64,000 bases of DNA. It comes from Cellulomonas rhizosphaerae (GTDB lineage Bacteria; Actinomycetota; Actinomycetes; Actinomycetales; Cellulomonadaceae). Below, in pieces: positions 1 through 64,000 of the stretch. The notes beneath the pieces are model-generated. The model saw only the letters and a list, made by a program, of their open reading frames with translations. It ran no database searches and was not told the origin of the DNA. Position numbers and translations under genes: made by a program. The stretch covers positions 1 through 64,000 of the forward strand of contig NZ_QWKP01000221.1 of NCBI RefSeq assembly GCF_003470205.1, written 5' to 3'. Each line of letters begins with the position of its first letter. Positions within the stretch are counted from its first letter, which is position 1.

Positions 1-3
1 GGT

Positions 4-58
4 GCGGTTGGGTGTGCGACACGCCGGGGTCCGCGCGGCGTGTCGCACACCCAACCGC
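4..58. repeat. Perfect 22-bp inverted repeat (hairpin)
   Basis: Bases 4-25 and 37-58 are exact reverse complements, with an 11-base loop. The arm begins GCGGTTGGGTGTGCGACACG. It sits before the DUF5997 gene at the window edge. It could be the terminator of an upstream gene or a dispersed palindromic element; there is no T-tract on either side. Confidence 0.85.
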
Positions 59-143
59 TCACCGCCCCGGACGACCGCGCGCCAGCGCTCCACGGCGCCC
101 CCCGGACGCCCCGAGTGTCCGCCGAGGCCCGCGGGGAACTACG

Positions 144-551
144 GTGAGCGGTGTGAGCACCAAGAAGTCGCAGGAGATGAAGGCGTCCACCGCCGCCGCC
201 AAGCTGGACGTGTACCTCCCGGCGACCCCGGAGGAGTTCCAGAACAGCACGGTCACGCGCGACGAGCTGACCGAGCTGCAGCGGACCCCGCCGCAGTGGC
301 TGGTCGACCTGCGCCGCAACGGCCCCCACCCCCGAGGTGTGGTCGCAGCACGGCTGCGCGTCTCGACGAGCGGGCTCGCGCGGGCCGGCATCACGGACCC
401 GCTGACCACCGACGAGATCTCCGCGCTCATCGCCGACCCGCCCGAGTGGCTGGTCCAGGAGCGCGCGACGTACGAGGAGGTCCGCCGCGAGGAGCGCCGC
501 CTCGAGTCCCGCGAGGCCGACCGCCGCGCGGCCCAGGCCGCCAAGGACTGA
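144..551 (+). CDS. DUF5997 family protein
   Basis: A 135-residue protein of unknown function that matches the actinobacterial DUF5997 family from its opening (VSGVSTKKSQEMKAS) and its internal PPQWLVDLRRNGPHP block. The body is soluble, with a charged C-terminal helix rich in E and R. I chose GTG 144 because GGGGA lies about 6 bases upstream; GTG 153 (VSTKKSQ) is the alternative, and the longer frame back to 12 runs through the inverted repeat. It converges with the LysR-type effector-domain gene, the two stops lying one base apart; this pairing is, from memory, common in actinobacteria. Function unknown. Confidence 0.85.
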   Translation: MSGVSTKKSQEMKASTAAAKLDVYLPATPEEFQNSTVTRDELTELQRTPPQWLVDLRRNGPHPRGVVAARLRVSTSGLARAGITDPLTTDEISALIADPPEWLVQERATYEEVRREERRLESREADRRAAQAAKD

Positions 552-552
552 C

Positions 553-1275
553 TCAGCGCTTGCGCGGGCGGCGGGTGCCCTTGGTGCCCAAGGGGGTGCG
601 GCCCGAGGCGCCCGGCGTGGGCTTGGCCTTCGGGGCCGGGCGGGGCTTCTTCTTCTCCTTGGCCGGCGGCTCGGGCGTCGCACCGCGGCCGCGCGACGAG
701 GACGCCTTGCGGCCCTTGACGATCCCGATGAACTCCTCGGTGAGCTCGTCGTACCGCTCGTCGACCCACACCAGGGCGACCGACGAGGTCGGCGCCTCCG
801 GCACGGCCCGGACGGTGAGGCCGCGGCGCTGGTGCAGCCGCGCGACCGACTGCGGCAGGTAGACGACCCCGACCCCGGCCGCCACGAGGTCGATCGCGTC
901 CGCGGTCGTCGCCACCTCGCCGCCCGTGAACGCGGTCCCGGGGGCTGAGGTCCAGCCGAGCAGGTCGTCGTCGGGCACGATGACGGTCTCGTCGGCCAGG
1001 TCCGCGACCGGGACCTCCTCGACGACCGTCACCACGTGGTCCTTGGGGACGACGACCATCGTCGTCTCCTCGTACAGCGGGATGACCGCGAGGCCGTCGC
1101 GGTCGACCGGCAGCCGCACGAGCGCGACGTCCGCCTCGCCGGCCCGCACCCGCGCGACGGCATCGGCGGGATCGGCGTGCACGAGCGTCGCGGGCACGTC
1201 GCGCAGTCGCTCGGCCCACACGCGCAGCCAGCGGTCCGGGTTCACCCCGGGCACGAGCAGGATGCGGAAGCTCAT
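553..1275 (-). CDS. LysR-type substrate-binding domain protein lacking the DNA-binding domain
   Basis: This 240-residue protein looks like the effector-binding half of a LysR-type regulator: a periplasmic-binding-protein fold with strands such as ADVALVRLPV near residue 50 and GVGVVYLPQS near 135. No N-terminal winged helix is present; residue 1 leads straight into the first strand. The last ~50 residues are a basic tail rich in K, R and P (KEKKKPRPAPKAKP) that could bind nucleic acid. The start overlaps the trmB stop by 4 bases (ATGA), so it is probably translated with trmB. Ligand and role are unknown. Confidence 0.8.
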   Translation of the reverse strand: MSFRILLVPGVNPDRWLRVWAERLRDVPATLVHADPADAVARVRAGEADVALVRLPVDRDGLAVIPLYEETTMVVVPKDHVVTVVEEVPVADLADETVIVPDDDLLGWTSAPGTAFTGGEVATTADAIDLVAAGVGVVYLPQSVARLHQRRGLTVRAVPEAPTSSVALVWVDERYDELTEEFIGIVKGRKASSSRGRGATPEPPAKEKKKPRPAPKAKPTPGASGRTPLGTKGTRRPRKR

Positions 1276-2006
1276 CGGATCCTCCGGGCGATGACGTCGT
1301 GCACCGCGTGGCCCAGGTCCAGGCCGCGCTGCTCGAACTTGGTGACGGGGCGGTGGGCGGGGCGCGCGACCAGCCCGCTCGACTCCATGTCAGGGTCTGC
1401 CTCGAGGACGTCGCGCATCTGCTCGGCGTAGTCGAGCCAGTCGGTCGCGCAGTGCAGGGTGCCGCCCACGCGCAGCCGGCTGCGCAGCAGGTCGACGTGC
1501 ATCGGCTGGATGAGCCGGCGCTTGTGGTGCTTGTTCTTGGGCCACGGGTCCGGGAAGTAGACGTGCACCGCGTCGAGGCTCTCCGGGGCGACCACGCGGC
1601 GCAGCAGGTCCAGCGCGTCGCCGTGGCCGACGCGCACGTTCGTCAGCCCGGCCTGCCCGACGAAGCCCAGCAGGCTCGCGATGCCCGGCAGGTGCGCCTC
1701 GAGCGCGAGGTAGTCGCGGCCGGGATCGGCGGCGGCCATCGCTGCCGTGGTCTCGCCCATGCCGGACCCGATCTCGACGACGAGCGGCGCCGCCCGGCCG
1801 AACAGGGCGACCGTGTCGAGCAGGCCGTCGGGCGTCGTCGGGTACGGGTGCTCGTCGTCGTGCACGGAGAAGCCGAACAGCGGCCACAGGCGCTCGAGCG
1901 AGTCCTCGCGGTCCTGGCTGAGCGGCGAGCGGCGCGGGTGGTACGTCCGCAACGGCTCGTGCGCGCGGATCGCCGTGAGGCGGAACGCGTCGGAGGGCAG
2001 GGTCAC
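1272..2006 (-). CDS. trmB: tRNA (guanine-N7-)-methyltransferase
   Basis: TrmB uses S-adenosylmethionine to methylate G46 in the tRNA variable loop. The 244-residue protein has the SAM-binding motif VVEIGSGMGETTAAMA, the acidic end of the next strand (ALEAHLPG), and the family signature YFPDPWPKNKHHKRRL followed by a C-terminal TKFEQRG block. GTG 2006 (VTLPSDAFRLTAI) is the only sensible start and lies 11 bases after the stop of the VOC gene. The downstream LysR-type gene overlaps its stop, so VOC - trmB - LysR domain form a leftward run. Confidence 0.93.
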   Translation of the reverse strand: MTLPSDAFRLTAIRAHEPLRTYHPRRSPLSQDREDSLERLWPLFGFSVHDDEHPYPTTPDGLLDTVALFGRAAPLVVEIGSGMGETTAAMAAADPGRDYLALEAHLPGIASLLGFVGQAGLTNVRVGHGDALDLLRRVVAPESLDAVHVYFPDPWPKNKHHKRRLIQPMHVDLLRSRLRVGGTLHCATDWLDYAEQMRDVLEADPDMESSGLVARPAHRPVTKFEQRGLDLGHAVHDVIARRIR

Positions 2007-2017
2007 GAGGCCCCAGC

Positions 2018-2779
2018 CTACGGATGCCAGGCGGGCGTGATGATCGCGAAGGTCTCGCCGAACGGCCCGCGCAGGCGCGCGACGCGGCCGTAGGGGGAGT
2101 CGGCCGCCCCGGCGGCGACGGTGGCGCCGAGCCCGGTGGCCGCCTCGATCGTCGCGTCGACGTCGGCCACCTCGAGGTAGAGCGTCCACGCGGAGTTCGC
2201 CTCGGTCTGCCCGACCCCGGCGACGGAGAGGTCGCCGCGTCGAAGCACCGCGTAGACGAAGCCGTCGCCGCCCGCGTCCATGACGTCGAGCTCGAGCACG
2301 TGCTGGTAGAACGCCAGTGCCTGCGGCTGGTCGGTCGACATCACCTCGGTCCACGCGACCGTGCCCGGCTCGCCGGTGACGTCCCAGCCGGTGTGCCTGC
2401 CGCTCTGCCAGAGCCCGAACACCGCGCCCGTCGGGTCGGCGGCGATGGCCATCGTGCCCATGCCCGGGAGCGGCGTCGCGCTCACGACCACGCGCCCGCC
2501 CGCCGCGGCGACCCGCGTGGTCGTGGCGTTGGCGTCGTCGGTCGCGAGGTAGAGGCACCACTGGGGATCGCTCGGCTGGTCGGTCGCGGACTCGCCGAGG
2601 CCCACCACGCGGCGGCCGCCGACCGTGGCGACGGTGTACCCGCCGGTCTCGGGCCCGCCGACCTCGAACTCCCACCCGAGCAGCGGACCGTAGAAGGCAC
2701 ACGCCTGGTCGAGCGAGGGGACGGTGATGTCGGCCCAGGCGGGCGTGCCCGCCGGCCAGCGCTCGGAGTGGGTGGTCAT
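2018..2779 (-). CDS. VOC (glyoxalase/bleomycin resistance) superfamily protein, two domains
   Basis: A 253-residue protein built from two vicinal-oxygen-chelate modules. The first starts ADITVPSLDQACAFYGPLLGWEF and the second VAWTEVMSTDQPQALAFYQHVLELDV; each ends in a beta strand giving the paired beta-alpha-beta-beta-beta fold. This arrangement resembles actinobacterial glyoxalase/hydroxylase-like proteins of unknown substrate. ATG 2779 (MTTHSERWPAGTPAW) is preferred to the upstream in-frame start at 2905, whose extra residues look non-coding. It is the first gene of the run leading into trmB. The substrate cannot be read from sequence. Confidence 0.85.
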   Translation of the reverse strand: MTTHSERWPAGTPAWADITVPSLDQACAFYGPLLGWEFEVGGPETGGYTVATVGGRRVVGLGESATDQPSDPQWCLYLATDDANATTTRVAAAGGRVVVSATPLPGMGTMAIAADPTGAVFGLWQSGRHTGWDVTGEPGTVAWTEVMSTDQPQALAFYQHVLELDVMDAGGDGFVYAVLRRGDLSVAGVGQTEANSAWTLYLEVADVDATIEAATGLGATVAAGAADSPYGRVARLRGPFGETFAIITPAWHP

Positions 2780-2886
2780 CGCCCCATCCCACACCCGGAC
2801 GTCGCGCCTCCGCGACCCGGCCGACGGCAGGTGTTCGCGGTGGTCAGGCGCAGACACCGAGGGGGGCGGTGTGCTACTCACGTCAC

Positions 2887-3861
2887 ATGACCTCGGACGA
2901 CGCACCTCCCGCCGGCGCCAAGCCCGGCGGCGAGAGCGGGCTCACGGTCGTCATCGCGCTCGGCGCCAACCTGCTCATCGCGATCGCCAAGACCGCGGCG
3001 GCGATCCTCACGGGCGCCGCGTCGATGCTCGCCGAGGCCGCGCACTCGTGGGCGGACACGGGCAACGAGGTCTTCCTGCTCGTCGCGCAGCGCAAGGCCG
3101 CCAAGCCCGCGGACGTCACGCACCCGCTCGGCTACGGGCGCGAGGTCTACGTCTGGTCGATGTTCGCGGCGATCGGGCTGTTCGCGGTCGGCGCCGGTGT
3201 CTCGGTGACGCACGGGGTCCAGGAGCTGATCGACCCCGAGCCCGCGAGCGACTTCCTCGTCGCCTACGTCGTGCTGGCCGTCTCGTTCCTGCTCGAGGGG
3301 ACCTCGTTCCTGCAGGCGAACCGGCAGGCGCGGCGCGAGGCCAAGGAGCGCGAGACCGAGCTGCTCGACCACATCCTCGCGACCTCCGACCCCACGGTGA
3401 GGGCGGTCTTCTTCGAGGACGCCGCGGCGCTCGTCGGCATCGTCATCGCGGCGGCGGGCATCGGGCTGCACCAGGCGACGGGCTCGGCGGTGCCCGACGC
3501 GATCGGGTCGATCCTGGTCGGCGTGCTGCTCGGCGTGGTCGCGGTGGTGCTGATCCAGCGCAACCGGCGGTTCCTGGTGGGCGAGTACGCGGACTCCCGG
3601 GTGAGCGCGGCGGTCGTCGGCCAGCTGCTCGAGCAGCCCGAGATCGCGCGCGTCACCTCGCTCAGCCTGCAGTACGTGGGCGCGCAGCAGCTGTCGCTCG
3701 TGGCGGCCGTCGACCTGCAGGGCGACCCCGGCGAGACCGAGGCGTCCCACTTGCTCGCGCAGCTCGAGCGGCGGATCGCGACCCACCCCGCGATCGTCCG
3801 CGCCATCCTGTCCCTGTCCGAGCCCGAAGAGGCCTCCCTCGAACCCGGTGGTGCCGCATGA
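2887..3861 (+). CDS. Cation diffusion facilitator (CDF) family transporter
   Basis: A 324-residue inner-membrane transporter of the CDF family, which exports divalent metal such as zinc, iron or manganese in exchange for protons. The metal site is visible: SMLAEAAHSWADTGNE in the second helix and a later FFEDAAALVGI segment in place of the usual HxxxD. About five or six membrane spans precede a cytoplasmic C-terminal domain (VTSLSLQYVGAQQLSLVAAV). ATG 2887 follows the short upstream frame MCYSRH. Its stop overlaps the next start (ATGA), so it is translationally coupled to the channel gene. Metal specificity is not determined. Confidence 0.88.
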   Translation: MTSDDAPPAGAKPGGESGLTVVIALGANLLIAIAKTAAAILTGAASMLAEAAHSWADTGNEVFLLVAQRKAAKPADVTHPLGYGREVYVWSMFAAIGLFAVGAGVSVTHGVQELIDPEPASDFLVAYVVLAVSFLLEGTSFLQANRQARREAKERETELLDHILATSDPTVRAVFFEDAAALVGIVIAAAGIGLHQATGSAVPDAIGSILVGVLLGVVAVVLIQRNRRFLVGEYADSRVSAAVVGQLLEQPEIARVTSLSLQYVGAQQLSLVAAVDLQGDPGETEASHLLAQLERRIATHPAIVRAILSLSEPEEASLEPGGAA

Positions 3862-5192
3862 CCGAACGCCCGGCCGACGACCAGCCCCCCGCCGAGGCGC
3901 CCGCCCCGACCGACTCGGGCGGCACACCCCACATCCCCGTGCAGCAGCTGCTGCGGATGGTGGTCCCGTCCGCGCTCGTCGGCGCCCTGTGCGCGCTGCT
4001 GCTGATCGCGCTCTCGTGGCTCGCCGAGCGGCTCCAGGAGCTGGTGTGGGACGACCTGAGCTCCGCGATGGGCGTGGACCCGGACTCCGCGTGGTGGATC
4101 ATCAGCGTCCTCACGCTCACGGGAGTGCTCGTCGGGCTCGTCGTGAAGTACGTCCCCGGCCACGCCGGGCCCGACCCCGCGGCGCACGGGCTGGTCGAGG
4201 CGCCGCTCAAGCCGTCCGTGACCCCGGGCCTCGCCCTGGCGCTCGTGCTCATGCTGGCGGGCGGTGTCAGCCTCGGGCCGGAGAACCCGATCATGGCGAT
4301 CAACGGAGCGCTCGTGGTCTGGCTCGGCGCGCGCTACCTGCCGCGCGTCGGTGCCGGGCAGTGGGTCGCGCTGGCCACGGCCGGGACCATCGGCGCGATG
4401 TTCGGCACGCCCGTCGCCGCCGCCCTGATGTTCTCCGAGCTCAACGTCGGCAACCCCAAGATCCCGCTGTGGGACCGCCTGTTCTCGCCGCTGGTCTCCG
4501 CGACGGCCGGCTCGATCGTCATGCTGTCGCTGTCCGACCTCGATCTGGCCATCGACCTGCCGGGCTACGAGTTCCACCCGGGTGACCTGGCGATCGGCCT
4601 GCTGATCTCCGTGGTGACCGCCGGCATCGGGCTGATCGGCGTGTGGGTCTTCGTACCGCTGCACCGCCTGTTCCGGCGCATCAATGACCCGCTGCTGATG
4701 CTCACGGTCGGCGGGCTGCTGCTCGGCGTCATCGGCGCGATCGGCGGCCCGCTCTCGCTGTTCAAGGGTCTGCACGAGATGCAGGAGCTGCCCGCGCAGA
4801 TCGGCACGCTCTCCGCGCTGGGCTTCCTGGGCCTCGGGCTGATCAAGATCGTGGCCCTGCTGGTCGCCTCGACGAGCGGCTTCCGCGGCGGCCGGATCTT
4901 CCCCGCGCTCTTCGCGGGCGTCGCGCTCGGTTTCGCTATCCACGAGTCGTTCCCCTCGGTCTCGCTCCCGCTCGCCGTGTCCACCGCGTGCGTCGGCATC
5001 CTCGTGGTGGTCGCCCGCAGCGGCTGGCTGAGCCTGTTCATGGCGCTGGCGGCGGTGCCCGACGCGAACCTGCTGCCCATCCTCGTGCTCTCGTCGCTCG
5101 GCGCGTGGCTCATGGTCGCCAACCGCCGCGAGCTGATCGACCCCGAGCGGATGCCGCACGCCGCGGAGGGCAGCGAGGTCAGGCCGGCGTGA
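3858..5192 (+). CDS. YfeO-like ClC-family ion channel/transporter
   Basis: A 444-residue membrane protein with ten or more hydrophobic spans, related to chloride-channel (ClC) proteins. The selectivity-filter position reads SLGPENPIMAIN, the form found in the YfeO subgroup instead of the GREGP of canonical ClC exchangers; the gating glutamate is kept. A second ClC-like block is ASTSGFRGGRIFPALFAGVA. The N-terminal 25 residues are proline-rich and soluble. It overlaps the CDF stop by 4 bases, suggesting co-expression of a metal exporter and an anion channel. Its 3' end overlaps the convergent YihY gene by 14 bases. The transported ion is unknown. Confidence 0.85.
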   Translation: MTERPADDQPPAEAPAPTDSGGTPHIPVQQLLRMVVPSALVGALCALLLIALSWLAERLQELVWDDLSSAMGVDPDSAWWIISVLTLTGVLVGLVVKYVPGHAGPDPAAHGLVEAPLKPSVTPGLALALVLMLAGGVSLGPENPIMAINGALVVWLGARYLPRVGAGQWVALATAGTIGAMFGTPVAAALMFSELNVGNPKIPLWDRLFSPLVSATAGSIVMLSLSDLDLAIDLPGYEFHPGDLAIGLLISVVTAGIGLIGVWVFVPLHRLFRRINDPLLMLTVGGLLLGVIGAIGGPLSLFKGLHEMQELPAQIGTLSALGFLGLGLIKIVALLVASTSGFRGGRIFPALFAGVALGFAIHESFPSVSLPLAVSTACVGILVVVARSGWLSLFMALAAVPDANLLPILVLSSLGAWLMVANRRELIDPERMPHAAEGSEVRPA

Positions 5193-6033
5193 CCTCGGAG
5201 CCCCGGATCACCCGGCCGATCGGCCCGTCCGCCTCGGCGCACGCCCGGCCGATGACGGTGGTCGCGACGAGCACGAAGGCGATCGCGAACAGCCACCCGA
5301 TGTAGGCGAACACGAGCCCGAGCACGCCGAACTGCCGCGCGCCGCTCTCCATGGCGATCGGCAGGTAGATGCCGCCCGCCACGCTGAGCAGGCCCATGCA
5401 GACGGCCGTGAGCGCGGCGGTGAAGGCGAGGACCCGCACGGCCACCTGGCGCTGCAGCAGCATCCACGGCACGAACGTCCACACCGCGGTCCACACCGCG
5501 ATCTGCAGGAGCACGGCGAGCGTGCCCCGCCAGATCGCTCCCTCGAGCACCGACTTCGTGAAGGCGACGATCAGCACGGCCAGCACGACGGCGAGCACGG
5601 TCGCGAGCCACCGCCATGCCGTCCGGACGCTGGCCTTCTGCACGTCCCACGTGCGCAGGTAGACGCGCTCGAGCGCGCGGGAGAACGACGTCGCGCTGAA
5701 GATCGCGACGACGATGCCGAAGAACCCGATCGACCCGGCCGCGGTCGCACCGGCCGGGATCGAGCCCGCCAGGGTCGCGCGGGTCTCCTCGGAGAGGCTC
5801 AGCGAGTCGGCGACGACCGAGCCGAGGCCGGGATGCTGCGGGCGCAGGGACGAGGCGACGAGCATGAGCGGCACGATCGAGGTGAAGGCCTGCGCCGCGA
5901 GGGTCATCGCGCGGTCGAACACCTCCAGCCGTGCCAGGTCCCGCACGATGCGCTCGAGCAGCCGCCCGACCCAGGTCTCGCGGATCGAGTCCCAGAAGCC
6001 CAGGCCGCGCTCGCGGAGGTTGGCGAGACGCAT
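5179..6033 (-). CDS. YihY/virulence factor BrkB family inner-membrane protein
   Basis: A 284-residue protein with about six membrane spans and the YihY/BrkB layout: an N-terminal amphipathic region (RLEVFDRAMTLAAQAFTSIVPLM), the SFSRALERVYLRTWDV loop near residue 120, and a last span ending in VLVATTVIGRACAEADGP. Family members were once called ribonuclease BN; their function is not established. ATG 6033 shares its A with the stop of the hydrolase gene upstream (TGATG), so the two are coupled. The 3' end overlaps the YfeO-like gene by 14 bases. Confidence 0.85.
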   Translation of the reverse strand: MRLANLRERGLGFWDSIRETWVGRLLERIVRDLARLEVFDRAMTLAAQAFTSIVPLMLVASSLRPQHPGLGSVVADSLSLSEETRATLAGSIPAGATAAGSIGFFGIVVAIFSATSFSRALERVYLRTWDVQKASVRTAWRWLATVLAVVLAVLIVAFTKSVLEGAIWRGTLAVLLQIAVWTAVWTFVPWMLLQRQVAVRVLAFTAALTAVCMGLLSVAGGIYLPIAMESGARQFGVLGLVFAYIGWLFAIAFVLVATTVIGRACAEADGPIGRVIRGSEVTPA

Positions 6034-6968
6034 CAGCCGAGCCGCGCGCCCAGGAACCGCAGCACCTCGTCGAGGTACCGCTCGCGCGTGGGGCTCGGCG
6101 ACAGCGCCAGGTCGTGCGCGCCGCCGGGGACCTCGACGAAGGTGACGTCGTCCCCGAGCAGCACCGCCCGGGCCGCGATGTGGGACACGTCGAGCACCGA
6201 GTCGGTCGTCACCAGCTGCTCGTGCCACCGGTCGTCCGGCCCGTTCGCGTCCGAGGCGAGCACGAGCACGGGCGCGTCGATCGCCAGTCCCCGGGCGACG
6301 CGCGCGTGCCCGCGGCGGACGGTGCGGATGAAGCCCGCCGTGACCGGGAACCCCTCGAACGGCTTCCAGGCCAGGTCGTAGTCCCACTCCCCGCCGGTGC
6401 TCGCGTGCAGCGCGGGCCCGTAGTGCTGGCCCAGCTTGGCGACGGGAAGGGACGGCGCCGCGCGCCCGACGAGGTCCAGCAGGCGAGTCGCGACGGTCCG
6501 CTCGAACCAGCTCCCCCGCAGGTCGAGCCACGGGCTGTTGAGCACCACGGCGTCGATAACCCCCGGGCGCGCGTCGGCCCACAGCGCGCTGACCAGCCCG
6601 CCCATCGAGTGGCCCATGAGCACGACCTCGTCGTGGTCCGCGCGCAGGATGCGGACGGCCGCGTCGATCTCTTCGGCGAACCGCCCCAGGTCGGTGGGGG
6701 AGTTCGGCCGGCGGCCCGGGCGGATCGAGCGACCGAAGTCGCGTAGGTCGAGCGCGGCGAAGTCGTAGCCCGCGCCGACGAACGCGTCGCCGACGTGGGT
6801 CTGGAAGAAGTAGTCGACGAAGCCGTGCACGTACAGCACGGCCCGACGAGAGGGGCTGGCGACCCGTCGGACGAGCGTCGCGACCGGGTCCGGCTCCACG
6901 CCGTCGGGCCGCAACGGCAGGGTGGTGGCGGTCCAGCCCGCGCCCAGCACGTCGGTGTCGTCAGCCAT
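6033..6968 (-). CDS. Alpha/beta hydrolase (serine aminopeptidase S33/lysophospholipase-like)
   Basis: A 311-residue cytosolic alpha/beta hydrolase. The nucleophile elbow GHSMGG is clear near residue 120, the oxyanion strand YVHGFVDYFFQTH precedes it, the acid is probably in VLVLASDANGPDD, and the catalytic histidine is in VPGGAHDLALSPS near the end. No signal peptide. The fold suits lipid esters, lysophospholipids or small esters; the substrate is not determined. It lies just upstream of the YihY gene with overlapping stop and start. ATG 6968 leaves 130 bases to the divergent clpB. Confidence 0.87.
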   Translation of the reverse strand: MADDTDVLGAGWTATTLPLRPDGVEPDPVATLVRRVASPSRRAVLYVHGFVDYFFQTHVGDAFVGAGYDFAALDLRDFGRSIRPGRRPNSPTDLGRFAEEIDAAVRILRADHDEVVLMGHSMGGLVSALWADARPGVIDAVVLNSPWLDLRGSWFERTVATRLLDLVGRAAPSLPVAKLGQHYGPALHASTGGEWDYDLAWKPFEGFPVTAGFIRTVRRGHARVARGLAIDAPVLVLASDANGPDDRWHEQLVTTDSVLDVSHIAARAVLLGDDVTFVEVPGGAHDLALSPSPTRERYLDEVLRFLGARLG

Positions 6969-7024
6969 GACGGGATCGTGCCATGGTCGGGGCGGGATCG
7001 GGCGAGAATCACCCGGTCGCCAGA

Positions 7025-7045
7025 GTTGAGCGGAATAGGCTCAAG
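7025..7045 (+). promoter_or_regulatory. HAIR-type operator (HspR-associated inverted repeat) before clpB
   Basis: The half-sites gTTGAGc (7025-7031) and gCTCAAG (7039-7045) are separated by exactly 7 bases, matching the HspR operator CTTGAGT-N7-ACTCAAG at 12 of 14 positions. A possible -10 (TAGGGT, 7052-7057) lies just downstream, so a bound repressor would block the promoter. HspR control of clpB and dnaK is known in Streptomyces and Mycobacterium; here it is inferred from the site. Confidence 0.85.
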
Positions 7046-7098
7046 TCTGACTAGGGTTGCACCAGGTAGACATCCGTTCTCGACCCTCAGGAGGTCAC

Positions 7099-9696
<2,598 letters not shown>

Positions 9697-9713
9697 CCGC
9701 CAGCTGAACGAGA

Positions 9714-9752
9714 GAGCCGGGCGTTCACCCGAAAGGGGTGGACGCCCGGCTC
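9714..9752. terminator. Hairpin terminator after clpB
   Basis: A 17-bp stem (GAGCCGGGCGTTCACCC paired to 9736-9752, one G-T mismatch) closes on a short GAAAG loop. It lies 18 bases after the clpB stop and has no U-tract, as is usual in actinobacteria. Confidence 0.85.
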
Positions 9753-9857
9753 ACAGCGGGAGCACAGTGTTCGATGCCGCCTTCGGGCGGTTTGTCCGGT
9801 TCTGGACGGGCGTCGACGAGGCGCCGCAGGCCGGGCACCTCGACGAGGAGGATCCGC

Positions 9858-11015
9858 ATGCGGCTTCGCACCTGTGCCGTCTCGGCACTCGCGGTCGCCG
9901 GGCTGGTGATCGCCGGCGCCCCGGCCACCGCCCGCTCGTCCGACCACCACACCTCGGGTCTCGCGCGCGTGGCCCACTACGGGCACGGCGTCTCGCTGCC
10001 CGACCACCGCCATCCGGTGAAGTCCCACCACGCGCCCCGGGCAGGGACGCCCACGACGGTGGCGACCGGCCTGGCTGGACCCCTGACGTTCGGCGTCGGC
10101 GCGAAGTCGCTGTACGTCGGGCAGGCGTTCGCGGGGATCGTCTCCAAGATCCCGAAGACCGGCGCTCCGACCGTCGTCGGCGCCGCCACGCCCGGCGCCG
10201 ACGCAGCCGGCGTCGAGGTCTCCCGCGGCGCGCTCACGTGGACCGAGCGGGCCGGCGAACCCGGTGCCCCTCCGACCGCCTCGCTGCTCCACCGCCAGAC
10301 GCGCGACGGCGCCACGACAGTCGACCTGCTCGCCTACGAGCAGACCGCCAACCCGGACCAGAAGAGCACCTACGGGTTCCGCAACCTCGACGCCGCCTGC
10401 GCCGCGCAGCTCGACCCGATGTTCCAGAGCTACACCGGCGGCGTCGACTCGCACGCGTACGGCACCCTGCACGCCCAGGGCGCCACGTACGTCGCCGACG
10501 CCGGCGCGAACGCGATCTTCAAGGTCAGCGCCAAGGGCAAGGTCAGCACCGTCGCCGTGCTCAAGGCCGTGCCGGTCGTCGTGCCGGCCGCCGCGGCCGC
10601 CGCCCTCGGGCTGCCCGCCTGCGTCGCTGGCAAGAAGTACTGGTTCGAGCCGGTCCCGACCGACGTCGAGCAGGGCCGCGACGGCTGGCTCTACGTCTCG
10701 CTCCTCCCCGGTGGTCCGGAGGACGGCAGCCTCGGCGCCAACGGCCAGGTCGTGAAGGTCAACCCGCGCACGGGCAAGGTCTTGACGGTGGCCAAGGGCC
10801 TCGCGGGGGCCACAGGCCTCGCGGTCGGGCCGAAGGGCACGGTCTACGTCGCGCAGCTGAACGGCAACGCGGTGTCGTGGATCGACAAGCGCGGCACGGT
10901 GCGGCCGCTGCTCACGCTCACCCAGCCGGCGGGCGTCGAGTGGGCCCACGGCAAGCTCTGGGTCTCGACCGACGTGTTCGGCGCGGGGAGCATCATCTCC
11001 GTCAAGGTCCACTGA
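9858..11015 (+). CDS. Secreted ScyD/ScyE-family protein (beta-propeller-like)
   Basis: A 385-residue exported protein. Residues 1-~28 form a signal peptide (MRLRTCAVSALAVAGLVIAG then APATARS). The mature part has repeated propeller-like blades such as GATYVADAGANAIFKVSAKGKV, GTVYVAQLNGNAVSWIDKRGTV and ATGLAVGPKG, matching the ScyD/ScyE family named after scytonemin-cluster proteins; family members in actinobacteria have no known role. ATG 9858 follows GAGGAGGAT with good spacing; the frame extends upstream to 9738 but those residues overlap the clpB terminator. Flanked by hairpins on both sides, so it is probably a single-gene unit. Confidence 0.82.
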   Translation: MRLRTCAVSALAVAGLVIAGAPATARSSDHHTSGLARVAHYGHGVSLPDHRHPVKSHHAPRAGTPTTVATGLAGPLTFGVGAKSLYVGQAFAGIVSKIPKTGAPTVVGAATPGADAAGVEVSRGALTWTERAGEPGAPPTASLLHRQTRDGATTVDLLAYEQTANPDQKSTYGFRNLDAACAAQLDPMFQSYTGGVDSHAYGTLHAQGATYVADAGANAIFKVSAKGKVSTVAVLKAVPVVVPAAAAAALGLPACVAGKKYWFEPVPTDVEQGRDGWLYVSLLPGGPEDGSLGANGQVVKVNPRTGKVLTVAKGLAGATGLAVGPKGTVYVAQLNGNAVSWIDKRGTVRPLLTLTQPAGVEWAHGKLWVSTDVFGAGSIISVKVH

Positions 11016-11021
11016 GCACGC

Positions 11022-11071
11022 GGGCCGGGCGGACGCAGCGGTCGCGGAAAGCCGCTGCGCCCGCCCGGGCC
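11022..11071. terminator. Hairpin terminator after the ScyD/ScyE-like gene
   Basis: A ~20-bp GC-rich stem (11022-11041 with 11052-11071, two mismatches) encloses a ~10-base loop TCGCGGAAAG. It starts 7 bases past the stop codon. Confidence 0.85.
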
Positions 11072-11089
11072 GACGAGGATGATGGGCGC

Positions 11090-11539
11090 ATGAGCACTCT
11101 CGACCAGCTGACCGCCGACCTCACCACCGCCATGAAGGCGCGCGACTCCGTGCGCACCAACACGATCCGCCAGGCCATCGGCGCCGTGCGGGCCGAGGCG
11201 AAGGCCGGACCCGTCGAGAAGGACCTGTCCGAGGACGAGGTCCTGAAGGTGCTGTCCCGCGAGGTGAAGAAGCGCCGCGACAGCGCGCAGATCTACACGG
11301 ACGCCGGCGCCGACGAGCGCGCCGCGATCGAGACCGCCGAGGCCGACCTCTTCGAGACGTACCTCCCGGCCCGGCTCTCGGACGACGACCTCGCCGCGCT
11401 GGTCGCGTCCGTCATCGCTGACACCGGGGCCACGTCGATGCGCGACATGGGCGGCGTGATGAAGGAGGCCACCGCCCGCGCGGGTGCGTCGGCCGACGGC
11501 AAGAAGCTCTCGACGCTGGTCCGCGCCGCACTGGCCTGA
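11090..11539 (+). CDS. GatB/YqeY domain-containing protein
   Basis: A 149-residue helical protein of the YqeY family: N-terminal LDQLTADLTTAMKARDSVRTN, the conserved VLKVLSREVKKRRDSA helix, FETYLPARLSDDDL, and the C-terminal MRDMGGVMKEATARAGASADGKKLSTLV typical of the tRNA-amidotransferase GatB tail domain. The fold is linked to tRNA binding in GatB, but the free-standing protein has no settled function. ATG 11090 is well placed. Hairpins before and after isolate it as a single-gene unit. Confidence 0.9.
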   Translation: MSTLDQLTADLTTAMKARDSVRTNTIRQAIGAVRAEAKAGPVEKDLSEDEVLKVLSREVKKRRDSAQIYTDAGADERAAIETAEADLFETYLPARLSDDDLAALVASVIADTGATSMRDMGGVMKEATARAGASADGKKLSTLVRAALA

Positions 11540-11553
11540 GCATCGGACCGAGC

Positions 11554-11597
11554 ACGACGACGGGCGGCCCTCGAGATGAGGACCGCCCGTCGTCGTC
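11554..11597. terminator. Bidirectional hairpin between YqeY and the xylanase
   Basis: An 18-bp stem (ACGACGACGGGCGGCCCT paired with 11580-11597, one mismatch) and a 7-8-base loop. It lies 15 bases after the YqeY stop and 58 bases from the stop of the convergent xylanase, so it can serve both. Confidence 0.85.
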
Positions 11598-11654
11598 AAG
11601 AGCCGGGGAGCACGGGGCAGGGTGGGAGTCGCCCGTGCCCCCCGGCGGTCTGGA

Positions 11655-14600
11655 TCAGCGGCGCTTGACCTTCAGCACCGCCGAGTGAGACGTGACCGAC
11701 CCGGCCTTGTTCTTCACGACGACGCGGTAGGCGTTGCCGTTCTTGCCGGTGGTCGCCTTCACGACGAGCGTGCGGCCCGTCGCCCCCGTCACGGCCTTCC
11801 ACTTCGAGGACCCGGCGACCCGCTGGTACCACTGGATCGTGGGCGCGGGCGTGCCGGTCACGGTGACCGAGAAGCGGACGGACTTCCCCGCGGCCACCGT
11901 GGCCGACCGCGGCTGGGCCGTGATCCGCGGCTTGACCGGGGTCGGAGTCACGGTGGCCGTCTTCGTGGTGGCCGTGCCGCCGCGGTTGGTGAACACCGCC
12001 CGGTAGGCGACCGGCTTGGCGCCGACCTTGACGGTGAGCGACGTCCGGGTCGCCCCGGAGATGGCACGCCAGGTCGACGACCCGGACGCCCGCTGCTGCC
12101 AGCGGACGGTCGGTGTCGGGTACCCGCTCGCGACGGCCTTGAGCGTGACCGACTTCCCGGTCTTGGCCTGCGTCGACCCGGGCTGGGTCGTCACGCGGGG
12201 GGCCTGGGCCTTGACGGTCACGGTGGCGGTCGTCGTCGTGGCGACGCCGCTCGCGTTGGTGAACACCGCCCGGTAGCGGGCGCCGTCGGTGCTCGCGGAG
12301 AGCTTGACCGCGAGCGACGTGCTCGTCGCGCCCGGCACGTCGGCCCAGGACGAGCCGAGGCGCTGCCACTTCACCGTCGGAGCAGGGACGCCCGAGGCCG
12401 AGGCCGTGAGGGTCACGGTCGCTCCGAGAGCACCGGTCACCGAGGCCGGCTGCTTCGTGACGGCCGGGGCCGTCGGCTGCGGGCCGACCGGCTCCACGAG
12501 CTCGGCGACACCCCACCGGCTGGTGTCCTGGTACGAGCGGCCGGTCGGGTCGGACCAGGTCCGCACCGCGTTCCGCACGCCCGCCGTGCCGTCGTTGACC
12601 TGGAAGTCCAGGCCAGCGAGGTCGCCGGGCGTGACCGCGTGGCCGAGCTTGAGCGAGGCCTCGACGACGTACCCGCCGTCGACGACCTTGGTCGCGCTGG
12701 TCAGGCGCCCGCCGATCACGGACAGGTCGCCGCTGACGGACTGCGCACCGAGGTAGTTGATCCGGTACTGGCCGTCGGCCGGGTGGTAGGCGCCGGACTT
12801 GGCGTTCGCCGGGTCGAGGAAGATCTCGACCGAGTCCTGCTCCCACGCGTTCGAGCTGGTGGCGTCCAGGTGCGGGTCGGTGACCTCGGCCAGCACGTCG
12901 ACCGAGTCGTCGTGCCAGAGCAGCCGCACCTTCGCGGTCGCGCCTTCCGAGCCCTCGACCTGCACGTCCGTCCGGACGCTCGGTGCGGAGGCCCAGGCGG
13001 CGTCGATCTCGCCGTCGATCGTCGGTGCCGTCGCCGCGCGGGGCACCGAGACGAAGGCGATCGGCCCGACGAGGGTGACGACGCCGAGCGCCCCACCGGT
13101 CTCCTGGTGGTTCGACAGGTCGTTCCACGAGGTCGTGCTGCCGCTGCCGTCGGTGACGCGGACGTCGAACGGCACCGTCGTGCCGACCGCCCCGGCCTCG
13201 GCCAGGGGCAGGCTCGCCACGACGTCGTAGCCCTCGGCGGTGGACGTCGCCTCGCTCCGCTTGACGACGACCGGGTCGCCGCCGCCGAACAGCGTGACCG
13301 AGTCGTCGGCGTCGTCCGTCGCGTCGACCACGTGCACGCGCGCGGTCAGGTGGTCGCCGGACCAGCGGAGCTGGAACCCAGCCGACGCGTTGATCTCCAC
13401 GTCCGGCAGGAGCCGCCAGTCGGCGGACCCGGAGGACTGCTGCGCGTTGGCCGTGCGGGTCAGCGTGGGCAGCTCGGTCGGGTCGACGATGCCCCAGTAC
13501 GCGGGCTTGGCCTGCAGGTCGTCGTCGAACACCAGCGGCGCACCCGTGCGCCAGCTGCGGCTGTCGTACGGACCCCAGACCGTCACGGAGAACAGGTCGG
13601 GGAAGTCGCGCAGCATCGAGAACACGTCGGCGAAGTAGTAGCCCTGCGCGACGAGCTTCTCCTGCGTGACCGTGCCGTCGATCTGCACGTCGAGCTCGGA
13701 GACGTCCTGCAGCAGCCCCAGCGTGGCGAACTTCTCCAGGGTCACGCGCATCTGGTCGACCGGCTGCGCGAGGCTCACGTGGAACTGGTGGCCCACGCCG
13801 TTGATCGGAGCGCCGGCCTTGAGCAGCCCGTCCACGACGTCGAACATCGCCTGCCGCTTGGCGGGCAGCTCGGTGTTGTAGTCGTTGATGAACAGTTTCA
13901 CCGGGCCGTTGACGTCGCCGTCGTTGAACGCCTGCGAGGCGATGTCGAACGCGTCCTTGATGTAGGCCGGGCCGAGGGTCCGGTACCACTCGCTGCGGCG
14001 CAGGCCGTCGCTCTCGCTCTCGGCGATGACCTCGTTCACCACGTCGAACCCGACGATCGGGTTGCCGGCCGTGCCGTACTCGCCGTACGTGGTCCGGAAG
14101 TGGTCGGCCACGGTCTCGATGTGGGTCTTCATGCGGCCGAGCAGGAGCGCCTGGTCGTCGGCGCTGTCCGTGAGCGGCGTGCCGTCCTCGTGCTGGAAGA
14201 ACCACGCGGGCGTCTGGCTGTGCCACACGAGCGTGTGCCCGTAGACGCGCAGGCCGTTCGCGATCGCGAAGTCGACGAGCTGGTCGGCGGCCTCGAAGGT
14301 GAAGGTGCCCTCCGTCGGCTGGATCGCCTCGGGCTTCATGACGTTCTCGGGCGTGAACTGGTCGAAGTGCTTGGTGACCAGCTCCTTGCCCGGGCCCGCG
14401 GTCTCCCGCTCGTCGATCGCGACGCCGACGGGCCACGGGAGCTCGTCCTTGAGCGAGGGGATGTCCTGCTGGACCGGCGGCGCGGTCGAGCCGGTCACGA
14501 CGACGTCGTCGACCAGGAAGGACGCGGTGCCGGACGCCGTCTCGAAGTACAGCAGCGCCGAGTCGGCAGACGTCATCGTGTAGCTGCCGGTCAGACGCAC

Positions 14601-16187
14601 CCAGGCGTCGGCCGTGACGGCCGCCGCGGTGGTCACGGTGTCGTACGACGAGGTGCCGCCGTTGTCCCGCTGCACGCTGACGCGCACGTCGGCGGGTGCC
14701 GCCTCGCCGGCCGCGAGCCGGACCCAGGCGGAGATCTGGTACGTCCGGCCGCTGACGAACGCGTCCGTGACGGTCGCGCCGAGCCCGTGCCAGCCGTCGG
14801 TGCGGCCGGTCACGCTCGCCGACTGCACGCCGCCGTGGGCGACGTCGGAGATCGCCACGACGGGTGCGGTGCCGTTGCCGCGCGCGCCCCAGACGCCGAG
14901 GCCGTCCTCGAACCCGGTCGACAGCGCCGTCGGGGCGGGGCCGTCGTCGGATGCGCCGCCCGCGGGGAGCGTGAACGACCAGCCCGCAGCGAGGCGCTCG
15001 GTCACGACCGTGCGGACCGCCGCGAGCGTGCCCGAGCGGTCGCCGCCGCCGTCGTGCGTGAGCACGACCTGGCCGGGCTTCATCGCCGCGCGCAGGTTCG
15101 TGGTCAGCGTCGGGACGTCCTGCGTCGCCCAGTCGTTGATGGTGTTGGTCACCGCGAGCGGCTGCATGCCGAGCGACACGGCGACCGCGGCCGTCTGGCC
15201 CCAGCTGCCGTTCGGCGCCCGGAAGTACGGCACCTTGGCCTGCGGGTCGCCGAGCGCGGTGCGGATGATCGCGAGGTTCTCGACGAGGTCCGCGCGCACC
15301 TGGGCCGGGGTCCAGCTGCCCATGTCCGCGTACGAGGTCGAGTGGTTGCACAGCGTGTGGCCGTCCGCGACGATCCGGCGCAGCACGTCCGCGCCGCCCG
15401 GTGCCTGGATGTTCTGGCCGATCACGCAGAAGGTCGCGTGGATGCCCTGCTCCTCGAGGAAGTCGAGGAGTGCGCCGGTGGTGGCGCCGTTGGGGCCGTC
15501 GTCGAACGTCAGCGCGGCGACGTCGCCGGTGCCGCGTGCTGCCGAGACGGGAGTCGTGGTCGGGTCCACGGCACCTCCGGGGACGACGTCGGGATCGGGG
15601 TCCGGGTCGGGGTCGACCGAGCCCGGCGTCGTGACGAGCACGTCGTCGACGAGGAAGCTGGGGTTGACGCCCGCGACGGGCGCGGCCTCGAGGTAGAGCG
15701 TGGCCGCCGTGACGGAGGCAGCGCGCGTGTAGGTGCCGGTCAGCTCGACCCAGCCGTCGGCCGTGGCCGTGACCGCGGAGCCGACCCAGGCGTACTGGTT
15801 GTCCGCCGGGCTCTGCTGCACCGTGAAGTGCATCGCCGACGAGCCCGTGGTCCCGGGCGCGAGCTTGACCCACGCCGAGACGGTCACGGGGGAGCCGGCC
15901 GGGAACAGGCCGACGACGTCCGTGGCCGGGCCGTTCCAGTCCCCGGTGCGACCGCTGACCAGCATGCTGCGGTCACCGCCGTGCGCGTCGGTGTCGACGG
16001 TCGCCAGCGTGACGGGTCCGCGCGGTCCCCAGGGGGTGGTCGCGCCGGACTCGAAGTCGTTCGAGATGAGCGTCGTCGGCCCCTCGTCGGCTGCGGCTGT
16101 CACGGCCGTCAACCCGCCTGTCCCTACCGCCACGGCCAGCACCACAGCCGCCGTGCCGATCCTCAGATGCGAACGTACCGATCTCAT
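11655..16187 (-). CDS. Secreted multimodular xylanase: CBM22-like/CE4/CBM22-like/GH10/CBM9/Ig-like
   Basis: A 1510-residue exported xylan-degrading enzyme. Signal peptide 1-~33; CBM22/CBM4_9-type module ~40-190; Asp-Pro linker ~192-200; CE4 polysaccharide deacetylase ~215-410 (TFDDGP at 227-232, His282, RAPNGSWG, VLTHDGG); second CBM22-like module ~420-570; GH10 endo-1,4-beta-xylanase ~575-905 (acid/base Glu719 in DVVNEV, nucleophile Glu831 in VSELDVQI); a truncated CBM9-like stretch ~915-1025; a complete CBM9 ~1035-1230; three Ig-like repeats to the end. It probably removes acetyl groups and cuts the backbone of the same chain. ATG 16187 has AAAGGAG upstream. LacI-type operators lie before it. 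The CE4 second metal histidine appears to be Tyr286. Confidence 0.93.
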   Translation of the reverse strand: MRSVRSHLRIGTAAVVLAVAVGTGGLTAVTAAADEGPTTLISNDFESGATTPWGPRGPVTLATVDTDAHGGDRSMLVSGRTGDWNGPATDVVGLFPAGSPVTVSAWVKLAPGTTGSSAMHFTVQQSPADNQYAWVGSAVTATADGWVELTGTYTRAASVTAATLYLEAAPVAGVNPSFLVDDVLVTTPGSVDPDPDPDPDVVPGGAVDPTTTPVSAARGTGDVAALTFDDGPNGATTGALLDFLEEQGIHATFCVIGQNIQAPGGADVLRRIVADGHTLCNHSTSYADMGSWTPAQVRADLVENLAIIRTALGDPQAKVPYFRAPNGSWGQTAAVAVSLGMQPLAVTNTINDWATQDVPTLTTNLRAAMKPGQVVLTHDGGGDRSGTLAAVRTVVTERLAAGWSFTLPAGGASDDGPAPTALSTGFEDGLGVWGARGNGTAPVVAISDVAHGGVQSASVTGRTDGWHGLGATVTDAFVSGRTYQISAWVRLAAGEAAPADVRVSVQRDNGGTSSYDTVTTAAAVTADAWVRLTGSYTMTSADSALLYFETASGTASFLVDDVVVTGSTAPPVQQDIPSLKDELPWPVGVAIDERETAGPGKELVTKHFDQFTPENVMKPEAIQPTEGTFTFEAADQLVDFAIANGLRVYGHTLVWHSQTPAWFFQHEDGTPLTDSADDQALLLGRMKTHIETVADHFRTTYGEYGTAGNPIVGFDVVNEVIAESESDGLRRSEWYRTLGPAYIKDAFDIASQAFNDGDVNGPVKLFINDYNTELPAKRQAMFDVVDGLLKAGAPINGVGHQFHVSLAQPVDQMRVTLEKFATLGLLQDVSELDVQIDGTVTQEKLVAQGYYFADVFSMLRDFPDLFSVTVWGPYDSRSWRTGAPLVFDDDLQAKPAYWGIVDPTELPTLTRTANAQQSSGSADWRLLPDVEINASAGFQLRWSGDHLTARVHVVDATDDADDSVTLFGGGDPVVVKRSEATSTAEGYDVVASLPLAEAGAVGTTVPFDVRVTDGSGSTTSWNDLSNHQETGGALGVVTLVGPIAFVSVPRAATAPTIDGEIDAAWASAPSVRTDVQVEGSEGATAKVRLLWHDDSVDVLAEVTDPHLDATSSNAWEQDSVEIFLDPANAKSGAYHPADGQYRINYLGAQSVSGDLSVIGGRLTSATKVVDGGYVVEASLKLGHAVTPGDLAGLDFQVNDGTAGVRNAVRTWSDPTGRSYQDTSRWGVAELVEPVGPQPTAPAVTKQPASVTGALGATVTLTASASGVPAPTVKWQRLGSSWADVPGATSTSLAVKLSASTDGARYRAVFTNASGVATTTTATVTVKAQAPRVTTQPGSTQAKTGKSVTLKAVASGYPTPTVRWQQRASGSSTWRAISGATRTSLTVKVGAKPVAYRAVFTNRGGTATTKTATVTPTPVKPRITAQPRSATVAAGKSVRFSVTVTGTPAPTIQWYQRVAGSSKWKAVTGATGRTLVVKATTGKNGNAYRVVVKNKAGSVTSHSAVLKVKRR

Positions 16188-16250
16188 CAGCGCTCCTTTG
16201 CGCGATTCGGGTCCCACCCCGACCGGGAGGTTACGTGTGATCCGGACAGA

Positions 16251-16282
16251 GTTCGATAACGTTACCCATAACGTTATCGAAC
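16251..16282. promoter_or_regulatory. LacI-type operator, long perfect palindrome between xylanase and ABC operon
   Basis: GTTCGATAACGTTA (16251-16264) and its exact complement (16269-16282) flank CCCA. Each arm carries most of the CGATAACGTTATCG palindrome seen at 16343 and 23060, so it looks like two overlapping operators. It lies 64 bases upstream of the xylanase start on the minus strand. Confidence 0.85.
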
Positions 16283-16342
16283 TGACACCAAGCGGGCGGG
16301 TTCCATCGAGGGGACGACGATCGGTGCGGCGGTGCAACGGTT

Positions 16343-16356
16343 CGATAACGTTATCG
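16343..16356. promoter_or_regulatory. LacI-type operator CGATAACGTTATCG
   Basis: A perfect 14-bp palindrome lying 8 bases before a TTGACA -35-like box (16364-16369) of the rightward ABC importer operon. The identical 14-mer lies between lacI and the GH10 gene at 23060-23073. Confidence 0.85.
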
Positions 16357-16434
16357 CTAACGATTGACAGACCAGCCACGCGGCTGTCAACGTTGCGTCG
16401 TCCATCCCTCTCAGTGACGACGAGGAGTTCAACG

Positions 16435-17748
16435 ATGAAGAGGACGCCAGTCCTGCGTGCCCTGGCCGTCGCCACGGGTCTCGCACTGCTCGCAGCGTGC
16501 AGCTCGGGCGACAACAACGAAGGTGCAGACCCGAGCTCGTCCGGCTCCGGCGGCGCCAAGGACGTGACCATCACGTGGTGGCACAACTCGAACACCGACC
16601 CGGGCAAGGGCTACTACGAGAAGGTCGCCAAGGACTTCGAGGCAGCCAACCCCGGCGTGACCGTCGAGATCAGCGCCATGCAGCACGAGGACATGCTCAC
16701 CAAGCTCGACGCCGCCTTCCAGAGTGACGACGCCCCCGACGTCTACATGGAGCGCGGTGGCGGCGAGCTCGCCGACCACGTCGAGGCGGGCCTCACCAAG
16801 GACATCTCCGACGCCGCCAAGGACGAGATCGGCAAGATCGGTGGCTCGGTCGCCGGCTGGCAGGTCGACGGCAAGACCTACGCGCTGCCGTTCTCGGTCG
16901 GCGTCGTGGGCTTCTGGTACAACAAGGCGCTCTTCGAGCAGGCCGGCATCACGTCCACGCCCACGAGCTGGGACGAGCTGTACACGGACATCGACAAGAT
17001 CAAGGCCGCCGGCATCGAGCCGATCTTGGTCGGCGCGGGCGACAAGTGGCCCGCCGCGCACTACTGGTACCAGTTCGCACTGCGCGAGTGCTCCCAGCAG
17101 GTGCTGACCGACGCGGTCAAGAGCCTCGAGTTCTCGGACCCGTGCTTCGTCAAGGCGGGTGAGGACCTGGAGAAGGTCATCGCCGACAAGCCGTTCAACA
17201 AGGGCTTCCTGTCCACCCCCGCCCAGACGGGCGCGACCAGCGCCTCGGGCCTGCTCGCCACCGGCAAGGTCGCCATGGAGATGCAGGGCCACTGGGAGCC
17301 CGGCGTCATGCAGGGCCTCACGGAGGACAAGAAGGGCCTCGGGGACAACACGGGCTGGTTCTCGTTCCCGACCGTCACGGGTGGCCAGGGTGACCCGGCC
17401 GCCCAGCTCGGTGGCGGCGACGCGTGGGCCGTGTCCCAGAAGGCGCCCGACCAGGCTGTCGACTTCGTCAAGTACCTGCTGTCCGACGAGGTGCAGAAGG
17501 GCTTCGCCGAGCAGGACATGGGCCTGCCGACGAACTCGACGGCTTCCGAGTTCGTCAAGGACCCCGCCCTGGCTGGGCTGCTCAAGGTCCGTGACTCGGC
17601 GCCGTACGTCCAGCTCTACTTCGACACCGCATTCGGTGCCTCGGTGGGTGGCGCGATGAACGACGAGATCGCCCTGATGTTCGCCGGCAAGGCGAGCCCG
17701 CAGGACATCGTCGACGCCACCCAGGCGGCGGCTGACGCGGAGAAGTGA
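16435..17748 (+). CDS. ABC transporter sugar-binding lipoprotein (family 1)
   Basis: A 437-residue extracellular solute-binding lipoprotein. The lipobox ends LLAAC at Cys22, followed by a Ser/Gly-rich linker. The mature protein has the family 1 hallmarks ITWWHNSNTDPGKGYYEKVAKDFEAANP, ALPFSVGVVGFWYNKALFEQAG and GDAWAVSQKAPDQAVDFVKYL. It should capture xylo-oligosaccharides, inferred from the flanking xylanases and the shared operators, and hand them to the two permeases downstream. ATG 16435 follows GAGGAG. Its stop overlaps GTG 17745 of the permease. No ATPase gene is adjacent; a shared MsiK-type ATPase elsewhere is likely. Confidence 0.93.
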   Translation: MKRTPVLRALAVATGLALLAACSSGDNNEGADPSSSGSGGAKDVTITWWHNSNTDPGKGYYEKVAKDFEAANPGVTVEISAMQHEDMLTKLDAAFQSDDAPDVYMERGGGELADHVEAGLTKDISDAAKDEIGKIGGSVAGWQVDGKTYALPFSVGVVGFWYNKALFEQAGITSTPTSWDELYTDIDKIKAAGIEPILVGAGDKWPAAHYWYQFALRECSQQVLTDAVKSLEFSDPCFVKAGEDLEKVIADKPFNKGFLSTPAQTGATSASGLLATGKVAMEMQGHWEPGVMQGLTEDKKGLGDNTGWFSFPTVTGGQGDPAAQLGGGDAWAVSQKAPDQAVDFVKYLLSDEVQKGFAEQDMGLPTNSTASEFVKDPALAGLLKVRDSAPYVQLYFDTAFGASVGGAMNDEIALMFAGKASPQDIVDATQAAADAEK

Positions 17749-18788
17749 CCGACGTGGCAGACGACACGACCGCCCTGCGCGGCGACTCCGTCTCGCCTGC
17801 GACGTCCAAGCCCCAGGCCCCGGCCGCCGGTCGCGCTTCGGCGCGGCCGGCCGGCCCGGGCCCGGGTGGGCGCCGCCGGTCGAGGTCCTCGGTCCGCATG
17901 CGCCTCGAGATCCTGTTCTTCGTGGCGCCAGCCCTGCTGGTGTTCCTCTTCTTCGTGGTGTGGCCGATCATCAAGGCCGTCCAGTTCTCCGTGTACCGCT
18001 GGAAGGGCTACGGCCCGCTCGTCGACTTCGTCGGCCTCAAGAACTACGCCAGCGTGCTGCAGAACGACGTCTTCACCGGCGCGTTCACGCACAACATCAT
18101 CATCGTGGTGCTCTCGATCCTCATCCAGCTCCCGCTGGGCCTGGCGATCGCGCTCCTGCTCAACCGCAAGATGTGGGGCCAGGGCGTCCTGCGCACGATC
18201 ATCTTCGTCCCGTACGTGCTGGCCGAGGTCATCGCCGGCGTCGTGTGGTTCCAGCTGCTGCAGCCGCAGTACGGCGTGATCGACACGATCCTGTCCGCGG
18301 TCGGGATCAGCGGGCCCGAGGAGGGCTGGCTCGGCACGCCGGACGTCGCGCTCTACACCGTCATCGCCGTGCTGACCTGGAAGTACCTGGGCCTCGCGGT
18401 GATCCTGTTCCTCGCCGGCCTGCAGGGCGTGCCCGAGGAGCTCTACGAGGCCGCGCAGATCGACGGCGCCACCTGGTGGCAGGTGCAGCGCAAGATCACG
18501 ATCCCGCTGCTGGGCCCCACGGTCCGCACCTGGGCCTTCCTGTCGATGATCGGCTCGCTGCAGCTGTTCGACATGGTCTGGATCCTCACGCAGGGCGGTC
18601 CCGCGAACGCGACCACGACCATGGCGACCTTCCTCGTCAACGAGGGCACCAAGCGGTCGAACTACGGCATCGCCTCGGCGGCCTCCGTGATCCTCTTCGT
18701 CGTCGCGCTCGTGATGGCGCTCCTGTACCAGTTCTTCATCCTGCGACGCGACGTCCACGACACCCCCCGGAAGAAGGCCAAGCGATGA
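17745..18788 (+). CDS. ABC transporter permease (MalF-like)
   Basis: A 347-residue inner-membrane permease of the carbohydrate-uptake class. A ~50-residue Pro/Arg/Ala-rich cytoplasmic tail precedes six predicted spans (first FFVAPALLVFLFFVVWPII). The ATPase-docking EAA loop is ELYEAAQIDGATWWQVQRKITIPLL. GTG 17745 overlaps the upstream stop (GTGA); GTG 17754 has better spacing from GGAGAAG and is an equally good start, so the first three residues are uncertain. The stop overlaps the next start (ATGA). Confidence 0.92.
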   Translation: MTDVADDTTALRGDSVSPATSKPQAPAAGRASARPAGPGPGGRRRSRSSVRMRLEILFFVAPALLVFLFFVVWPIIKAVQFSVYRWKGYGPLVDFVGLKNYASVLQNDVFTGAFTHNIIIVVLSILIQLPLGLAIALLLNRKMWGQGVLRTIIFVPYVLAEVIAGVVWFQLLQPQYGVIDTILSAVGISGPEEGWLGTPDVALYTVIAVLTWKYLGLAVILFLAGLQGVPEELYEAAQIDGATWWQVQRKITIPLLGPTVRTWAFLSMIGSLQLFDMVWILTQGGPANATTTMATFLVNEGTKRSNYGIASAASVILFVVALVMALLYQFFILRRDVHDTPRKKAKR

Positions 18789-19678
18789 GCGCGGGCACGA
18801 TGACCGGGGCGCCGATCACCCCGACGACGCGGCAGGCGACGCACACGCCCCGGCGCAAGCGGCAGGGCGGCGGCAACCCGCTCGTCTACCTCATCGCGCT
18901 GGTGGTCGTCGCGTTCACCGTCGGCCCCGTGCTGTACGGCGTGCTCGGCGGCTTCCGCACCAACGCGCAGCTCGCGGACAAGCCGGCCGCGCTGCCGAGC
19001 CCGTGGGTGCTGAGCAACTACACGGGCGTGCTGACGAACCCGGACTTCTGGCAGTACGCGCTGAACTCGACCGTCATCGCGGTGCTCACCACCGCGATCG
19101 TGGTCGTCTTCGGGATGATGGCGGCCTACCCGCTGGCCCGCTACCAGTTCCGCTGGCGCGAGCCGCTGTTCATGGTGTTCGTCCTGGGACTGCTGTTCCC
19201 CGCGACGGTCGCGATCATCCCGCTGTTCATCCTCATCACCAAGGACCTCCACATGGGGAACACCTGGTGGGGGGTGGCGCTCCCGCAGGCCGCGTTCGCG
19301 CTGCCGATGACGGTGGTGATCCTGCGCCCCTTCCTCATGGCGCTGCCCAAGGAGCTCGAGGAGGCGTCCCTGCTCGACGGGGCGTCCCGGATCGGCTTCT
19401 TCTGGCGGATCCTCGTGCCGCTGTCCGGCCCGGGCATGGTCACCGTCGGCGTGCTCGCCTTCGTCGGCTCGTGGAACGCCTACCTGCTCCCGCTGCTCCT
19501 GCTGCAGGACGACATGAAGACCCTGCCCCTGGGTGTCGCCGACTTCTCGTCGGAGCACGCCTCGGACACCGCGGGGGTGTTCGCCTTCACCACTCTGGCG
19601 ATGATCCCCGCGCTGATCTTCTTCCTCGCCCTGCAGAAGCGCATCGTCGGCGGGCTCCAGGGCGCCGTCAAGGGCTGA
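18785..19678 (+). CDS. ABC transporter permease (MalG-like)
   Basis: A 297-residue partner permease with six spans and the EAA loop ELEEASLLDGASRIGFFWRILVPLSGPG. The first span is LVYLIALVVVAFTVGPVLYGVLGG. Together with the upstream permease it forms the membrane channel fed by the family 1 lipoprotein. ATG 18785 overlaps the previous stop by 4 bases. The GH3 gene follows 47 bases later, on the same likely transcript. Confidence 0.93.
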   Translation: MSAGTMTGAPITPTTRQATHTPRRKRQGGGNPLVYLIALVVVAFTVGPVLYGVLGGFRTNAQLADKPAALPSPWVLSNYTGVLTNPDFWQYALNSTVIAVLTTAIVVVFGMMAAYPLARYQFRWREPLFMVFVLGLLFPATVAIIPLFILITKDLHMGNTWWGVALPQAAFALPMTVVILRPFLMALPKELEEASLLDGASRIGFFWRILVPLSGPGMVTVGVLAFVGSWNAYLLPLLLLQDDMKTLPLGVADFSSEHASDTAGVFAFTTLAMIPALIFFLALQKRIVGGLQGAVKG

Positions 19679-19725
19679 GCCCGCCCCCTTCGCTTCCCGT
19701 CATTCCCCAGAAGGAGAACGATCCC

Positions 19726-22023
19726 GTGACGGATCTTCAGACGTCCCGCCCCACCGGGATCCCGGTTCCCAGCGCCGACGGCCGCGCCGCCGAGCTGCTC
19801 GCGCAGATGACCCTCGAGGAGAAGCTCGCGCAGCTCGTCGGCTTCTGGGAGAAGGGCGACGGCGAGGCCGTCGCCCCGCTGCAGGGCGTGTTCGACGTCG
19901 AGCAGGGTCTCGACGAGGTCAGCCGGCACGGGCTCGGCCACCTCACGAGGCCGTACGGCACGCGGCCGGTGGACGCCGACGAGCGTGCGCGGTGGCTCTG
20001 GGGCCAGCAGCGCCGGCTGGTCCGTGAGACGCGGCTCGCCATCCCGGCGCTGGTGCACGAGGAGTGCCTCACCGGGCTGTCGGCCTGGCGGGCGGCGACG
20101 TTCCCGACGCCGCTCGCGTGGGGCGCGTCGTTCGACCCCGAGCTCGTGGCCGAGATGGGCGCCGCGGTCGGCGGCTCGATGCGCGCGCTCGGCATCCACC
20201 AGGGACTGGCGCCCGTGCTCGACGTGATCCGCGACCCGCGGTGGGGTCGGGTCGACGAGTGCATCTCGGAGGACCCGTACGTCGTCGGGACGCTCGGCAC
20301 CTCCTACGTGCGCGGCCTGCAGTCGGCCGGGGTGCACGCGACGCTCAAGCACTTCGTCGGGTACTCGGCCTCGCAGTCGGGCCGCAACTTCGCGCCCGTG
20401 CACGCCGGCCCGCGCGAGATCGCGGACGTGCTGCTGCCCCCGTTCGAGATGGCCGTCCTCGACGGCGGCGTCCGCTCCGTCATGCACTCCTACGCGGAGA
20501 TCGACGGCGTGCCCGTGGCCGCCAACGCCGAGCTCCTGACCGGCGTGCTCCGCGACCGGTGGGGCTTCGACGGGACCGTCGTCGCCGACTACTTCGGCGT
20601 CGCGTTCCTGCACCTGCTGCACGGCGTCGCGGCCGACCTGGGCGACGCCGCGGGCCAGGCGCTCGCGGCAGGCGTGGACATCGAGCTGCCGACGGGCGAC
20701 GCGTTCCTCGCGCCGCTCGCCGACGCGGTGCGCGCGGGCAGGGTCGACGAGGCGCTCGTCGACCGGGCCGTGCTGCGAGCGCTGCTGCAGAAGGCGGAGC
20801 TGGGCCTGCTCGACGCCACGTTCGACGACGAGCCGCCGACGGGCGTGGACCTCGACAGCCCCGAGCACCGCCGGATCGCGGCGCGGCTGGCCGAGGAGTC
20901 CGTCGTCCTGCTCTCCAACGACGGCACGCTGCCGCTCGCCGCACCGGGCCGCGTCGCGGTGATCGGGCCGAACGCGGACCGGTACGACGCGCTGTTCGGC
21001 TGCTACTCGTTCGTCAACCACGTCCTGGCGCACCACCCCGAGGCCGAGGTCGGCCTGGAGGTCCGGACCGTGCGTGAGGCGCTCGCCACCGAGCTGCCCA
21101 TGTCCTCGATCGTCTTCGAGCGCGGCTGCGCGGTCGACGACGACGACACGTCGGGCATCGCGGCGGCGGTCGACGCCGCCCGCGCGGCCGACGTGGCCGT
21201 GGTCGTCGTCGGCGACCACGCCGGGCTGTTCGGCCGGGGGACCGTGGGTGAGGGCTGCGACCGGGACGACCTCGAGCTGCCGGGCGTGCAGCGCGCGCTC
21301 GTCGACGCGGTCCTCGAGACCGGCACGCCCGTCGTGCTCGTGCTGCTCACCGGGCGGCCGTACGCGGTCGACTGGGCGCTGACCCGCGCGGCCGCCGTCG
21401 TCCAGGCGTTCTTCCCCGGCGAGGAGGGCGGCCCCGCGATCGCCGGCGTGCTCTCGGGTCGCGTCAACCCTTCCGGCCACCTGCCGGTCAGCCTGCCGCG
21501 GTCGGCCGGAGCGCAGCCCTACTCCTACCTGCACCCTGCGCTGGGCGGCGACGGCGACGTCACCAACCTCAGCTCCGTGCCCGCGCTGCCGTTCGGCCAC
21601 GGCCTCTCGTTCACGACGTTCGCGCACGACGAGCTCGTGGTGGAGCCCGGCGCCAGCACGGACGGCTCGATCCGCGCCTCGGTCCGCGTGACGAACACGG
21701 GCGACCGCGCCGGAGCCGACGTCGTCCAGCTCTACGGGCGTGACGTCGTGGCGAGCGTGACCCGGCCGGTCGCGCAGCTGCTCGGCTACCGCCGCGTGCA
21801 CCTCGAGCCGGGGCAGAGCGTGGTCGTCGACCTCGACGTGCCGACCACGCGCCTTGCGTTCACGGGGCGCGCGGGCGTGCGCGTCGTCGAGCCCGGGGAC
21901 GTGCAGCTGTGGGTCGGCCCGTCGTGCCTTGAGCGCGAGACCGAGGCGAGCGTGACCCTCGCGGGCGCTGTGCACGAGGTGGGCATCGCCGACGAGCGGT
22001 GGACCTTCACCGCGGTCCGCTGA
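19726..22023 (+). CDS. Cytosolic GH3 glycosidase (probable beta-xylosidase)
   Basis: A 765-residue family 3 glycoside hydrolase without signal peptide, so it acts on imported oligosaccharides. Domain order: TIM-barrel-like N domain (~25-330) with the KHF substrate loop near 208 and catalytic Asp288 in GTVVADYFG; alpha/beta sandwich (~345-560); and a C-terminal fibronectin III-like domain (VRVTNTGDRAGADVVQLY). The VADY context and the locus suit beta-xylosidase or bifunctional xylosidase/arabinosidase, but beta-glucosidase is not excluded. GTG 19726 follows AAGGAG at 19711. Last gene of the importer operon; tail to tail with lacI. Confidence 0.9.
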   Translation: MTDLQTSRPTGIPVPSADGRAAELLAQMTLEEKLAQLVGFWEKGDGEAVAPLQGVFDVEQGLDEVSRHGLGHLTRPYGTRPVDADERARWLWGQQRRLVRETRLAIPALVHEECLTGLSAWRAATFPTPLAWGASFDPELVAEMGAAVGGSMRALGIHQGLAPVLDVIRDPRWGRVDECISEDPYVVGTLGTSYVRGLQSAGVHATLKHFVGYSASQSGRNFAPVHAGPREIADVLLPPFEMAVLDGGVRSVMHSYAEIDGVPVAANAELLTGVLRDRWGFDGTVVADYFGVAFLHLLHGVAADLGDAAGQALAAGVDIELPTGDAFLAPLADAVRAGRVDEALVDRAVLRALLQKAELGLLDATFDDEPPTGVDLDSPEHRRIAARLAEESVVLLSNDGTLPLAAPGRVAVIGPNADRYDALFGCYSFVNHVLAHHPEAEVGLEVRTVREALATELPMSSIVFERGCAVDDDDTSGIAAAVDAARAADVAVVVVGDHAGLFGRGTVGEGCDRDDLELPGVQRALVDAVLETGTPVVLVLLTGRPYAVDWALTRAAAVVQAFFPGEEGGPAIAGVLSGRVNPSGHLPVSLPRSAGAQPYSYLHPALGGDGDVTNLSSVPALPFGHGLSFTTFAHDELVVEPGASTDGSIRASVRVTNTGDRAGADVVQLYGRDVVASVTRPVAQLLGYRRVHLEPGQSVVVDLDVPTTRLAFTGRAGVRVVEPGDVQLWVGPSCLERETEASVTLAGAVHEVGIADERWTFTAVR

Positions 22024-22038
22024 CCGCGGGTGCGGGAG

Positions 22039-23040
22039 TCAGATCCGGCGGCAGGACGCGCGCTCGACCATCGCGGTGGGCAGGCGCACGTGCGTCGACT
22101 CCGGCTCGCGGCCCTCGAGCAGCTCGACGAGCATGCGCAGGGCCGCGGCGCCGATGTCCTGCAGGGGCTGGTCGATGGTCGTGAGCGGCGGGTTGGCCAG
22201 CGCGGACTCGGGCACGTTGTCGAAGCCGATCACCGACACGTCGTCGGGCACGCGCAGGCCGAGCTCGTGCGCGACCTCCATGGTGCGGATGGCCGACAGG
22301 TCGTTCGCGGCGAAGATCGCGGTGGGGCGGTCGTCGAGCGTGAGGAGCTCGCGCGCGGGTGCCGTCGCGGTCTCCGGGCGGTAGCCGCCGACCCGGACCA
22401 GGTCCTCGTCGACCTCGACGCCCGCGGCGGCCATCGCCTGCCGGAAGCCGTCCTCGCGCAGCCGGGCCGACTCGAGGTCGGTGCGGCCGCCCAGGAGGGC
22501 GATGCGGCGGTGGCCCAAGCCGAGCAGGTACTCGGTGGCCAGGACCGCGCCCGCGAAGTTGTCGGAGTCGACCGTCGGGATGCCCGACGGGCCGGTGTGC
22601 GGGTCGACCGCGACCACGGGCACGCCGTTGGACGCGCCGACGACGGTCGGGGTCACGATGATCGCGCCGTCGATCAGCGTGCCGCCGAGGCGGGACAGCG
22701 AGCGCCGCTCCCAGCCGACCGCACCGCCCTTGTGGCCGCCCGAGTAGGCGAGCAGCTCGTAGCCGGTCGAGCCGATGGCCTCCGACGCGCCCTTGAGCAG
22801 CTCGGTGCTGAACGGCTCGAACTCCGCGACCAGGACGCCGATGACGTTGGTCTTGTGGCTGCGCAGGCTCTGCGCGCCGAGGCTGGTCTCGTAGCCGAGC
22901 TCGTCGATCACCGTGGAGACGCGCTCGAAGGTGGCCCGGGAGACGCCGTAGCGGCCGTTGACGACCTTGGAGACCGTCGCCACGGAGACGCCGGCAGCGC
23001 GCGCGACGTCTTCCATCTTCACTCGTCCGCCGGTCTCCAC
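22039..23040 (-). CDS. LacI-family transcriptional regulator of the xylan locus
   Basis: A 333-residue repressor with an N-terminal helix-turn-helix (VKMEDVARAAGVSVATVSKVVNGRYGVS, partly residues 8-35), a hinge helix (GAQSLRSHKTNVIGVLV) and a sugar-binding core ending FDNVPESALANPPLTTIDQP. It probably binds CGATAACGTTATCG palindromes, one of which lies only 20 bases upstream of its own start, and releases them on binding xylose or a xylo-oligosaccharide. Starts GTG 23040, GTG 23022 and ATG 23016 (MEDVARAAG) are all possible; I kept the longest. Confidence 0.9.
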   Translation of the reverse strand: METGGRVKMEDVARAAGVSVATVSKVVNGRYGVSRATFERVSTVIDELGYETSLGAQSLRSHKTNVIGVLVAEFEPFSTELLKGASEAIGSTGYELLAYSGGHKGGAVGWERRSLSRLGGTLIDGAIIVTPTVVGASNGVPVVAVDPHTGPSGIPTVDSDNFAGAVLATEYLLGLGHRRIALLGGRTDLESARLREDGFRQAMAAAGVEVDEDLVRVGGYRPETATAPARELLTLDDRPTAIFAANDLSAIRTMEVAHELGLRVPDDVSVIGFDNVPESALANPPLTTIDQPLQDIGAAALRMLVELLEGREPESTHVRLPTAMVERASCRRI

Positions 23041-23059
23041 GACCCGGAGCCTACCGTGC

Positions 23060-23073
23060 CGATAACGTTATCG
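23060..23073. promoter_or_regulatory. LacI-type operator between lacI and cytosolic GH10
   Basis: CGATAACGTTATCG, identical to the site at 16343-16356, followed by a further half-site ATAACGG. It lies between the divergent starts at 23040 and 23111 and can serve both, giving autoregulation of the LacI gene. Confidence 0.88.
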
Positions 23074-23110
23074 ATAACGGCTTTCGAACGACCAGGAAGA
23101 GGTGTCCCCC

Positions 23111-24358
23111 ATGACGTACGCGCATCGGCTCGGAACCTGCGAGGTGACCGTCCTGCGAGCGGACGGGACGCCGGCCGCCGGATGCCCCGTGACGGTCGAG
23201 CAGGTCCGGCACGCGTTCGGGTTCGGCAACATCGGGTTCGACCTGATCGCGCTCGCGAACGGTGAGGACCGCGCGCCCGACGGGGTGTTCGGCGGCGCGT
23301 CGGCCGAGCACGGCGCGCACCTCGCCGCCCTGTGGCTCGACCTGTTCGACACCGCGACGCTGCCGTTCTACTGGGCCGGCTACGAGCCCGTGCGCGGGAC
23401 GCCGGACACGGCCCGGCTGCAGCGCGCCGCGCGGTGGTTCGTCGAGCGCGGCGTGCGGGTCAAGGGCCACCCCCTCGTCTGGCACACGCTCACGCCGCCG
23501 TGGCTGTCCGCGGTTCCCGACGACGAGGTCGAGGAGGTGCTCCGGGCGCGCGTCACGCGCGAGGTCGGTGACTTCGCCGGGCTCGTCGACCAGTGGGACG
23601 CGATCAACGAGGTCGTGATCCTGCCGGTGTTCACCGCGGAGGAGAACGCCGTCACGCGCCTCGCTCAGCGCCTCGGGCGCGTGGAGATGGTGCGCCTCGC
23701 GTTCTCGTCGGCCCGCGCGGCCGACCCCACGGCGCGGCTCGTGCTCAACGACTTCGACCTCGGCCCCGACTACGAGCGCCTCGTCGAGGAGTGCCTGGCC
23801 GCCGGCATCGCGATCGACGCGATCGGGCTGCAGACCCACATGCACCAGGGCTACCGCGGCGAGGACCAGGTGCTGGCGATCGTCGACCGGTTCGCGCGTT
23901 TCGGCCTCCCGCTGCAGCTGACGGAGACCACCTTGCTGTCCGGCGACCTCATGCCCGCGCACATCGTCGACCTCAACGACTACCAGGTGCCCTCGTGGCC
24001 ATCGACGCCGGCGGGCGAGGCGCGGCAGGCCGATGAGGTCGTGCGGCACTACCGCTCGCTCGTCGGGCACCCGGCCGTCGAGTCGATCACCTACTGGGGG
24101 CTGACCGACGAGGGCAGCTGGCTCGGTGCGCCGGCAGGGCTCGTCCGCGCCGACGGGACGCCCAAGGCCGCGTACGACGCGCTGCACGGGCTGGTGCGCG
24201 GCGAGTGGTGGATGGCGCCGACCTCGATGCGGACCGACGAGGCGGGGCGGCTCGTCGTGCGCGGGTACGCGGGCGACTACCGGCTCACGGTCCCGCACGG
24301 CCCGACCGCCGACCTCGCGGTCACCGCCGCAGGCTCGTCGGCCACGCTCACCCTCTGA
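23111..24358 (+). CDS. Cytosolic GH10 endo-1,4-beta-xylanase
   Basis: A 415-residue GH10 enzyme without signal peptide. A ~35-residue N-terminal strand region (CEVTVLRADGTPAAGCPVTVEQ) precedes the barrel. Catalytic residues are Glu167 (acid/base, WDAINEVV) and Glu272 (nucleophile, QLTETTL), with substrate-binding VKGHPLVWHTLTPPW and YWGLTDEGSWLG. A ~60-residue beta-rich tail follows the barrel. It should shorten imported xylo-oligosaccharides in the cytosol, feeding the GH3 enzyme. ATG 23111 follows GAGG; GTG 23102 would add three residues. It is divergent from lacI over a shared operator. Confidence 0.92.
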   Translation: MTYAHRLGTCEVTVLRADGTPAAGCPVTVEQVRHAFGFGNIGFDLIALANGEDRAPDGVFGGASAEHGAHLAALWLDLFDTATLPFYWAGYEPVRGTPDTARLQRAARWFVERGVRVKGHPLVWHTLTPPWLSAVPDDEVEEVLRARVTREVGDFAGLVDQWDAINEVVILPVFTAEENAVTRLAQRLGRVEMVRLAFSSARAADPTARLVLNDFDLGPDYERLVEECLAAGIAIDAIGLQTHMHQGYRGEDQVLAIVDRFARFGLPLQLTETTLLSGDLMPAHIVDLNDYQVPSWPSTPAGEARQADEVVRHYRSLVGHPAVESITYWGLTDEGSWLGAPAGLVRADGTPKAAYDALHGLVRGEWWMAPTSMRTDEAGRLVVRGYAGDYRLTVPHGPTADLAVTAAGSSATLTL

Positions 24359-24429
24359 CCGGGACGAACCGGGCGCGCGCCGGCGGGGTCGCTGGCATCA
24401 TGGGGCGCACCGGACGGGGGAGGTCACGC

Positions 24430-24849
24430 GTGGGGCTCGCGGAGCAGCAGGAGCAGGTCGAGGTGGTGGTGCGCCGGTTCGCGGCGATCGCGCCGGCCGG
24501 CTGGGCACGCCTGGTCGGCAGCTGGGAGGCCACGGGGTCCGACGAGGTCACGCTCAACTGGATCACCACGGCCGTGGTGAACGGCGGCGACCGCTGGCTG
24601 TACGGCCAGGTCGGCTACGACGAGCCCCTGTACGACGCGGTCGCGCGGCTGAACCAGCTCTCCGCCGAGCCCGGCCCGCGCTGGACCACGCTCGACCTGA
24701 CGGTCGACGCGGACGGCTCGTTCCGGCTGACCCCCGGCTACGAGCCCCCCAAGCGCAGCCAGGGCATCCACGACGAGGAGTCGCTCGGGCGCTTCGAGCG
24801 GTACCTCGACACCTGGGTCGCCGAGCACGGCGCCGTCCCGGGGGCGTGA
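24430..24849 (+). CDS. Immunity-like protein with PAGW motif (YezG-like)
   Basis: A 139-residue soluble protein: an N-terminal helix (EQQEQVEVVVRRFAAIAPAGW), a beta-rich middle with alternating hydrophobic strands, and a C-terminal helix (LGRFERYLDTWVAEHG). The AIAPAGWARLV block is shared with the protein at 27140-27595 on the other side of the toxin-like gene. This layout resembles YezG/DUF600 immunity proteins of polymorphic toxin systems; the assignment is from pattern, not a database match. GTG 24430 follows GGGGGAGG with 6-base spacing. First gene of the toxin-like operon. Confidence 0.6.
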   Translation: MGLAEQQEQVEVVVRRFAAIAPAGWARLVGSWEATGSDEVTLNWITTAVVNGGDRWLYGQVGYDEPLYDAVARLNQLSAEPGPRWTTLDLTVDADGSFRLTPGYEPPKRSQGIHDEESLGRFERYLDTWVAEHGAVPGA

Positions 24850-24856
24850 GGTCCCC

Positions 24857-25150
24857 GTGGCCGACGAGATCCCCAACCCCTACCTGGCAGCGATCCGCAG
24901 CCGGCGCGGCCTGGCGGTCCCGGTGGCCGCGGACCTGCGGGACGACCTCGACGCGGTCGTGCGCGCGATGGACGCCGGCGCGTGGGTCAGCAGCGCCGCC
25001 GACGACTTCTACACCGACCTCACGGGCCACCGGCGCAGCGTGACCACGGCGTCCGACGGCGCGATCGCCACGTTCGACGACGCGATCCGCCGCCAGCCGG
25101 AGAAGGTCGAGCCCGGCGCGTGGCAGACCCGCTGGCGGAACCTGCGGTGA
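24857..25150 (+). CDS. Small WXG100-like protein preceding the toxin
   Basis: A 97-residue, mostly helical protein. The segment AMDAGAWVSSAADDFYTDLTGHRRSV near residues 37-62 has the W-x-S/G turn between two helices seen in WXG100/ESX-type proteins, although the glycine is replaced (WVS). It starts with GTG 7 bases after the previous stop and overlaps the toxin-like gene (GTGA). It is probably a secretion partner or adaptor for the large protein through a type VII-like route. That role is inferred only from position and helix pattern. Confidence 0.6.
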   Translation: MADEIPNPYLAAIRSRRGLAVPVAADLRDDLDAVVRAMDAGAWVSSAADDFYTDLTGHRRSVTTASDGAIATFDDAIRRQPEKVEPGAWQTRWRNLR

Positions 25151-27159
25151 GCGTCGCGTCGATCGACCTCGCGCAGATGGTCGCGCTCGTGCGCGCGCTC
25201 GAGGACGCGTCCCACGACGTGACGTCGCACGCGTCGTCGCTGCAGTCGGGGCTCGAGGGCGTGATGCTCGGCTCGGAGGACCTGCGCCGGCTCGACGCGG
25301 TGCGCTCGTGGATCGACGGGCAGCTGCCCGGGGTGCGGAGGCGGCTCGCGCTGGCCCGCCACATCGAGGCGCAGACCCCCGGGATCCAGGGGTACGTGCA
25401 GCTCGACGAGTCCACGCTGCCGACGACCACCCCGGCCGAGGCGCGCGAGCTCGCGGACCGCGCCGCGAAGCTCATCGACGAGTACGGCGACGGCGAGGAC
25501 CTGCCCGCCGAGCTCGTCGACCTGCTGACCCAGAACGGCTCCGACCCGTACTTCGCCTACCAGCTGGCGACGCACGTCTCGCCGGAGGACGTCGCCGACC
25601 TCGTGATCGACGCCTCGAGCACACGCCGGGTGCTCGCGCAGAACAGCTTGGGCTCGGACATCGACGACGTCGAGAAGTTCGACGAGGCGTACGAGGCGCT
25701 GCTCGACGGTCTGGGGACGACGTTCGGCACCGCGACGCAGGGGACCGGCGACCAGTCGCTGCCCGCCGGGTACGCCACGCAGTGGTCGTCGGCCATCACC
25801 GACGACAACCCGGCCACGCTCGGGCAGGCCAGCGCGCTCGGGCTGGTCCTCTCGCGCGGGACGTTCTCGGCCGACTTCATCACCACCGTCGCGAACGACG
25901 TCTACGACTACGAGCGCCAGGTCGACACGCGGGACATGTGGTACGAGCGCTCTCACTCGTTGGGCGAGCCGTTCGGTGCGGTCGACCCGGTGCAGGGTGA
26001 CGACGAGGGCGCCCCCACCGGGTACACCGACTACTACGACCCGTTGGCCGGGATCCTCGCGGCGGTCGGGCGGACGCCGGAGGCCGCGCACAGCCTGTTC
26101 GGCACCGGCGAGGTCATCACGATCGAGGGCGGCGGGAAGTCGGCGAGCGTCAACGGCTTCCTCGACTACGTGCTCGCGCGGCGGCGCTGGCCGGTCGACG
26201 ACGGCGCGGGCTCGAACGCCGCCATCGCCGCGGCGATCACGCCGTTCGAGGGCGGCGACACGATCAGCGCGGACATCGCGGCCGACGCACGCGAGGTCTT
26301 CGACATCAAGGCCGCGGAGATCGAGGAGCGTCGCAAGGACTCCAACCCGTTCTCCGACATCGGGCACCTCGTCTTCGACGGCCTGGGTCTCATCCCGGTG
26401 GTCGGGGAGCCGGCCGACGCGATCAACGCGATCTGGTACGCCGCCGAGGGCAACGCCGTCGACGCGGCCCTCTCGTCCGCCTCGCTCATCCCGTTCCTCG
26501 GGTGGGGAGCCGCGGGCGGCAAGTGGGCGCGACGCGCGCTGACCGCGGAGGACATCGCGACCTTCGCGGCGCGCGGCATCGACATCGACAAGCTCCGCTC
26601 CCTGGACGCGACCCTCGAGGTCGTCGCCAGGGCCGACGGGGTGCCGATCCCGCACCTGAAGTTCGACGACCTGGAGGCCTTCAACCGGGCCGCGAACGTG
26701 CCCCACCCGAACGCGATCTACGAGTACAAGGGCGTGGCGTGGGAGACCGACGCGCTCGGCCGCCCCAGCAGCGTCAGCGGGAAGCTCAACCTGGGCGACG
26801 GCGGCCGGAACAGCGACCTGACCGCGGAGATCGGCAAGGAGGGCCTCCCGCACGACATCGGGTTCCACCTCATCGCCGACTCGCTGGGTGGCCCGACCAA
26901 CCGGCTCAACGTGCTCCCGGGGAACGGCAAGCCGTACGACGGCCTGACGAACCTCAACCAGGGGCAGTGGGCGAGCATGGAGCGCAAGATCCGCAAGGCT
27001 CTGCGCGGTGAGACGCCCGGCAACGTCGAGATCCACATCGAGCCGATCTACTACGACACGAACGTCTCCACCCGCCCGAACGAATTCGTCGTCAATCTGA
27101 AGATCGACGGTGACACCTTCGAGTACGAATGGATCAACGATGCCCAACCACCCCGGTGA
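25147..27159 (+). CDS. Polymorphic-toxin-like protein with C-terminal DNA/RNA nuclease-like domain
   Basis: A 670-residue protein. Residues 1-~90 are helical and WXG/LXG-like (ASIDLAQMVALVRALEDAS), ~100-400 is a largely helical spacer, and ~403-460 is a hydrophobic pre-toxin stretch (FDGLGLIPVVGEPADAINA). The last ~120 residues resemble the Endonuclea_NS_2 non-specific nuclease fold: IGFHLIADSLGGPTNRLN with probable catalytic His574, then LNQGQWASMERKIRKAL and a RPNEFVVNLKIDG strand. The usual DRGH reads D570-I-G-F-H574 here. No signal peptide, so type VII-like export would be needed. The 3' end overlaps the immunity-like gene by 20 bases. Confidence 0.78.
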   Translation: MSVASIDLAQMVALVRALEDASHDVTSHASSLQSGLEGVMLGSEDLRRLDAVRSWIDGQLPGVRRRLALARHIEAQTPGIQGYVQLDESTLPTTTPAEARELADRAAKLIDEYGDGEDLPAELVDLLTQNGSDPYFAYQLATHVSPEDVADLVIDASSTRRVLAQNSLGSDIDDVEKFDEAYEALLDGLGTTFGTATQGTGDQSLPAGYATQWSSAITDDNPATLGQASALGLVLSRGTFSADFITTVANDVYDYERQVDTRDMWYERSHSLGEPFGAVDPVQGDDEGAPTGYTDYYDPLAGILAAVGRTPEAAHSLFGTGEVITIEGGGKSASVNGFLDYVLARRRWPVDDGAGSNAAIAAAITPFEGGDTISADIAADAREVFDIKAAEIEERRKDSNPFSDIGHLVFDGLGLIPVVGEPADAINAIWYAAEGNAVDAALSSASLIPFLGWGAAGGKWARRALTAEDIATFAARGIDIDKLRSLDATLEVVARADGVPIPHLKFDDLEAFNRAANVPHPNAIYEYKGVAWETDALGRPSSVSGKLNLGDGGRNSDLTAEIGKEGLPHDIGFHLIADSLGGPTNRLNVLPGNGKPYDGLTNLNQGQWASMERKIRKALRGETPGNVEIHIEPIYYDTNVSTRPNEFVVNLKIDGDTFEYEWINDAQPPR

Positions 27160-27595
27160 GAACGCGACCGTCACGCTCGACGGCGAGCAGCAGGCGCTCG
27201 TCGAGCAGATCGCCCGGAGCTACGCCGGCGCCGCCCCCGCGGGGTGGCTGCGCATCGTGTCGCGCCAGGAGTGCTCGGTCGCCGGGGACTCCGCCGGCAT
27301 CGCCAACGTGCGGGTCGTCATCGTCGAGACCGCGGACGGTCTGGAGCAGCAGGACTACCGCCCGCCGCGCGACCTGCACCGCCAGACCGGTGACCTGCTG
27401 CGCGGCCTCGCGGCCGCATCGCCGACCGGGGTGATCGTGTTCCTGCTGGTCGTCGACCGGGGCGGCAGCCACACCGTGACCGTGACGCAGGACGAGGCGC
27501 GCGTGCTGGTCGGGACGCGCGACGAGACGTCGTCCCGTCCGGTGCACGACTACCTCGAGCGGCACCGCGAGGAGCTCATCGCGCTGCTGGGCTGA
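27140..27595 (+). CDS. Putative cognate immunity protein (PAGW motif)
   Basis: A 151-residue soluble protein starting inside the toxin-like gene (20-base overlap), as expected for a cognate immunity gene. It shares with the 24430 protein a leading helix, the AAPAGWLRIV block and a C-terminal YLERH helix. The middle alternates strands (NVRVVIVETADG, GVIVFLLVVDRGG). ATG 27140 (MPNHPGENATVTL) is chosen over the longer frame starting at 27110. Neutralising activity is inferred from position and size. Confidence 0.65.
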   Translation: MPNHPGENATVTLDGEQQALVEQIARSYAGAAPAGWLRIVSRQECSVAGDSAGIANVRVVIVETADGLEQQDYRPPRDLHRQTGDLLRGLAAASPTGVIVFLLVVDRGGSHTVTVTQDEARVLVGTRDETSSRPVHDYLERHREELIALLG

Positions 27596-27625
27596 GTCGA
27601 CGCCTGCGGGTGACATGCTTTCGCC

Positions 27626-28234
27626 ATGTCCACCGAGGTGCCCCGAACCGGCTACGCGAAGGGGCGCGCCACGCGCGAGGACATCCTCGACGAGGCCATG
27701 AAGCTGTTCGGCGAGGTCGGCTACCGCACCGCGTCCCTGCGCGAGGTGGCCTCCCGCGTGGGCATCTCCCACCCGGGCCTCATGCACCACTTCGCGAACA
27801 AGGCCGTGCTGCTCGCGGCGGTGCTCGAGCGGCGCGACGAGATCGACGGGCTCGCCCTGCAGGCGGACCTCGACGAGGGGCTCGACTTCTTCGCGGCGCT
27901 CGCGCAGGTCGCCGCCCGGAACGCGTCGCGGCCCGGGATCGTCGAGCTGTTCGTCAACCTCTCGGCCGAGGCGACCGCGGTCGACCACCCCGCGCACGCC
28001 TACTTCCAGCGCCGCTACGCCGACCTGCTCGCGAAGGCGACCACGGCCTTCGTCGCGCTGCGGGATGCCGGGCGGCTGCGCGCCGACGTCGACCCGCGCA
28101 CCGCCGCGCGGCAGACGATCGCGACGATGGACGGGCTGCAGGTGCAGTGGCTGCTCGAGGTCGACGGTGGCGGCGAGCGCGTGGACATGTCCGCCGCGCT
28201 CGCCGCGCTGCACCACAGCTTCCTGGTCGGCTAG
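27626..28234 (+). CDS. TetR/AcrR-family regulator (GH3-linked)
   Basis: A 202-residue repressor with N-terminal helix-turn-helix YRTASLREVASRVGISHPGLMHHFANKAVL (partly residues 32-60) and an all-helical ligand domain. The C-terminal block MDGLQVQWLLEVDGG is nearly repeated in the TetR at 59040-59702, which is also next to a GH3 gene. It is tail to tail with the GH3 gene at 28231, the two stops sharing CTAG. The likely target is that GH3 gene, with a palindrome at 30519-30530 as candidate operator. Confidence 0.85.
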   Translation: MSTEVPRTGYAKGRATREDILDEAMKLFGEVGYRTASLREVASRVGISHPGLMHHFANKAVLLAAVLERRDEIDGLALQADLDEGLDFFAALAQVAARNASRPGIVELFVNLSAEATAVDHPAHAYFQRRYADLLAKATTAFVALRDAGRLRADVDPRTAARQTIATMDGLQVQWLLEVDGGGERVDMSAALAALHHSFLVG

Positions 28235-30468
28235 CTCCCGGCGCGCGCCTGCTCGACCAGCCGGTCGAGGGCCTGACGGTCGAAGCCGGCCAGCCCGAAG
28301 TCCGCGATCGTGAGGGCGGGCATCTCGAGCATCATCGCCTGCATGGTGTCGTCGATCGTGACCCCTGCAGGCGGCACGAGCGCCGCTTGCAGCAGCGGCC
28401 CGCCCACGGGGTGCGCGAACCACTCGGCGACCGTGGACATGGCCTCGAGCGGGCCCCACGTGGGCTCGCCCTCGACCTCGAGCTCGACGCTGTCGCGCAG
28501 GTCGCGCGACGAGGCGCCGACCTCGACGACGAACGTCCCGCCCTCGACCACCCAGCGGTGCAGCCCGGGGTGCCAGTAGGACAGCGCGCGGGAGTCGAGC
28601 GCGATCGCGACCTCCTGCGAGGCGCCCGGCTCGAGCACCACCTTGGCGAAGCCCTTGAGCTCGCGCACGGGGCGCAGGACCGCGGCCTCGGGGTCGCGGA
28701 CGTAGACCTGCACGACCTCGGCGCCTGCGCGGTCGCCCGTGTTGGTGACGGTGACGCGCACGTCCACGGCCGCGTCGGAGCCCGTGCCCGAGACGGTCGC
28801 CGCGACGTCGGAGTACGCGAAGGTCGTGTACGACAGGCCGTGGCCGAACGGGTAGGCGACGTCGAGCTCGCGAGCGTCGTACCAGCGGTAGCCCACGAGC
28901 ACGCCCTCGCCGTAGCGGACGTGGCCCGCCTCGCCCGGGAAGTTGCCGAACGCGGGGGTGTCCGTGATCCGGTGGGGGATCGTCTCGGTGAGCCGGCCCG
29001 ACGGCGTGCGCGTGCCGCGCAGCAGGTCCGCCACCGCGCTGCCGCCGGCCTGGCCGCCGAGCCAGGTCTCGAGGATCGCCGCGGCGTGCCCGCGCCAGGG
29101 CACGGAGACCGCCGAGCCGTTGGCGAGCACGACGACGACGCGCGGGTTGACCGCCGCGACGGCCTCGAGCAGCGCCACCTGGTTGTCCGGCAGGCCGAGG
29201 CGCGGCCGGTCGTAGCCCTCGGACTCGTCGGGCCCGGGCAGCCCGAGGAACACGACGACCGTCGCGGCCTCGCGCGCCGCGGCGACGGCGGCCGCGCGCA
29301 GGGCCTCGTCGTCGCCCTCGGGACCGCCCGCGATCGTGAAGCCGGGCTCGAACGGGACGTCGCCGAGCGCGTCGAGCGCGGTGTCGAGGCGCGTGGGGTT
29401 GACCTGCGACGAGCCGGCGCCCTGGTAGCGGGGCGTGCGGGCGAACTCGCCGACGACGAGGAAATCGCCCGTCAGCGGGAGCAGCGGGGTGCCGTCGACC
29501 GGATCGTTCTTGAGCAGCACCGAGCCGTCCGCCGCGGCCTCGCGGGCCAGCGCGTGGTGCTCGTCGACGTCGAACGTGTCCTGGCTGCGCACGCCGGGCA
29601 GCGAGCGCTCGACGAGTCGCAGCACCCGGCGGACGGCGACGTCGAGCACGGCCTCGTCCAGCGTCCCGGCGCGCACGGCGGCGACGACCTCGTCGTCGGG
29701 CCGCGACCCGGCCGACGGCATCTGGAGGTCGAGGCCCGCGGTCAGCGCGGGCACGCGGTCGTGGACCGCTCCCCAGTCGGACACCACCAGGCCCTCGAAG
29801 GCCCACTCGTCGCGCAGCAGCTCGGTCAGCAGCCAGTGGTTCTCGGACGCGTACGTGTCGTTGACCTTGTTGTACGAGCACATCACGGTCCACGGCTGGG
29901 CATTGGTGACGATCGCCTCGAACGCCGGCAGGTAGATCTCTCGCAGCGTGCGCTCGTCGATGTCGGCGGAGACGCGCATGCGGTCGGTCTCCTGGTTGTT
30001 GGCCGCGAAGTGCTTGAGCGAGGTGCCCACGCCCTGGCTCTGGATGCCGGCCACGATCGCCGTGCCGAGCACGCCCGCGACGAACGGGTCCTCGGAGACG
30101 TACTCGAAGTTGCGCCCGCACAGCGGCGTGCGCTTGATGTTGACGCCCGGGCCGAGCAGCACGGCCACGTCGTTGGCGCGCGTCTCGCGGCCGAGCGCCT
30201 CACCCACGCGGTGCAGCAGGGCGGGGTCCCACGTCGAGCCGAGCGCGGCCGCGGGCGGGAAGCAGGTCGCGGGGACGGAGGCGCCTAGCCCGAGGTGGTC
30301 GGCGTCCTCCGCCTGCTTGCGCAGGCCGTGCGGGCCGTCGGTCACCATGACCGCCGGGACGCCGGCGCGGTCGACGCCCTGCGTGTGCCAGAAGTCGGAG
30401 CCCGACGTCAGGGACGCCTTCTCCTCCAGCGTGAGACCGGCCAGGACGTGTTCGACGTCGAACACCAT
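28231..30468 (-). CDS. Cytosolic GH3 beta-glucosidase-like glycosidase
   Basis: A 745-residue family 3 enzyme without signal peptide. The N domain (~1-310) has MVTDGPHGLRKQ, the KHFAANNQE loop near 152 and catalytic Asp231 in GLVVSDWGAV. The sandwich domain (~320-560) carries FLGLPGPDESEGYDR with the likely acid/base Glu, and the C-terminal fibronectin III-like domain has VTVTNTGDRAGAEVVQVYV. The last ~100 residues, after the FnIII domain, form an extra helical tail (MQAMMLEMPALTIADFGL). ATG 30468 follows AGGAGG. Beta-glucosidase is the best guess; beta-galactosidase or other specificities remain possible. Confidence 0.9.
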   Translation of the reverse strand: MVFDVEHVLAGLTLEEKASLTSGSDFWHTQGVDRAGVPAVMVTDGPHGLRKQAEDADHLGLGASVPATCFPPAAALGSTWDPALLHRVGEALGRETRANDVAVLLGPGVNIKRTPLCGRNFEYVSEDPFVAGVLGTAIVAGIQSQGVGTSLKHFAANNQETDRMRVSADIDERTLREIYLPAFEAIVTNAQPWTVMCSYNKVNDTYASENHWLLTELLRDEWAFEGLVVSDWGAVHDRVPALTAGLDLQMPSAGSRPDDEVVAAVRAGTLDEAVLDVAVRRVLRLVERSLPGVRSQDTFDVDEHHALAREAAADGSVLLKNDPVDGTPLLPLTGDFLVVGEFARTPRYQGAGSSQVNPTRLDTALDALGDVPFEPGFTIAGGPEGDDEALRAAAVAAAREAATVVVFLGLPGPDESEGYDRPRLGLPDNQVALLEAVAAVNPRVVVVLANGSAVSVPWRGHAAAILETWLGGQAGGSAVADLLRGTRTPSGRLTETIPHRITDTPAFGNFPGEAGHVRYGEGVLVGYRWYDARELDVAYPFGHGLSYTTFAYSDVAATVSGTGSDAAVDVRVTVTNTGDRAGAEVVQVYVRDPEAAVLRPVRELKGFAKVVLEPGASQEVAIALDSRALSYWHPGLHRWVVEGGTFVVEVGASSRDLRDSVELEVEGEPTWGPLEAMSTVAEWFAHPVGGPLLQAALVPPAGVTIDDTMQAMMLEMPALTIADFGLAGFDRQALDRLVEQARAGS

Positions 30469-30518
30469 GCGGCACCTCCTCGTGCGAACTGCGGATCCCG
30501 CCAGGGTAGCGCAATACC

Positions 30519-30530
30519 TACCACGCGGTA
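30519..30530. promoter_or_regulatory. Candidate TetR operator upstream of GH3
   Basis: TACC-ACGC-GGTA, a perfect 4+4 palindrome with one more symmetric C-G pair outside it, 50 bases upstream of the GH3 start. It also lies next to the stop of the gene at 30536. Candidate only. Confidence 0.4.
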
Positions 30531-30535
30531 AGGGG

Positions 30536-31156
30536 CTAGGGGGTGCGAACGAGGCAGAGCCCGGTGCGGTCTCCCGAGTCCCAGCCGTCCTTCGTCGGCG
30601 CCCAGGTCACGATCGTCGCGCCCACCGACTGCTCCTCCTCGGTGAGCACGCAGGCGCGGGCGACGCGCGCGTCGGCGCCGTCCTGGCCGGGCCACACGGC
30701 GTCCTCGTCGAAGTCGTACTCCGAGGAGACTCGGGCCTCGTGGTCCTGCGCGCAGGGCACGACCCGGACGGAGTCGACGGTGCCGTCCGCGGGCAGCGTG
30801 GCCAGGCAGTTGCCGACGACGAGCTGGCTCACGTGCGCGTTGCGCGGCTCGCTCACGTCGGACGGCAGCGGCCGGGTCTGGACGAGCGTCACGACGAGCA
30901 CGACGACGAGGATCGTCCAGCCGATCGTCGCCAGGATGCCCAGGACGATGCCGGTGATCGCGAACCCTCGTCCTCGCGTGCCGCGCTTCGTGGTGCGGTA
31001 GAGCCCGACGAGCCCGAGGGCGAGCGCCACCGGGCCGAGCGCGAGCAGGCCCGTGACCAGCGCGGCGACCGAGACGCCGTCGGTGCCCGGGCGGGGCTGC
31101 TGGTCCCAGCCCGGCGCGTAGTACGCCTCGGGGTAGGCGGCCTGGGGGTCAGACAC
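30536..31156 (-). CDS. DUF4190 membrane protein with septum-formation-like domain
   Basis: A 206-residue protein. Two membrane spans (residues ~28-55 and ~70-95) enclose the basic loop [20 protein letters not shown], the DUF4190 pattern. The outer C-terminal domain has paired cysteines ([38 protein letters not shown]) like actinobacterial septum-formation family domains. ATG 31156 overlaps the upstream DUF4190 gene by 8 bases, so they are coupled. No direct evidence for a role in division. Confidence 0.8.
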
Positions 31157-31979
31157 CGACGTCGAACCCCGGGACCACCTGGGCCGTGGTGCTCACGTCG
31201 TCGACGTCCCACTGGAAGTCGGGGTCGTCGGGGTGGTTGGCCGCGAACACGATGCCGAAGATGATCAGCGCGGCGAACGCGAGCAGCAGCACGGTGCCGA
31301 TGGCCCCGACGATGACACCCGCGATGGCCAGGCCGCGGCCGTCCGCGCCCGTCTTCTTGATGCGGCGCAGCGACGCGATCCCGAGCCCGAGGCCCACCGG
31401 GCACGGGACGGCGGCGAACACCGTCAGCCCGACCGCGCTCGTGACGAGCGAGGCGATCGCGAGCCCGTCGGTCTTGCGGGGCGGGCCGTAGACCCCCGGG
31501 CCGTACGCGGCCGAGCCGTAGCCCGGGGCCACGGGCTGGCCGGGGCCGTACGTCGGCGCTCCGTACTGGGGTGCCCCGTACTGGGGGGCGCCGTACGGGG
31601 GCGCTCCGTAGGGCGACTGCGGAGGCGGCGGGTACTGCTGCCCCTGTCCCTGCCCGTAGGGCGAGGTCGGCGCGGGTTGGCCGTAGGCGGGCTGCCCGTA
31701 CTGACCCTGCCCGTACTGGCCCTGCTGGCCCGGCGCGGGATGCCCGTACGCAGGCTGCCCAGCTGCGGGCTGACCAAAGGGCTGCTGCCCGTACGGCAGC
31801 TGCCCGCCGTCGCGCTCGCCGTCCGCCGGCGGGGGCGGCGGGAGCACGGCCTCGTACCCGCTCGGCGGCGGCGCGGCCGGCATCCCGGAGGCCGCCGGGC
31901 GCTCGGGCTCGGGCTGCTTGGCCAGCGAGGGCGGGGCGAACGGGTTCGGCTCGGGCGACTCGCCGCGGTCGGAGCTCAT
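31149..31979 (-). CDS. DUF4190 membrane protein with Pro/Tyr/Gly repeat region
   Basis: A 276-residue protein. About 160 residues of low-complexity cytoplasmic sequence contain degenerate repeats such as QPAYGQPA and [11 protein letters not shown], followed by two membrane spans (~170-200 and ~220-250) with the [14 protein letters not shown] and [14 protein letters not shown] motifs of DUF4190. A short acidic tail follows. Pro/Tyr/Gly-rich tails of this kind are common in actinobacterial membrane proteins. Overlaps the downstream gene by 8 bases. Confidence 0.82.
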
Positions 31980-32007
31980 GACGGCAACCTACCGAACCCG
32001 GGGCCGC

Positions 32008-32799
32008 TCAGTCGGCCAGTTCGAGGATGACCGGCACGTGGTCCGACGGCTGCTTGCCCTTGCGCTCGTTGCGCTCGATCGTCACGCCCTGCACGCGGGC
32101 GGCCAGGGCGGGGGAGGCGTAGGTCAGGTCGATGCGCATGCCCATGTTCTTGGGGAAGCGCAGCTGCTGGTAGTCCCAGTAGGTGTAGGTGTGCTCGGCG
32201 GGGATGTGCTCGCGCGAGACCTCGGTGAACCCCGCGGACGCGAACGCCGTGAACGCGTCGCGCTCGGCGGGCGTCACGTGCGTGCGGCCCGCGAAGAAGC
32301 CCATGTCCCACACGTCGGTGTCGAGCGGTGCGATGTTCCAGTCGCCGACGAGCGCGACCTGCGCCTCCGGATCCTTCTCGAGCCAGCCGCCGGCGGTCTC
32401 CTTCAGCCGCGCGAGCCACTCGAGCTTGTACGCGTAGTGCGGGTCGTCGATCTCGCGGCCGTTCGGCACGTACAGGCTCCAGACGCGCACGCCGTTGCAC
32501 GTCGCGCCGATCGCCCGCGCCTCCGCGGCGGCCGGGTCGCCCCACGTGGGCATGCCCTCGAAGCCGATCTCGACGTCCTCGATGCCGACCTTGGAGGCGA
32601 TCGCGACGCCGTTCCACTGGCTGAACCCGCTGGTCACGACCTCGTAGCCGAGCGCCTCGAACTCCGCGCGCGGGAACTGCTCGTCCTTGCACTTGGTCTC
32701 CTGCAGCGCGAGCACGTCCACCCCCGTGCGCTCGAGGAACGCCAGGGCGCGGTCGGTGCGGGCACGGATCGAGTTGATGTTCCACGTGGCGACGAGCAT
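32008..32799 (-). CDS. xth: Exodeoxyribonuclease III
   Basis: A 263-residue Mg-dependent exonuclease/AP endonuclease of base-excision repair. Catalytic motifs are in order: MLVATWNINSIRAR, LALQETKCKDEQFP (metal Glu), SLYVPNGR, VGDWNIAPLDTDVWD (Asp/Asn pair), YTYWDYQQLRFPKNMGMRID and the terminal SDHVPV (catalytic His). Full length. The minus-strand start at 32799 faces a gap of 221 bases containing inverted repeats and the glpK terminator. Confidence 0.95.
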   Translation of the reverse strand: MLVATWNINSIRARTDRALAFLERTGVDVLALQETKCKDEQFPRAEFEALGYEVVTSGFSQWNGVAIASKVGIEDVEIGFEGMPTWGDPAAAEARAIGATCNGVRVWSLYVPNGREIDDPHYAYKLEWLARLKETAGGWLEKDPEAQVALVGDWNIAPLDTDVWDMGFFAGRTHVTPAERDAFTAFASAGFTEVSREHIPAEHTYTYWDYQQLRFPKNMGMRIDLTYASPALAARVQGVTIERNERKGKQPSDHVPVILELAD

Positions 32800-32880
32800 G
32801 CGCCCACGCTACCGACATCCACCCACACCCCACGCCCCGCCCGCCCCTGCCGCGTCCCCCCGCGCCCGCACCCCGCCGCC

Positions 32881-32950
32881 GAGACCGTGACCCGCGGGTG
32901 AGACCGTCACCTGCGGGTAACGGTCTCACCGGGGAGTGACGGTCTCGAGG
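32881..32950. repeat. Cluster of nested GAGACCGT/ACGGTCTC repeats
   Basis: Within 70 bases there are two direct copies of GAGACCGT and two inverted copies ACGGTCTC. The pairs extend to GGTGAGACCGT with ACGGTCTCACC, and GAGACCGTCAC with GTGACGGTCTC, both perfect. Alternative hairpins can therefore form. It lies between the glpK terminator and the xth gene. Confidence 0.85.
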
Positions 32951-32964
32951 GTGGGGAGGCGGGG

Positions 32965-33008
32965 ACGACGAAGGCCGCCCCCCGAGGCGGGGGAGCGGCC
33001 CTCGTCGT
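32965..33008. terminator. Hairpin terminator after glpK
   Basis: ACGACGA-GGCCGC-type 5' arm (32965-32983) pairs with 32989-33008 (GGGAGCGGCCCTCGTCGT) over ~18 bp with one bulge. It lies 13 bases beyond the glpK stop on the minus strand. Confidence 0.82.
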
Positions 33009-33020
33009 GAACCGGGAGGG

Positions 33021-34544
33021 TCAGGACACGTCGTCGTCGACCCAGTCGAAGGTCTTCGTCACGGCCTTCTTCCACAGCCGGTACTGACGGTCGCGCTCGT
33101 CGTCCTCCATGGACGGCTCCCAGCGCTTGTCCTCGGCCCAGTTGTCGATGACGTCCTGCTCGCCGGACCAGAACCCGACCGCGATGCCGGCCGCGTAGGC
33201 GGCGCCGAGCGCGGTGGTCTCGGCGACCTTCGGCCGGACGACCGGGACGCCGAGGATGTCGGCCTGGAACTGCATGAGCAGCTCGTCCTGGACCATGCCG
33301 CCGTCGACCTTGAGCTCGGTGAGGTCCACGCCCGAGTCGGCGTTCATGGCGTCGAGCACCTCGCGGGTCTGGAAGGCCGTGGCCTCCAGGGCGGCCCGCG
33401 CGATGTGGCCCTTGTTGACGAACCGGGTGAGCCCGACGAGCGCACCGCGGGCGTCCGAGCGCCAGTACGGCGCGAACAGGCCCGAGAACGCGGGCACGAA
33501 GTACGCACCGCCGTTGTCGTCGACCGTCTTCGCGAGCTCCTCGATCTCCGGGGCGGAGGAGATGATGCCCAGGTTGTCGCGCAGCCACTGCACCAACGAG
33601 CCCGAGACGGCGATCGAGCCCTCGAGCGCGTAGACGGCGTCCTGGTCGCCGATCTTGTAGCAGACCGTCGTCAGCAGGCCGTTCTTCGACGGGATCGGCT
33701 TCGTGCCCGTGTTGAGGAGCATGAAGTTTCCGGTGCCGTAGGTGTTCTTGGCGTGGCCCACCTCGAAGCAGGCCTGGCCGAACGTGGCCGCCTGCTGGTC
33801 GCCGAGGATGCCCGCGATGGGGACGCCGGCCAGGAGGCCGCCCTCGCGGCCGTTGCCGTAGACCTCGGACGACGAGCGGATCTCCGGGAGCATCGAGAGG
33901 GGGATGCCCATCTCGCCGGCGATCTCCTCGTTCCACGAGAGCGTGTCGAGGTTCATCAGCATGGTGCGCGACGCGTTGGTCACGTCAGTGACGTGGATGC
34001 CGCCCTCGACACCACCCGTCATGTTCCACAGCACCCACGAGTCGGTGTTGCCGAACGCCAGGTCGCCGGCCTCCGCTGCCTCGCGGGCGCCGTCGACGTT
34101 GTCGAGGATCCAGCGCACCTTCGGACCGGAGAAGTAGGTGGCCAGGGGGAGGCCGACCTTCTCCTTGTAGCGGTCCGCGCCGCCGCCGAGCGCACCGAGC
34201 TCGTCGGCGATCTTCTGCGTGCGCGTGTCCTGCCACACGATCGCGTTGTAGACCGGCTCGCCGGTCTTGCGGTTCCAGACGACCGCGGTCTCGCGCTGGT
34301 TCGTGATCCCGACCGCGACGATGTTGCGCGCCGTGAGGTTGGCCTTGGTCAGGGCCAGGCCGACGACCTCGCGGACGTTGACCCAGATCTCCGCGGCGTC
34401 GTGCTCCACCCAGCCGGCGCGCGGGAAGATCTGCTCGTGCTCCTTCTGCCCGGTCGCGACGATCTGTCCGCCGTGGTCGAAGATGATCGCCCGGCTGCTG
34501 GTCGTGCCCTGGTCGATCGCGAGGACGTACTTGCTGTCCGCCAT
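33021..34544 (-). CDS. glpK: Glycerol kinase
   Basis: A 507-residue FGGY-family kinase that converts glycerol to glycerol 3-phosphate with ATP. Motifs: [15 protein letters not shown] (phosphate-1), [18 protein letters not shown], the substrate loop [10 protein letters not shown], and the FGGY signature [25 protein letters not shown] followed by [21 protein letters not shown]. Full length. It is the last gene of the glpD-glpF-glpK set; a hairpin at 34579-34620 separates it from glpF, so its level may be set independently. Confidence 0.97.
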
Positions 34545-34578
34545 GGTGGCTTCCTCCGTGTGAATGGTCTGCTGGGGG

Positions 34579-34620
34579 CCGGACGAGCCGCGCGGCTGCC
34601 CTGCGGCGCGGCCCGTCCGG
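34579..34620. terminator. Hairpin between glpF and glpK
   Basis: CCGGACGAGCCGCGC (34579-34593) pairs with 34606-34620 over 15 bp with one G-T mismatch and a 12-base loop. It lies 29 bases past the glpF stop and ~35 bases before glpK, so it may terminate or attenuate. Confidence 0.8.
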
Positions 34621-34648
34621 GTCGATCAGTGGTGCGGGTGCGAGCGGG

Positions 34649-35413
34649 TCAGAACACGTACGCGTTGGCCAGGAGACCGGCGAGCACGCCACCGACGATC
34701 GGGCCGAGCACGGGGACCCAGGAGTAGGCCCAGTCGCTGCCGCCCTTGCCCTTGATGGGCAGGACGAAGTGCGCGATGCGCGGGCCGAGGTCACGTGCAG
34801 GGTTGATCGCGTAGCCGGTGGGACCACCGAGCGAGGCGCCGATGCCGACCACGAGCAGTGCGACCGCGAGCGGCCCGAGACCCGAGGGCGTCCCCCCGAA
34901 CGCCAGGACCACGAAGACCAGCACGAACGTCGCGATGACCTCGGTGACGAAGTTCCACGCGTAGGAGCGCAGCTCCGGGCCGGTGGAGAACACGGCCAGC
35001 TTGATGCCGGGCTCGGCGTCCTCGTCGAAGTGCTTCTTGTAGGCCAGGAACGCGAGGACGGCACCGATGAACGCGCCGATCATCTGGGCCAGGAAGTACC
35101 AGAGCGCGTTGCCGAACGTCGGCAGGATCGATGCGGTGACGACACCGTTGGGACCGGTGACGCTGTAGAACGGCTGGTCGGACGTCCAGAGTCCGACGGT
35201 CACGGCCGGGTTGAGGTGCGCGCCCGACTTGAAGGCGACGTACACGCCGGCGAACACGGCAAGGCCCCAGCCGAAGTTGATGAGCAACCAGCCCCCACCG
35301 AAGCCCTTCGTCTTCGGCAGGATCACGTTCGCGACCACTCCGGCACCCATCAGGATCAGCATCGCTGTTCCCAGGATCTCGGAGACGAACGCGTGAGACA
35401 TCAGTGTGTTCAC
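34649..35413 (-). CDS. glpF: MIP-family aquaglyceroporin (glycerol facilitator)
   Basis: A 254-residue channel with six spans. The two NPA motifs are present in AHLNPAVTVG and AINPARDLGPRI; the Asp after the second NPAR is the marker of glycerol-conducting members. It should admit glycerol for GlpK. GTG 35413 (VNTLMSHAF) has AAGGGA at a 7-base spacing and is preferred to ATG 35401. Between glpD and this gene lies a short hairpin (35453-35473). Confidence 0.93.
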   Translation of the reverse strand: MNTLMSHAFVSEILGTAMLILMGAGVVANVILPKTKGFGGGWLLINFGWGLAVFAGVYVAFKSGAHLNPAVTVGLWTSDQPFYSVTGPNGVVTASILPTFGNALWYFLAQMIGAFIGAVLAFLAYKKHFDEDAEPGIKLAVFSTGPELRSYAWNFVTEVIATFVLVFVVLAFGGTPSGLGPLAVALLVVGIGASLGGPTGYAINPARDLGPRIAHFVLPIKGKGGSDWAYSWVPVLGPIVGGVLAGLLANAYVF

Positions 35414-35452
35414 TGAGCTATCCCTTCTGTACGGACGACGTTGTCACGTGCA

Positions 35453-35473
35453 CCCCGCGCACCGGGCGCGGGG
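35453..35473. terminator. Short hairpin between glpD and glpF
   Basis: CCCCGCGC (35453-35460), loop ACCGG, GCGCGGGG (35466-35473). It begins 10 bases after the glpD stop in the minus direction. Possible weak terminator or processing site within the glp operon. Confidence 0.5.
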
Positions 35474-35482
35474 GGTCTTTGG

Positions 35483-37294
35483 TCAGGTCCCTGCGGGCCC
35501 CGAGGTTCCCTTGCCGGCCGGCGAGCCGGGCTTCTCCCCGGCGCCGACGTGCTTGCCGAGGTCGCGCATCGGCGCGAGATCGGCGGCTTCGAGGCGGACC
35601 TGCTCGGCGCTCACGTCGTCGGGCTGGGCCGCCGCGGCGTCCTCCGCCTCGGCGCGTGAGCGGTAGGCCGCGATCTCGTCGGCGCGCGTCGTCGCGTCCC
35701 AGCCCAGGACCGGGGCGACGAGGTCCGCGATCTCCTCGAGCGCGCCCACGCCCTTGTCCGCCTGCTCGTAGTTGAGCCGCGTGCGGTGCATGAGGATGTC
35801 GTCCAGGTGCAGCGCGCCCTCGTGGCTGGCGGCGTAGACGACCTCGGCGCCGATGTAGGCGCTCGCGTGCTCGAGGGGCTTGGCCAGGTCCGGGTTGGCG
35901 TCGCACAGATCGATGAGCTCGCCGAGCAGCGACCCGTAGCGGTGCAGCAGGTGGTCCATGCGCGGGCGGTCCCAGTCGTACTTGGCGCCGATCGCGCGCG
36001 CCTGACGCTGGAAGACCCGCAGGCCCTCGGCGCCGACGAGCTGCACCTCGTGCGTGATCGACGGGAGCGACGTGGCACGCGAGCCGATCGCGAAGTCCAC
36101 CGCGTCCTTGGCCATCACGCGGTAGGTGGTCAGCTTGCCTCCCGCGATGACCGTCAGGCCCGGGGTGGGGGAGGCAACGGTGTGCTCGCGGGAGACCTTG
36201 GCCGACGAGGTGCCCTCCTTGGTGCCCGGCTGCAGCAGCGGTCGCAGGCCGGCCCACGTGCCGATGATGTCCTCGCGCGTGATCGGCCGGCTGAGCACCG
36301 CGTTGGCGTGCTCCATGACGTAGTCGATGTCCGCACTCGTGGCCACGGGGTGGGTGAGCTCCTGCTCCCACGGGGTGTCCGTGGTGCCGATGACCCAGTA
36401 GCGCGACCACGGGATGATGAACAGGACCGACTTCTCGGTCTGCAGGATCAGCCCCACGTCGCCGGCGATCCGCGAGCGCGGCACGACGATGTGGATCCCC
36501 TTGCTGGCCAGCACCTTGAGGCCGCCCTCGGAGCCCGCGAGCGACTCGGTCGCCTCGGTCCACACGCCCGTCGCGTTGATGACGTGCCGGGCCCGGACGT
36601 CGAAGTGCTCGCCCGTCTCGAGGTCGACGAGCTCGGCGCCGGTGACCGCGCCCCCGCTCGTCGTGTGCAGGTTGACGAGCTGCGTGCGGCTCGCGGCGTG
36701 CGCGCCGTAGCTCACGGCGGTGCGGACGAGGGTCTCGACGAGGCGCGCGTCGTCGACGCTCGCGTCCCAGTAGCGCACCGCGCCGATCGCGGCGTCGTGG
36801 CGCAGGTCGGGGAACAGGCGCTCCATGCCCTTGCGGGACAGGTGCCGGTGGATGGGCAGCGCGCGCTTGCCGCCGTTGACCGAGGCGAGCGTGTCGTACA
36901 GCGCGACGCCCGCGCCGACGTAGGCCCGCTCCCACACCCGGTTCTCGAGCGGGTAGAGGAAGCTGACGGGCTTGACCAGGTGGGGCGCGAGCCGGTTGAT
37001 GAGCAGGTCGCGCTCGGTCAGGGCCTCGCGCACCAGGTGGAAGTCGAGCATCTGCAGGTAGCGCAGGCCGCCGTGCACGAGCTTCGACGAGCGCGACGAC
37101 GTGCCGGACGCCCAGTCCTGGGCCTCGACGATGGCCGTCGAGAGCCCGCGCGTGACGGCGTCGACGGCGACTCCTGCGCCGGTGACGCCACCGCCGATCA
37201 CCAGCACGTCGAGCTCGTCCTCGCGAGCCGCGCTGCCGCGCAGGGCGGCGAGCGCGTCGGTCCGAGCCTGGGCGGTGAGCGGTGCGGTCCTCAT
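35483..37294 (-). CDS. glpD: Glycerol-3-phosphate dehydrogenase (FAD, aerobic)
   Basis: A 603-residue membrane-associated flavoprotein that oxidises glycerol 3-phosphate to dihydroxyacetone phosphate and passes electrons to quinone. Motifs: FAD-binding DVLVIGGGVTGAGVAVDA, SSKLVHGGLRYLQML, WSRYWVIGTTDTPWE, VIAGGKLTTYRVMAKDAVD, and the C-terminal helical domain. The last ~40 residues are a low-complexity tail. ATG 37294 follows GAGGAGAG. Divergent from the SorC-type regulator over 120 bases. Confidence 0.96.
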   Translation of the reverse strand: MRTAPLTAQARTDALAALRGSAAREDELDVLVIGGGVTGAGVAVDAVTRGLSTAIVEAQDWASGTSSRSSKLVHGGLRYLQMLDFHLVREALTERDLLINRLAPHLVKPVSFLYPLENRVWERAYVGAGVALYDTLASVNGGKRALPIHRHLSRKGMERLFPDLRHDAAIGAVRYWDASVDDARLVETLVRTAVSYGAHAASRTQLVNLHTTSGGAVTGAELVDLETGEHFDVRARHVINATGVWTEATESLAGSEGGLKVLASKGIHIVVPRSRIAGDVGLILQTEKSVLFIIPWSRYWVIGTTDTPWEQELTHPVATSADIDYVMEHANAVLSRPITREDIIGTWAGLRPLLQPGTKEGTSSAKVSREHTVASPTPGLTVIAGGKLTTYRVMAKDAVDFAIGSRATSLPSITHEVQLVGAEGLRVFQRQARAIGAKYDWDRPRMDHLLHRYGSLLGELIDLCDANPDLAKPLEHASAYIGAEVVYAASHEGALHLDDILMHRTRLNYEQADKGVGALEEIADLVAPVLGWDATTRADEIAAYRSRAEAEDAAAAQPDDVSAEQVRLEAADLAPMRDLGKHVGAGEKPGSPAGKGTSGPAGT

Positions 37295-37414
37295 GGGTCG
37301 ATCTCTCCTCAGGTGCGCGATCTGCGGGGTTCGCGCGAGCCGTGTCTGGTGGCTATCGTCGTCAGGTCCGAACAGATGCGCAACCGGGACGCACAAACGT
37401 GCACAGGAGGAGCC

Positions 37415-38404
37415 ATGGAGTTCGACCGCGAGCAGGACATGCTCCGCGCGGCGTCCATGTACTACCTGCAGGACCTCAAGATGGAGGTCATCGCGCGGCA
37501 CCTGGGCACGTCCCGCTCGACGGTGTCCCGGATGCTCAAGCAGGCGCGGGCGTCCGGCCTGGTCGAGATCAACCTGCGCCCGTCCAGCACGCGCGCCCCC
37601 GGCCTGGGCCGTTCGGTCGCCGCTGCGTTCGGGATCGACTCCTACGTCGTCCCTGTCCCGGACTCCGCGAGCCATCTCGAGCGGCTCACGCAGGTCTCGA
37701 TGACCGCCGCGCGGCTGCTCTCGTCGTGGTTCGACTCGGACATGGTGATGGGCGTCGCGTGGGGGACGACGCTCGCCTCGGTCTCGCGCTTCCTCGTCCC
37801 GAAGCCCACCCGCGGCGCGGCGGTGGTGCAGCTCAACGGTGCCGCCAACATGCGCACGAGCGGGGTCGAGTACGCCTCGGACCTCATCTCGTCGTTCGGC
37901 ACCGCGTTCGGCGCCGCGGTGCACCATTTCTCGGTACCGGCGTTCTTCGACTACCCGGACACCAAGGCGGCGATGTGGCGGGAGCGCTCCGTACGCCGCG
38001 TGCTCGACATGCAGGAGCGTGCGGACATCGCCGTCTTCTCGGTCGGGGCCGTCGCGGGGGCGGTCCCGTCGCACGTCTACTCGGCGGGTTACCTCGACGA
38101 CGCGGACATCGAGGTCCTGCGCGACGAGGGCGTCGTCGGCGACGTCTGCACCGTGTTCCTGCGGGCGGACGGGTCGTGGCAGGACATCGCCGTCAACACC
38201 CGGGCCACCGGGCCGGACCCCCACCAGCTCGAGCACGTGCCGCGCCGGTTGTGCGTCGTGGCGGGCGACAACAAGGTCGCGCCGCTGCTCGCCGCCCTGC
38301 GCGCCGGGGTCGTCACGGACCTCGTGGTCGACGAGATCACGGCCGGGCTGCTGCTCGAGCAGGTCGAGCAGGCCCGGCCGCACCGGTCGCGCACCCGGGC
38401 CTGA
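37415..38404 (+). CDS. SorC/DeoR-type sugar-binding transcriptional regulator
   Basis: A 329-residue regulator. N-terminal HTH (residues ~5-45: MYYLQDLKMEVIARHLGTSR then STVSRMLKQARASGLV) and a C-terminal sugar-phosphate-binding domain with VMGVAWGTTLASV, VVQLNGA and VAGDNKVAPLLAALRAG. It is divergent from glpD, so it probably controls glycerol use, with glycerol 3-phosphate or dihydroxyacetone phosphate as likely effector; this is inferred. ATG 37415 follows AGGAGG with a 4-base gap. Its stop lies 4 bases from the convergent carboxylase stop. Confidence 0.88.
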   Translation: MEFDREQDMLRAASMYYLQDLKMEVIARHLGTSRSTVSRMLKQARASGLVEINLRPSSTRAPGLGRSVAAAFGIDSYVVPVPDSASHLERLTQVSMTAARLLSSWFDSDMVMGVAWGTTLASVSRFLVPKPTRGAAVVQLNGAANMRTSGVEYASDLISSFGTAFGAAVHHFSVPAFFDYPDTKAAMWRERSVRRVLDMQERADIAVFSVGAVAGAVPSHVYSAGYLDDADIEVLRDEGVVGDVCTVFLRADGSWQDIAVNTRATGPDPHQLEHVPRRLCVVAGDNKVAPLLAALRAGVVTDLVVDEITAGLLLEQVEQARPHRSRTRA

Positions 38405-38407
38405 CCC

Positions 38408-41985
<3,578 letters not shown>

Positions 41986-41989
<4 letters not shown>

Positions 41990-42585
41990 CGGGTCACGAC
42001 CATCCGGACGGGCGTCGGGTCGAACCCGTTGCAGGGGTTGTTGATCTGCGGGCAGTTGCTGACGACGACGAGCACGTCGCGCTCGGCGCGCAGGGACAGC
42101 GACAGGCCGGGCGCGGAGATGCCGTCGACGATCCCGAGCGCGCCGTCCGGGTCCACGGGCACGTTCATGTACCAGTTGATGTTCGAGACCAGGTCGCGCT
42201 TGCCCAGGCCATGCCTGCCGCCCTCGACGAGGAAGTTCTCGACGCACGCGTGCTGCGCCCACGTGTGCTGGCCGTAGCGCAACGTGTTCGACTCCTTCGA
42301 GCACGCGCCGCCGAGGGTGTCGTGGCGCCCGACCTCGTCGGCGACGACCGTCATCAGCGGGCCGTACTCGCAGTCGCGCAGGATCGAGCCCGTGGTCAGG
42401 AACACGGAGTCCTGCCCCTGGATGGTGTCCGGCGCGCTGTAGCGCAGGCTCGGGTCGGCGGCGTCGAAGACGAGGAAGTCGACGGCCTGGTTGCCGCCGA
42501 GGTCGATGATCGTCAGCACCTCGCCCGCGTGGACCACCGCGGACCAGGGGGCGCGGGCGGGGACGACGGTGTCGATCAGGCTCAT
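41986..42585 (-). CDS. Urea amidolyase-associated protein UAAP2 (CgdB/CgdA-type deiminase subunit)
   Basis: A 199-residue member of the DUF1989/UAAP2 family: EVLTIIDLGGNQAVDFLVFDAADPSLRYS, the metal-site region GGACSKESNTLRYG and HACVENFLVEGGRHGLGKRDLVSNINWYMNVPVDPDG. UAAP pairs were shown to form carboxyguanidine deiminase, which makes allophanate from carboxyguanidine; here this is by homology. Coupled at both ends by ATGA overlaps with UAAP1 and the carboxylase. Confidence 0.88.
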
Positions 42586-43433
42586 GCGATCCCCCGGGCG
42601 GTGAGGTCGGTGACGGTGTTGACGAAGGCGCGGCGGCCCTCGGGGGTGGCGGTCCAGAGCTCGTCGGTGTCGGCCGTCGGCTCCCCGCGCCAGGCCACGA
42701 CCTCGAGCGGTGTGCTCGTGAACGGGCGCGGGTCGAGCGGGTGGGCCGTGTTCGCGACGAGCAGCAGCAGCGGCACCTCGGCGCGCAGCGTGATCGCGGC
42801 GCCCGCTCCGGCCGAGCCCTCGAACACCGGGCGCCCCTCGTCGTCGACGCGGACACCCTGGAAGAACGAGATGCTCGGCGGCAGGTCGCGGCGGGCCAGG
42901 TCGTGCTTCGCGGCGGCGAGGGCGAACAGCTCCCGGCCGGCCGGGCTCTCGCCGTGGGCGGCGCCGTCGCCGTAGCGCTCCTCGTTGCGCGCCCTCGTCG
43001 TCGTGCCGTACAGCGCGTCCTGGCGGCCGGAGGTGTCGCCGACGATGCTCGCCAGGACCCTGCCCTGGTCGCTGAGCAGCAGGTGCCCGGCCGTCAGGTA
43101 GACCTGCCACTGGACCTTGACCGTGTCCGCGACGTTGAGGCGCTCCCACGGGCGGTCGAGGCGGTAGGCCAGGACGTGAGCGCACGCGTCGCCGACCAGG
43201 TCCGTGAGCATGACGTGCGTGCCGCGCGCCACGGCGAGGTGCGTGTACCCGCCTCCCGCGACGACCTCGGCGTGCACCATCGCGGTGGCGTCGATCCCCT
43301 CGGGCGGGGCGGGCCAGGCGGAGGCGGGGCGGGTGGGTTGCGTGGGGGTCGCGTCGAGCGCGGCCGCCTCCTGGGCCCGGGCGTGGGCGCGTGCCCCGGC
43401 CGTGGTGCCGGTCCCCGTGCAGGTGGTCGTCAT
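42582..43433 (-). CDS. Urea amidolyase-associated protein UAAP1 (CgdA/CgdB-type deiminase subunit)
   Basis: A 283-residue DUF1989-type protein, first gene of the carboxylase operon. It has the paired domain signature GGGYTHLAVARGTHVMLTDL, ALYGTTTRARNEERYGDG, LPPSISFFQGVRVDDEGRPVF and a ~45-residue disordered N terminus rich in T and A. It is the partner of UAAP2. The palindrome TTTCTGTC-N4-GACAGAAA lies 12 bases upstream of its start, between it and the divergent TetR gene. Confidence 0.88.
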   Translation of the reverse strand: MTTTCTGTGTTAGARAHARAQEAAALDATPTQPTRPASAWPAPPEGIDATAMVHAEVVAGGGYTHLAVARGTHVMLTDLVGDACAHVLAYRLDRPWERLNVADTVKVQWQVYLTAGHLLLSDQGRVLASIVGDTSGRQDALYGTTTRARNEERYGDGAAHGESPAGRELFALAAAKHDLARRDLPPSISFFQGVRVDDEGRPVFEGSAGAGAAITLRAEVPLLLLVANTAHPLDPRPFTSTPLEVVAWRGEPTADTDELWTATPEGRRAFVNTVTDLTARGIA

Positions 43434-43444
43434 GGCGTCCTCGA

Positions 43445-43464
43445 TTTCTGTCGACTGACAGAAA
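43445..43464. promoter_or_regulatory. Candidate TetR operator before the carboxylase operon
   Basis: TTTCTGTC (43445-43452), GACT, GACAGAAA (43457-43464): perfect 8-bp arms. The core CTGTC-N4-GACAG recurs at 44298-44311 before the symporter gene, tying both to the TetR protein encoded between them. Confidence 0.8.
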
Positions 43465-43492
43465 CAGCGTCGGCGCCCGAGGTTCCGCGGCC

Positions 43493-43519
43493 GTCACCCG
43501 GAGGTAAACCTTGTGTAAC
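43493..43519 (+). promoter_or_regulatory. Candidate GlnR box
   Basis: GTCAC-N6-GTAAA-N6-GTAAC with 11-base spacing, matching the first three half-sites of the GlnR pattern GTnAC-N6-GAAAC-N6-GTnAC closely but not perfectly. It lies between the UAAP1 and TetR genes, where nitrogen control would make sense. Confidence 0.45.
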
Positions 43520-43545
43520 GCGGGCCCTGGTACGTTCGGCTGGCT

Positions 43546-44178
43546 ATGGCACGCAGACCCGGTCGACCGCGCGCGAGCGGCGACCCGCACGGCGAGCGGG
43601 ACACCCGCCAGGACGTGCTCGACGCCGCCGCGGCCCTCTTCTGCTCGGTCGGGTTCACCTCCACGAGCACGCGCGCCATCGCCGACGCCGCCGGTGTCCG
43701 GCAGGCCTCGATCTACCACCACTTCGCCGGCAAGGACGCGATCCTGCTCGAGCTGCTGCTCGGTACGGTCCAGCCGTCGCTCGAGCTCGCCGACGCGCTC
43801 GTCGCCGCACCCGAGCCCGCGCCCGCCCGGCTGTGGTCGCTCGTGCACGCCGACGTCGCGCTGCTCGCGGGCGGCCCGGTCAACCTCGGGGTCCTCTACG
43901 TGCTGCCCGAGGTCGCGGCCGAGCAGTTCGCGCCGTTCCACGTGCTGCGGGCCCGGCTGCGGGCGCGCTACTCGGAGCTGGCCGACGCCGCCGCGGCACG
44001 GAGCGAGGCCGACGACCGCGGGGCCCTCGTCCTCGGCCTCGTCGAGTCGGTGATCCTGCGTCGCCGTGACACGCCGGACCTCGACGTCCCGGTCGTCCAG
44101 CGCTCGGTCGCCGACGCCGTCCTGCGCCTGATCGGCTGCACCCCGACGCAGATCGCCGCCGCCTCGACGCCCTCCTGA
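43546..44178 (+). CDS. TetR-family regulator of the carboxylase/symporter locus
   Basis: A 210-residue repressor with HTH GFTSTSTRAIADAAGVRQAS followed by IYHHFAGKDAILLELL, and a ligand-binding helical domain. Divergent from UAAP1 and followed by the symporter; the CTGTC-N4-GACAG palindromes on both sides are its likely sites. The effector could be guanidine, urea or a derivative, which is unknown. ATG 43546 (MARRPGRPRAS) lacks a clear Shine-Dalgarno, with TACGTT 9 bases upstream, so its mRNA may be leaderless or nearly so. Confidence 0.87.
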   Translation: MARRPGRPRASGDPHGERDTRQDVLDAAAALFCSVGFTSTSTRAIADAAGVRQASIYHHFAGKDAILLELLLGTVQPSLELADALVAAPEPAPARLWSLVHADVALLAGGPVNLGVLYVLPEVAAEQFAPFHVLRARLRARYSELADAAAARSEADDRGALVLGLVESVILRRRDTPDLDVPVVQRSVADAVLRLIGCTPTQIAAASTPS

Positions 44179-44297
44179 TCGGGCGGGCGCGGGTCGCGCG
44201 CGCGGGGGCGCGGGTGACGCGAGTGCTGCAGGCGCGGATTTAACACAAGCGTTTCGTGCGCGCCTCCGGCCCGACACGGCTCGGGTGGTCAATGAAC

Positions 44298-44311
44298 CTG
44301 TCGGCCGACAG
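44298..44311. promoter_or_regulatory. Second CTGTC-N4-GACAG operator before the symporter
   Basis: CTGTCGGCCGACAG, followed by AAAC, is a perfect 14-bp palindrome with the same half-site and spacing as 43445-43464. It lies 55 bases upstream of the symporter start. A partial GlnR-like pair (GAAAC-N6-GTTAA on the minus strand) is at 44240-44255. Confidence 0.75.
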
Positions 44312-44365
44312 AAACTCGGCCGCTTCGTCCGTCCCCCCTGGCCCGCCTCTCCCCTCGGAGCCTCC

Positions 44366-45883
44366 ATGATCATCGCCGGAGTCGGTCTGTCCGTCCTCGC
44401 CGTCGTCCTCGTCGGCATCTTCGTCGCGCGCAAGGTGGACGGCGACAGCGCCAACTACCTCGTCGCGGGCCGGCGCCTGGGGGTGCCGCTCGTCGCGGCC
44501 TCGCTCATGGCCGCGGCCGTCGACTCCAACGCGACGGTCGGCAACACCGACCTCACCGCGTCGTTCGGGTTCTGGGCCGGGGCGTCGCTCGCCCTCGGTC
44601 TGGCGCTGTGCCTGCTGCTCACGGGCCTGTTCCTGGCCAAGCCGATGAACCGCATGAAGCTGTTCACGCTCGCCGACTTCTACCGGCTGCGGTACGGGCG
44701 GGGCGTCGAGGTCGCGTCGTCGGTGTTCATGATCTTCGCGTTCGCGATCCTCATGGCCGGCAACCTCGTGGCCTGCGGGTTCCTGCTCGAGCGCTTCCTC
44801 GGCATCGACTACACCGTGGGCGTGCTCATCGCGGTCGGCCTCGTCCTGCTCTACACGATCGGCGGCGGCATGTTCTCCGACGCCTACACCGCGGCGATCC
44901 AGATCGTCATCACGATCGTCGCGACCGTCAGCCTCGTGATCTGGTTCGGCGTCACCTACGGGTTCCACGTCGACGAGGGCATGGGCCCGTTCGACCTCGA
45001 GCAGCTGACCCAGACCAGCGCCGGCGCGCCGATCAACTGGGCCACGCTCATCGCGCTCGGCATCGGCGACATCGTCGCGATCGACTTCATGCAGCGCATC
45101 TTCGCCGCGCGCAACCCCGAGACCGCCCGCCGGTCGTGCCTGACCGGCGCGGCGGGCACCGCCATCATCGGCGTCGCCTTCGCGATGGTCGCCCTGTCCG
45201 CCTCGTCGGTGCTCGGCCTGACGACGGACGCGGGCCCGATCCTGTTCCAGCTGCTCGACGACTACGCGCCCTCCGGCCTGACGGTGCTGGTGCTGTCCGG
45301 CATCGTGGCGGCGTCCTTCTCGACCGCCTCGGGCGCGATCCTCGCGACGTCGGCCGTGGCCGTGCGCAACATCTTCGGCGTCCGCCGCGTGGTGTCCGCG
45401 AAGGAGGAGGGCGTCCGCGACCCGCTGCTGCTGTGGACGCGCGTCGCGATGGTCCCGATCGTCGCGCTCGGCATCACGATCGCGCTCAAGGTCGCCCAGA
45501 CCGGCATCCTGCTCACGCTCGCGTTCGACCTCATGCTCGCAGGCCTCCTCGTGCCGTTCATCCTCGGCCTGTTCTGGAAGCGCGGCGGCACCCGCGCGGC
45601 CGTCGCGGCGCTGTCGATCGGCGTCGGCGTGCGGATCGTGCTGTTCGTCCTGACGCCCACGATCTACGGCGTGCCGAACGACGTCTGGTACATCCCGAAC
45701 ACGCTGGTCGACGCCTCGTTCGACGGCTGGCCGACGTTCTGGGCGTTCGGCGCCTCGATCGTCGCGTACGTCGTCGCCGCCGCGATCTGGCCGCGCAGCG
45801 TCACCGAGGAGGCGTGGGCGATCGCCGACGGCATGCCCGACGAGACCGCCCCCGCTCCTCGGGAGCCGGAGCCCGCTCTCTGA
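44366..45883 (+). CDS. Sodium:solute symporter family transporter
   Basis: A 505-residue SSS-family permease with about 13 spans: start MIIAGVGLSVLAVVLVGIFV, the NYLVAGRRLGVPLVAASLMA signature and VAIDFMQRIFAARNPETARR. The usual Na2-site region is around VAASFSTASGAILATSAVAV. By position and shared operator it probably imports the substrate of the carboxylase (urea or guanidine). ATG 44366 is preferred to the longer frame at 44285, whose extra residues run through the operator; CGGAG precedes it. A hairpin follows the stop. Confidence 0.88.
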   Translation: MIIAGVGLSVLAVVLVGIFVARKVDGDSANYLVAGRRLGVPLVAASLMAAAVDSNATVGNTDLTASFGFWAGASLALGLALCLLLTGLFLAKPMNRMKLFTLADFYRLRYGRGVEVASSVFMIFAFAILMAGNLVACGFLLERFLGIDYTVGVLIAVGLVLLYTIGGGMFSDAYTAAIQIVITIVATVSLVIWFGVTYGFHVDEGMGPFDLEQLTQTSAGAPINWATLIALGIGDIVAIDFMQRIFAARNPETARRSCLTGAAGTAIIGVAFAMVALSASSVLGLTTDAGPILFQLLDDYAPSGLTVLVLSGIVAASFSTASGAILATSAVAVRNIFGVRRVVSAKEEGVRDPLLLWTRVAMVPIVALGITIALKVAQTGILLTLAFDLMLAGLLVPFILGLFWKRGGTRAAVAALSIGVGVRIVLFVLTPTIYGVPNDVWYIPNTLVDASFDGWPTFWAFGASIVAYVVAAAIWPRSVTEEAWAIADGMPDETAPAPREPEPAL

Positions 45884-45923
45884 GCCCCGCAGTCTGAGCA
45901 CCCCAGTCTGAGCCCGCAGGACG

Positions 45924-45957
45924 ACCGGCCCGGCGCCATCTCGGCGACCGGGCCGGT
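45924..45957. terminator. Hairpin terminator after the symporter
   Basis: ACCGGCCCGG-CGCC, loop ATCTC, GGCG, one bulged A, CCGGGCCGGT: a 14-bp stem 41 bases after the stop. A short direct repeat (CAGTCTGAGC twice, 45891-45916) precedes it. Confidence 0.82.
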
Positions 45958-45982
45958 TGGCTGCTCGCGGTCGGGCCGCCGC

Positions 45983-45994
45983 TAGGTTGGCCCG
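45983..45994 (+). promoter_or_regulatory. -10 element for leaderless N-acetyltransferase mRNA
   Basis: TAGGTT (45983-45988) lies 6 bases before GTG 45995, and no Shine-Dalgarno is visible, the spacing expected when transcription starts on the start codon. The -35 is not clear. Confidence 0.5.
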
Positions 45995-46504
45995 GTGGCG
46001 ACCTCAACCTTCCGCGTGCGACCCGCGCTGCCGGCCGACGTCCGCGCCATCCGTGGGCTCGTCGAGCCGTATGCCGCCGAGCGGATCCTGCTCGCCAAGG
46101 AGTGGGTCGGCTACTACGAGGCGGTGCAGGAGTTCCTGGTCGTCGAGGCCGAGGACGGCGCGGTCATCGGCTGCGGTGCGCTGCACGTGATGTGGCAGGA
46201 CCTGGCCGAGATCCGCACGCTCGCGGCCGACCGTGCGTGGCGGGGAGCCGGCGTGGGGCACGCGCTGCTCGATGCGCTGCTGGTCCGGGCTCGCGAGCTG
46301 GGCCTGCGCCGCGTGTTCTGCCTGACGTTCGAGGTGCCGTTCTTCGAGGGCCACGGGTTCCACGTCATCGAGGGCACGCCGGTCACGCAGGACGTCTACC
46401 TCGAGCTGCTGCGCTCGCACGACGACGGCGTCGCCGAGTTCCTCGACCTCGCGCGCGTGAAGCCCAACACGCTGGGCAACACGCGCATGCTCATCGAGCT
46501 GTAG
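45995..46504 (+). CDS. argA: Amino-acid N-acetyltransferase (N-acetylglutamate synthase, ArgA-type GNAT)
   Basis: A 169-residue stand-alone GNAT enzyme, first step of arginine synthesis (acetyl-CoA plus glutamate), as in the short actinobacterial NAGS. Acetyl-CoA motif A is AEIRTLAADRAWRGAGVGHALLDAL, preceded by GCGALHVMWQDL and followed by RRVFCLTFEVPFFEGHGFHVIEG. GTG 45995 appears to be the start of a leaderless mRNA. No other arg genes nearby, so the substrate rests on similarity. Confidence 0.82.
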   Translation: MATSTFRVRPALPADVRAIRGLVEPYAAERILLAKEWVGYYEAVQEFLVVEAEDGAVIGCGALHVMWQDLAEIRTLAADRAWRGAGVGHALLDALLVRARELGLRRVFCLTFEVPFFEGHGFHVIEGTPVTQDVYLELLRSHDDGVAEFLDLARVKPNTLGNTRMLIEL

Positions 46505-46658
46505 GCGGCTCGACCCCCGCCTGCGAGCGCCGCTCTCGCGGCCATCTCGTCGACGTCCATCTCGTGAACGCAGCTCTCGTCGCAGCGGACGCGCTGGTCA
46601 ACGACGCGCGGGCTGCAACGTTCGGTGCAACCATCCGGGCACGGAGCCAGCCGCGCCG

Positions 46659-47012
46659 TCAGGGGAGCGGGGTGTGGTGCGTGAGGTCGAAGGTGCCGTC
46701 GGTCTCGACGACGACCGCCACCAGGTCGGTCAGCGCCCAGGTCTGGTGGTCCTCGCCCGGCTGCCAGACGACGACCGCGGCGGGCTCCACCTCGCGGCTC
46801 TCGTCGCCCGCCCCGACCCGCGCCCGGCCGCTGACGATCGCGAACGCCTGGCTCCGCACCGCCGGGTGCCGGCCTATGGTCCCGCCCGCCGCGACGCGCG
46901 CCACGTGCACCTGCGTCAACGCCCCGTCCACGGTCGGAGGCAGCGCGTCCATCACGACCCCCACGCTCGAGAACCGCTCGACGGCGTACGAGGGCATCGC
47001 GGCGATCTCCAT
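46659..47012 (-). CDS. Small cupin-domain protein
   Basis: A 117-residue single-cupin protein: GGTIGRHPAVRSQAFAIVSGRARVG forms the first motif (one His visible where the consensus has two) and VWQPGEDHQTWALTD the second. ATG 47012 (MEIAAMPSYAV) is preferred to the longer frame starting at 47072. Metal content and ligand are unknown. The 154 bases between the acetyltransferase stop and this gene's stop show nothing recognisable. Confidence 0.78.
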   Translation of the reverse strand: MEIAAMPSYAVERFSSVGVVMDALPPTVDGALTQVHVARVAAGGTIGRHPAVRSQAFAIVSGRARVGAGDESREVEPAAVVVWQPGEDHQTWALTDLVAVVVETDGTFDLTHHTPLP

Positions 47013-47060
47013 CCCCCCATCCTGCCGCCGCGCGTCCGCCCGGGCGCCCGGGGCGGCTGA

Positions 47061-47107
47061 CATCACGGGCATCCCGCTACATCACGGGGATCGCAACCCC
47101 CGTGATG
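47061..47107. terminator. CATCACGGG repeats forming a hairpin after mutY
   Basis: CATCACGGGG (47080-47089) pairs perfectly with CCCCGTGATG (47098-47107) across an 8-base loop, 37 bases past the mutY stop in the minus direction. A further direct copy CATCACGGG sits at 47061-47069, allowing an alternative fold. Confidence 0.7.
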
Positions 47108-47143
47108 AAGCGGAACCACCGTGCTGACCCCCGTCCGCGCTGC

Positions 47144-48052
47144 TCAGCGGGGGAGCGAGTACGTGGGCTCGGCGTCCGGGGACGGTGGGTCGTGGCGCGC
47201 GACGAGGCCGTCGGCGACGAGCGAGTCGACGCACCGCGCGCGCTGGGCCGCGTCCGGCCAGACCTGGTCGACCGCGTGCTGCGGCACGGGCCCGAGGGCC
47301 TCGCGGAGCAGGGCCATGATGCGGCCGCGGACCTGCCGGTCGGTGCCGGCCCAGGCCTGGGTGCGTCGGCGCGCGTGGTGCTCGTCGCCCGGGCGCCCGG
47401 CGGCGAGCCACGCGCACGACGAGGCGACCGGGCACGACTCGCACCGCGGAGCGCGGGCCGTGCACACCAGGGCGCCGAGCTCCATGGACGCGGCAGCCCA
47501 GCGCGCGGCCCCGTCGTCCGTCGCGGGGACGAGTGCCGAGGCGGTGCGGACCTCCGCGGCGGTCAGCGACGGCGCCGGCAGGGCCGAGCCGCCGACGGTG
47601 CGCGCCAGGACGCGGCGCACGTTGGTGTCGAGCACCACCGACCGCCGCCCGAACGCGAACGCCCGCACCGCGGCCGCCGTGTAGGAGCCGATGCCGGGCA
47701 GCGCGAGCAGCGCGTCCTCGTCGTCGGGCACCTCGCCGCCGTGCCGCGCGACGATCGCCCGCGCGCACTCCTGCAGCCGCAGGGCGCGGCGCGGGTAGCC
47801 GAGGCGGTCCCACGCGCGCAGCACGTCGGCGGTCGGGGCCGCGGCGAGGTCGGCGGGCGTCGGCCACGCGGACATCCAGGCGCGCCACGCGGGCTCGACG
47901 CGGACGACCGGCGTCTGCTGCAGCATCACCTCGCTGACCAGCACGCCCCACGGGGTGCGGTCGGGCGCGCGCCACGGCAGGTCCCGCGCGTGCTCGTCGA
48001 ACCACGCCACGACAGTCCCGACGAGCGCGGGGTCGGCGGGGGCGGTCGGCAC
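47144..48052 (-). CDS. mutY: A/G-specific adenine glycosylase
   Basis: A 302-residue base-excision repair enzyme that removes adenine opposite 8-oxoguanine. Catalytic Glu41 in SEVMLQQTPVVRV, the HhH-GPD segment LPGIGSYTAAAVRAFAFG, Asp142 in VVLDTNVRR, and a 4Fe-4S site with C-x6-C-x2-C-x5-C (CTARAPRCESCPVASSC). The C-terminal NUDIX-like 8-oxoG-recognition domain is short and weakly conserved (~80 residues). GTG 48052 is the start consistent with this N terminus; the frame runs on to 48199 but without family similarity. Confidence 0.92.
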   Translation of the reverse strand: MPTAPADPALVGTVVAWFDEHARDLPWRAPDRTPWGVLVSEVMLQQTPVVRVEPAWRAWMSAWPTPADLAAAPTADVLRAWDRLGYPRRALRLQECARAIVARHGGEVPDDEDALLALPGIGSYTAAAVRAFAFGRRSVVLDTNVRRVLARTVGGSALPAPSLTAAEVRTASALVPATDDGAARWAAASMELGALVCTARAPRCESCPVASSCAWLAAGRPGDEHHARRRTQAWAGTDRQVRGRIMALLREALGPVPQHAVDQVWPDAAQRARCVDSLVADGLVARHDPPSPDAEPTYSLPR

Positions 48053-48177
48053 GGGAGCATCGTGCCCCGCCCGGCGGTCCGCGGCGAACGGATCCCGCGG
48101 CGCGCCGGTCAGGCTCGCCCGGACGGCCGCCCGCCCCTCGTACCGTGGAGACGGTCGATCGAACAAGGAGGTGGAAC

Positions 48178-48795
48178 GTGTCCGCACCCAGGCCCGCACC
48201 CCGCCCCTCGGCGGCCGTGTACCGCCGTCGCCGGCTCGTCGTGCTCGGCATCCCGCTGCTCGTCGTCGTGCTGGTCGTCTGGCTCGTCGCGGGCCGCGGC
48301 TCGGCCGACGAGCCCTCGTCGGCCCCGAAGACGACGGCGACGACGACCACGAAGTCCACGCCGAAGGCCACCCCCAAGTCCACGCCGACCCCCACCGCCA
48401 CGACCGGCGTCCCCGACTGCACGGACCTGAAGCTCAAGGTCAGCGCCGACGACGCGTCGTACGCGGCCGGCCAGAACCCCAAGCTGACCACGACGATCAC
48501 GAACCAGGGCAAGGAGGCGTGCCTGGTCGACGCGGGCACGGACGAGGCCGCCCTGGTCATCACCTCGGGCGACGACCGGGTCTGGTCGAGCCAGGACTGC
48601 GCGAGCGAGGCGTCCGCGTACCGCCCGCTCCTGCTCGCCGCGGGCGAGAGCGTCAAGGACTCCGTCACGTGGAAGCGGGTGCGCTCGGAGGAGCAGTGCC
48701 CCAAGGACCTGCCGGCCCCCAAGTCGGGGACCTATGCGGCCACGTACACGCTCTCGGGCGTCAACGCGGCGCCCGAGGTCTTCACGCTCGGCTGA
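48178..48795 (+). CDS. Membrane-anchored protein of unknown function
   Basis: A 205-residue protein: basic N terminus, one span (LVVLGIPLLVVVLVVWLVAG, residues ~21-41), a Ser/Thr/Lys/Pro linker (TTATTTTKSTPKATPKSTP) and an outer beta-rich domain with three or four cysteines (PDCTDLKLKV, EACLVDAG, SQDCASEA, EEQCPKDL) that could form disulfides. It resembles DUF4232/Ig-fold anchored proteins but I do not recognise the family. GTG 48178 follows AAGGAGG. Convergent with disA, 9 bases between stops. Confidence 0.75.
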   Translation: MSAPRPAPRPSAAVYRRRRLVVLGIPLLVVVLVVWLVAGRGSADEPSSAPKTTATTTTKSTPKATPKSTPTPTATTGVPDCTDLKLKVSADDASYAAGQNPKLTTTITNQGKEACLVDAGTDEAALVITSGDDRVWSSQDCASEASAYRPLLLAAGESVKDSVTWKRVRSEEQCPKDLPAPKSGTYAATYTLSGVNAAPEVFTLG

Positions 48796-48804
48796 GCGCA
48801 GGCG

Positions 48805-49884
48805 TCAGACGTACCGCTCGAGGATCGACGACTCGGCCAGGCGGGAGAGTCCTTCGCGCACCGCGCGGGCCCGCTGCTCGCCCACGCCGTCGACGGCCAT
48901 GAGGTCGTCGATGCCTGCGGCGAGCAGCTTCTGCAGGCCGCCGAAGTGGGCGACGAGGCGGTCGACGATCGCACCCGGCAGGCGGGGCACCTTCGACAGC
49001 AGCCGGTAGCCGCGCGGACCGGCGGCCGCGTCGAGCGCGTCGCCCCCGCCCGGCAGTCCGAGCACGCGCGCGATGTGCGCGATGTCGAGCAGCTCGGTCG
49101 AGTCCAGCTCGGCGAGCTCGGCCTGCACGGAGTCGAGGTCGCGGCGGATGGTGTCGACGTAGTCGCGGATGACGAGCTCGCGGTCCGAGCCGATGCCGCC
49201 CACGAGCTCGTCGAGCTGCAGCGTGAGCAGGCGGCCGTCGGTGCCGAGCTCGACGACGTAGCCCTCGATCTCCTCGGAGATGCGCCGCACCATCTCGAGT
49301 CGCTGGACGACGGCGGACACGTCCCGGACCGTGACGAGGTCCTCGATCTCGAGCGCGGAGAGCGTGCCGCTGACCTCGTCGAGGCGCGACTTGTAGCGCT
49401 CGAGCGTGGCGAGGGCCTGGTTGGCGCGGGACAGGATGGTCGTCGAGCCCTCGAGCACGTACCGCTGGTCGCCGACGTACAGCGCGATGATCCGCATCGA
49501 GGCGGACACCGAGATCACGGGCAGGCCGGTCTGCTTGGCGACGCGCTCGGCGGTGCGGTGGCGCGTGCCGGACTCGGTGGTCTCGATCGTCACGTCGGGC
49601 AGCAGCTGCACGGCCGCACGGACGATCTTGGAGATGTCCTGGTCGACGACGACGGCACCGTCCATCTTGGCCAGCTCGCGCAGGCGGGTCGCCGAGAACT
49701 CCACGTCGAGGACGAAGCCGCCCGAGCAGATGGACTCGACCGTCTTGTCGAAGCCGAGGACGATCAGCGCGCCGGTCCGTCCGCGCAGGATCCGCTCGAG
49801 CCCGTCCCGCAGGTCGCCGCCGGGCGCGACGGCAGCGAGGGTCGACCGCATGAGGTCGTCGGGGGCGTGCGGGGTGTTCGGCAC
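48805..49884 (-). CDS. disA: DNA integrity scanning diadenylate cyclase
   Basis: A 359-residue enzyme making the second messenger c-di-AMP while scanning DNA for branched structures. DAC domain (~1-150) with [10 protein letters not shown] and RHRTAER, the two catalytic motifs, a helical spine, and a C-terminal helix-hairpin-helix ([26 protein letters not shown]). GTG 49884 ([11 protein letters not shown]) gives family-typical length. In many actinobacteria disA follows radA directly; here a methyltransferase gene and a small gene lie between them. Confidence 0.95.
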
Positions 49885-49973
49885 GCGAGCATCGTAACGA
49901 CGCCCGGCGACGCAGCGGGCATGCGACCCGCGACGAGGCGGTCGAACTCCGGACATCTGACGGAGCCGGCCGC

Positions 49974-50795
49974 CTATGACGGGCCGCGGACCCCGAGCGT
50001 GTAGCGGACCTCCTGGGCCAGGGCGAGGTGGCCCGACGGGTCGGTGATCGACGCCGCGAGCTCCAGGATCCGGGCGCGCATGGCGTCGTGCTCGTCGGCC
50101 GGGACCGCGTCCCACATGGCCCGTTGGCCGTGGGACTGCGTGAACGCCACGAGATGCTCGGGGTTGCGGAACACGGCCTCCACGGTGCGGGTCACGGTCC
50201 GGATCGCCGTCAGACCGGCGCCGACGAAGAGGTCCGCCATGCCCGCGTCGGACGCGAAGGGGCCGCTGCGCCCGCTGGTCCGGGCGTCGAGCAGGGCGGG
50301 CGGCAGGTAGGAAAAGAAGAGCTCGTCGACCCGCCGCCACCGCTCGTCCTGGGCTCCGAACGTCGTCGTCCCGAGGCGACCGCCGTGGACGACGAGCGAC
50401 GCCCACACGCTCAGCGTCGCTGCGGGATCGGGCATGAAGAACAGCACCAGCGACGCCGACACCACGTCGAACGAGGCCGCCGCGAAGTCGGGCGCGCGGG
50501 CGTCGCCCACGGCGACCGTGACCTGCGGGAGGTCGGCGAGGTCGCGCGCGGTCAGCTCCACCATGCGGGGGGCGAGGTCGATGCCGACGGCCCGCCCGTC
50601 GGGGCCGGTCGCGAGCGCGAGCGGGCGCAGCGCGGCGCCACGGCCGCAGCCGATGTCGAGCACGCTCTCGCCGGGTCGCACGGCGAGCTCGTCGACCAGC
50701 CCGGCGGCGATCGGCTCGAACCACGGGACGCCCACGGCGTCGTAGGTGTCGGCGACGCGGTCGAAGATCCCGGCCGGCCCGTCGGGGTGTGCCAT
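49974..50795 (-). CDS. SAM-dependent class I methyltransferase
   Basis: A 273-residue protein with a UbiE/type-11-like Rossmann fold: motif [19 protein letters not shown], acidic residue in [13 protein letters not shown], motif II-like [13 protein letters not shown] and post-motif [16 protein letters not shown]-terminal cap domain (~170-273) suggests a small-molecule substrate, not determined. ATG 50795 ([11 protein letters not shown]) is chosen over upstream frame 50867. It precedes disA by 89 bases with no obvious feature between. Confidence 0.85.
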
Positions 50796-50920
50796 CGACC
50801 CACCCTCGCACCGGCGCCGGGGGCGAACAAGGGCTCTCGGCGGGCGGGACCGGCCCGCGGGGCGCACATTGAAGTGCGCTCACACCCGGGGCGCCGGTTT
50901 CGAGACAGAGGAAGTACACG

Positions 50921-51106
50921 ATGAGCACCGACAGCGGCCACGGCACCCCCGACGTCCTCGACGACGGCGCGACCTCGCGCGTCGTCGAGGGCGAGACCAC
51001 GACCCATGAGCACCACGAGCACCACGAGCACCACGAGCACGGCAAGCACGAGGTCCTCGACGACGGCGAGACGTCCGAGGTCGTCGAGGGCGACGAAGCC
51101 CCCTGA
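50921..51106 (+). CDS. Small histidine-rich protein with duplicated motif
   Basis: A 61-residue acidic protein. Two copies of a 14-15-residue motif ([14 protein letters not shown] and [14 protein letters not shown]) flank the histidine run [16 protein letters not shown] at residues 29-44. Such runs bind Ni or Zn, but no known family is recognised. GAGGAAG precedes ATG 50921, and a perfect 15-bp hairpin lies just after the stop, supporting a real gene. A palindrome GCGCAC-N6-GTGCGC is 42 bases upstream (50862-50879) and may be an operator. Confidence 0.7.
51007..51050 (+). repeat. CAC/GAG trinucleotide-type repeat encoding the His/Glu run
   Basis: CACGAGCAC units of nine bases repeat about four times within the small gene. 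Tandem slippage probably expanded it. Confidence 0.75.
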
Positions 51107-51109
51107 CCC

Positions 51110-51147
51110 GCGGACCGGGCGGCCACGCACGCGGCCGCCCGGTCCGC
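51110..51147. terminator. Hairpin terminator after the histidine-rich gene
   Basis: A perfect 15-bp stem (GCGGACCGGGCGGCC with 51133-51147) around an 8-base loop, 3 bases after the stop. About 110 bases of featureless sequence then lead to the radA stop. Confidence 0.85.
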
Positions 51148-51257
51148 TCCGCTCGGTCTGCTTCGACCCGTCGGTCGCGGACGCCCGAGCCGACAGCCTC
51201 GGGACCTCGGCCGCGGGGCACGCTGACTCGCGAACGCGACCAGAACGTCGCTGGGCC

Positions 51258-52679
51258 TCAGCCCCGGCGGATCGGCACCACGTTGTCCGTCATGTTCGCC
51301 ACCTGCACGGCCCGAGCCAGGTCGGACGCCCCGAGCACGGTCATCCCCTTCGGCACCGCCAACCCGGCCACGGACGCGTGCGGCACGATCGCGCGGGTGA
51401 ACCCGAGCCGCGCGGCCTCGGCCAGGCGGCGGCCCACGCCGGACACGTTCCGGATCTCCCCGGCCAGGCCCACCTCGCCGATGGCCACGAGCCCGCGCGG
51501 CAGCGAGGTGTTCTCCCGCGATCCGACCGCGGCCAGCGCGAGCGCGAGGTCGGCGGAGGGTTCGACGACGCGCGCGCCGCCGACGGTGGAGACGTAGACG
51601 TCCTGGTCGGCAAGCCGGGCGCCGAGCCGGCGCTGCAGGACCGCGAGCACCATCGCCAGGCGGGAGGAGTCGACGCCGCTCGTCGTGCGGCGGGGGTTGG
51701 GCACCTGCGAGGGGGCGACGAGCGCCTGGATCTCGGTGGCCAGCGGGCGGCGGCCCTCGAGCGTGACGGTGAGGCAGGTTCCCGGCACGGGGTTGTGCGA
51801 CTGGGACATGAACAGGCCGGAGGGGTCGGCGAGGCCGACGATGCCCTGCTCGGACAGGTCGAAGCAGCCGACCTCGTCGGTGGGGCCGTAGCGGTTCTTG
51901 GTGGCGCGGAGCATCCGCAGGCGCGAGTGGCGGTCGCCCTCGAACTGGCAGACCACGTCCACCAGGTGCTCGAGCGTGCGCGGGCCGGCGACCGAGCCGT
52001 CCTTGGTGACGTGGCCGACCAGCACCACGGGCATGTCCCGGGACTTGGCGGCCTGGATCACCGCCGCGCTGACCTCACGGACCTGCGCGACGCCGCCTGC
52101 CGTGCCCTCGATCGCCGCGGAGGCGATCGTCTGGACCGAGTCGAGGACGAACAGGTCCGGGTCGACCTGCTCGATGTGGCCGAGGACCGTCGCGAGGTCG
52201 GTCTCGTCGGCGATCAGCAGGTTCGGGTCGAGCGCGCCGATCCGGCCCGCGCGCAGCCGGATCTGGGCGACGGACTCCTCGCCCGTCACGTACAGGACCC
52301 GGCGACCTCCGCGGGCGGTGCGTGCCGCGACGTCGAGCAGCAGGGTCGACTTGCCGACGCCCGGCTCGCCCGCGAGCAGCACCACGGCCCCGGGCACGAG
52401 GCCCCCGCCGAGCACGCGGTCCAGCTCGTCGACCCCGGTGGCGCGCGCGAGCGCGGACTCGACCGAGATCTCGCTGATCGGGCGAGCGGGTGCGCGGGTC
52501 GGGGCGGCCGCGACCGTCTTGGGGGCGCCGCCACCCGGGCCGGAGTCCTCGAGGACGGTTCCCCACGCCTGGCACTCGCCGCACCGGCCGGCCCACTTGG
52601 CGGCGGTCCACCCGCACTCGGTGCAGCGGAAGCCGGGGCGCGCGGCCTTCTCGGCGCGACGGGCGGCGGTGGTGCTCAT
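51258..52679 (-). CDS. radA: DNA repair protein RadA (Sms)
   Basis: A 473-residue RecA-related branch-migration ATPase of recombinational repair. N-terminal zinc finger [25 protein letters not shown], Walker [16 protein letters not shown], Walker [11 protein letters not shown], the RadA-specific [15 protein letters not shown] motif, and a C-terminal Lon protease-like domain ([35 protein letters not shown]). ATG 52679 ([11 protein letters not shown]) gives the usual length; the frame extends to 52709. Divergent from the TetR gene over 92 bases. Confidence 0.95.
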
Positions 52680-52736
52680 GTCCCGGACGGTAGCCGCCGA
52701 CACCGACACGACCGGGCTCGGCGCTCCGGGCGCGCC

Positions 52737-52765
52737 TTGTCACGGCGGCTGAACGGGTGTTTAGT
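52737..52765 (+). promoter_or_regulatory. Promoter of leaderless TetR-ABC operon
   Basis: TTGTCA (52737-52742) and TTTAGT (52760-52765) with a 17-base spacer; GTG 52772 begins 6 bases downstream. The half-palindromic GAACGG/TTTAGTCGAGT region may hold the autoregulatory site. Confidence 0.65.
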
Positions 52766-52771
52766 CGAGTC

Positions 52772-53398
52772 GTGGACGTCGACGCCCGGGAGCGGATCCG
52801 GGACGCAGCGATCGCGCGGTTCGGGCGCGAGGGGTTCGGGGCGGGCCTCCGGGCCATCGCCCTGGACGCGCAGGTCAGCGCCGCGCTCGTGATCCACCAC
52901 TACGGCTCGAAGGACGCGCTGCGCGCCGCGTGCGACGCTCACGTCCACGCGACGATCCGGCGGGCGAAGAGCGAGGCGATGCGCGACGAGTCGCCCGCGC
53001 AGGTCATCGGGCAGCTCGCGACGATCGAGCAGTACGCACCCGTGTTCGCCTACATGGTGCGCAGCCTCATGGACGGTGGCCCGGCGGCCGCACAGTTCGT
53101 CGACGGACTCGTCGAGGACGCCGAGTCCTACCTCGCCGCGGGCGTCGCGGCCGGCACCGTGCGGCCCAGCCGCGACCCGCACGGGCGGGCCCGCGCGCTC
53201 GTCGCGAGCAGCGTGGGGACCCTGCTCATGACCCAGCTCGACGCCGCGGCCGGGCGGGCGGTCGCGCCCACCGACCGCCCCGGCGAGGCCATCGTCGCGA
53301 TGGCCGAGGCGACCGTGCTGCCCGGCCTCGAGCTCTACACCTACGGCCTGTTCACCGACTCGTCCTACCTCGACGCGTACCTGGAGGGGCACCCATGA
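52772..53398 (+). CDS. TetR-family regulator of an ABC exporter
   Basis: A 208-residue regulator: [36 protein letters not shown] (partly residues 20-45) and a helical ligand domain. GTG 52772 ([13 protein letters not shown]) places the start right after a sigma-type promoter, suggesting a leaderless mRNA; GTG 52757 lies inside the -10 box spacing and is unlikely. It overlaps the ATPase gene by 4 bases. Likely represses this exporter operon in response to an exported drug or metabolite. Confidence 0.85.
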
Positions 53399-54312
53399 CC
53401 GACGCCATCACCGCGGCCGGACTCGTCAAGACGTTCGGCCCGAAGCGCGCGCTCGACGGCTTCGACCTGCGGGTCGCGACCGGCGAGGTGCACGGCTTCC
53501 TCGGCCCCAACGGCGCGGGGAAGTCGACGACGATCCGCGTGCTGCTCGGGCTGCTCCGGGCAGACGGCGGCGAGGTGAGCCTGCTCGGCGGCGGCCCGTG
53601 GCGCGACGCGGTCGCGCTGCACCGACGGCTCGCCTACGTCCCGGGCGACGTGACGCTGTGGCCCACGCTGTCCGGCGGGGAGTCGATCGACCTGCTGGGC
53701 CGACTGCGCGGCGGCATCGACCCGGCGCGGCGCGCGGACCTCGTCGACCGGTTCGAGCTCGACACCAAGGTCAAGGGCCGCGCGTACTCCAAGGGCAACC
53801 GGCAGAAGGTCGCACTCGTCGCGGCGCTCGCGGCCGACGTCGAGCTGCTGCTCATGGACGAGCCGACCAGCGGGCTCGACCCGCTCATGGAGGCCCTGTT
53901 CCAGGAGGTGGTCCGGGAGGCGGCGGCCGACGGTCGCACGGTGCTGCTGTCGAGCCACATCCTGGCCGAGGTCGAGGCGCTGGCCCAGCGTGTGACGATC
54001 ATCCGCGCCGGGAAGGCGGTGCTCAGCGGGTCGCTCGAGGAGCTGCGCTCGCTCACGCGCACCACGGTCACGGTCGGGCTGCGCGACGCGGACGGCGCGG
54101 TGCGGACGCTGGGCACGACGACCGGCGTGCACGACCCGCGGCGCGACGACGGCCACGTGACGTTCGACGTCGACACCGACGCGCTCGACGCCGTGCTCGC
54201 CGCGCTGCCGGCCTTCGGCGTCTCGTCGCTCGTGGCCCACCCGCCCACGCTCGAGGACCTGTTCCTGCGCCAGTACGGCGAGGAGCTGGCCGAGATCAAG
54301 GCCGCCCGATGA
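53395..54312 (+). CDS. ABC exporter ATP-binding protein
   Basis: A 305-residue ATPase subunit: Walker [13 protein letters not shown] (~36-47), the signature region [15 protein letters not shown] (SKGNRQ in place of LSGGQ), Walker [13 protein letters not shown] and switch His in LLSSHIL. The C-terminal ~80 residues form an extra domain seen in drug/polyketide exporters of the DrrA/multidrug type. Overlaps TetR and permease genes by 4 bases each. Confidence 0.93.
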
Positions 54313-55922
54313 CCACCACCGTGGCGACCGCGCGGGGCGGCGCGCTCGCGGGCACGCGCGGACTGGTCCGGCTGGTGCTGCGTGCGGACCGCTGGCGCAT
54401 CGTGATCTGGGCCGTGGCGGTCGCCTGGCTGACCGTCGTCTCGGTGCGCGCGCTCGACGACCTCTACGCGAGCGACACCTCGCGCGCGGCCCGCGCCGAG
54501 CTCATCGCCTCGCCCGCCGCGACCGCGCTGGCCGGGCCGGGCTACGGGCTCGACGACTACACGATCGGCGCGATGACGGCCAACGAGCTCGCGCTGTGGA
54601 TCATGCTGCCGGTCGGCATCATGGCGGTCCTCGCGGTGACCCGGCACCTGCGCGCGCCCGAGGAGGACGGCCGCCTCGAGCTGGTCCGCTCGCAGCCCGT
54701 CGGGTCCGCGGCGCCCGTGGTCGCGGGGCTCGTCGCGGCCGCGCTCGCCGTGCTCGCGGTCGGGACGCTCACGTTCGTCGGGCTGCTCGCGACGTCCCTG
54801 GACCCGGCCGGCTCGGCGCTGATGTGCGCGTCGGTCGTCGTCGTCGCGCTCGTCCTGGCCGGTGCCTCGGCAGTGGCGAGTCAGCTCTCCGCGCACGCGC
54901 GCACGGCCTCGTCGCTGGGCATGGCCGCGATCGGGGTCGCGTTCCTGCTGCGCGCGGTCGGCGACGTGCGGGGGCCGCGGAGCACGAGCGTGTGGACGTG
55001 GCTCTCGCCGTTCGGCTGGTCGCAGGCCACGGCGCCGTACACCGAGGACCGGTGGTGGCCGCTGCTCGTCGGCGTCGCGGCCACGGCCGTGAGCGTGGCG
55101 CTCGCGTTCGCGCTGGCCGGTCGACGAGACCTCGGGACCGGCCTGCTCGCCGAGCGGCCCGGCCGCGAGCACGGGCGGATCCGCGGGGTCGTCGGGCTGA
55201 CGTGGCGGCGGCAGCGCACCGCGATCTGGTCCTGGGGCGCTGCCGTGGTGCTGTCCGGGGCGCTCGTCGGCGTGCTCGCCGCGCAGATCGCCGACTTCGT
55301 GGCCGACCAGCCCTCGCTCGAGGACCTGTTCCCGGGCGGGGTCGGGGGAGCGACCGCGGCGGCGTTCGCGTTGTACAGCGTCTTCCTCGCGGTGCTCGCG
55401 TTCGCGTACGTCACCACGGCGGTCGGCGCCGCGCGGCACGAGGAGACCTCCGGCCGGGCCGAGACGCTGCTCGCGCTGCCGGTCTCTCGCGCGCGCTGGC
55501 TCGGCTCGCAGCTCGCGCTCGCGGGGGCGGCGGCCGTCGTCATGCTGCTCGTCGCGGGCCTCGTCATGGGCCTGACCGCGGCCGCGAGCCTCGACGACCC
55601 GTCCCAGGTCCGGACCCTCGTCGGCGCGGCGGCCGTGACGATCCCCGGGGTGCTCGTCGTGCTCGGTGTCGCGGTGCTGCTCCTCGGCGTGGCGCCGCGC
55701 GCGTTCGCCGCGGTGTGGGCGTACGTCGCGTACGTGGGCGTGATGGCGATGTTCGGGGACCTGCTGCCCGACGGCGCCGACGCGGCCTCCCCGTTCACCT
55801 ACCTTCCGGCCCTGCCCGCCGAGCCGATGACCTGGACGCCCGTGGTCGGCTGCACGGTCGTGGGGCTGGTCCTCGTGCTCGTCGGCACGCAGGGTTTCCG
55901 GCGGCGAGACCTGCAGGGCTGA
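54309..55922 (+). CDS. ABC exporter permease (12-span, exporter of antibiotics type)
   Basis: A 537-residue membrane protein with about twelve spans in two halves, each beginning with an amphipathic segment (first half [20 protein letters not shown]; second half [22 protein letters not shown]). The layout matches actinobacterial multidrug/tetronasin-type (TnrB-like) permeases fused in one chain. Substrate unknown. Coupled to the ATPase gene by ATGA. Confidence 0.87.
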
Positions 55923-55989
55923 CGGGCGCGCGCTGGATAGGCTGCCGACGTCCGGGACGCGCCGGGCGTCACGACGACGGGGGACAGCG

Positions 55990-56697
55990 ATGAGCGAGAC
56001 CGACGGACCCGAGTCGACCTCCGCCGACAAGCCGGCGTGGGCGACGACGGGCGCGACCGCCGCTGAGCCTGCGCCGGCCGCCGAGGGCGACGCCCCCGCG
56101 GCCGAGAAGAAGCCCCGTCCCGCCTGGCTGATCCCCGCGGCGATCGTCGCGGGCGTCGTGGTCGTCGGCGGCATCGTCGTCGCCATCGTGACGTCGGGCG
56201 GCGACGACACCGCCGCGGCCCCCGTCGCCACGCCGACCGTCGTGATCCCGAGCCCGACGCCCACGGCGACGCCCGCCGAGCGCCCGGACCCCACGGCCTT
56301 CACCTCCGCGCTGCCCGCGAGCGTCCTGCAGTACGCGTTCAGCGAGGAGAAGAAGGCCGACGGCTGGATCAAGGCCGACGCGCTCGAGGCCGTGACCGAC
56401 ACCTACACCGACGGCGGCTCGGGCACGCTCGTGGTCGACGCGGGGCAGTTCGCGACCGCGAAGGAGGCGACGGCGTTCGCGAAGACGCTGCTCAAGGGCG
56501 ACGGGACCGCGAACGCGGCGCTCGGCCTCCCGGCTGCGGGCGAGGTCACCGCCGGCGGGGAGAAGGTCGGCACGTTCGTCGTGCACGACGCGGGCGACGG
56601 GACCGGGGTCGCGGTGTGGACCAACGGCACATCCGTCTTCCGCCTGACGACCGCCGTCGCGGACGTCCTCGACGCGTACAACGCGTTCCCGCTCTGA
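55990..56697 (+). CDS. Membrane-anchored protein of unknown function
   Basis: A 235-residue protein: acidic, Ala/Pro-rich cytoplasmic N terminus (~45 residues), one span (WLIPAAIVAGVVVVGGIVVAIV, partly), a Thr/Pro linker (ATPTVVIPSPTPTATP) and an outer alpha/beta domain with AFSEEKKADGWIKADALEA and DAYNAFPL at the end. No family recognised. ATG 55990 lies 68 bases after the permease stop; a bidirectional hairpin follows the stop. Confidence 0.78.
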   Translation: MSETDGPESTSADKPAWATTGATAAEPAPAAEGDAPAAEKKPRPAWLIPAAIVAGVVVVGGIVVAIVTSGGDDTAAAPVATPTVVIPSPTPTATPAERPDPTAFTSALPASVLQYAFSEEKKADGWIKADALEAVTDTYTDGGSGTLVVDAGQFATAKEATAFAKTLLKGDGTANAALGLPAAGEVTAGGEKVGTFVVHDAGDGTGVAVWTNGTSVFRLTTAVADVLDAYNAFPL

Positions 56698-56721
56698 CCC
56701 TTCGAGCGCGTGGACTGCTTG

Positions 56722-56760
56722 TCGAAGACTTCGTCACGCCCGGCGTGACCACGTCTTCGA
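56722..56760. terminator. Bidirectional hairpin between anchored protein and sensor kinase
   Basis: Two stacked stems: TCGAAGAC with GTCTTCGA outside and GTCACGC-CCG-GCGTGAC inside, separated by 3-base internal loops. It lies 25 bases from one stop and 6 from the other. Confidence 0.85.
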
Positions 56761-56765
56761 GCTGA

Positions 56766-58241
56766 TCAGGCTGCCGGGAGGCGGACCGTGAAGGTGGTGC
56801 CGCCGTCCGGGCCCGGGTCGGCGGTGATCGTGCCCGCGTGCGCGCCGACAACGGCGTCCACGATCGCCAGCCCGAGCCCGGTCGAGCCGGTCCCGCGCGT
56901 GCGCGACTCGTCGCCGCGCGTGAACCGCTGGAAGAGCCGGTCGCGCAGCTCCTCGGGGATGCCGGGGCCGTCGTCGGTGACGCGGACCTCGACGTCGGGC
57001 CCCACGGTCCGCACCTGAACGGTGACCGTGGTGCCGGGCGGGGTGTGCAGGCGCGCGTTGGCGAGCAGGTTCGCGAAGACCTGGCGCAGCCGGTGCTCGT
57101 CGCCGACGACCACGGGCTCGGCGTCGTGCTCGACGTCCGGCAGGTCGAGCCGCCACTGGTGGTCGCGGCCCGCGGCGTGCGCGTCACCGACCGCGTCGAT
57201 CGCGAGCATGCCGAGGTCGACAGGCTCGGTCTCGAGCGTGCGGCCGGCGTCGAGGCGCGCGAGCAGCAGCATGTCCTCGACGAGCCCGGTCATCCGGGCG
57301 GCCTCGGACTCGATGCGGCTCAGCGACGTGACCGCGCCGTCGGGCAGCACCTCGGGGGAGCGGCGGACCAGCTCGGCGTAGCCGCGGATCGAGGCCAGGG
57401 GCGTGCGCAGCTCGTGGCTCGCGTCGGCGACGAACTGGCGCACCTGCGACTCGGACTCGTGCCGCGCGGTGAGCGCGGCGCTCACGTGGCCGAGGAGCTG
57501 GTTGAGCGCGGAGCCCACCTGGCCGACCTCGGTCGACGGGTCGGTGTCCTGCTCCGCGACGCGCTCGGCCAGCACCACCTCGCCGCGGTCCAGCGGCAGC
57601 CGGCTCACGCGCGTGGCGGTCGCGGCCATCCGGTCCAGGGGTCGCAGCTCGCGACGTACCAGGACGAGGCCGACGGTCGCGGCGACGAGCAGCGCGAGCA
57701 CGCCGACGACGATCTCGACGACCACGAACCGGGTGACGGTGCTGGTCAGGGCGGTCGTCGGGAGAGCCGTGACCACGACGGCGCCGTCACCCGTCGTCGT
57801 CGACATCGCGCGGTAGGTACCCAGGTCGCCGAGCGTGACGGGGTGCGCGTGAGAGTCCTGCGGGACCGCGAGCAGCGTCGCGGACTGGTCGTCGTCGAGG
57901 TACTGGCGCTGGCCGTCCTCGTCGATGTAGTCCGCGCGCACGACGTCGTCGAGCTTGAACAGGTTGATGGTGTTGATCCCCTGGCCGGGGGCGAGGTTGC
58001 CGGGGGAGGGGCGGTCGTCGCCGCCCCCGGGGTTCGTCGTCGCGTCGCCGGGCGGGAAACGCATCGACGCGTTGGCGGCGCGCCCGTTGGCGGCGCTCAG
58101 CTGCTCGTCGACCTGTGTGACGAGCGACCCCCGCAGGGCGAGCGCCGAGACGGCCCCCATGCCGAGGGCGACGACCGCGACGAGCGCGACCAGGACGACG
58201 ACGAGCCGCCGGCGCAGCGTCCAGCGCGACGGCGTGCGCAT
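56766..58241 (-). CDS. Two-component sensor histidine kinase
   Basis: A 491-residue membrane sensor: span 1 (LVVVLVALVAVVALGMGAVS), an extracytoplasmic loop of ~130 residues, span 2 (FVVVEIVVGVLALLVAATVG), HAMP domain, HisKA with DASHELRTPLAS (His276), and an HATPase with NLLANARLHTPPGT, DDGPGIP, GTGSTGLGLAIV. The start is either ATG 58241 (TGATG, one-base overlap with the regulator) or GTG 58244. Partner of the regulator upstream. Signal unknown. Confidence 0.93.
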   Translation of the reverse strand: MRTPSRWTLRRRLVVVLVALVAVVALGMGAVSALALRGSLVTQVDEQLSAANGRAANASMRFPPGDATTNPGGGDDRPSPGNLAPGQGINTINLFKLDDVVRADYIDEDGQRQYLDDDQSATLLAVPQDSHAHPVTLGDLGTYRAMSTTTGDGAVVVTALPTTALTSTVTRFVVVEIVVGVLALLVAATVGLVLVRRELRPLDRMAATATRVSRLPLDRGEVVLAERVAEQDTDPSTEVGQVGSALNQLLGHVSAALTARHESESQVRQFVADASHELRTPLASIRGYAELVRRSPEVLPDGAVTSLSRIESEAARMTGLVEDMLLLARLDAGRTLETEPVDLGMLAIDAVGDAHAAGRDHQWRLDLPDVEHDAEPVVVGDEHRLRQVFANLLANARLHTPPGTTVTVQVRTVGPDVEVRVTDDGPGIPEELRDRLFQRFTRGDESRTRGTGSTGLGLAIVDAVVGAHAGTITADPGPDGGTTFTVRLPAA

Positions 58242-58975
58242 CACGCGGGCTTCAGCACGTACCCGACGCCGCGCAGCGTGTGCAGCATCGGCTCGCGACC
58301 CTTGTCGATCTTGCGGCGCAGGTAGGAGACGTAGAGCTCGACGATGTTCGCCTGGCCGCCGAAGTCGTACTGCCAGACGCGGTCGAGGATCTGCGCCTTG
58401 GACAGCACGCGCCGCGGGTTGCGCATGAAGTAGCGCAGCAGCTCGAACTCGGTCGCGGTCAGGCGCACGTCGTCGCCGCCGCGGGACACCTCGTGGCTGT
58501 CCTCGTCCAGCATGAGGTCGCCGACGACGAGCACGGCGTCCTCCCGGGCCGTCGTCGCACCCGTGCGGCGCAGCAGCGCACGCAGCCGCGCGACGACCTC
58601 CTCGAGGCTGAACGGCTTGGTCACGTAGTCGTCTCCGCCGGCGGTCAGACCGGCGATGCGGTCCTCGACCGCGTCGCGCGCGGTGAGGAACAGCACGGGC
58701 ACGTTCGGGTGCGTGGCGCGTACGCGGCGCAGCACCTCGAGGCCCGAGAGGTCGGGGAGCATGACGTCGAGCACGATGACGTCGGGGTCGGTGTCCTTGA
58801 CCTGCTTGACCGCGGCGATGCCGGTGAGCGCGTGCTCGACCTGCCAGCCCTCGTACCGCAGGGCGGTGGAGAGGAGCTCGGCAAGGGTCGGCTCGTCGTC
58901 GACCACGAGGGCGCGGACGGGCGAGCCGTCGGCGCGCGTGAGGGCCTGCGGTCGGGTGCCTGCGGTGATCGTCAT
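58241..58975 (-). CDS. OmpR-family response regulator
   Basis: A 244-residue regulator with receiver domain (phosphoacceptor Asp70 in DVIVLDVMLPDLSG; acidic pocket VVDDEPT; KPFSLEE Lys) and a winged-helix DNA-binding domain (LTATEFELLRYFMRNPRRVLSK, FGGQANIVELYVSYLRRKID). ATG 58975 (MTITAGTRP) fits; the frame upstream to 59122 runs through the repeat operator. Three 11-bp direct repeats start 30 bases upstream, suggesting autoregulation. Resembles the TcrA/MprA-type regulators. Confidence 0.94.
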   Translation of the reverse strand: MTITAGTRPQALTRADGSPVRALVVDDEPTLAELLSTALRYEGWQVEHALTGIAAVKQVKDTDPDVIVLDVMLPDLSGLEVLRRVRATHPNVPVLFLTARDAVEDRIAGLTAGGDDYVTKPFSLEEVVARLRALLRRTGATTAREDAVLVVGDLMLDEDSHEVSRGGDDVRLTATEFELLRYFMRNPRRVLSKAQILDRVWQYDFGGQANIVELYVSYLRRKIDKGREPMLHTLRGVGYVLKPA

Positions 58976-59004
58976 GAGTGCAGCCTGGCCCGCCTCGCTT
59001 GCGA

Positions 59005-59037
59005 AGCCTTGGGAAAAGCCTGTGAACCTCCTGAGAA
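59005..59037 (-). promoter_or_regulatory. Three 11-bp direct repeats, candidate response-regulator box
   Basis: On the minus strand three back-to-back 11-mers of form TTCnCAgG-N3 occupy 59037-59027, 59026-59016 and 59015-59005. One-turn spacing of direct repeats is typical of OmpR-family binding sites. They lie between the regulator start (58975) and the TetR stop (59040). Confidence 0.7.
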
Positions 59038-59039
59038 GG

Positions 59040-59702
59040 CTACTCCGGCAGGTGCGTGGTCTCCGCGGGGTTGAGCACGGCCGACAGGATCGCCTCGATC
59101 GCGAACGTCGTGGACTCGGCAAGGTCGACCGTGCCGTCGAGCAGCCACTGCACCTGCAGGCCGTCCATCACGCCGATGATCGCGCTCGCGGCGCGGGTCG
59201 CCTGCTCGTCGCTGACCTTGTGGTCGCCGATCTCCTGGATGGCGTGCGCGATCTCGCCGCGCAGCACCGCGAAGCGCTGCGTGACCCAGTTGCGCGCGGG
59301 GTGGTCCTCGGTGACCGACTCCGCGGTGAGCACGGTGTAGCCCTGCACGATGCCGCGGCGGTCCACGTTCGCCCGCGCGGTGCGCACGAGGTGGGTGAAC
59401 AGCTCCATGCCATCGGGGATGTGCTGGCCCTCGAGGTCGCGCACGTCCTCGAGGTCGCGGTACTCGAGCACCTCGATGAGCAGCTGCTCCTTGGTGCCGA
59501 AGTGGTGCAGCACCCCCGCGTGCGTGATCCCGACCTGCTCGGCGACGTCGGCGAGCGAGCCGGTCTTGTAGCCCTTCGAGCCGAAGGTGTGAGCGGCTGC
59601 GCGGAGGATCTCAGCGCGGCGCTCGGCCGTTCCCTTGCGCGGTCTACGCACCGCGGGGCGCCGGCTCGTGCCCGCAGGCACCGGTGGCACGTCGTCGTCC
59701 AT
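59040..59702 (-). CDS. TetR/AcrR-family regulator divergent from GH3
   Basis: A 220-residue repressor: HTH GYKTGSLADVAEQVGITHAG, then VLHHFGTKEQLLIEVLEY; its C-terminal MDGLQVQWLLDGTVD block is shared with the TetR at 27626. ATG 59702 (MDDDVPPVP) fits a TTGTCA/TATGGT promoter (19-base spacer) with a nearly leaderless mRNA; ATG 59714 and TTG 59726 are alternatives. It most likely represses the divergent GH3 gene and itself through CTGAC-AA-GTCAG, releasing on a beta-glucoside. Confidence 0.86.
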   Translation of the reverse strand: MDDDVPPVPAGTSRRPAVRRPRKGTAERRAEILRAAAHTFGSKGYKTGSLADVAEQVGITHAGVLHHFGTKEQLLIEVLEYRDLEDVRDLEGQHIPDGMELFTHLVRTARANVDRRGIVQGYTVLTAESVTEDHPARNWVTQRFAVLRGEIAHAIQEIGDHKVSDEQATRAASAIIGVMDGLQVQWLLDGTVDLAESTTFAIEAILSAVLNPAETTHLPE

Positions 59703-59733
59703 GACCGAAACCATACTGTGACCCAATGGCTTA

Positions 59734-59745
59734 CTGACAAGTCAG
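59734..59745. promoter_or_regulatory. TetR operator CTGAC-AA-GTCAG
   Basis: Two perfect 5-bp arms 2 bases apart in the 102-base gap between the divergent tetR and GH3 starts, overlapping a TTGTCA -35 box for tetR. Confidence 0.75.
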
Positions 59746-59804
59746 CAACATGTGCTTGTATAACGAGCAGCAGACAACGACGTCCTGGATGGAGCACCAC
59801 CCCC

Positions 59805-62354
59805 GTGTCCCTCGACACCGCTTCTCAGCCCACCGCCGACCGGCCGGTGACCGCCCTCGCGGAGCTGCGCGCGCAGCTCTCGCTCGAGGAGAAGGTCCGC
59901 CTCCTGGTCGGTGCCGGGCTCTGGGACACCACCGCGATCGACCGCATCGGCCTGCGTTCCGTGTTCGTCTCCGACGGCCCGGCCGGCGTGCGCGGGGTCG
60001 ACGAGACCGGCCTCGAGACCTCCGCCTCCTTCCCGGCCCCGAGCGCGCTCGCGGCCACCTGGGACGTCGACCTGGCCGACGAGGTCGGCGCGGCGTTCGC
60101 GTCCGAGGCCCGGCGCCACGGCGTCGACGTGGTCCTCGCCCCCCAGGTCAACCTGCAGCGCACGCCCGTGGGCGGCCGGCACTTCGAGTGCTACTCCGAG
60201 GACCCCGTGCTCACGGGCGAGATCGCGGTGCACGTGGTCCGCGCCGCGCAGGACCGTGGCGTCGGCATGTGCGTCAAGCACTTCGTCGCCAACGACTCCG
60301 AGACCGAGCGCACCTCCTACCTGTCCCGCGTCGACGAGCGCACGCTGCGCGAGGTCTACCTCGCGCCGTTCGAGCGCCTCGTGCACGAGGCGCAGGCGTG
60401 GTCCGTGATGGGCGCCTACTCGGGCATCGACGACGGCACGACGGCGGCCCCCGCGCTCGAGCACCGGCCGCTGCTGACGGGCGTGCTCAAGGACGAGTGG
60501 GGCTTCGACGGAGTCGTCGTCAGCGACTGGGTCGCGACGAAGTCGGTCGCCGCCGCGCTCGAGGGCGGGCTCGACCTGCAGATGCCCGGCCCGGACGGCG
60601 TGTGGGGTGACGGTCTGCTGGACGCCGTGCGCACGGGCCTGGTCGACGAGGCCTTGGTCGACGAGAAGGTCGACCGCGTGCTGCTCATGGCGCAGCGGGT
60701 CGGCGCGATCGCCGGCCACGAGCCCGCAGGTGCGCTGCGCGACGAGGTCTTCGCGGTCGACGTCCCCGCGGTGCTGCGTCGCCTCGTGGCCCGCTCGATG
60801 GTCGTGCTGCGCGACGACGCCCACGCGCTGCCCGTCGCCCCCGACGCCGTCAGCCGCATCGCGCTCGTCGGCCCCAACGCCGTCTCGCCGTTCGTGCAGG
60901 GCGGTGGCTCGGCGTACGTCCGGCCGGACCGCACGTCGACCCCCGCCGACGCGTTGGCCGCCGCCTTCGGCGCCGAGGTCACCGTCCACGCCGGCGCGGT
61001 CTCGCGGATGCTGCCCCCGCAGCTCGACCTCGCGGGCCGCTGCCGGACGCCGGACGGCGAGACGGGCGCGCTGGTCGAGGTGCTCGACGCCGACGGCGCG
61101 GTCATCGACTCGCGCGTCGTCACGGCGTGGCACGGCTGGCTGCGCGAGCCCGCCGAGCACGCGGTCTCCGTCCGCATCCGCACGACGGTCGCGCTGACCG
61201 AGCCCGGCCACCACGAGGTGGGCGTCGGCACGGTCGGGCGGCACCGCATCCAGGTCGGCGGGCAGGTGCTCTCGACCGGCGAGAAGGTGGTCGGCGCCGA
61301 GGTCATCCTCGACTCGAGCGTCAACGCGCCGGCCCCCGCGGTGCTGACGATCGAGGTCACCGAGCCGACGACGGTCGTCGTCGACACGCTCGTGCAGGCC
61401 GTGCACCCCGTCGGCTACGCGTCCTTCGCGCGCGCCGAGCTGGTGCACCGCACGCCCGGCACCTCGCCCGACGAGCTGCTCGCCGCGGCGGTCGAGGCCG
61501 CCGCCGCGGCCGACCTTGCGGTCGTCGTCGTCGGGACCAACGAGGAGATCGAGTCCGAGGGGTACGACCGCACGTCGCTGGCCCTGCCGGGCACGCAGGA
61601 CCAGATGGTCAAGGAGATCCTCGCGGCCAACCCGAGGACGATCGTCGTGGTCAACGCGGGCGCCCCGGTGCTGCTGCCCTGGCTCGACGAGGTGCCGTGC
61701 GTGGTGTGGGCGTGGCTCGGAGGCCAGGAGTGGCCCGAGGCCCTCGGCGACGTGCTCGCGGGCCGCACCGAGCCGTCGGGCCGTCTGCCCTGGACGCTGC
61801 CGGCCAACGAGACCGACGTCCCCGTGCCGCACGCCGTCCCGGTGGACGGCGTCATCGACTACCACGAGGGCGTCCACGTCGGGTACCGCTCGTGGCTCCG
61901 CCTGGACCGCACGCCCGCCGCGCCGTTCGGCCACGGGCTGGGCTGGACCGCGTGGGAGCACGACTCCGCGACGGCGACGCTCACCGCCGACGGCGGCCTC
62001 ACCGTGGACGTCACGGTCTGCAACACCGGCCCGCGCGCAGGTCGCGAGGTCGTCCAGGTCTACGTCGAGCCCCCGGCGGGGTCGCCCTCGGGCGACCGGC
62101 CGGTGCGCTGGCTCGGCGGATTCGCTGTCGTGCACGCCGAGCCCGGCGAGCGCACGACAGTCCCCGTCCGGGTGGACGCGCAGGCGTTCCGGACCTGGGA
62201 CACGGCACGGTCCGGCTGGGTCACCCCGCCCGGCACGTACCGGATCCGCGTCGGCCGCTCCTCGAGCGACCTGCGCCACACCGTCGAGGTGAGCCACCCT
62301 GGCTCGTCCCCGGCGGACCCGGACAGCTCGTCCAGCACCACCGCACACCCGTAG
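59805..62354 (+). CDS. GH3 beta-glucosidase with PA14-like insertion
   Basis: An 849-residue cytosolic family 3 enzyme. N domain (~20-320) with VFVSDGPAGVRG, KHFVANDSE and catalytic Asp241 in GVVVSDWVAT; the sandwich domain starts ~345 but is interrupted at ~400-545 by a beta-rich PA14-like segment (GETGALVEVLDADGAVID, VGRHRIQVGGQVLS); then GTNEEIESEGYDRTSL with the acid/base Glu; and a C-terminal fibronectin III-like domain. PA14 insertions occur in beta-glucosidases that act on short oligosaccharides. GTG 59805 follows GGAG by 10 bases. Divergent from the TetR gene. Confidence 0.9.
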   Translation: MSLDTASQPTADRPVTALAELRAQLSLEEKVRLLVGAGLWDTTAIDRIGLRSVFVSDGPAGVRGVDETGLETSASFPAPSALAATWDVDLADEVGAAFASEARRHGVDVVLAPQVNLQRTPVGGRHFECYSEDPVLTGEIAVHVVRAAQDRGVGMCVKHFVANDSETERTSYLSRVDERTLREVYLAPFERLVHEAQAWSVMGAYSGIDDGTTAAPALEHRPLLTGVLKDEWGFDGVVVSDWVATKSVAAALEGGLDLQMPGPDGVWGDGLLDAVRTGLVDEALVDEKVDRVLLMAQRVGAIAGHEPAGALRDEVFAVDVPAVLRRLVARSMVVLRDDAHALPVAPDAVSRIALVGPNAVSPFVQGGGSAYVRPDRTSTPADALAAAFGAEVTVHAGAVSRMLPPQLDLAGRCRTPDGETGALVEVLDADGAVIDSRVVTAWHGWLREPAEHAVSVRIRTTVALTEPGHHEVGVGTVGRHRIQVGGQVLSTGEKVVGAEVILDSSVNAPAPAVLTIEVTEPTTVVVDTLVQAVHPVGYASFARAELVHRTPGTSPDELLAAAVEAAAAADLAVVVVGTNEEIESEGYDRTSLALPGTQDQMVKEILAANPRTIVVVNAGAPVLLPWLDEVPCVVWAWLGGQEWPEALGDVLAGRTEPSGRLPWTLPANETDVPVPHAVPVDGVIDYHEGVHVGYRSWLRLDRTPAAPFGHGLGWTAWEHDSATATLTADGGLTVDVTVCNTGPRAGREVVQVYVEPPAGSPSGDRPVRWLGGFAVVHAEPGERTTVPVRVDAQAFRTWDTARSGWVTPPGTYRIRVGRSSSDLRHTVEVSHPGSSPADPDSSSSTTAHP

Positions 62355-62434
62355 TACTCGACGCGATCCGCAGTCACGTCGATCGGTTCCGTCCCAGCAG
62401 TCCCGTAGGTTCCTGACAGTGCAAGGAGGCACTC

Positions 62435-64000
62435 GTGAGAAAGCACAAGCTCGCAGGCATCGTCGCCGGTGTGGCGACGATCGCCCTGCTCGCCACCGCA
62501 TGCTCGGGGTCCGACGACCCCAAGGGCAGCGACCCGACCAGCACGGACAAGTCGTCCGGCGGCGCGGCCCAGGTCTCGGACAAGGTCCTGACCGTCGGCA
62601 TGCCGAACGGCCCGCAGAAGGAGAACAACAACCCGATCGGCCCGAACTCCTCGGCCCTGTCGCTCGGTTACGCGTTCGCCGTCTACGAGTCGCTCATGCA
62701 GGTCAACGAGATCAAGCCGACCGACCCCCCGACCCCCTGGCTCGCCCAGTCGGTCGAGTGGAACGACGACTCGACCCAGGCTGTCATCACCGCCCGCGAT
62801 GGCGTGAAGTGGTCGGACGGCACGCCGTTCACCGCTGAGGACATCGCGTTCTCGCTCGAGATCCGCCGGGACCACGACGAGATCAACGCCGACTTCCCCG
62901 GCCAGTACAAGGACATCAAGGTCGACGGCAACAAGGTCACGGTCTCGTTCACCGACGGCCAGTTCGTCAACCAGGCCAAGCTCTACAAGCTCCTGATCCT
63001 GCCCAAGCACATCTGGGAGTCGCAGGACCCTGTGAACTGGTCCGACCCGAAGATGGTCGGCACCGGCCCGTTCGTGCTGAAGTCGTTCACCGCGCAGTCG
63101 GTGACGCTGACGCCGAACGCGTCCTACTGGGGCACCAAGCCGCTCGTCGGTCAGCTCCGCTACGACACGTTCAACGACAACGCCGGCCTCACCACCGCGC
63201 TCACCACCGGTGAGGCGCAGTGGGGCTGGACGTTCATCCCGGACTACGAGAACGTCTTCATCGCGCAGGACAAGGAGAACTTCCACCAGGTGGCCGGCGG
63301 TGGCTTCGGCGTGGACGTGCTCTTCCTCAACAACGAGAAGGCGCCGTTCGACAACGTGGCCTTCCGCAAGGCGCTCAACCTGGTCGTCGACCGGGCCGAC
63401 ATCTCGACGACCGCCGGCTACGGCGTGTGGCCGCAGATCAAGAGCGTGACCGGCCTGCCCCAGCCGTCGGGCGACGCGTTCATCGCGCCCGACTACCAGG
63501 GCAAGGAGCTCTCGGTCGACCTGGCCGCGGCCAAGCAGGTCCTCACCGACGCGGGCTACACGTGGGACTCGGGCAACAAGCTTCTCGACCCGAGCGGCAA
63601 GAAGGTCTCGTTCACGCTGACCAACCCGGCCGGCTGGACCGACTACATCGACGCGCTGAACATCGTCAAGGAGGGCGCTGCGTCCCTCGGTGCCGACGCC
63701 AAGGTCGAGACGCCCCCCGTCGACACCTGGCAGAACCAGCAGATCAACATGGGCGACTTCGACGCCTCGCTGCACTGGACCGACGGTGGCTCCACGCCGT
63801 GGAACATGTACTCCAACATCATGGACGGCGCGTCGTACGTGGCCAAGGGCAAGTCGGCCAACTGGAACTTCGGTCGCTACAAGAACGACGAGGTCACCAA
63901 GGCCCTCGCCGACTTCAAGAGCGGCACGAGCGATGCTGACCGCCAGGCGGCGCTCAACATCGTCCAGAAGCACTTCGTCGAGGACGTCCCGGGCCTGGTC
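62435..64000 (+). CDS. ABC transporter substrate-binding lipoprotein (family 5), cut by window edge
   Basis: At least 522 residues of a DppA/OppA-type lipoprotein, running off the right edge with no stop. Lipobox LLATAC at Cys23 (mature start CSGSDDPKGS), then LTVGMPNGPQKENNNP, WSDGTPFTAEDIAFSLEI and FDNVAFRKALNLVVDRADI. Family 5 binding proteins carry di/oligopeptides or, in cellulolytic bacteria, cello-oligosaccharides; the position after a GH3 beta-glucosidase favours the latter here. GTG 62435 follows AAGGAGG at 62423-62429 with a 5-base gap. The permease and ATPase genes should follow outside the window. Confidence 0.92.
   Translation, partial: MRKHKLAGIVAGVATIALLATACSGSDDPKGSDPTSTDKSSGGAAQVSDKVLTVGMPNGPQKENNNPIGPNSSALSLGYAFAVYESLMQVNEIKPTDPPTPWLAQSVEWNDDSTQAVITARDGVKWSDGTPFTAEDIAFSLEIRRDHDEINADFPGQYKDIKVDGNKVTVSFTDGQFVNQAKLYKLLILPKHIWESQDPVNWSDPKMVGTGPFVLKSFTAQSVTLTPNASYWGTKPLVGQLRYDTFNDNAGLTTALTTGEAQWGWTFIPDYENVFIAQDKENFHQVAGGGFGVDVLFLNNEKAPFDNVAFRKALNLVVDRADISTTAGYGVWPQIKSVTGLPQPSGDAFIAPDYQGKELSVDLAAAKQVLTDAGYTWDSGNKLLDPSGKKVSFTLTNPAGWTDYIDALNIVKEGAASLGADAKVETPPVDTWQNQQINMGDFDASLHWTDGGSTPWNMYSNIMDGASYVAKGKSANWNFGRYKNDEVTKALADFKSGTSDADRQAALNIVQKHFVEDVPGLV

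Follow-up and report, generated by a model that had tools for sequence, protein, structure and literature searches.

What could a protein of only 61 residues do that carries one short acidic motif twice, with a run of histidines and glutamates in between? In the window (the whole 64,000-nucleotide stretch of Cellulomonas rhizosphaerae DNA that was analysed), such a protein is encoded at 50921..51106 on the + strand, by 61 codons and a stop. A first-pass annotation, made from the sequence alone, had the position, length and sequence of this open reading frame right, and proposed that the product stores or chaperones nickel or zinc, or is a peptide precursor with repeated cores. To decide what the protein may do, we ask whether the gene is real, how far it is distributed, which part of it is conserved and what surrounds it.

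A tiny gene with an internal repeat

The motif VLDDGxTSxVVEG is present twice in the product, on either side of a histidine-glutamate spacer (51005..51040, +, residues 29-40) whose length varies and which is not conserved in the family. Unit 1 occupies 50951..50995 (+, residues 11-25) and unit 2 occupies 51050..51094 (+, residues 44-58); a unit profile scores them at E 6e-8 and 8e-8, respectively, values that include the unit itself in the profile. The duplicated acidic motif had been noticed in the first-pass annotation, and it bears scrutiny: the two units are identical at 11 of 14 positions, and the best internal 13-mer self-match of the protein is 53, a score reached by none of 1000 shuffles (maximum 42), so the internal repeat is not due to chance. 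The gene also has its own ribosome-binding site, as had been annotated, a purine-rich AGAGGAAG at 50907..50914 (+) read from the sequence, and a purine-rich site precedes the ATG in all five members of the family described below. An artefact of overlapping frames was rejected, as the homology falls in this frame and the alignment with the homologue of Cellulomonas sp. PhB150 weakens past the stop codon; a one-strain artefact is ruled out by homologues in four other genomes. The open reading frame is real, a genuine tiny protein gene.

A small family within Cellulomonas

How far does this gene reach? The first-pass annotation had called for short homologues and had staked its reading on conservation beyond this strain: there are four, in genomes that are each described as a different species. 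Among 58 relatives, the window protein has one clear homologue, in PhB150 (G031, E 6e-27), a protein of 58 residues whose HEH repeat spans nine residues as against twelve in the window; of the four matches at E <= 0.01, those in G026 (0.0011) and G008 (0.0073) are weak and were not counted. The homologue in G063 (113 aa) has three units and spacer repeats of the HRHDADVTG type, and lies upstream of a methyltransferase gene. A search with this protein reached the homologue in G002 (60 aa, two units), which lies between disA and the methyltransferase gene. With a profile of these four members, all at the disA-radA locus, a fifth was reached in G072 (118 aa, three units), at a different locus, next to a LacI-type regulator gene. 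A very hydrophobic 51-aa protein without a Pfam match is encoded divergently from the G072 repeat gene (L110 1967-2119, +).

Within the genus, 5 of 81 genomes carry the small gene (member E <= 2.3e-10), the remaining 27 of the 32 genomes with a match at E <= 0.5 not being counted (best 0.0046). At the family level, a first profile matched 72 of 200 sampled genomes at E <= 1, four of them members, and a later one matched 94 of 221 at E <= 0.3, recovering the same five carriers, with the 89 others set aside (best 0.0013). Overlapping samples of 396 order, 396 phylum and 394 class genomes yielded no additional recognisable member: the order search with the G063 protein matched 152 of 396 genomes at E <= 0.1, with only G063, G031, G002 and G000, the genome that contains the window, counted, while G000 alone was counted in the phylum search (13 of 396 at E <= 0.05) and in the class search (9 of 394 at E <= 0.01). 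The repeated unit was absent from the 14 weak-match translations inspected; other weak matches were dropped on score alone and the first pass of some searches scored only part of the candidates, and a distant or single-unit relative could be missed. A mobile origin was also considered and rejected: the window protein had no match in plasmids (E <= 1) and the G063 protein none in phages (E <= 1), and of 67 viral-contig stretches that matched the peptide pattern, none was confirmed.

The first-pass annotation knew of no described family, and Pfam, NCBIfam, PHROGs and PDB sequences bear this out. There is no match above the curated cut-off in Pfam or NCBIfam and no convincing one in PHROGs; the best family-library matches are at chance level (Hirudin E 0.13, EutK E 0.08, MelC1 E 0.13, geopeptide E 0.75), as is the best phage-family match (a phage tail family, E 0.32), and the one weak match among PDB sequences (phosphomethylpyrimidine kinase, E 0.052) is taken as chance. 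A literature search over listings and abstract openings found no paper on the small repeat gene. By these comparisons, the gene belongs to a small orphan family, restricted so far to a few Cellulomonas and unmatched in the family libraries searched.

A fixed unit and free spacers

Which part of the protein does the family keep? The nine units of four species align gap-free with V, L, D, G, T and E invariant, and a profile of these nine recovers the three left-out G072 units (E 2e-7, 8e-6 and 5e-4), in which the same six residues are invariant. The pattern VLD[DEH]GxT[AS]xxxE fits all 12 units, at two or three copies per protein, and was found only in the loci of the five member genomes among 160 loci scanned. 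Unit paralogues elsewhere in these five genomes were sought with the nine-unit profile and rejected, no second unit-bearing locus scoring better than E 0.33. Outside the unit, the five members (58-118 aa) can hardly be aligned. The histidine tract is 12 residues long in the window and 9 in its sister species PhB150, gives way to HRHDADVTG repeats in G063 and is missing from G002, and the histidine content follows suit: 10/61 in the window, 8/58 in PhB150, 9/113 in G063, 8/116 in G072, where the histidines mostly lie ahead of the first unit, and 1/60 in G002. Because the units align and the spacers hardly do, the alignment identifies the two acidic motifs as the conserved element and the histidine tract as an unstable spacer.

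The second G002 unit is furthest from the consensus (DVAESG). There are signs of homogenisation among the units: the window and PhB150 have TS in each of their four units, as against TA in the other eight, and DEG occurs in both G002 units. The likeness of units within a species could thus partly reflect duplication and homogenisation and not selection for docking. Positions are partly kept too, since residue six is A, E, D, R or H in the first units and E in all seven later ones. All five proteins are acidic (pI 4.05-4.58) and lack Cys; W, F and Y are absent from four of them, and G072 has two such residues. An AlphaFold2 model from a five-row alignment has a mean pLDDT of 59, a pTM of 0.11 and no secondary structure, which, together with the composition, fits a disordered chain without proving disorder.

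Selection on the gene can be gauged from the window and PhB150: of 58 codons, 11 differ, 6 of them with and 5 without a change of amino acid. The resulting values (dN 0.053, dS 0.145, dN/dS about 0.37) suggest modest purifying selection, an estimate that rests on few changes. The dS of the small gene is lower than that of the methyltransferase (0.40) and RadA (0.31), and 84 bases of its 3' part are identical (window 51013-51096, L005 3084-3167), whereas the neighbouring genes of the two genomes differ at 21-28% of third codon positions; this identity and the low synonymous change may reflect chance, conversion or extra constraint. The RadA proteins of the member species are up to 15% different. 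A RadA tree was built from the 30 best of 80 genomes with a RadA match and rooted at the midpoint only; in it, the four disA-radA carriers group together (97/94 support) and G072 falls outside their clade, so that the presence label needs two changes. From this tree we therefore place the gene, probably, in the ancestor of the four disA-radA species, and read the G072 copy as either a transfer or an older copy lost elsewhere.

The surroundings of the gene

In the window, the small gene is divergent from the methyltransferase gene (49977-50795, minus strand; Methyltransf_25, E 3.6e-16, longer start scanned), beyond which lies disA (48808-49890, minus strand, with DAC and DisA-linker domains), and convergent with radA (51261-52706, minus strand; TIGR00416, E 2.9e-153). 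disA and the methyltransferase gene adjoin the small gene in all four disA-radA members. Could the methyltransferase be a linked maturation enzyme, as the first-pass annotation had suggested? The enzyme is generic, with Methyltransf_25 as its best match and a weak PCMT match (1.4e-6), its gene is unlinked to the small gene in G072, and 8 of the 13 genus genomes that contain it (of 81, E <= 1e-30) are without the small gene, all of which speaks against the suggestion. All five small-gene genomes do have the methyltransferase gene, but this co-occurrence is weak evidence of a link, because four of them form one clade and the fifth has the two genes unlinked.

PhB150 and G063 have about 8 kb between the small gene and radA that are missing from the window. 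In PhB150, this segment opens with a ROK-family gene (ROK_glcA_fam E 2.5e-18, NagC E 5.4e-14, both below the curated cut-offs) whose product looks like a regulator. Within the segment, an inverted repeat GGTAAC-N6-GTTACC lies 3' of the small gene (L005 3249-3266 and L038 2792-2813), preceding the ROK-family gene in PhB150, and is followed at both loci by a near-identical GTTAGGAAANTTACCTATTAGTTTGACGG stretch; repeat and stretch are probably the promoter and operator of the ROK-family gene. A neighbouring ABC-transporter ATPase was identified (ABC_tran, E 5.2e-23), and the in-frame translation of the permease-like gene beside it gave no domain match.

Upstream of the small gene, the palindrome seen in the first-pass annotation is present as GCGCAC-ATTGAA-GTGCGC (50862-50879, no strand assigned), within a stretch that can be aligned in all four disA-radA members. 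Its arms match exactly in three members, as GCGCAC/GTGCGC in the window and PhB150 and as GCACGC/GCGTGC in G063, and poorly in G002; we regard it as a candidate operator or leader hairpin. The upstream stretch aligns even in G002, where disA is the diverging gene, which hints that some of this sequence goes with the small gene, bearing in mind that GC-rich alignments flatter similarity. A conserved RNA structure in this region is not supported, because folding is clearly better than that of shuffles in the window only (z -3.3, compared with -1.4 in PhB150, 0.9 in G063 and -0.8 in G002). Nor does the region seem to be an element common to other genes: a 130-base query found matches (E <= 1) in each of the 81 genomes, and it was matched over its length only in the window (8.6e-63) and G031 (4.8e-26), the next matches (G006 3.1e-6, G070 5.9e-6, G028 2.2e-5) covering only 31-61 GC-rich bases.

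Downstream, the terminator of the first-pass annotation survives in part. There is a hairpin at 51110..51147 (+) with a perfect 15-bp stem (-39.5 kcal/mol, z -5.2); it is not a canonical intrinsic terminator, since no T-run follows. Strong 3' hairpins of unlike sequence are found in the window, PhB150 (z -5.4) and G002 (z -3.5), while that of G063 is weaker (z -2.8) and consists of an inverted repeat that could instead be part of the next gene. The sequence read after the 3' hairpins of these four members has no T-run.

What the protein may do

Disordered proteins with repeated linear docking motifs exist as a general kind, and the Cellulomonas proteins resemble them in their conserved short unit, variable spacers, acidity and lack of a predicted fold. 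They differ in that they are unmatched in Pfam, NCBIfam and PHROGs and that their partner is only postulated. Our preferred reading, to which we give a probability of roughly 0.4, is that of a young, lineage-restricted, intrinsically disordered acidic protein with a repeated, multivalent docking motif for some partner. The working part would be VLD[DEH]GxT[AS]xxxE in two or three copies, with spacers that are free to change. Each unit would dock onto one site of the partner protein, possibly pairing as a short strand, and two or three copies on a flexible chain would allow multivalent binding, by which the partner is bridged or crowded. In the lineage of the window, the spacer would have become a short HEH repeat with an added affinity for Zn(II), Ni(II) or Cu(II), by which docking might be tied to metal, a feature weaker or absent in other members. 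We infer disorder, docking, multivalency and metal binding alike, and prefer docking as the best fit to a short fixed unit, to free spacers and to the two or three copies: every member has at least two conserved short units and unconserved spacers, as a repeated linear-motif scaffold should. The case is tempered by the AlphaFold model, whose low confidence on five rows is no proof of disorder, and, as only two gene positions are known, guilt by association offers no guidance. A more specific version, that each unit is a docking site switched by phosphorylation, is a long shot. Here, a Ser/Thr kinase would phosphorylate the invariant Thr, to which an FHA domain would then bind, making the protein a two- or three-valent phospho-scaffold, tuned by metal in lineages with a histidine spacer. 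The unit Thr has acidic residues before it and, at the third position that follows, Val, Ile, Asp or Glu, which would suit the preferences of such a kinase and of FHA domains.

Against docking stands the view that there is no settled function at all: the gene would be young or in decay, with little selection on it, and its repeats would persist by duplication. Its presence in 5 of 81 genus genomes, with no further member recognised among 221 family genomes, would fit, as would copy number and spacers in flux and the divergent second unit of G002. Yet six residues are invariant over 12 units in species with the RadA divergence given above, every member has a ribosome site and the four disA-radA members can be aligned upstream of the gene as well, which makes this view rather unlikely. 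To our knowledge, the repeated acidic unit has no counterpart in Hpn and Hpn-2, the nickel-storage proteins of Helicobacter, which we set apart by description and not by sequence comparison. On the model of Hpn, a metal-buffering protein would bind Ni, Zn or Cu through its histidine-rich spacer and be kept soluble by the acidic units. The HEH-spaced histidines of the window protein, the histidine counts of PhB150, G063 (with its HRHDAD repeats) and G072, and the small size, histidine-richness and genus restriction that Hpn likewise has, going by excerpts of PMC3856676, all speak for such metal buffering. The same excerpts put the histidine content of Hpn at 47% and that of Hpn-2 at 25%, compared with 16% (10 of 61) in the window protein and nearly none in one homologue (PMC3856676). 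His-richness is not kept across orthologues, with 8-10 histidines in four members and one in G002, which retains both units all the same; the tract is not of equal length in sister species, and none of the neighbours identified (disA, the methyltransferase gene and radA, and the ROK-family gene in PhB150) is a metal gene. Metal buffering is thus improbable as the function of the family, and the nickel or zinc storage of the first-pass annotation is at most a lineage-specific extra, because the spacers differ freely and G002 has almost no histidine.

The second proposal of that annotation, a peptide precursor with repeated cores, stands as far as the repeated unit is conserved and fares badly as a RiPP. 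A multi-core precursor, in which the unit is the core and Thr is cross-linked to Asp or Glu, or Asp-Gly is methylated to aspartimide, would account for a Thr ringed by acidic residues in a short, repetitive protein, much as in multi-core graspetide (omega-ester) precursors, and for the adjacent methyltransferase gene in all four disA-radA members. But the graspetide ATP-grasp model TIGR04187, the only one used, found nothing in the five member genomes (E <= 0.001), a result of undemonstrated power that may hide a miss, as none of 14 control genomes passed the cut-off and 7 of 14 gave sub-cut-off matches. There is also hardly any leader, with a first unit that starts at residue 11-12 in three members (PhB150, G002 and the window itself), at 19 in G063 and at about 42 in G072, and no GG precedes unit 1 in any of the five members, cleavage sites other than GG being possible. 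None of 32 neighbouring window translations, some of them alternative or wrong frames, is a RiPP maturation enzyme by Pfam (20 of 32 matched some family), and the ATP-grasp-type domain seen in the window, CPSase_L_D2, is part of a urea carboxylase-like enzyme. With a methyltransferase that is generic and separable from the small gene besides, we hold a RiPP precursor to be highly unlikely.

Whatever its function, this is a very small protein gene in which a short repeat stays fixed while everything between changes, in a few related genomes, and so offers a compact case for how bacterial linear motifs arise and multiply. It also carries a warning: a run of histidines that stands out in a single genome need not reveal what the family as a whole does.

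Other gene clusters in the window

The urea carboxylase-like gene mentioned above encodes a biotin-dependent multidomain protein (38411-42856, -) and stands beside genes for a DUF1989 protein and a sodium:solute symporter (41989-42600, -, and 44285-45880, +), a set whose domains point, possibly, to nickel-free urea use. A second group of genes looks like a cluster for glycerol uptake and use: at 33024-36935 (-) and in the vicinity, FGGY kinase, MIP channel and alpha-glycerophosphate oxidase-type domains adjoin one another, accompanied on the opposite strand by a regulator with a sugar-binding domain.
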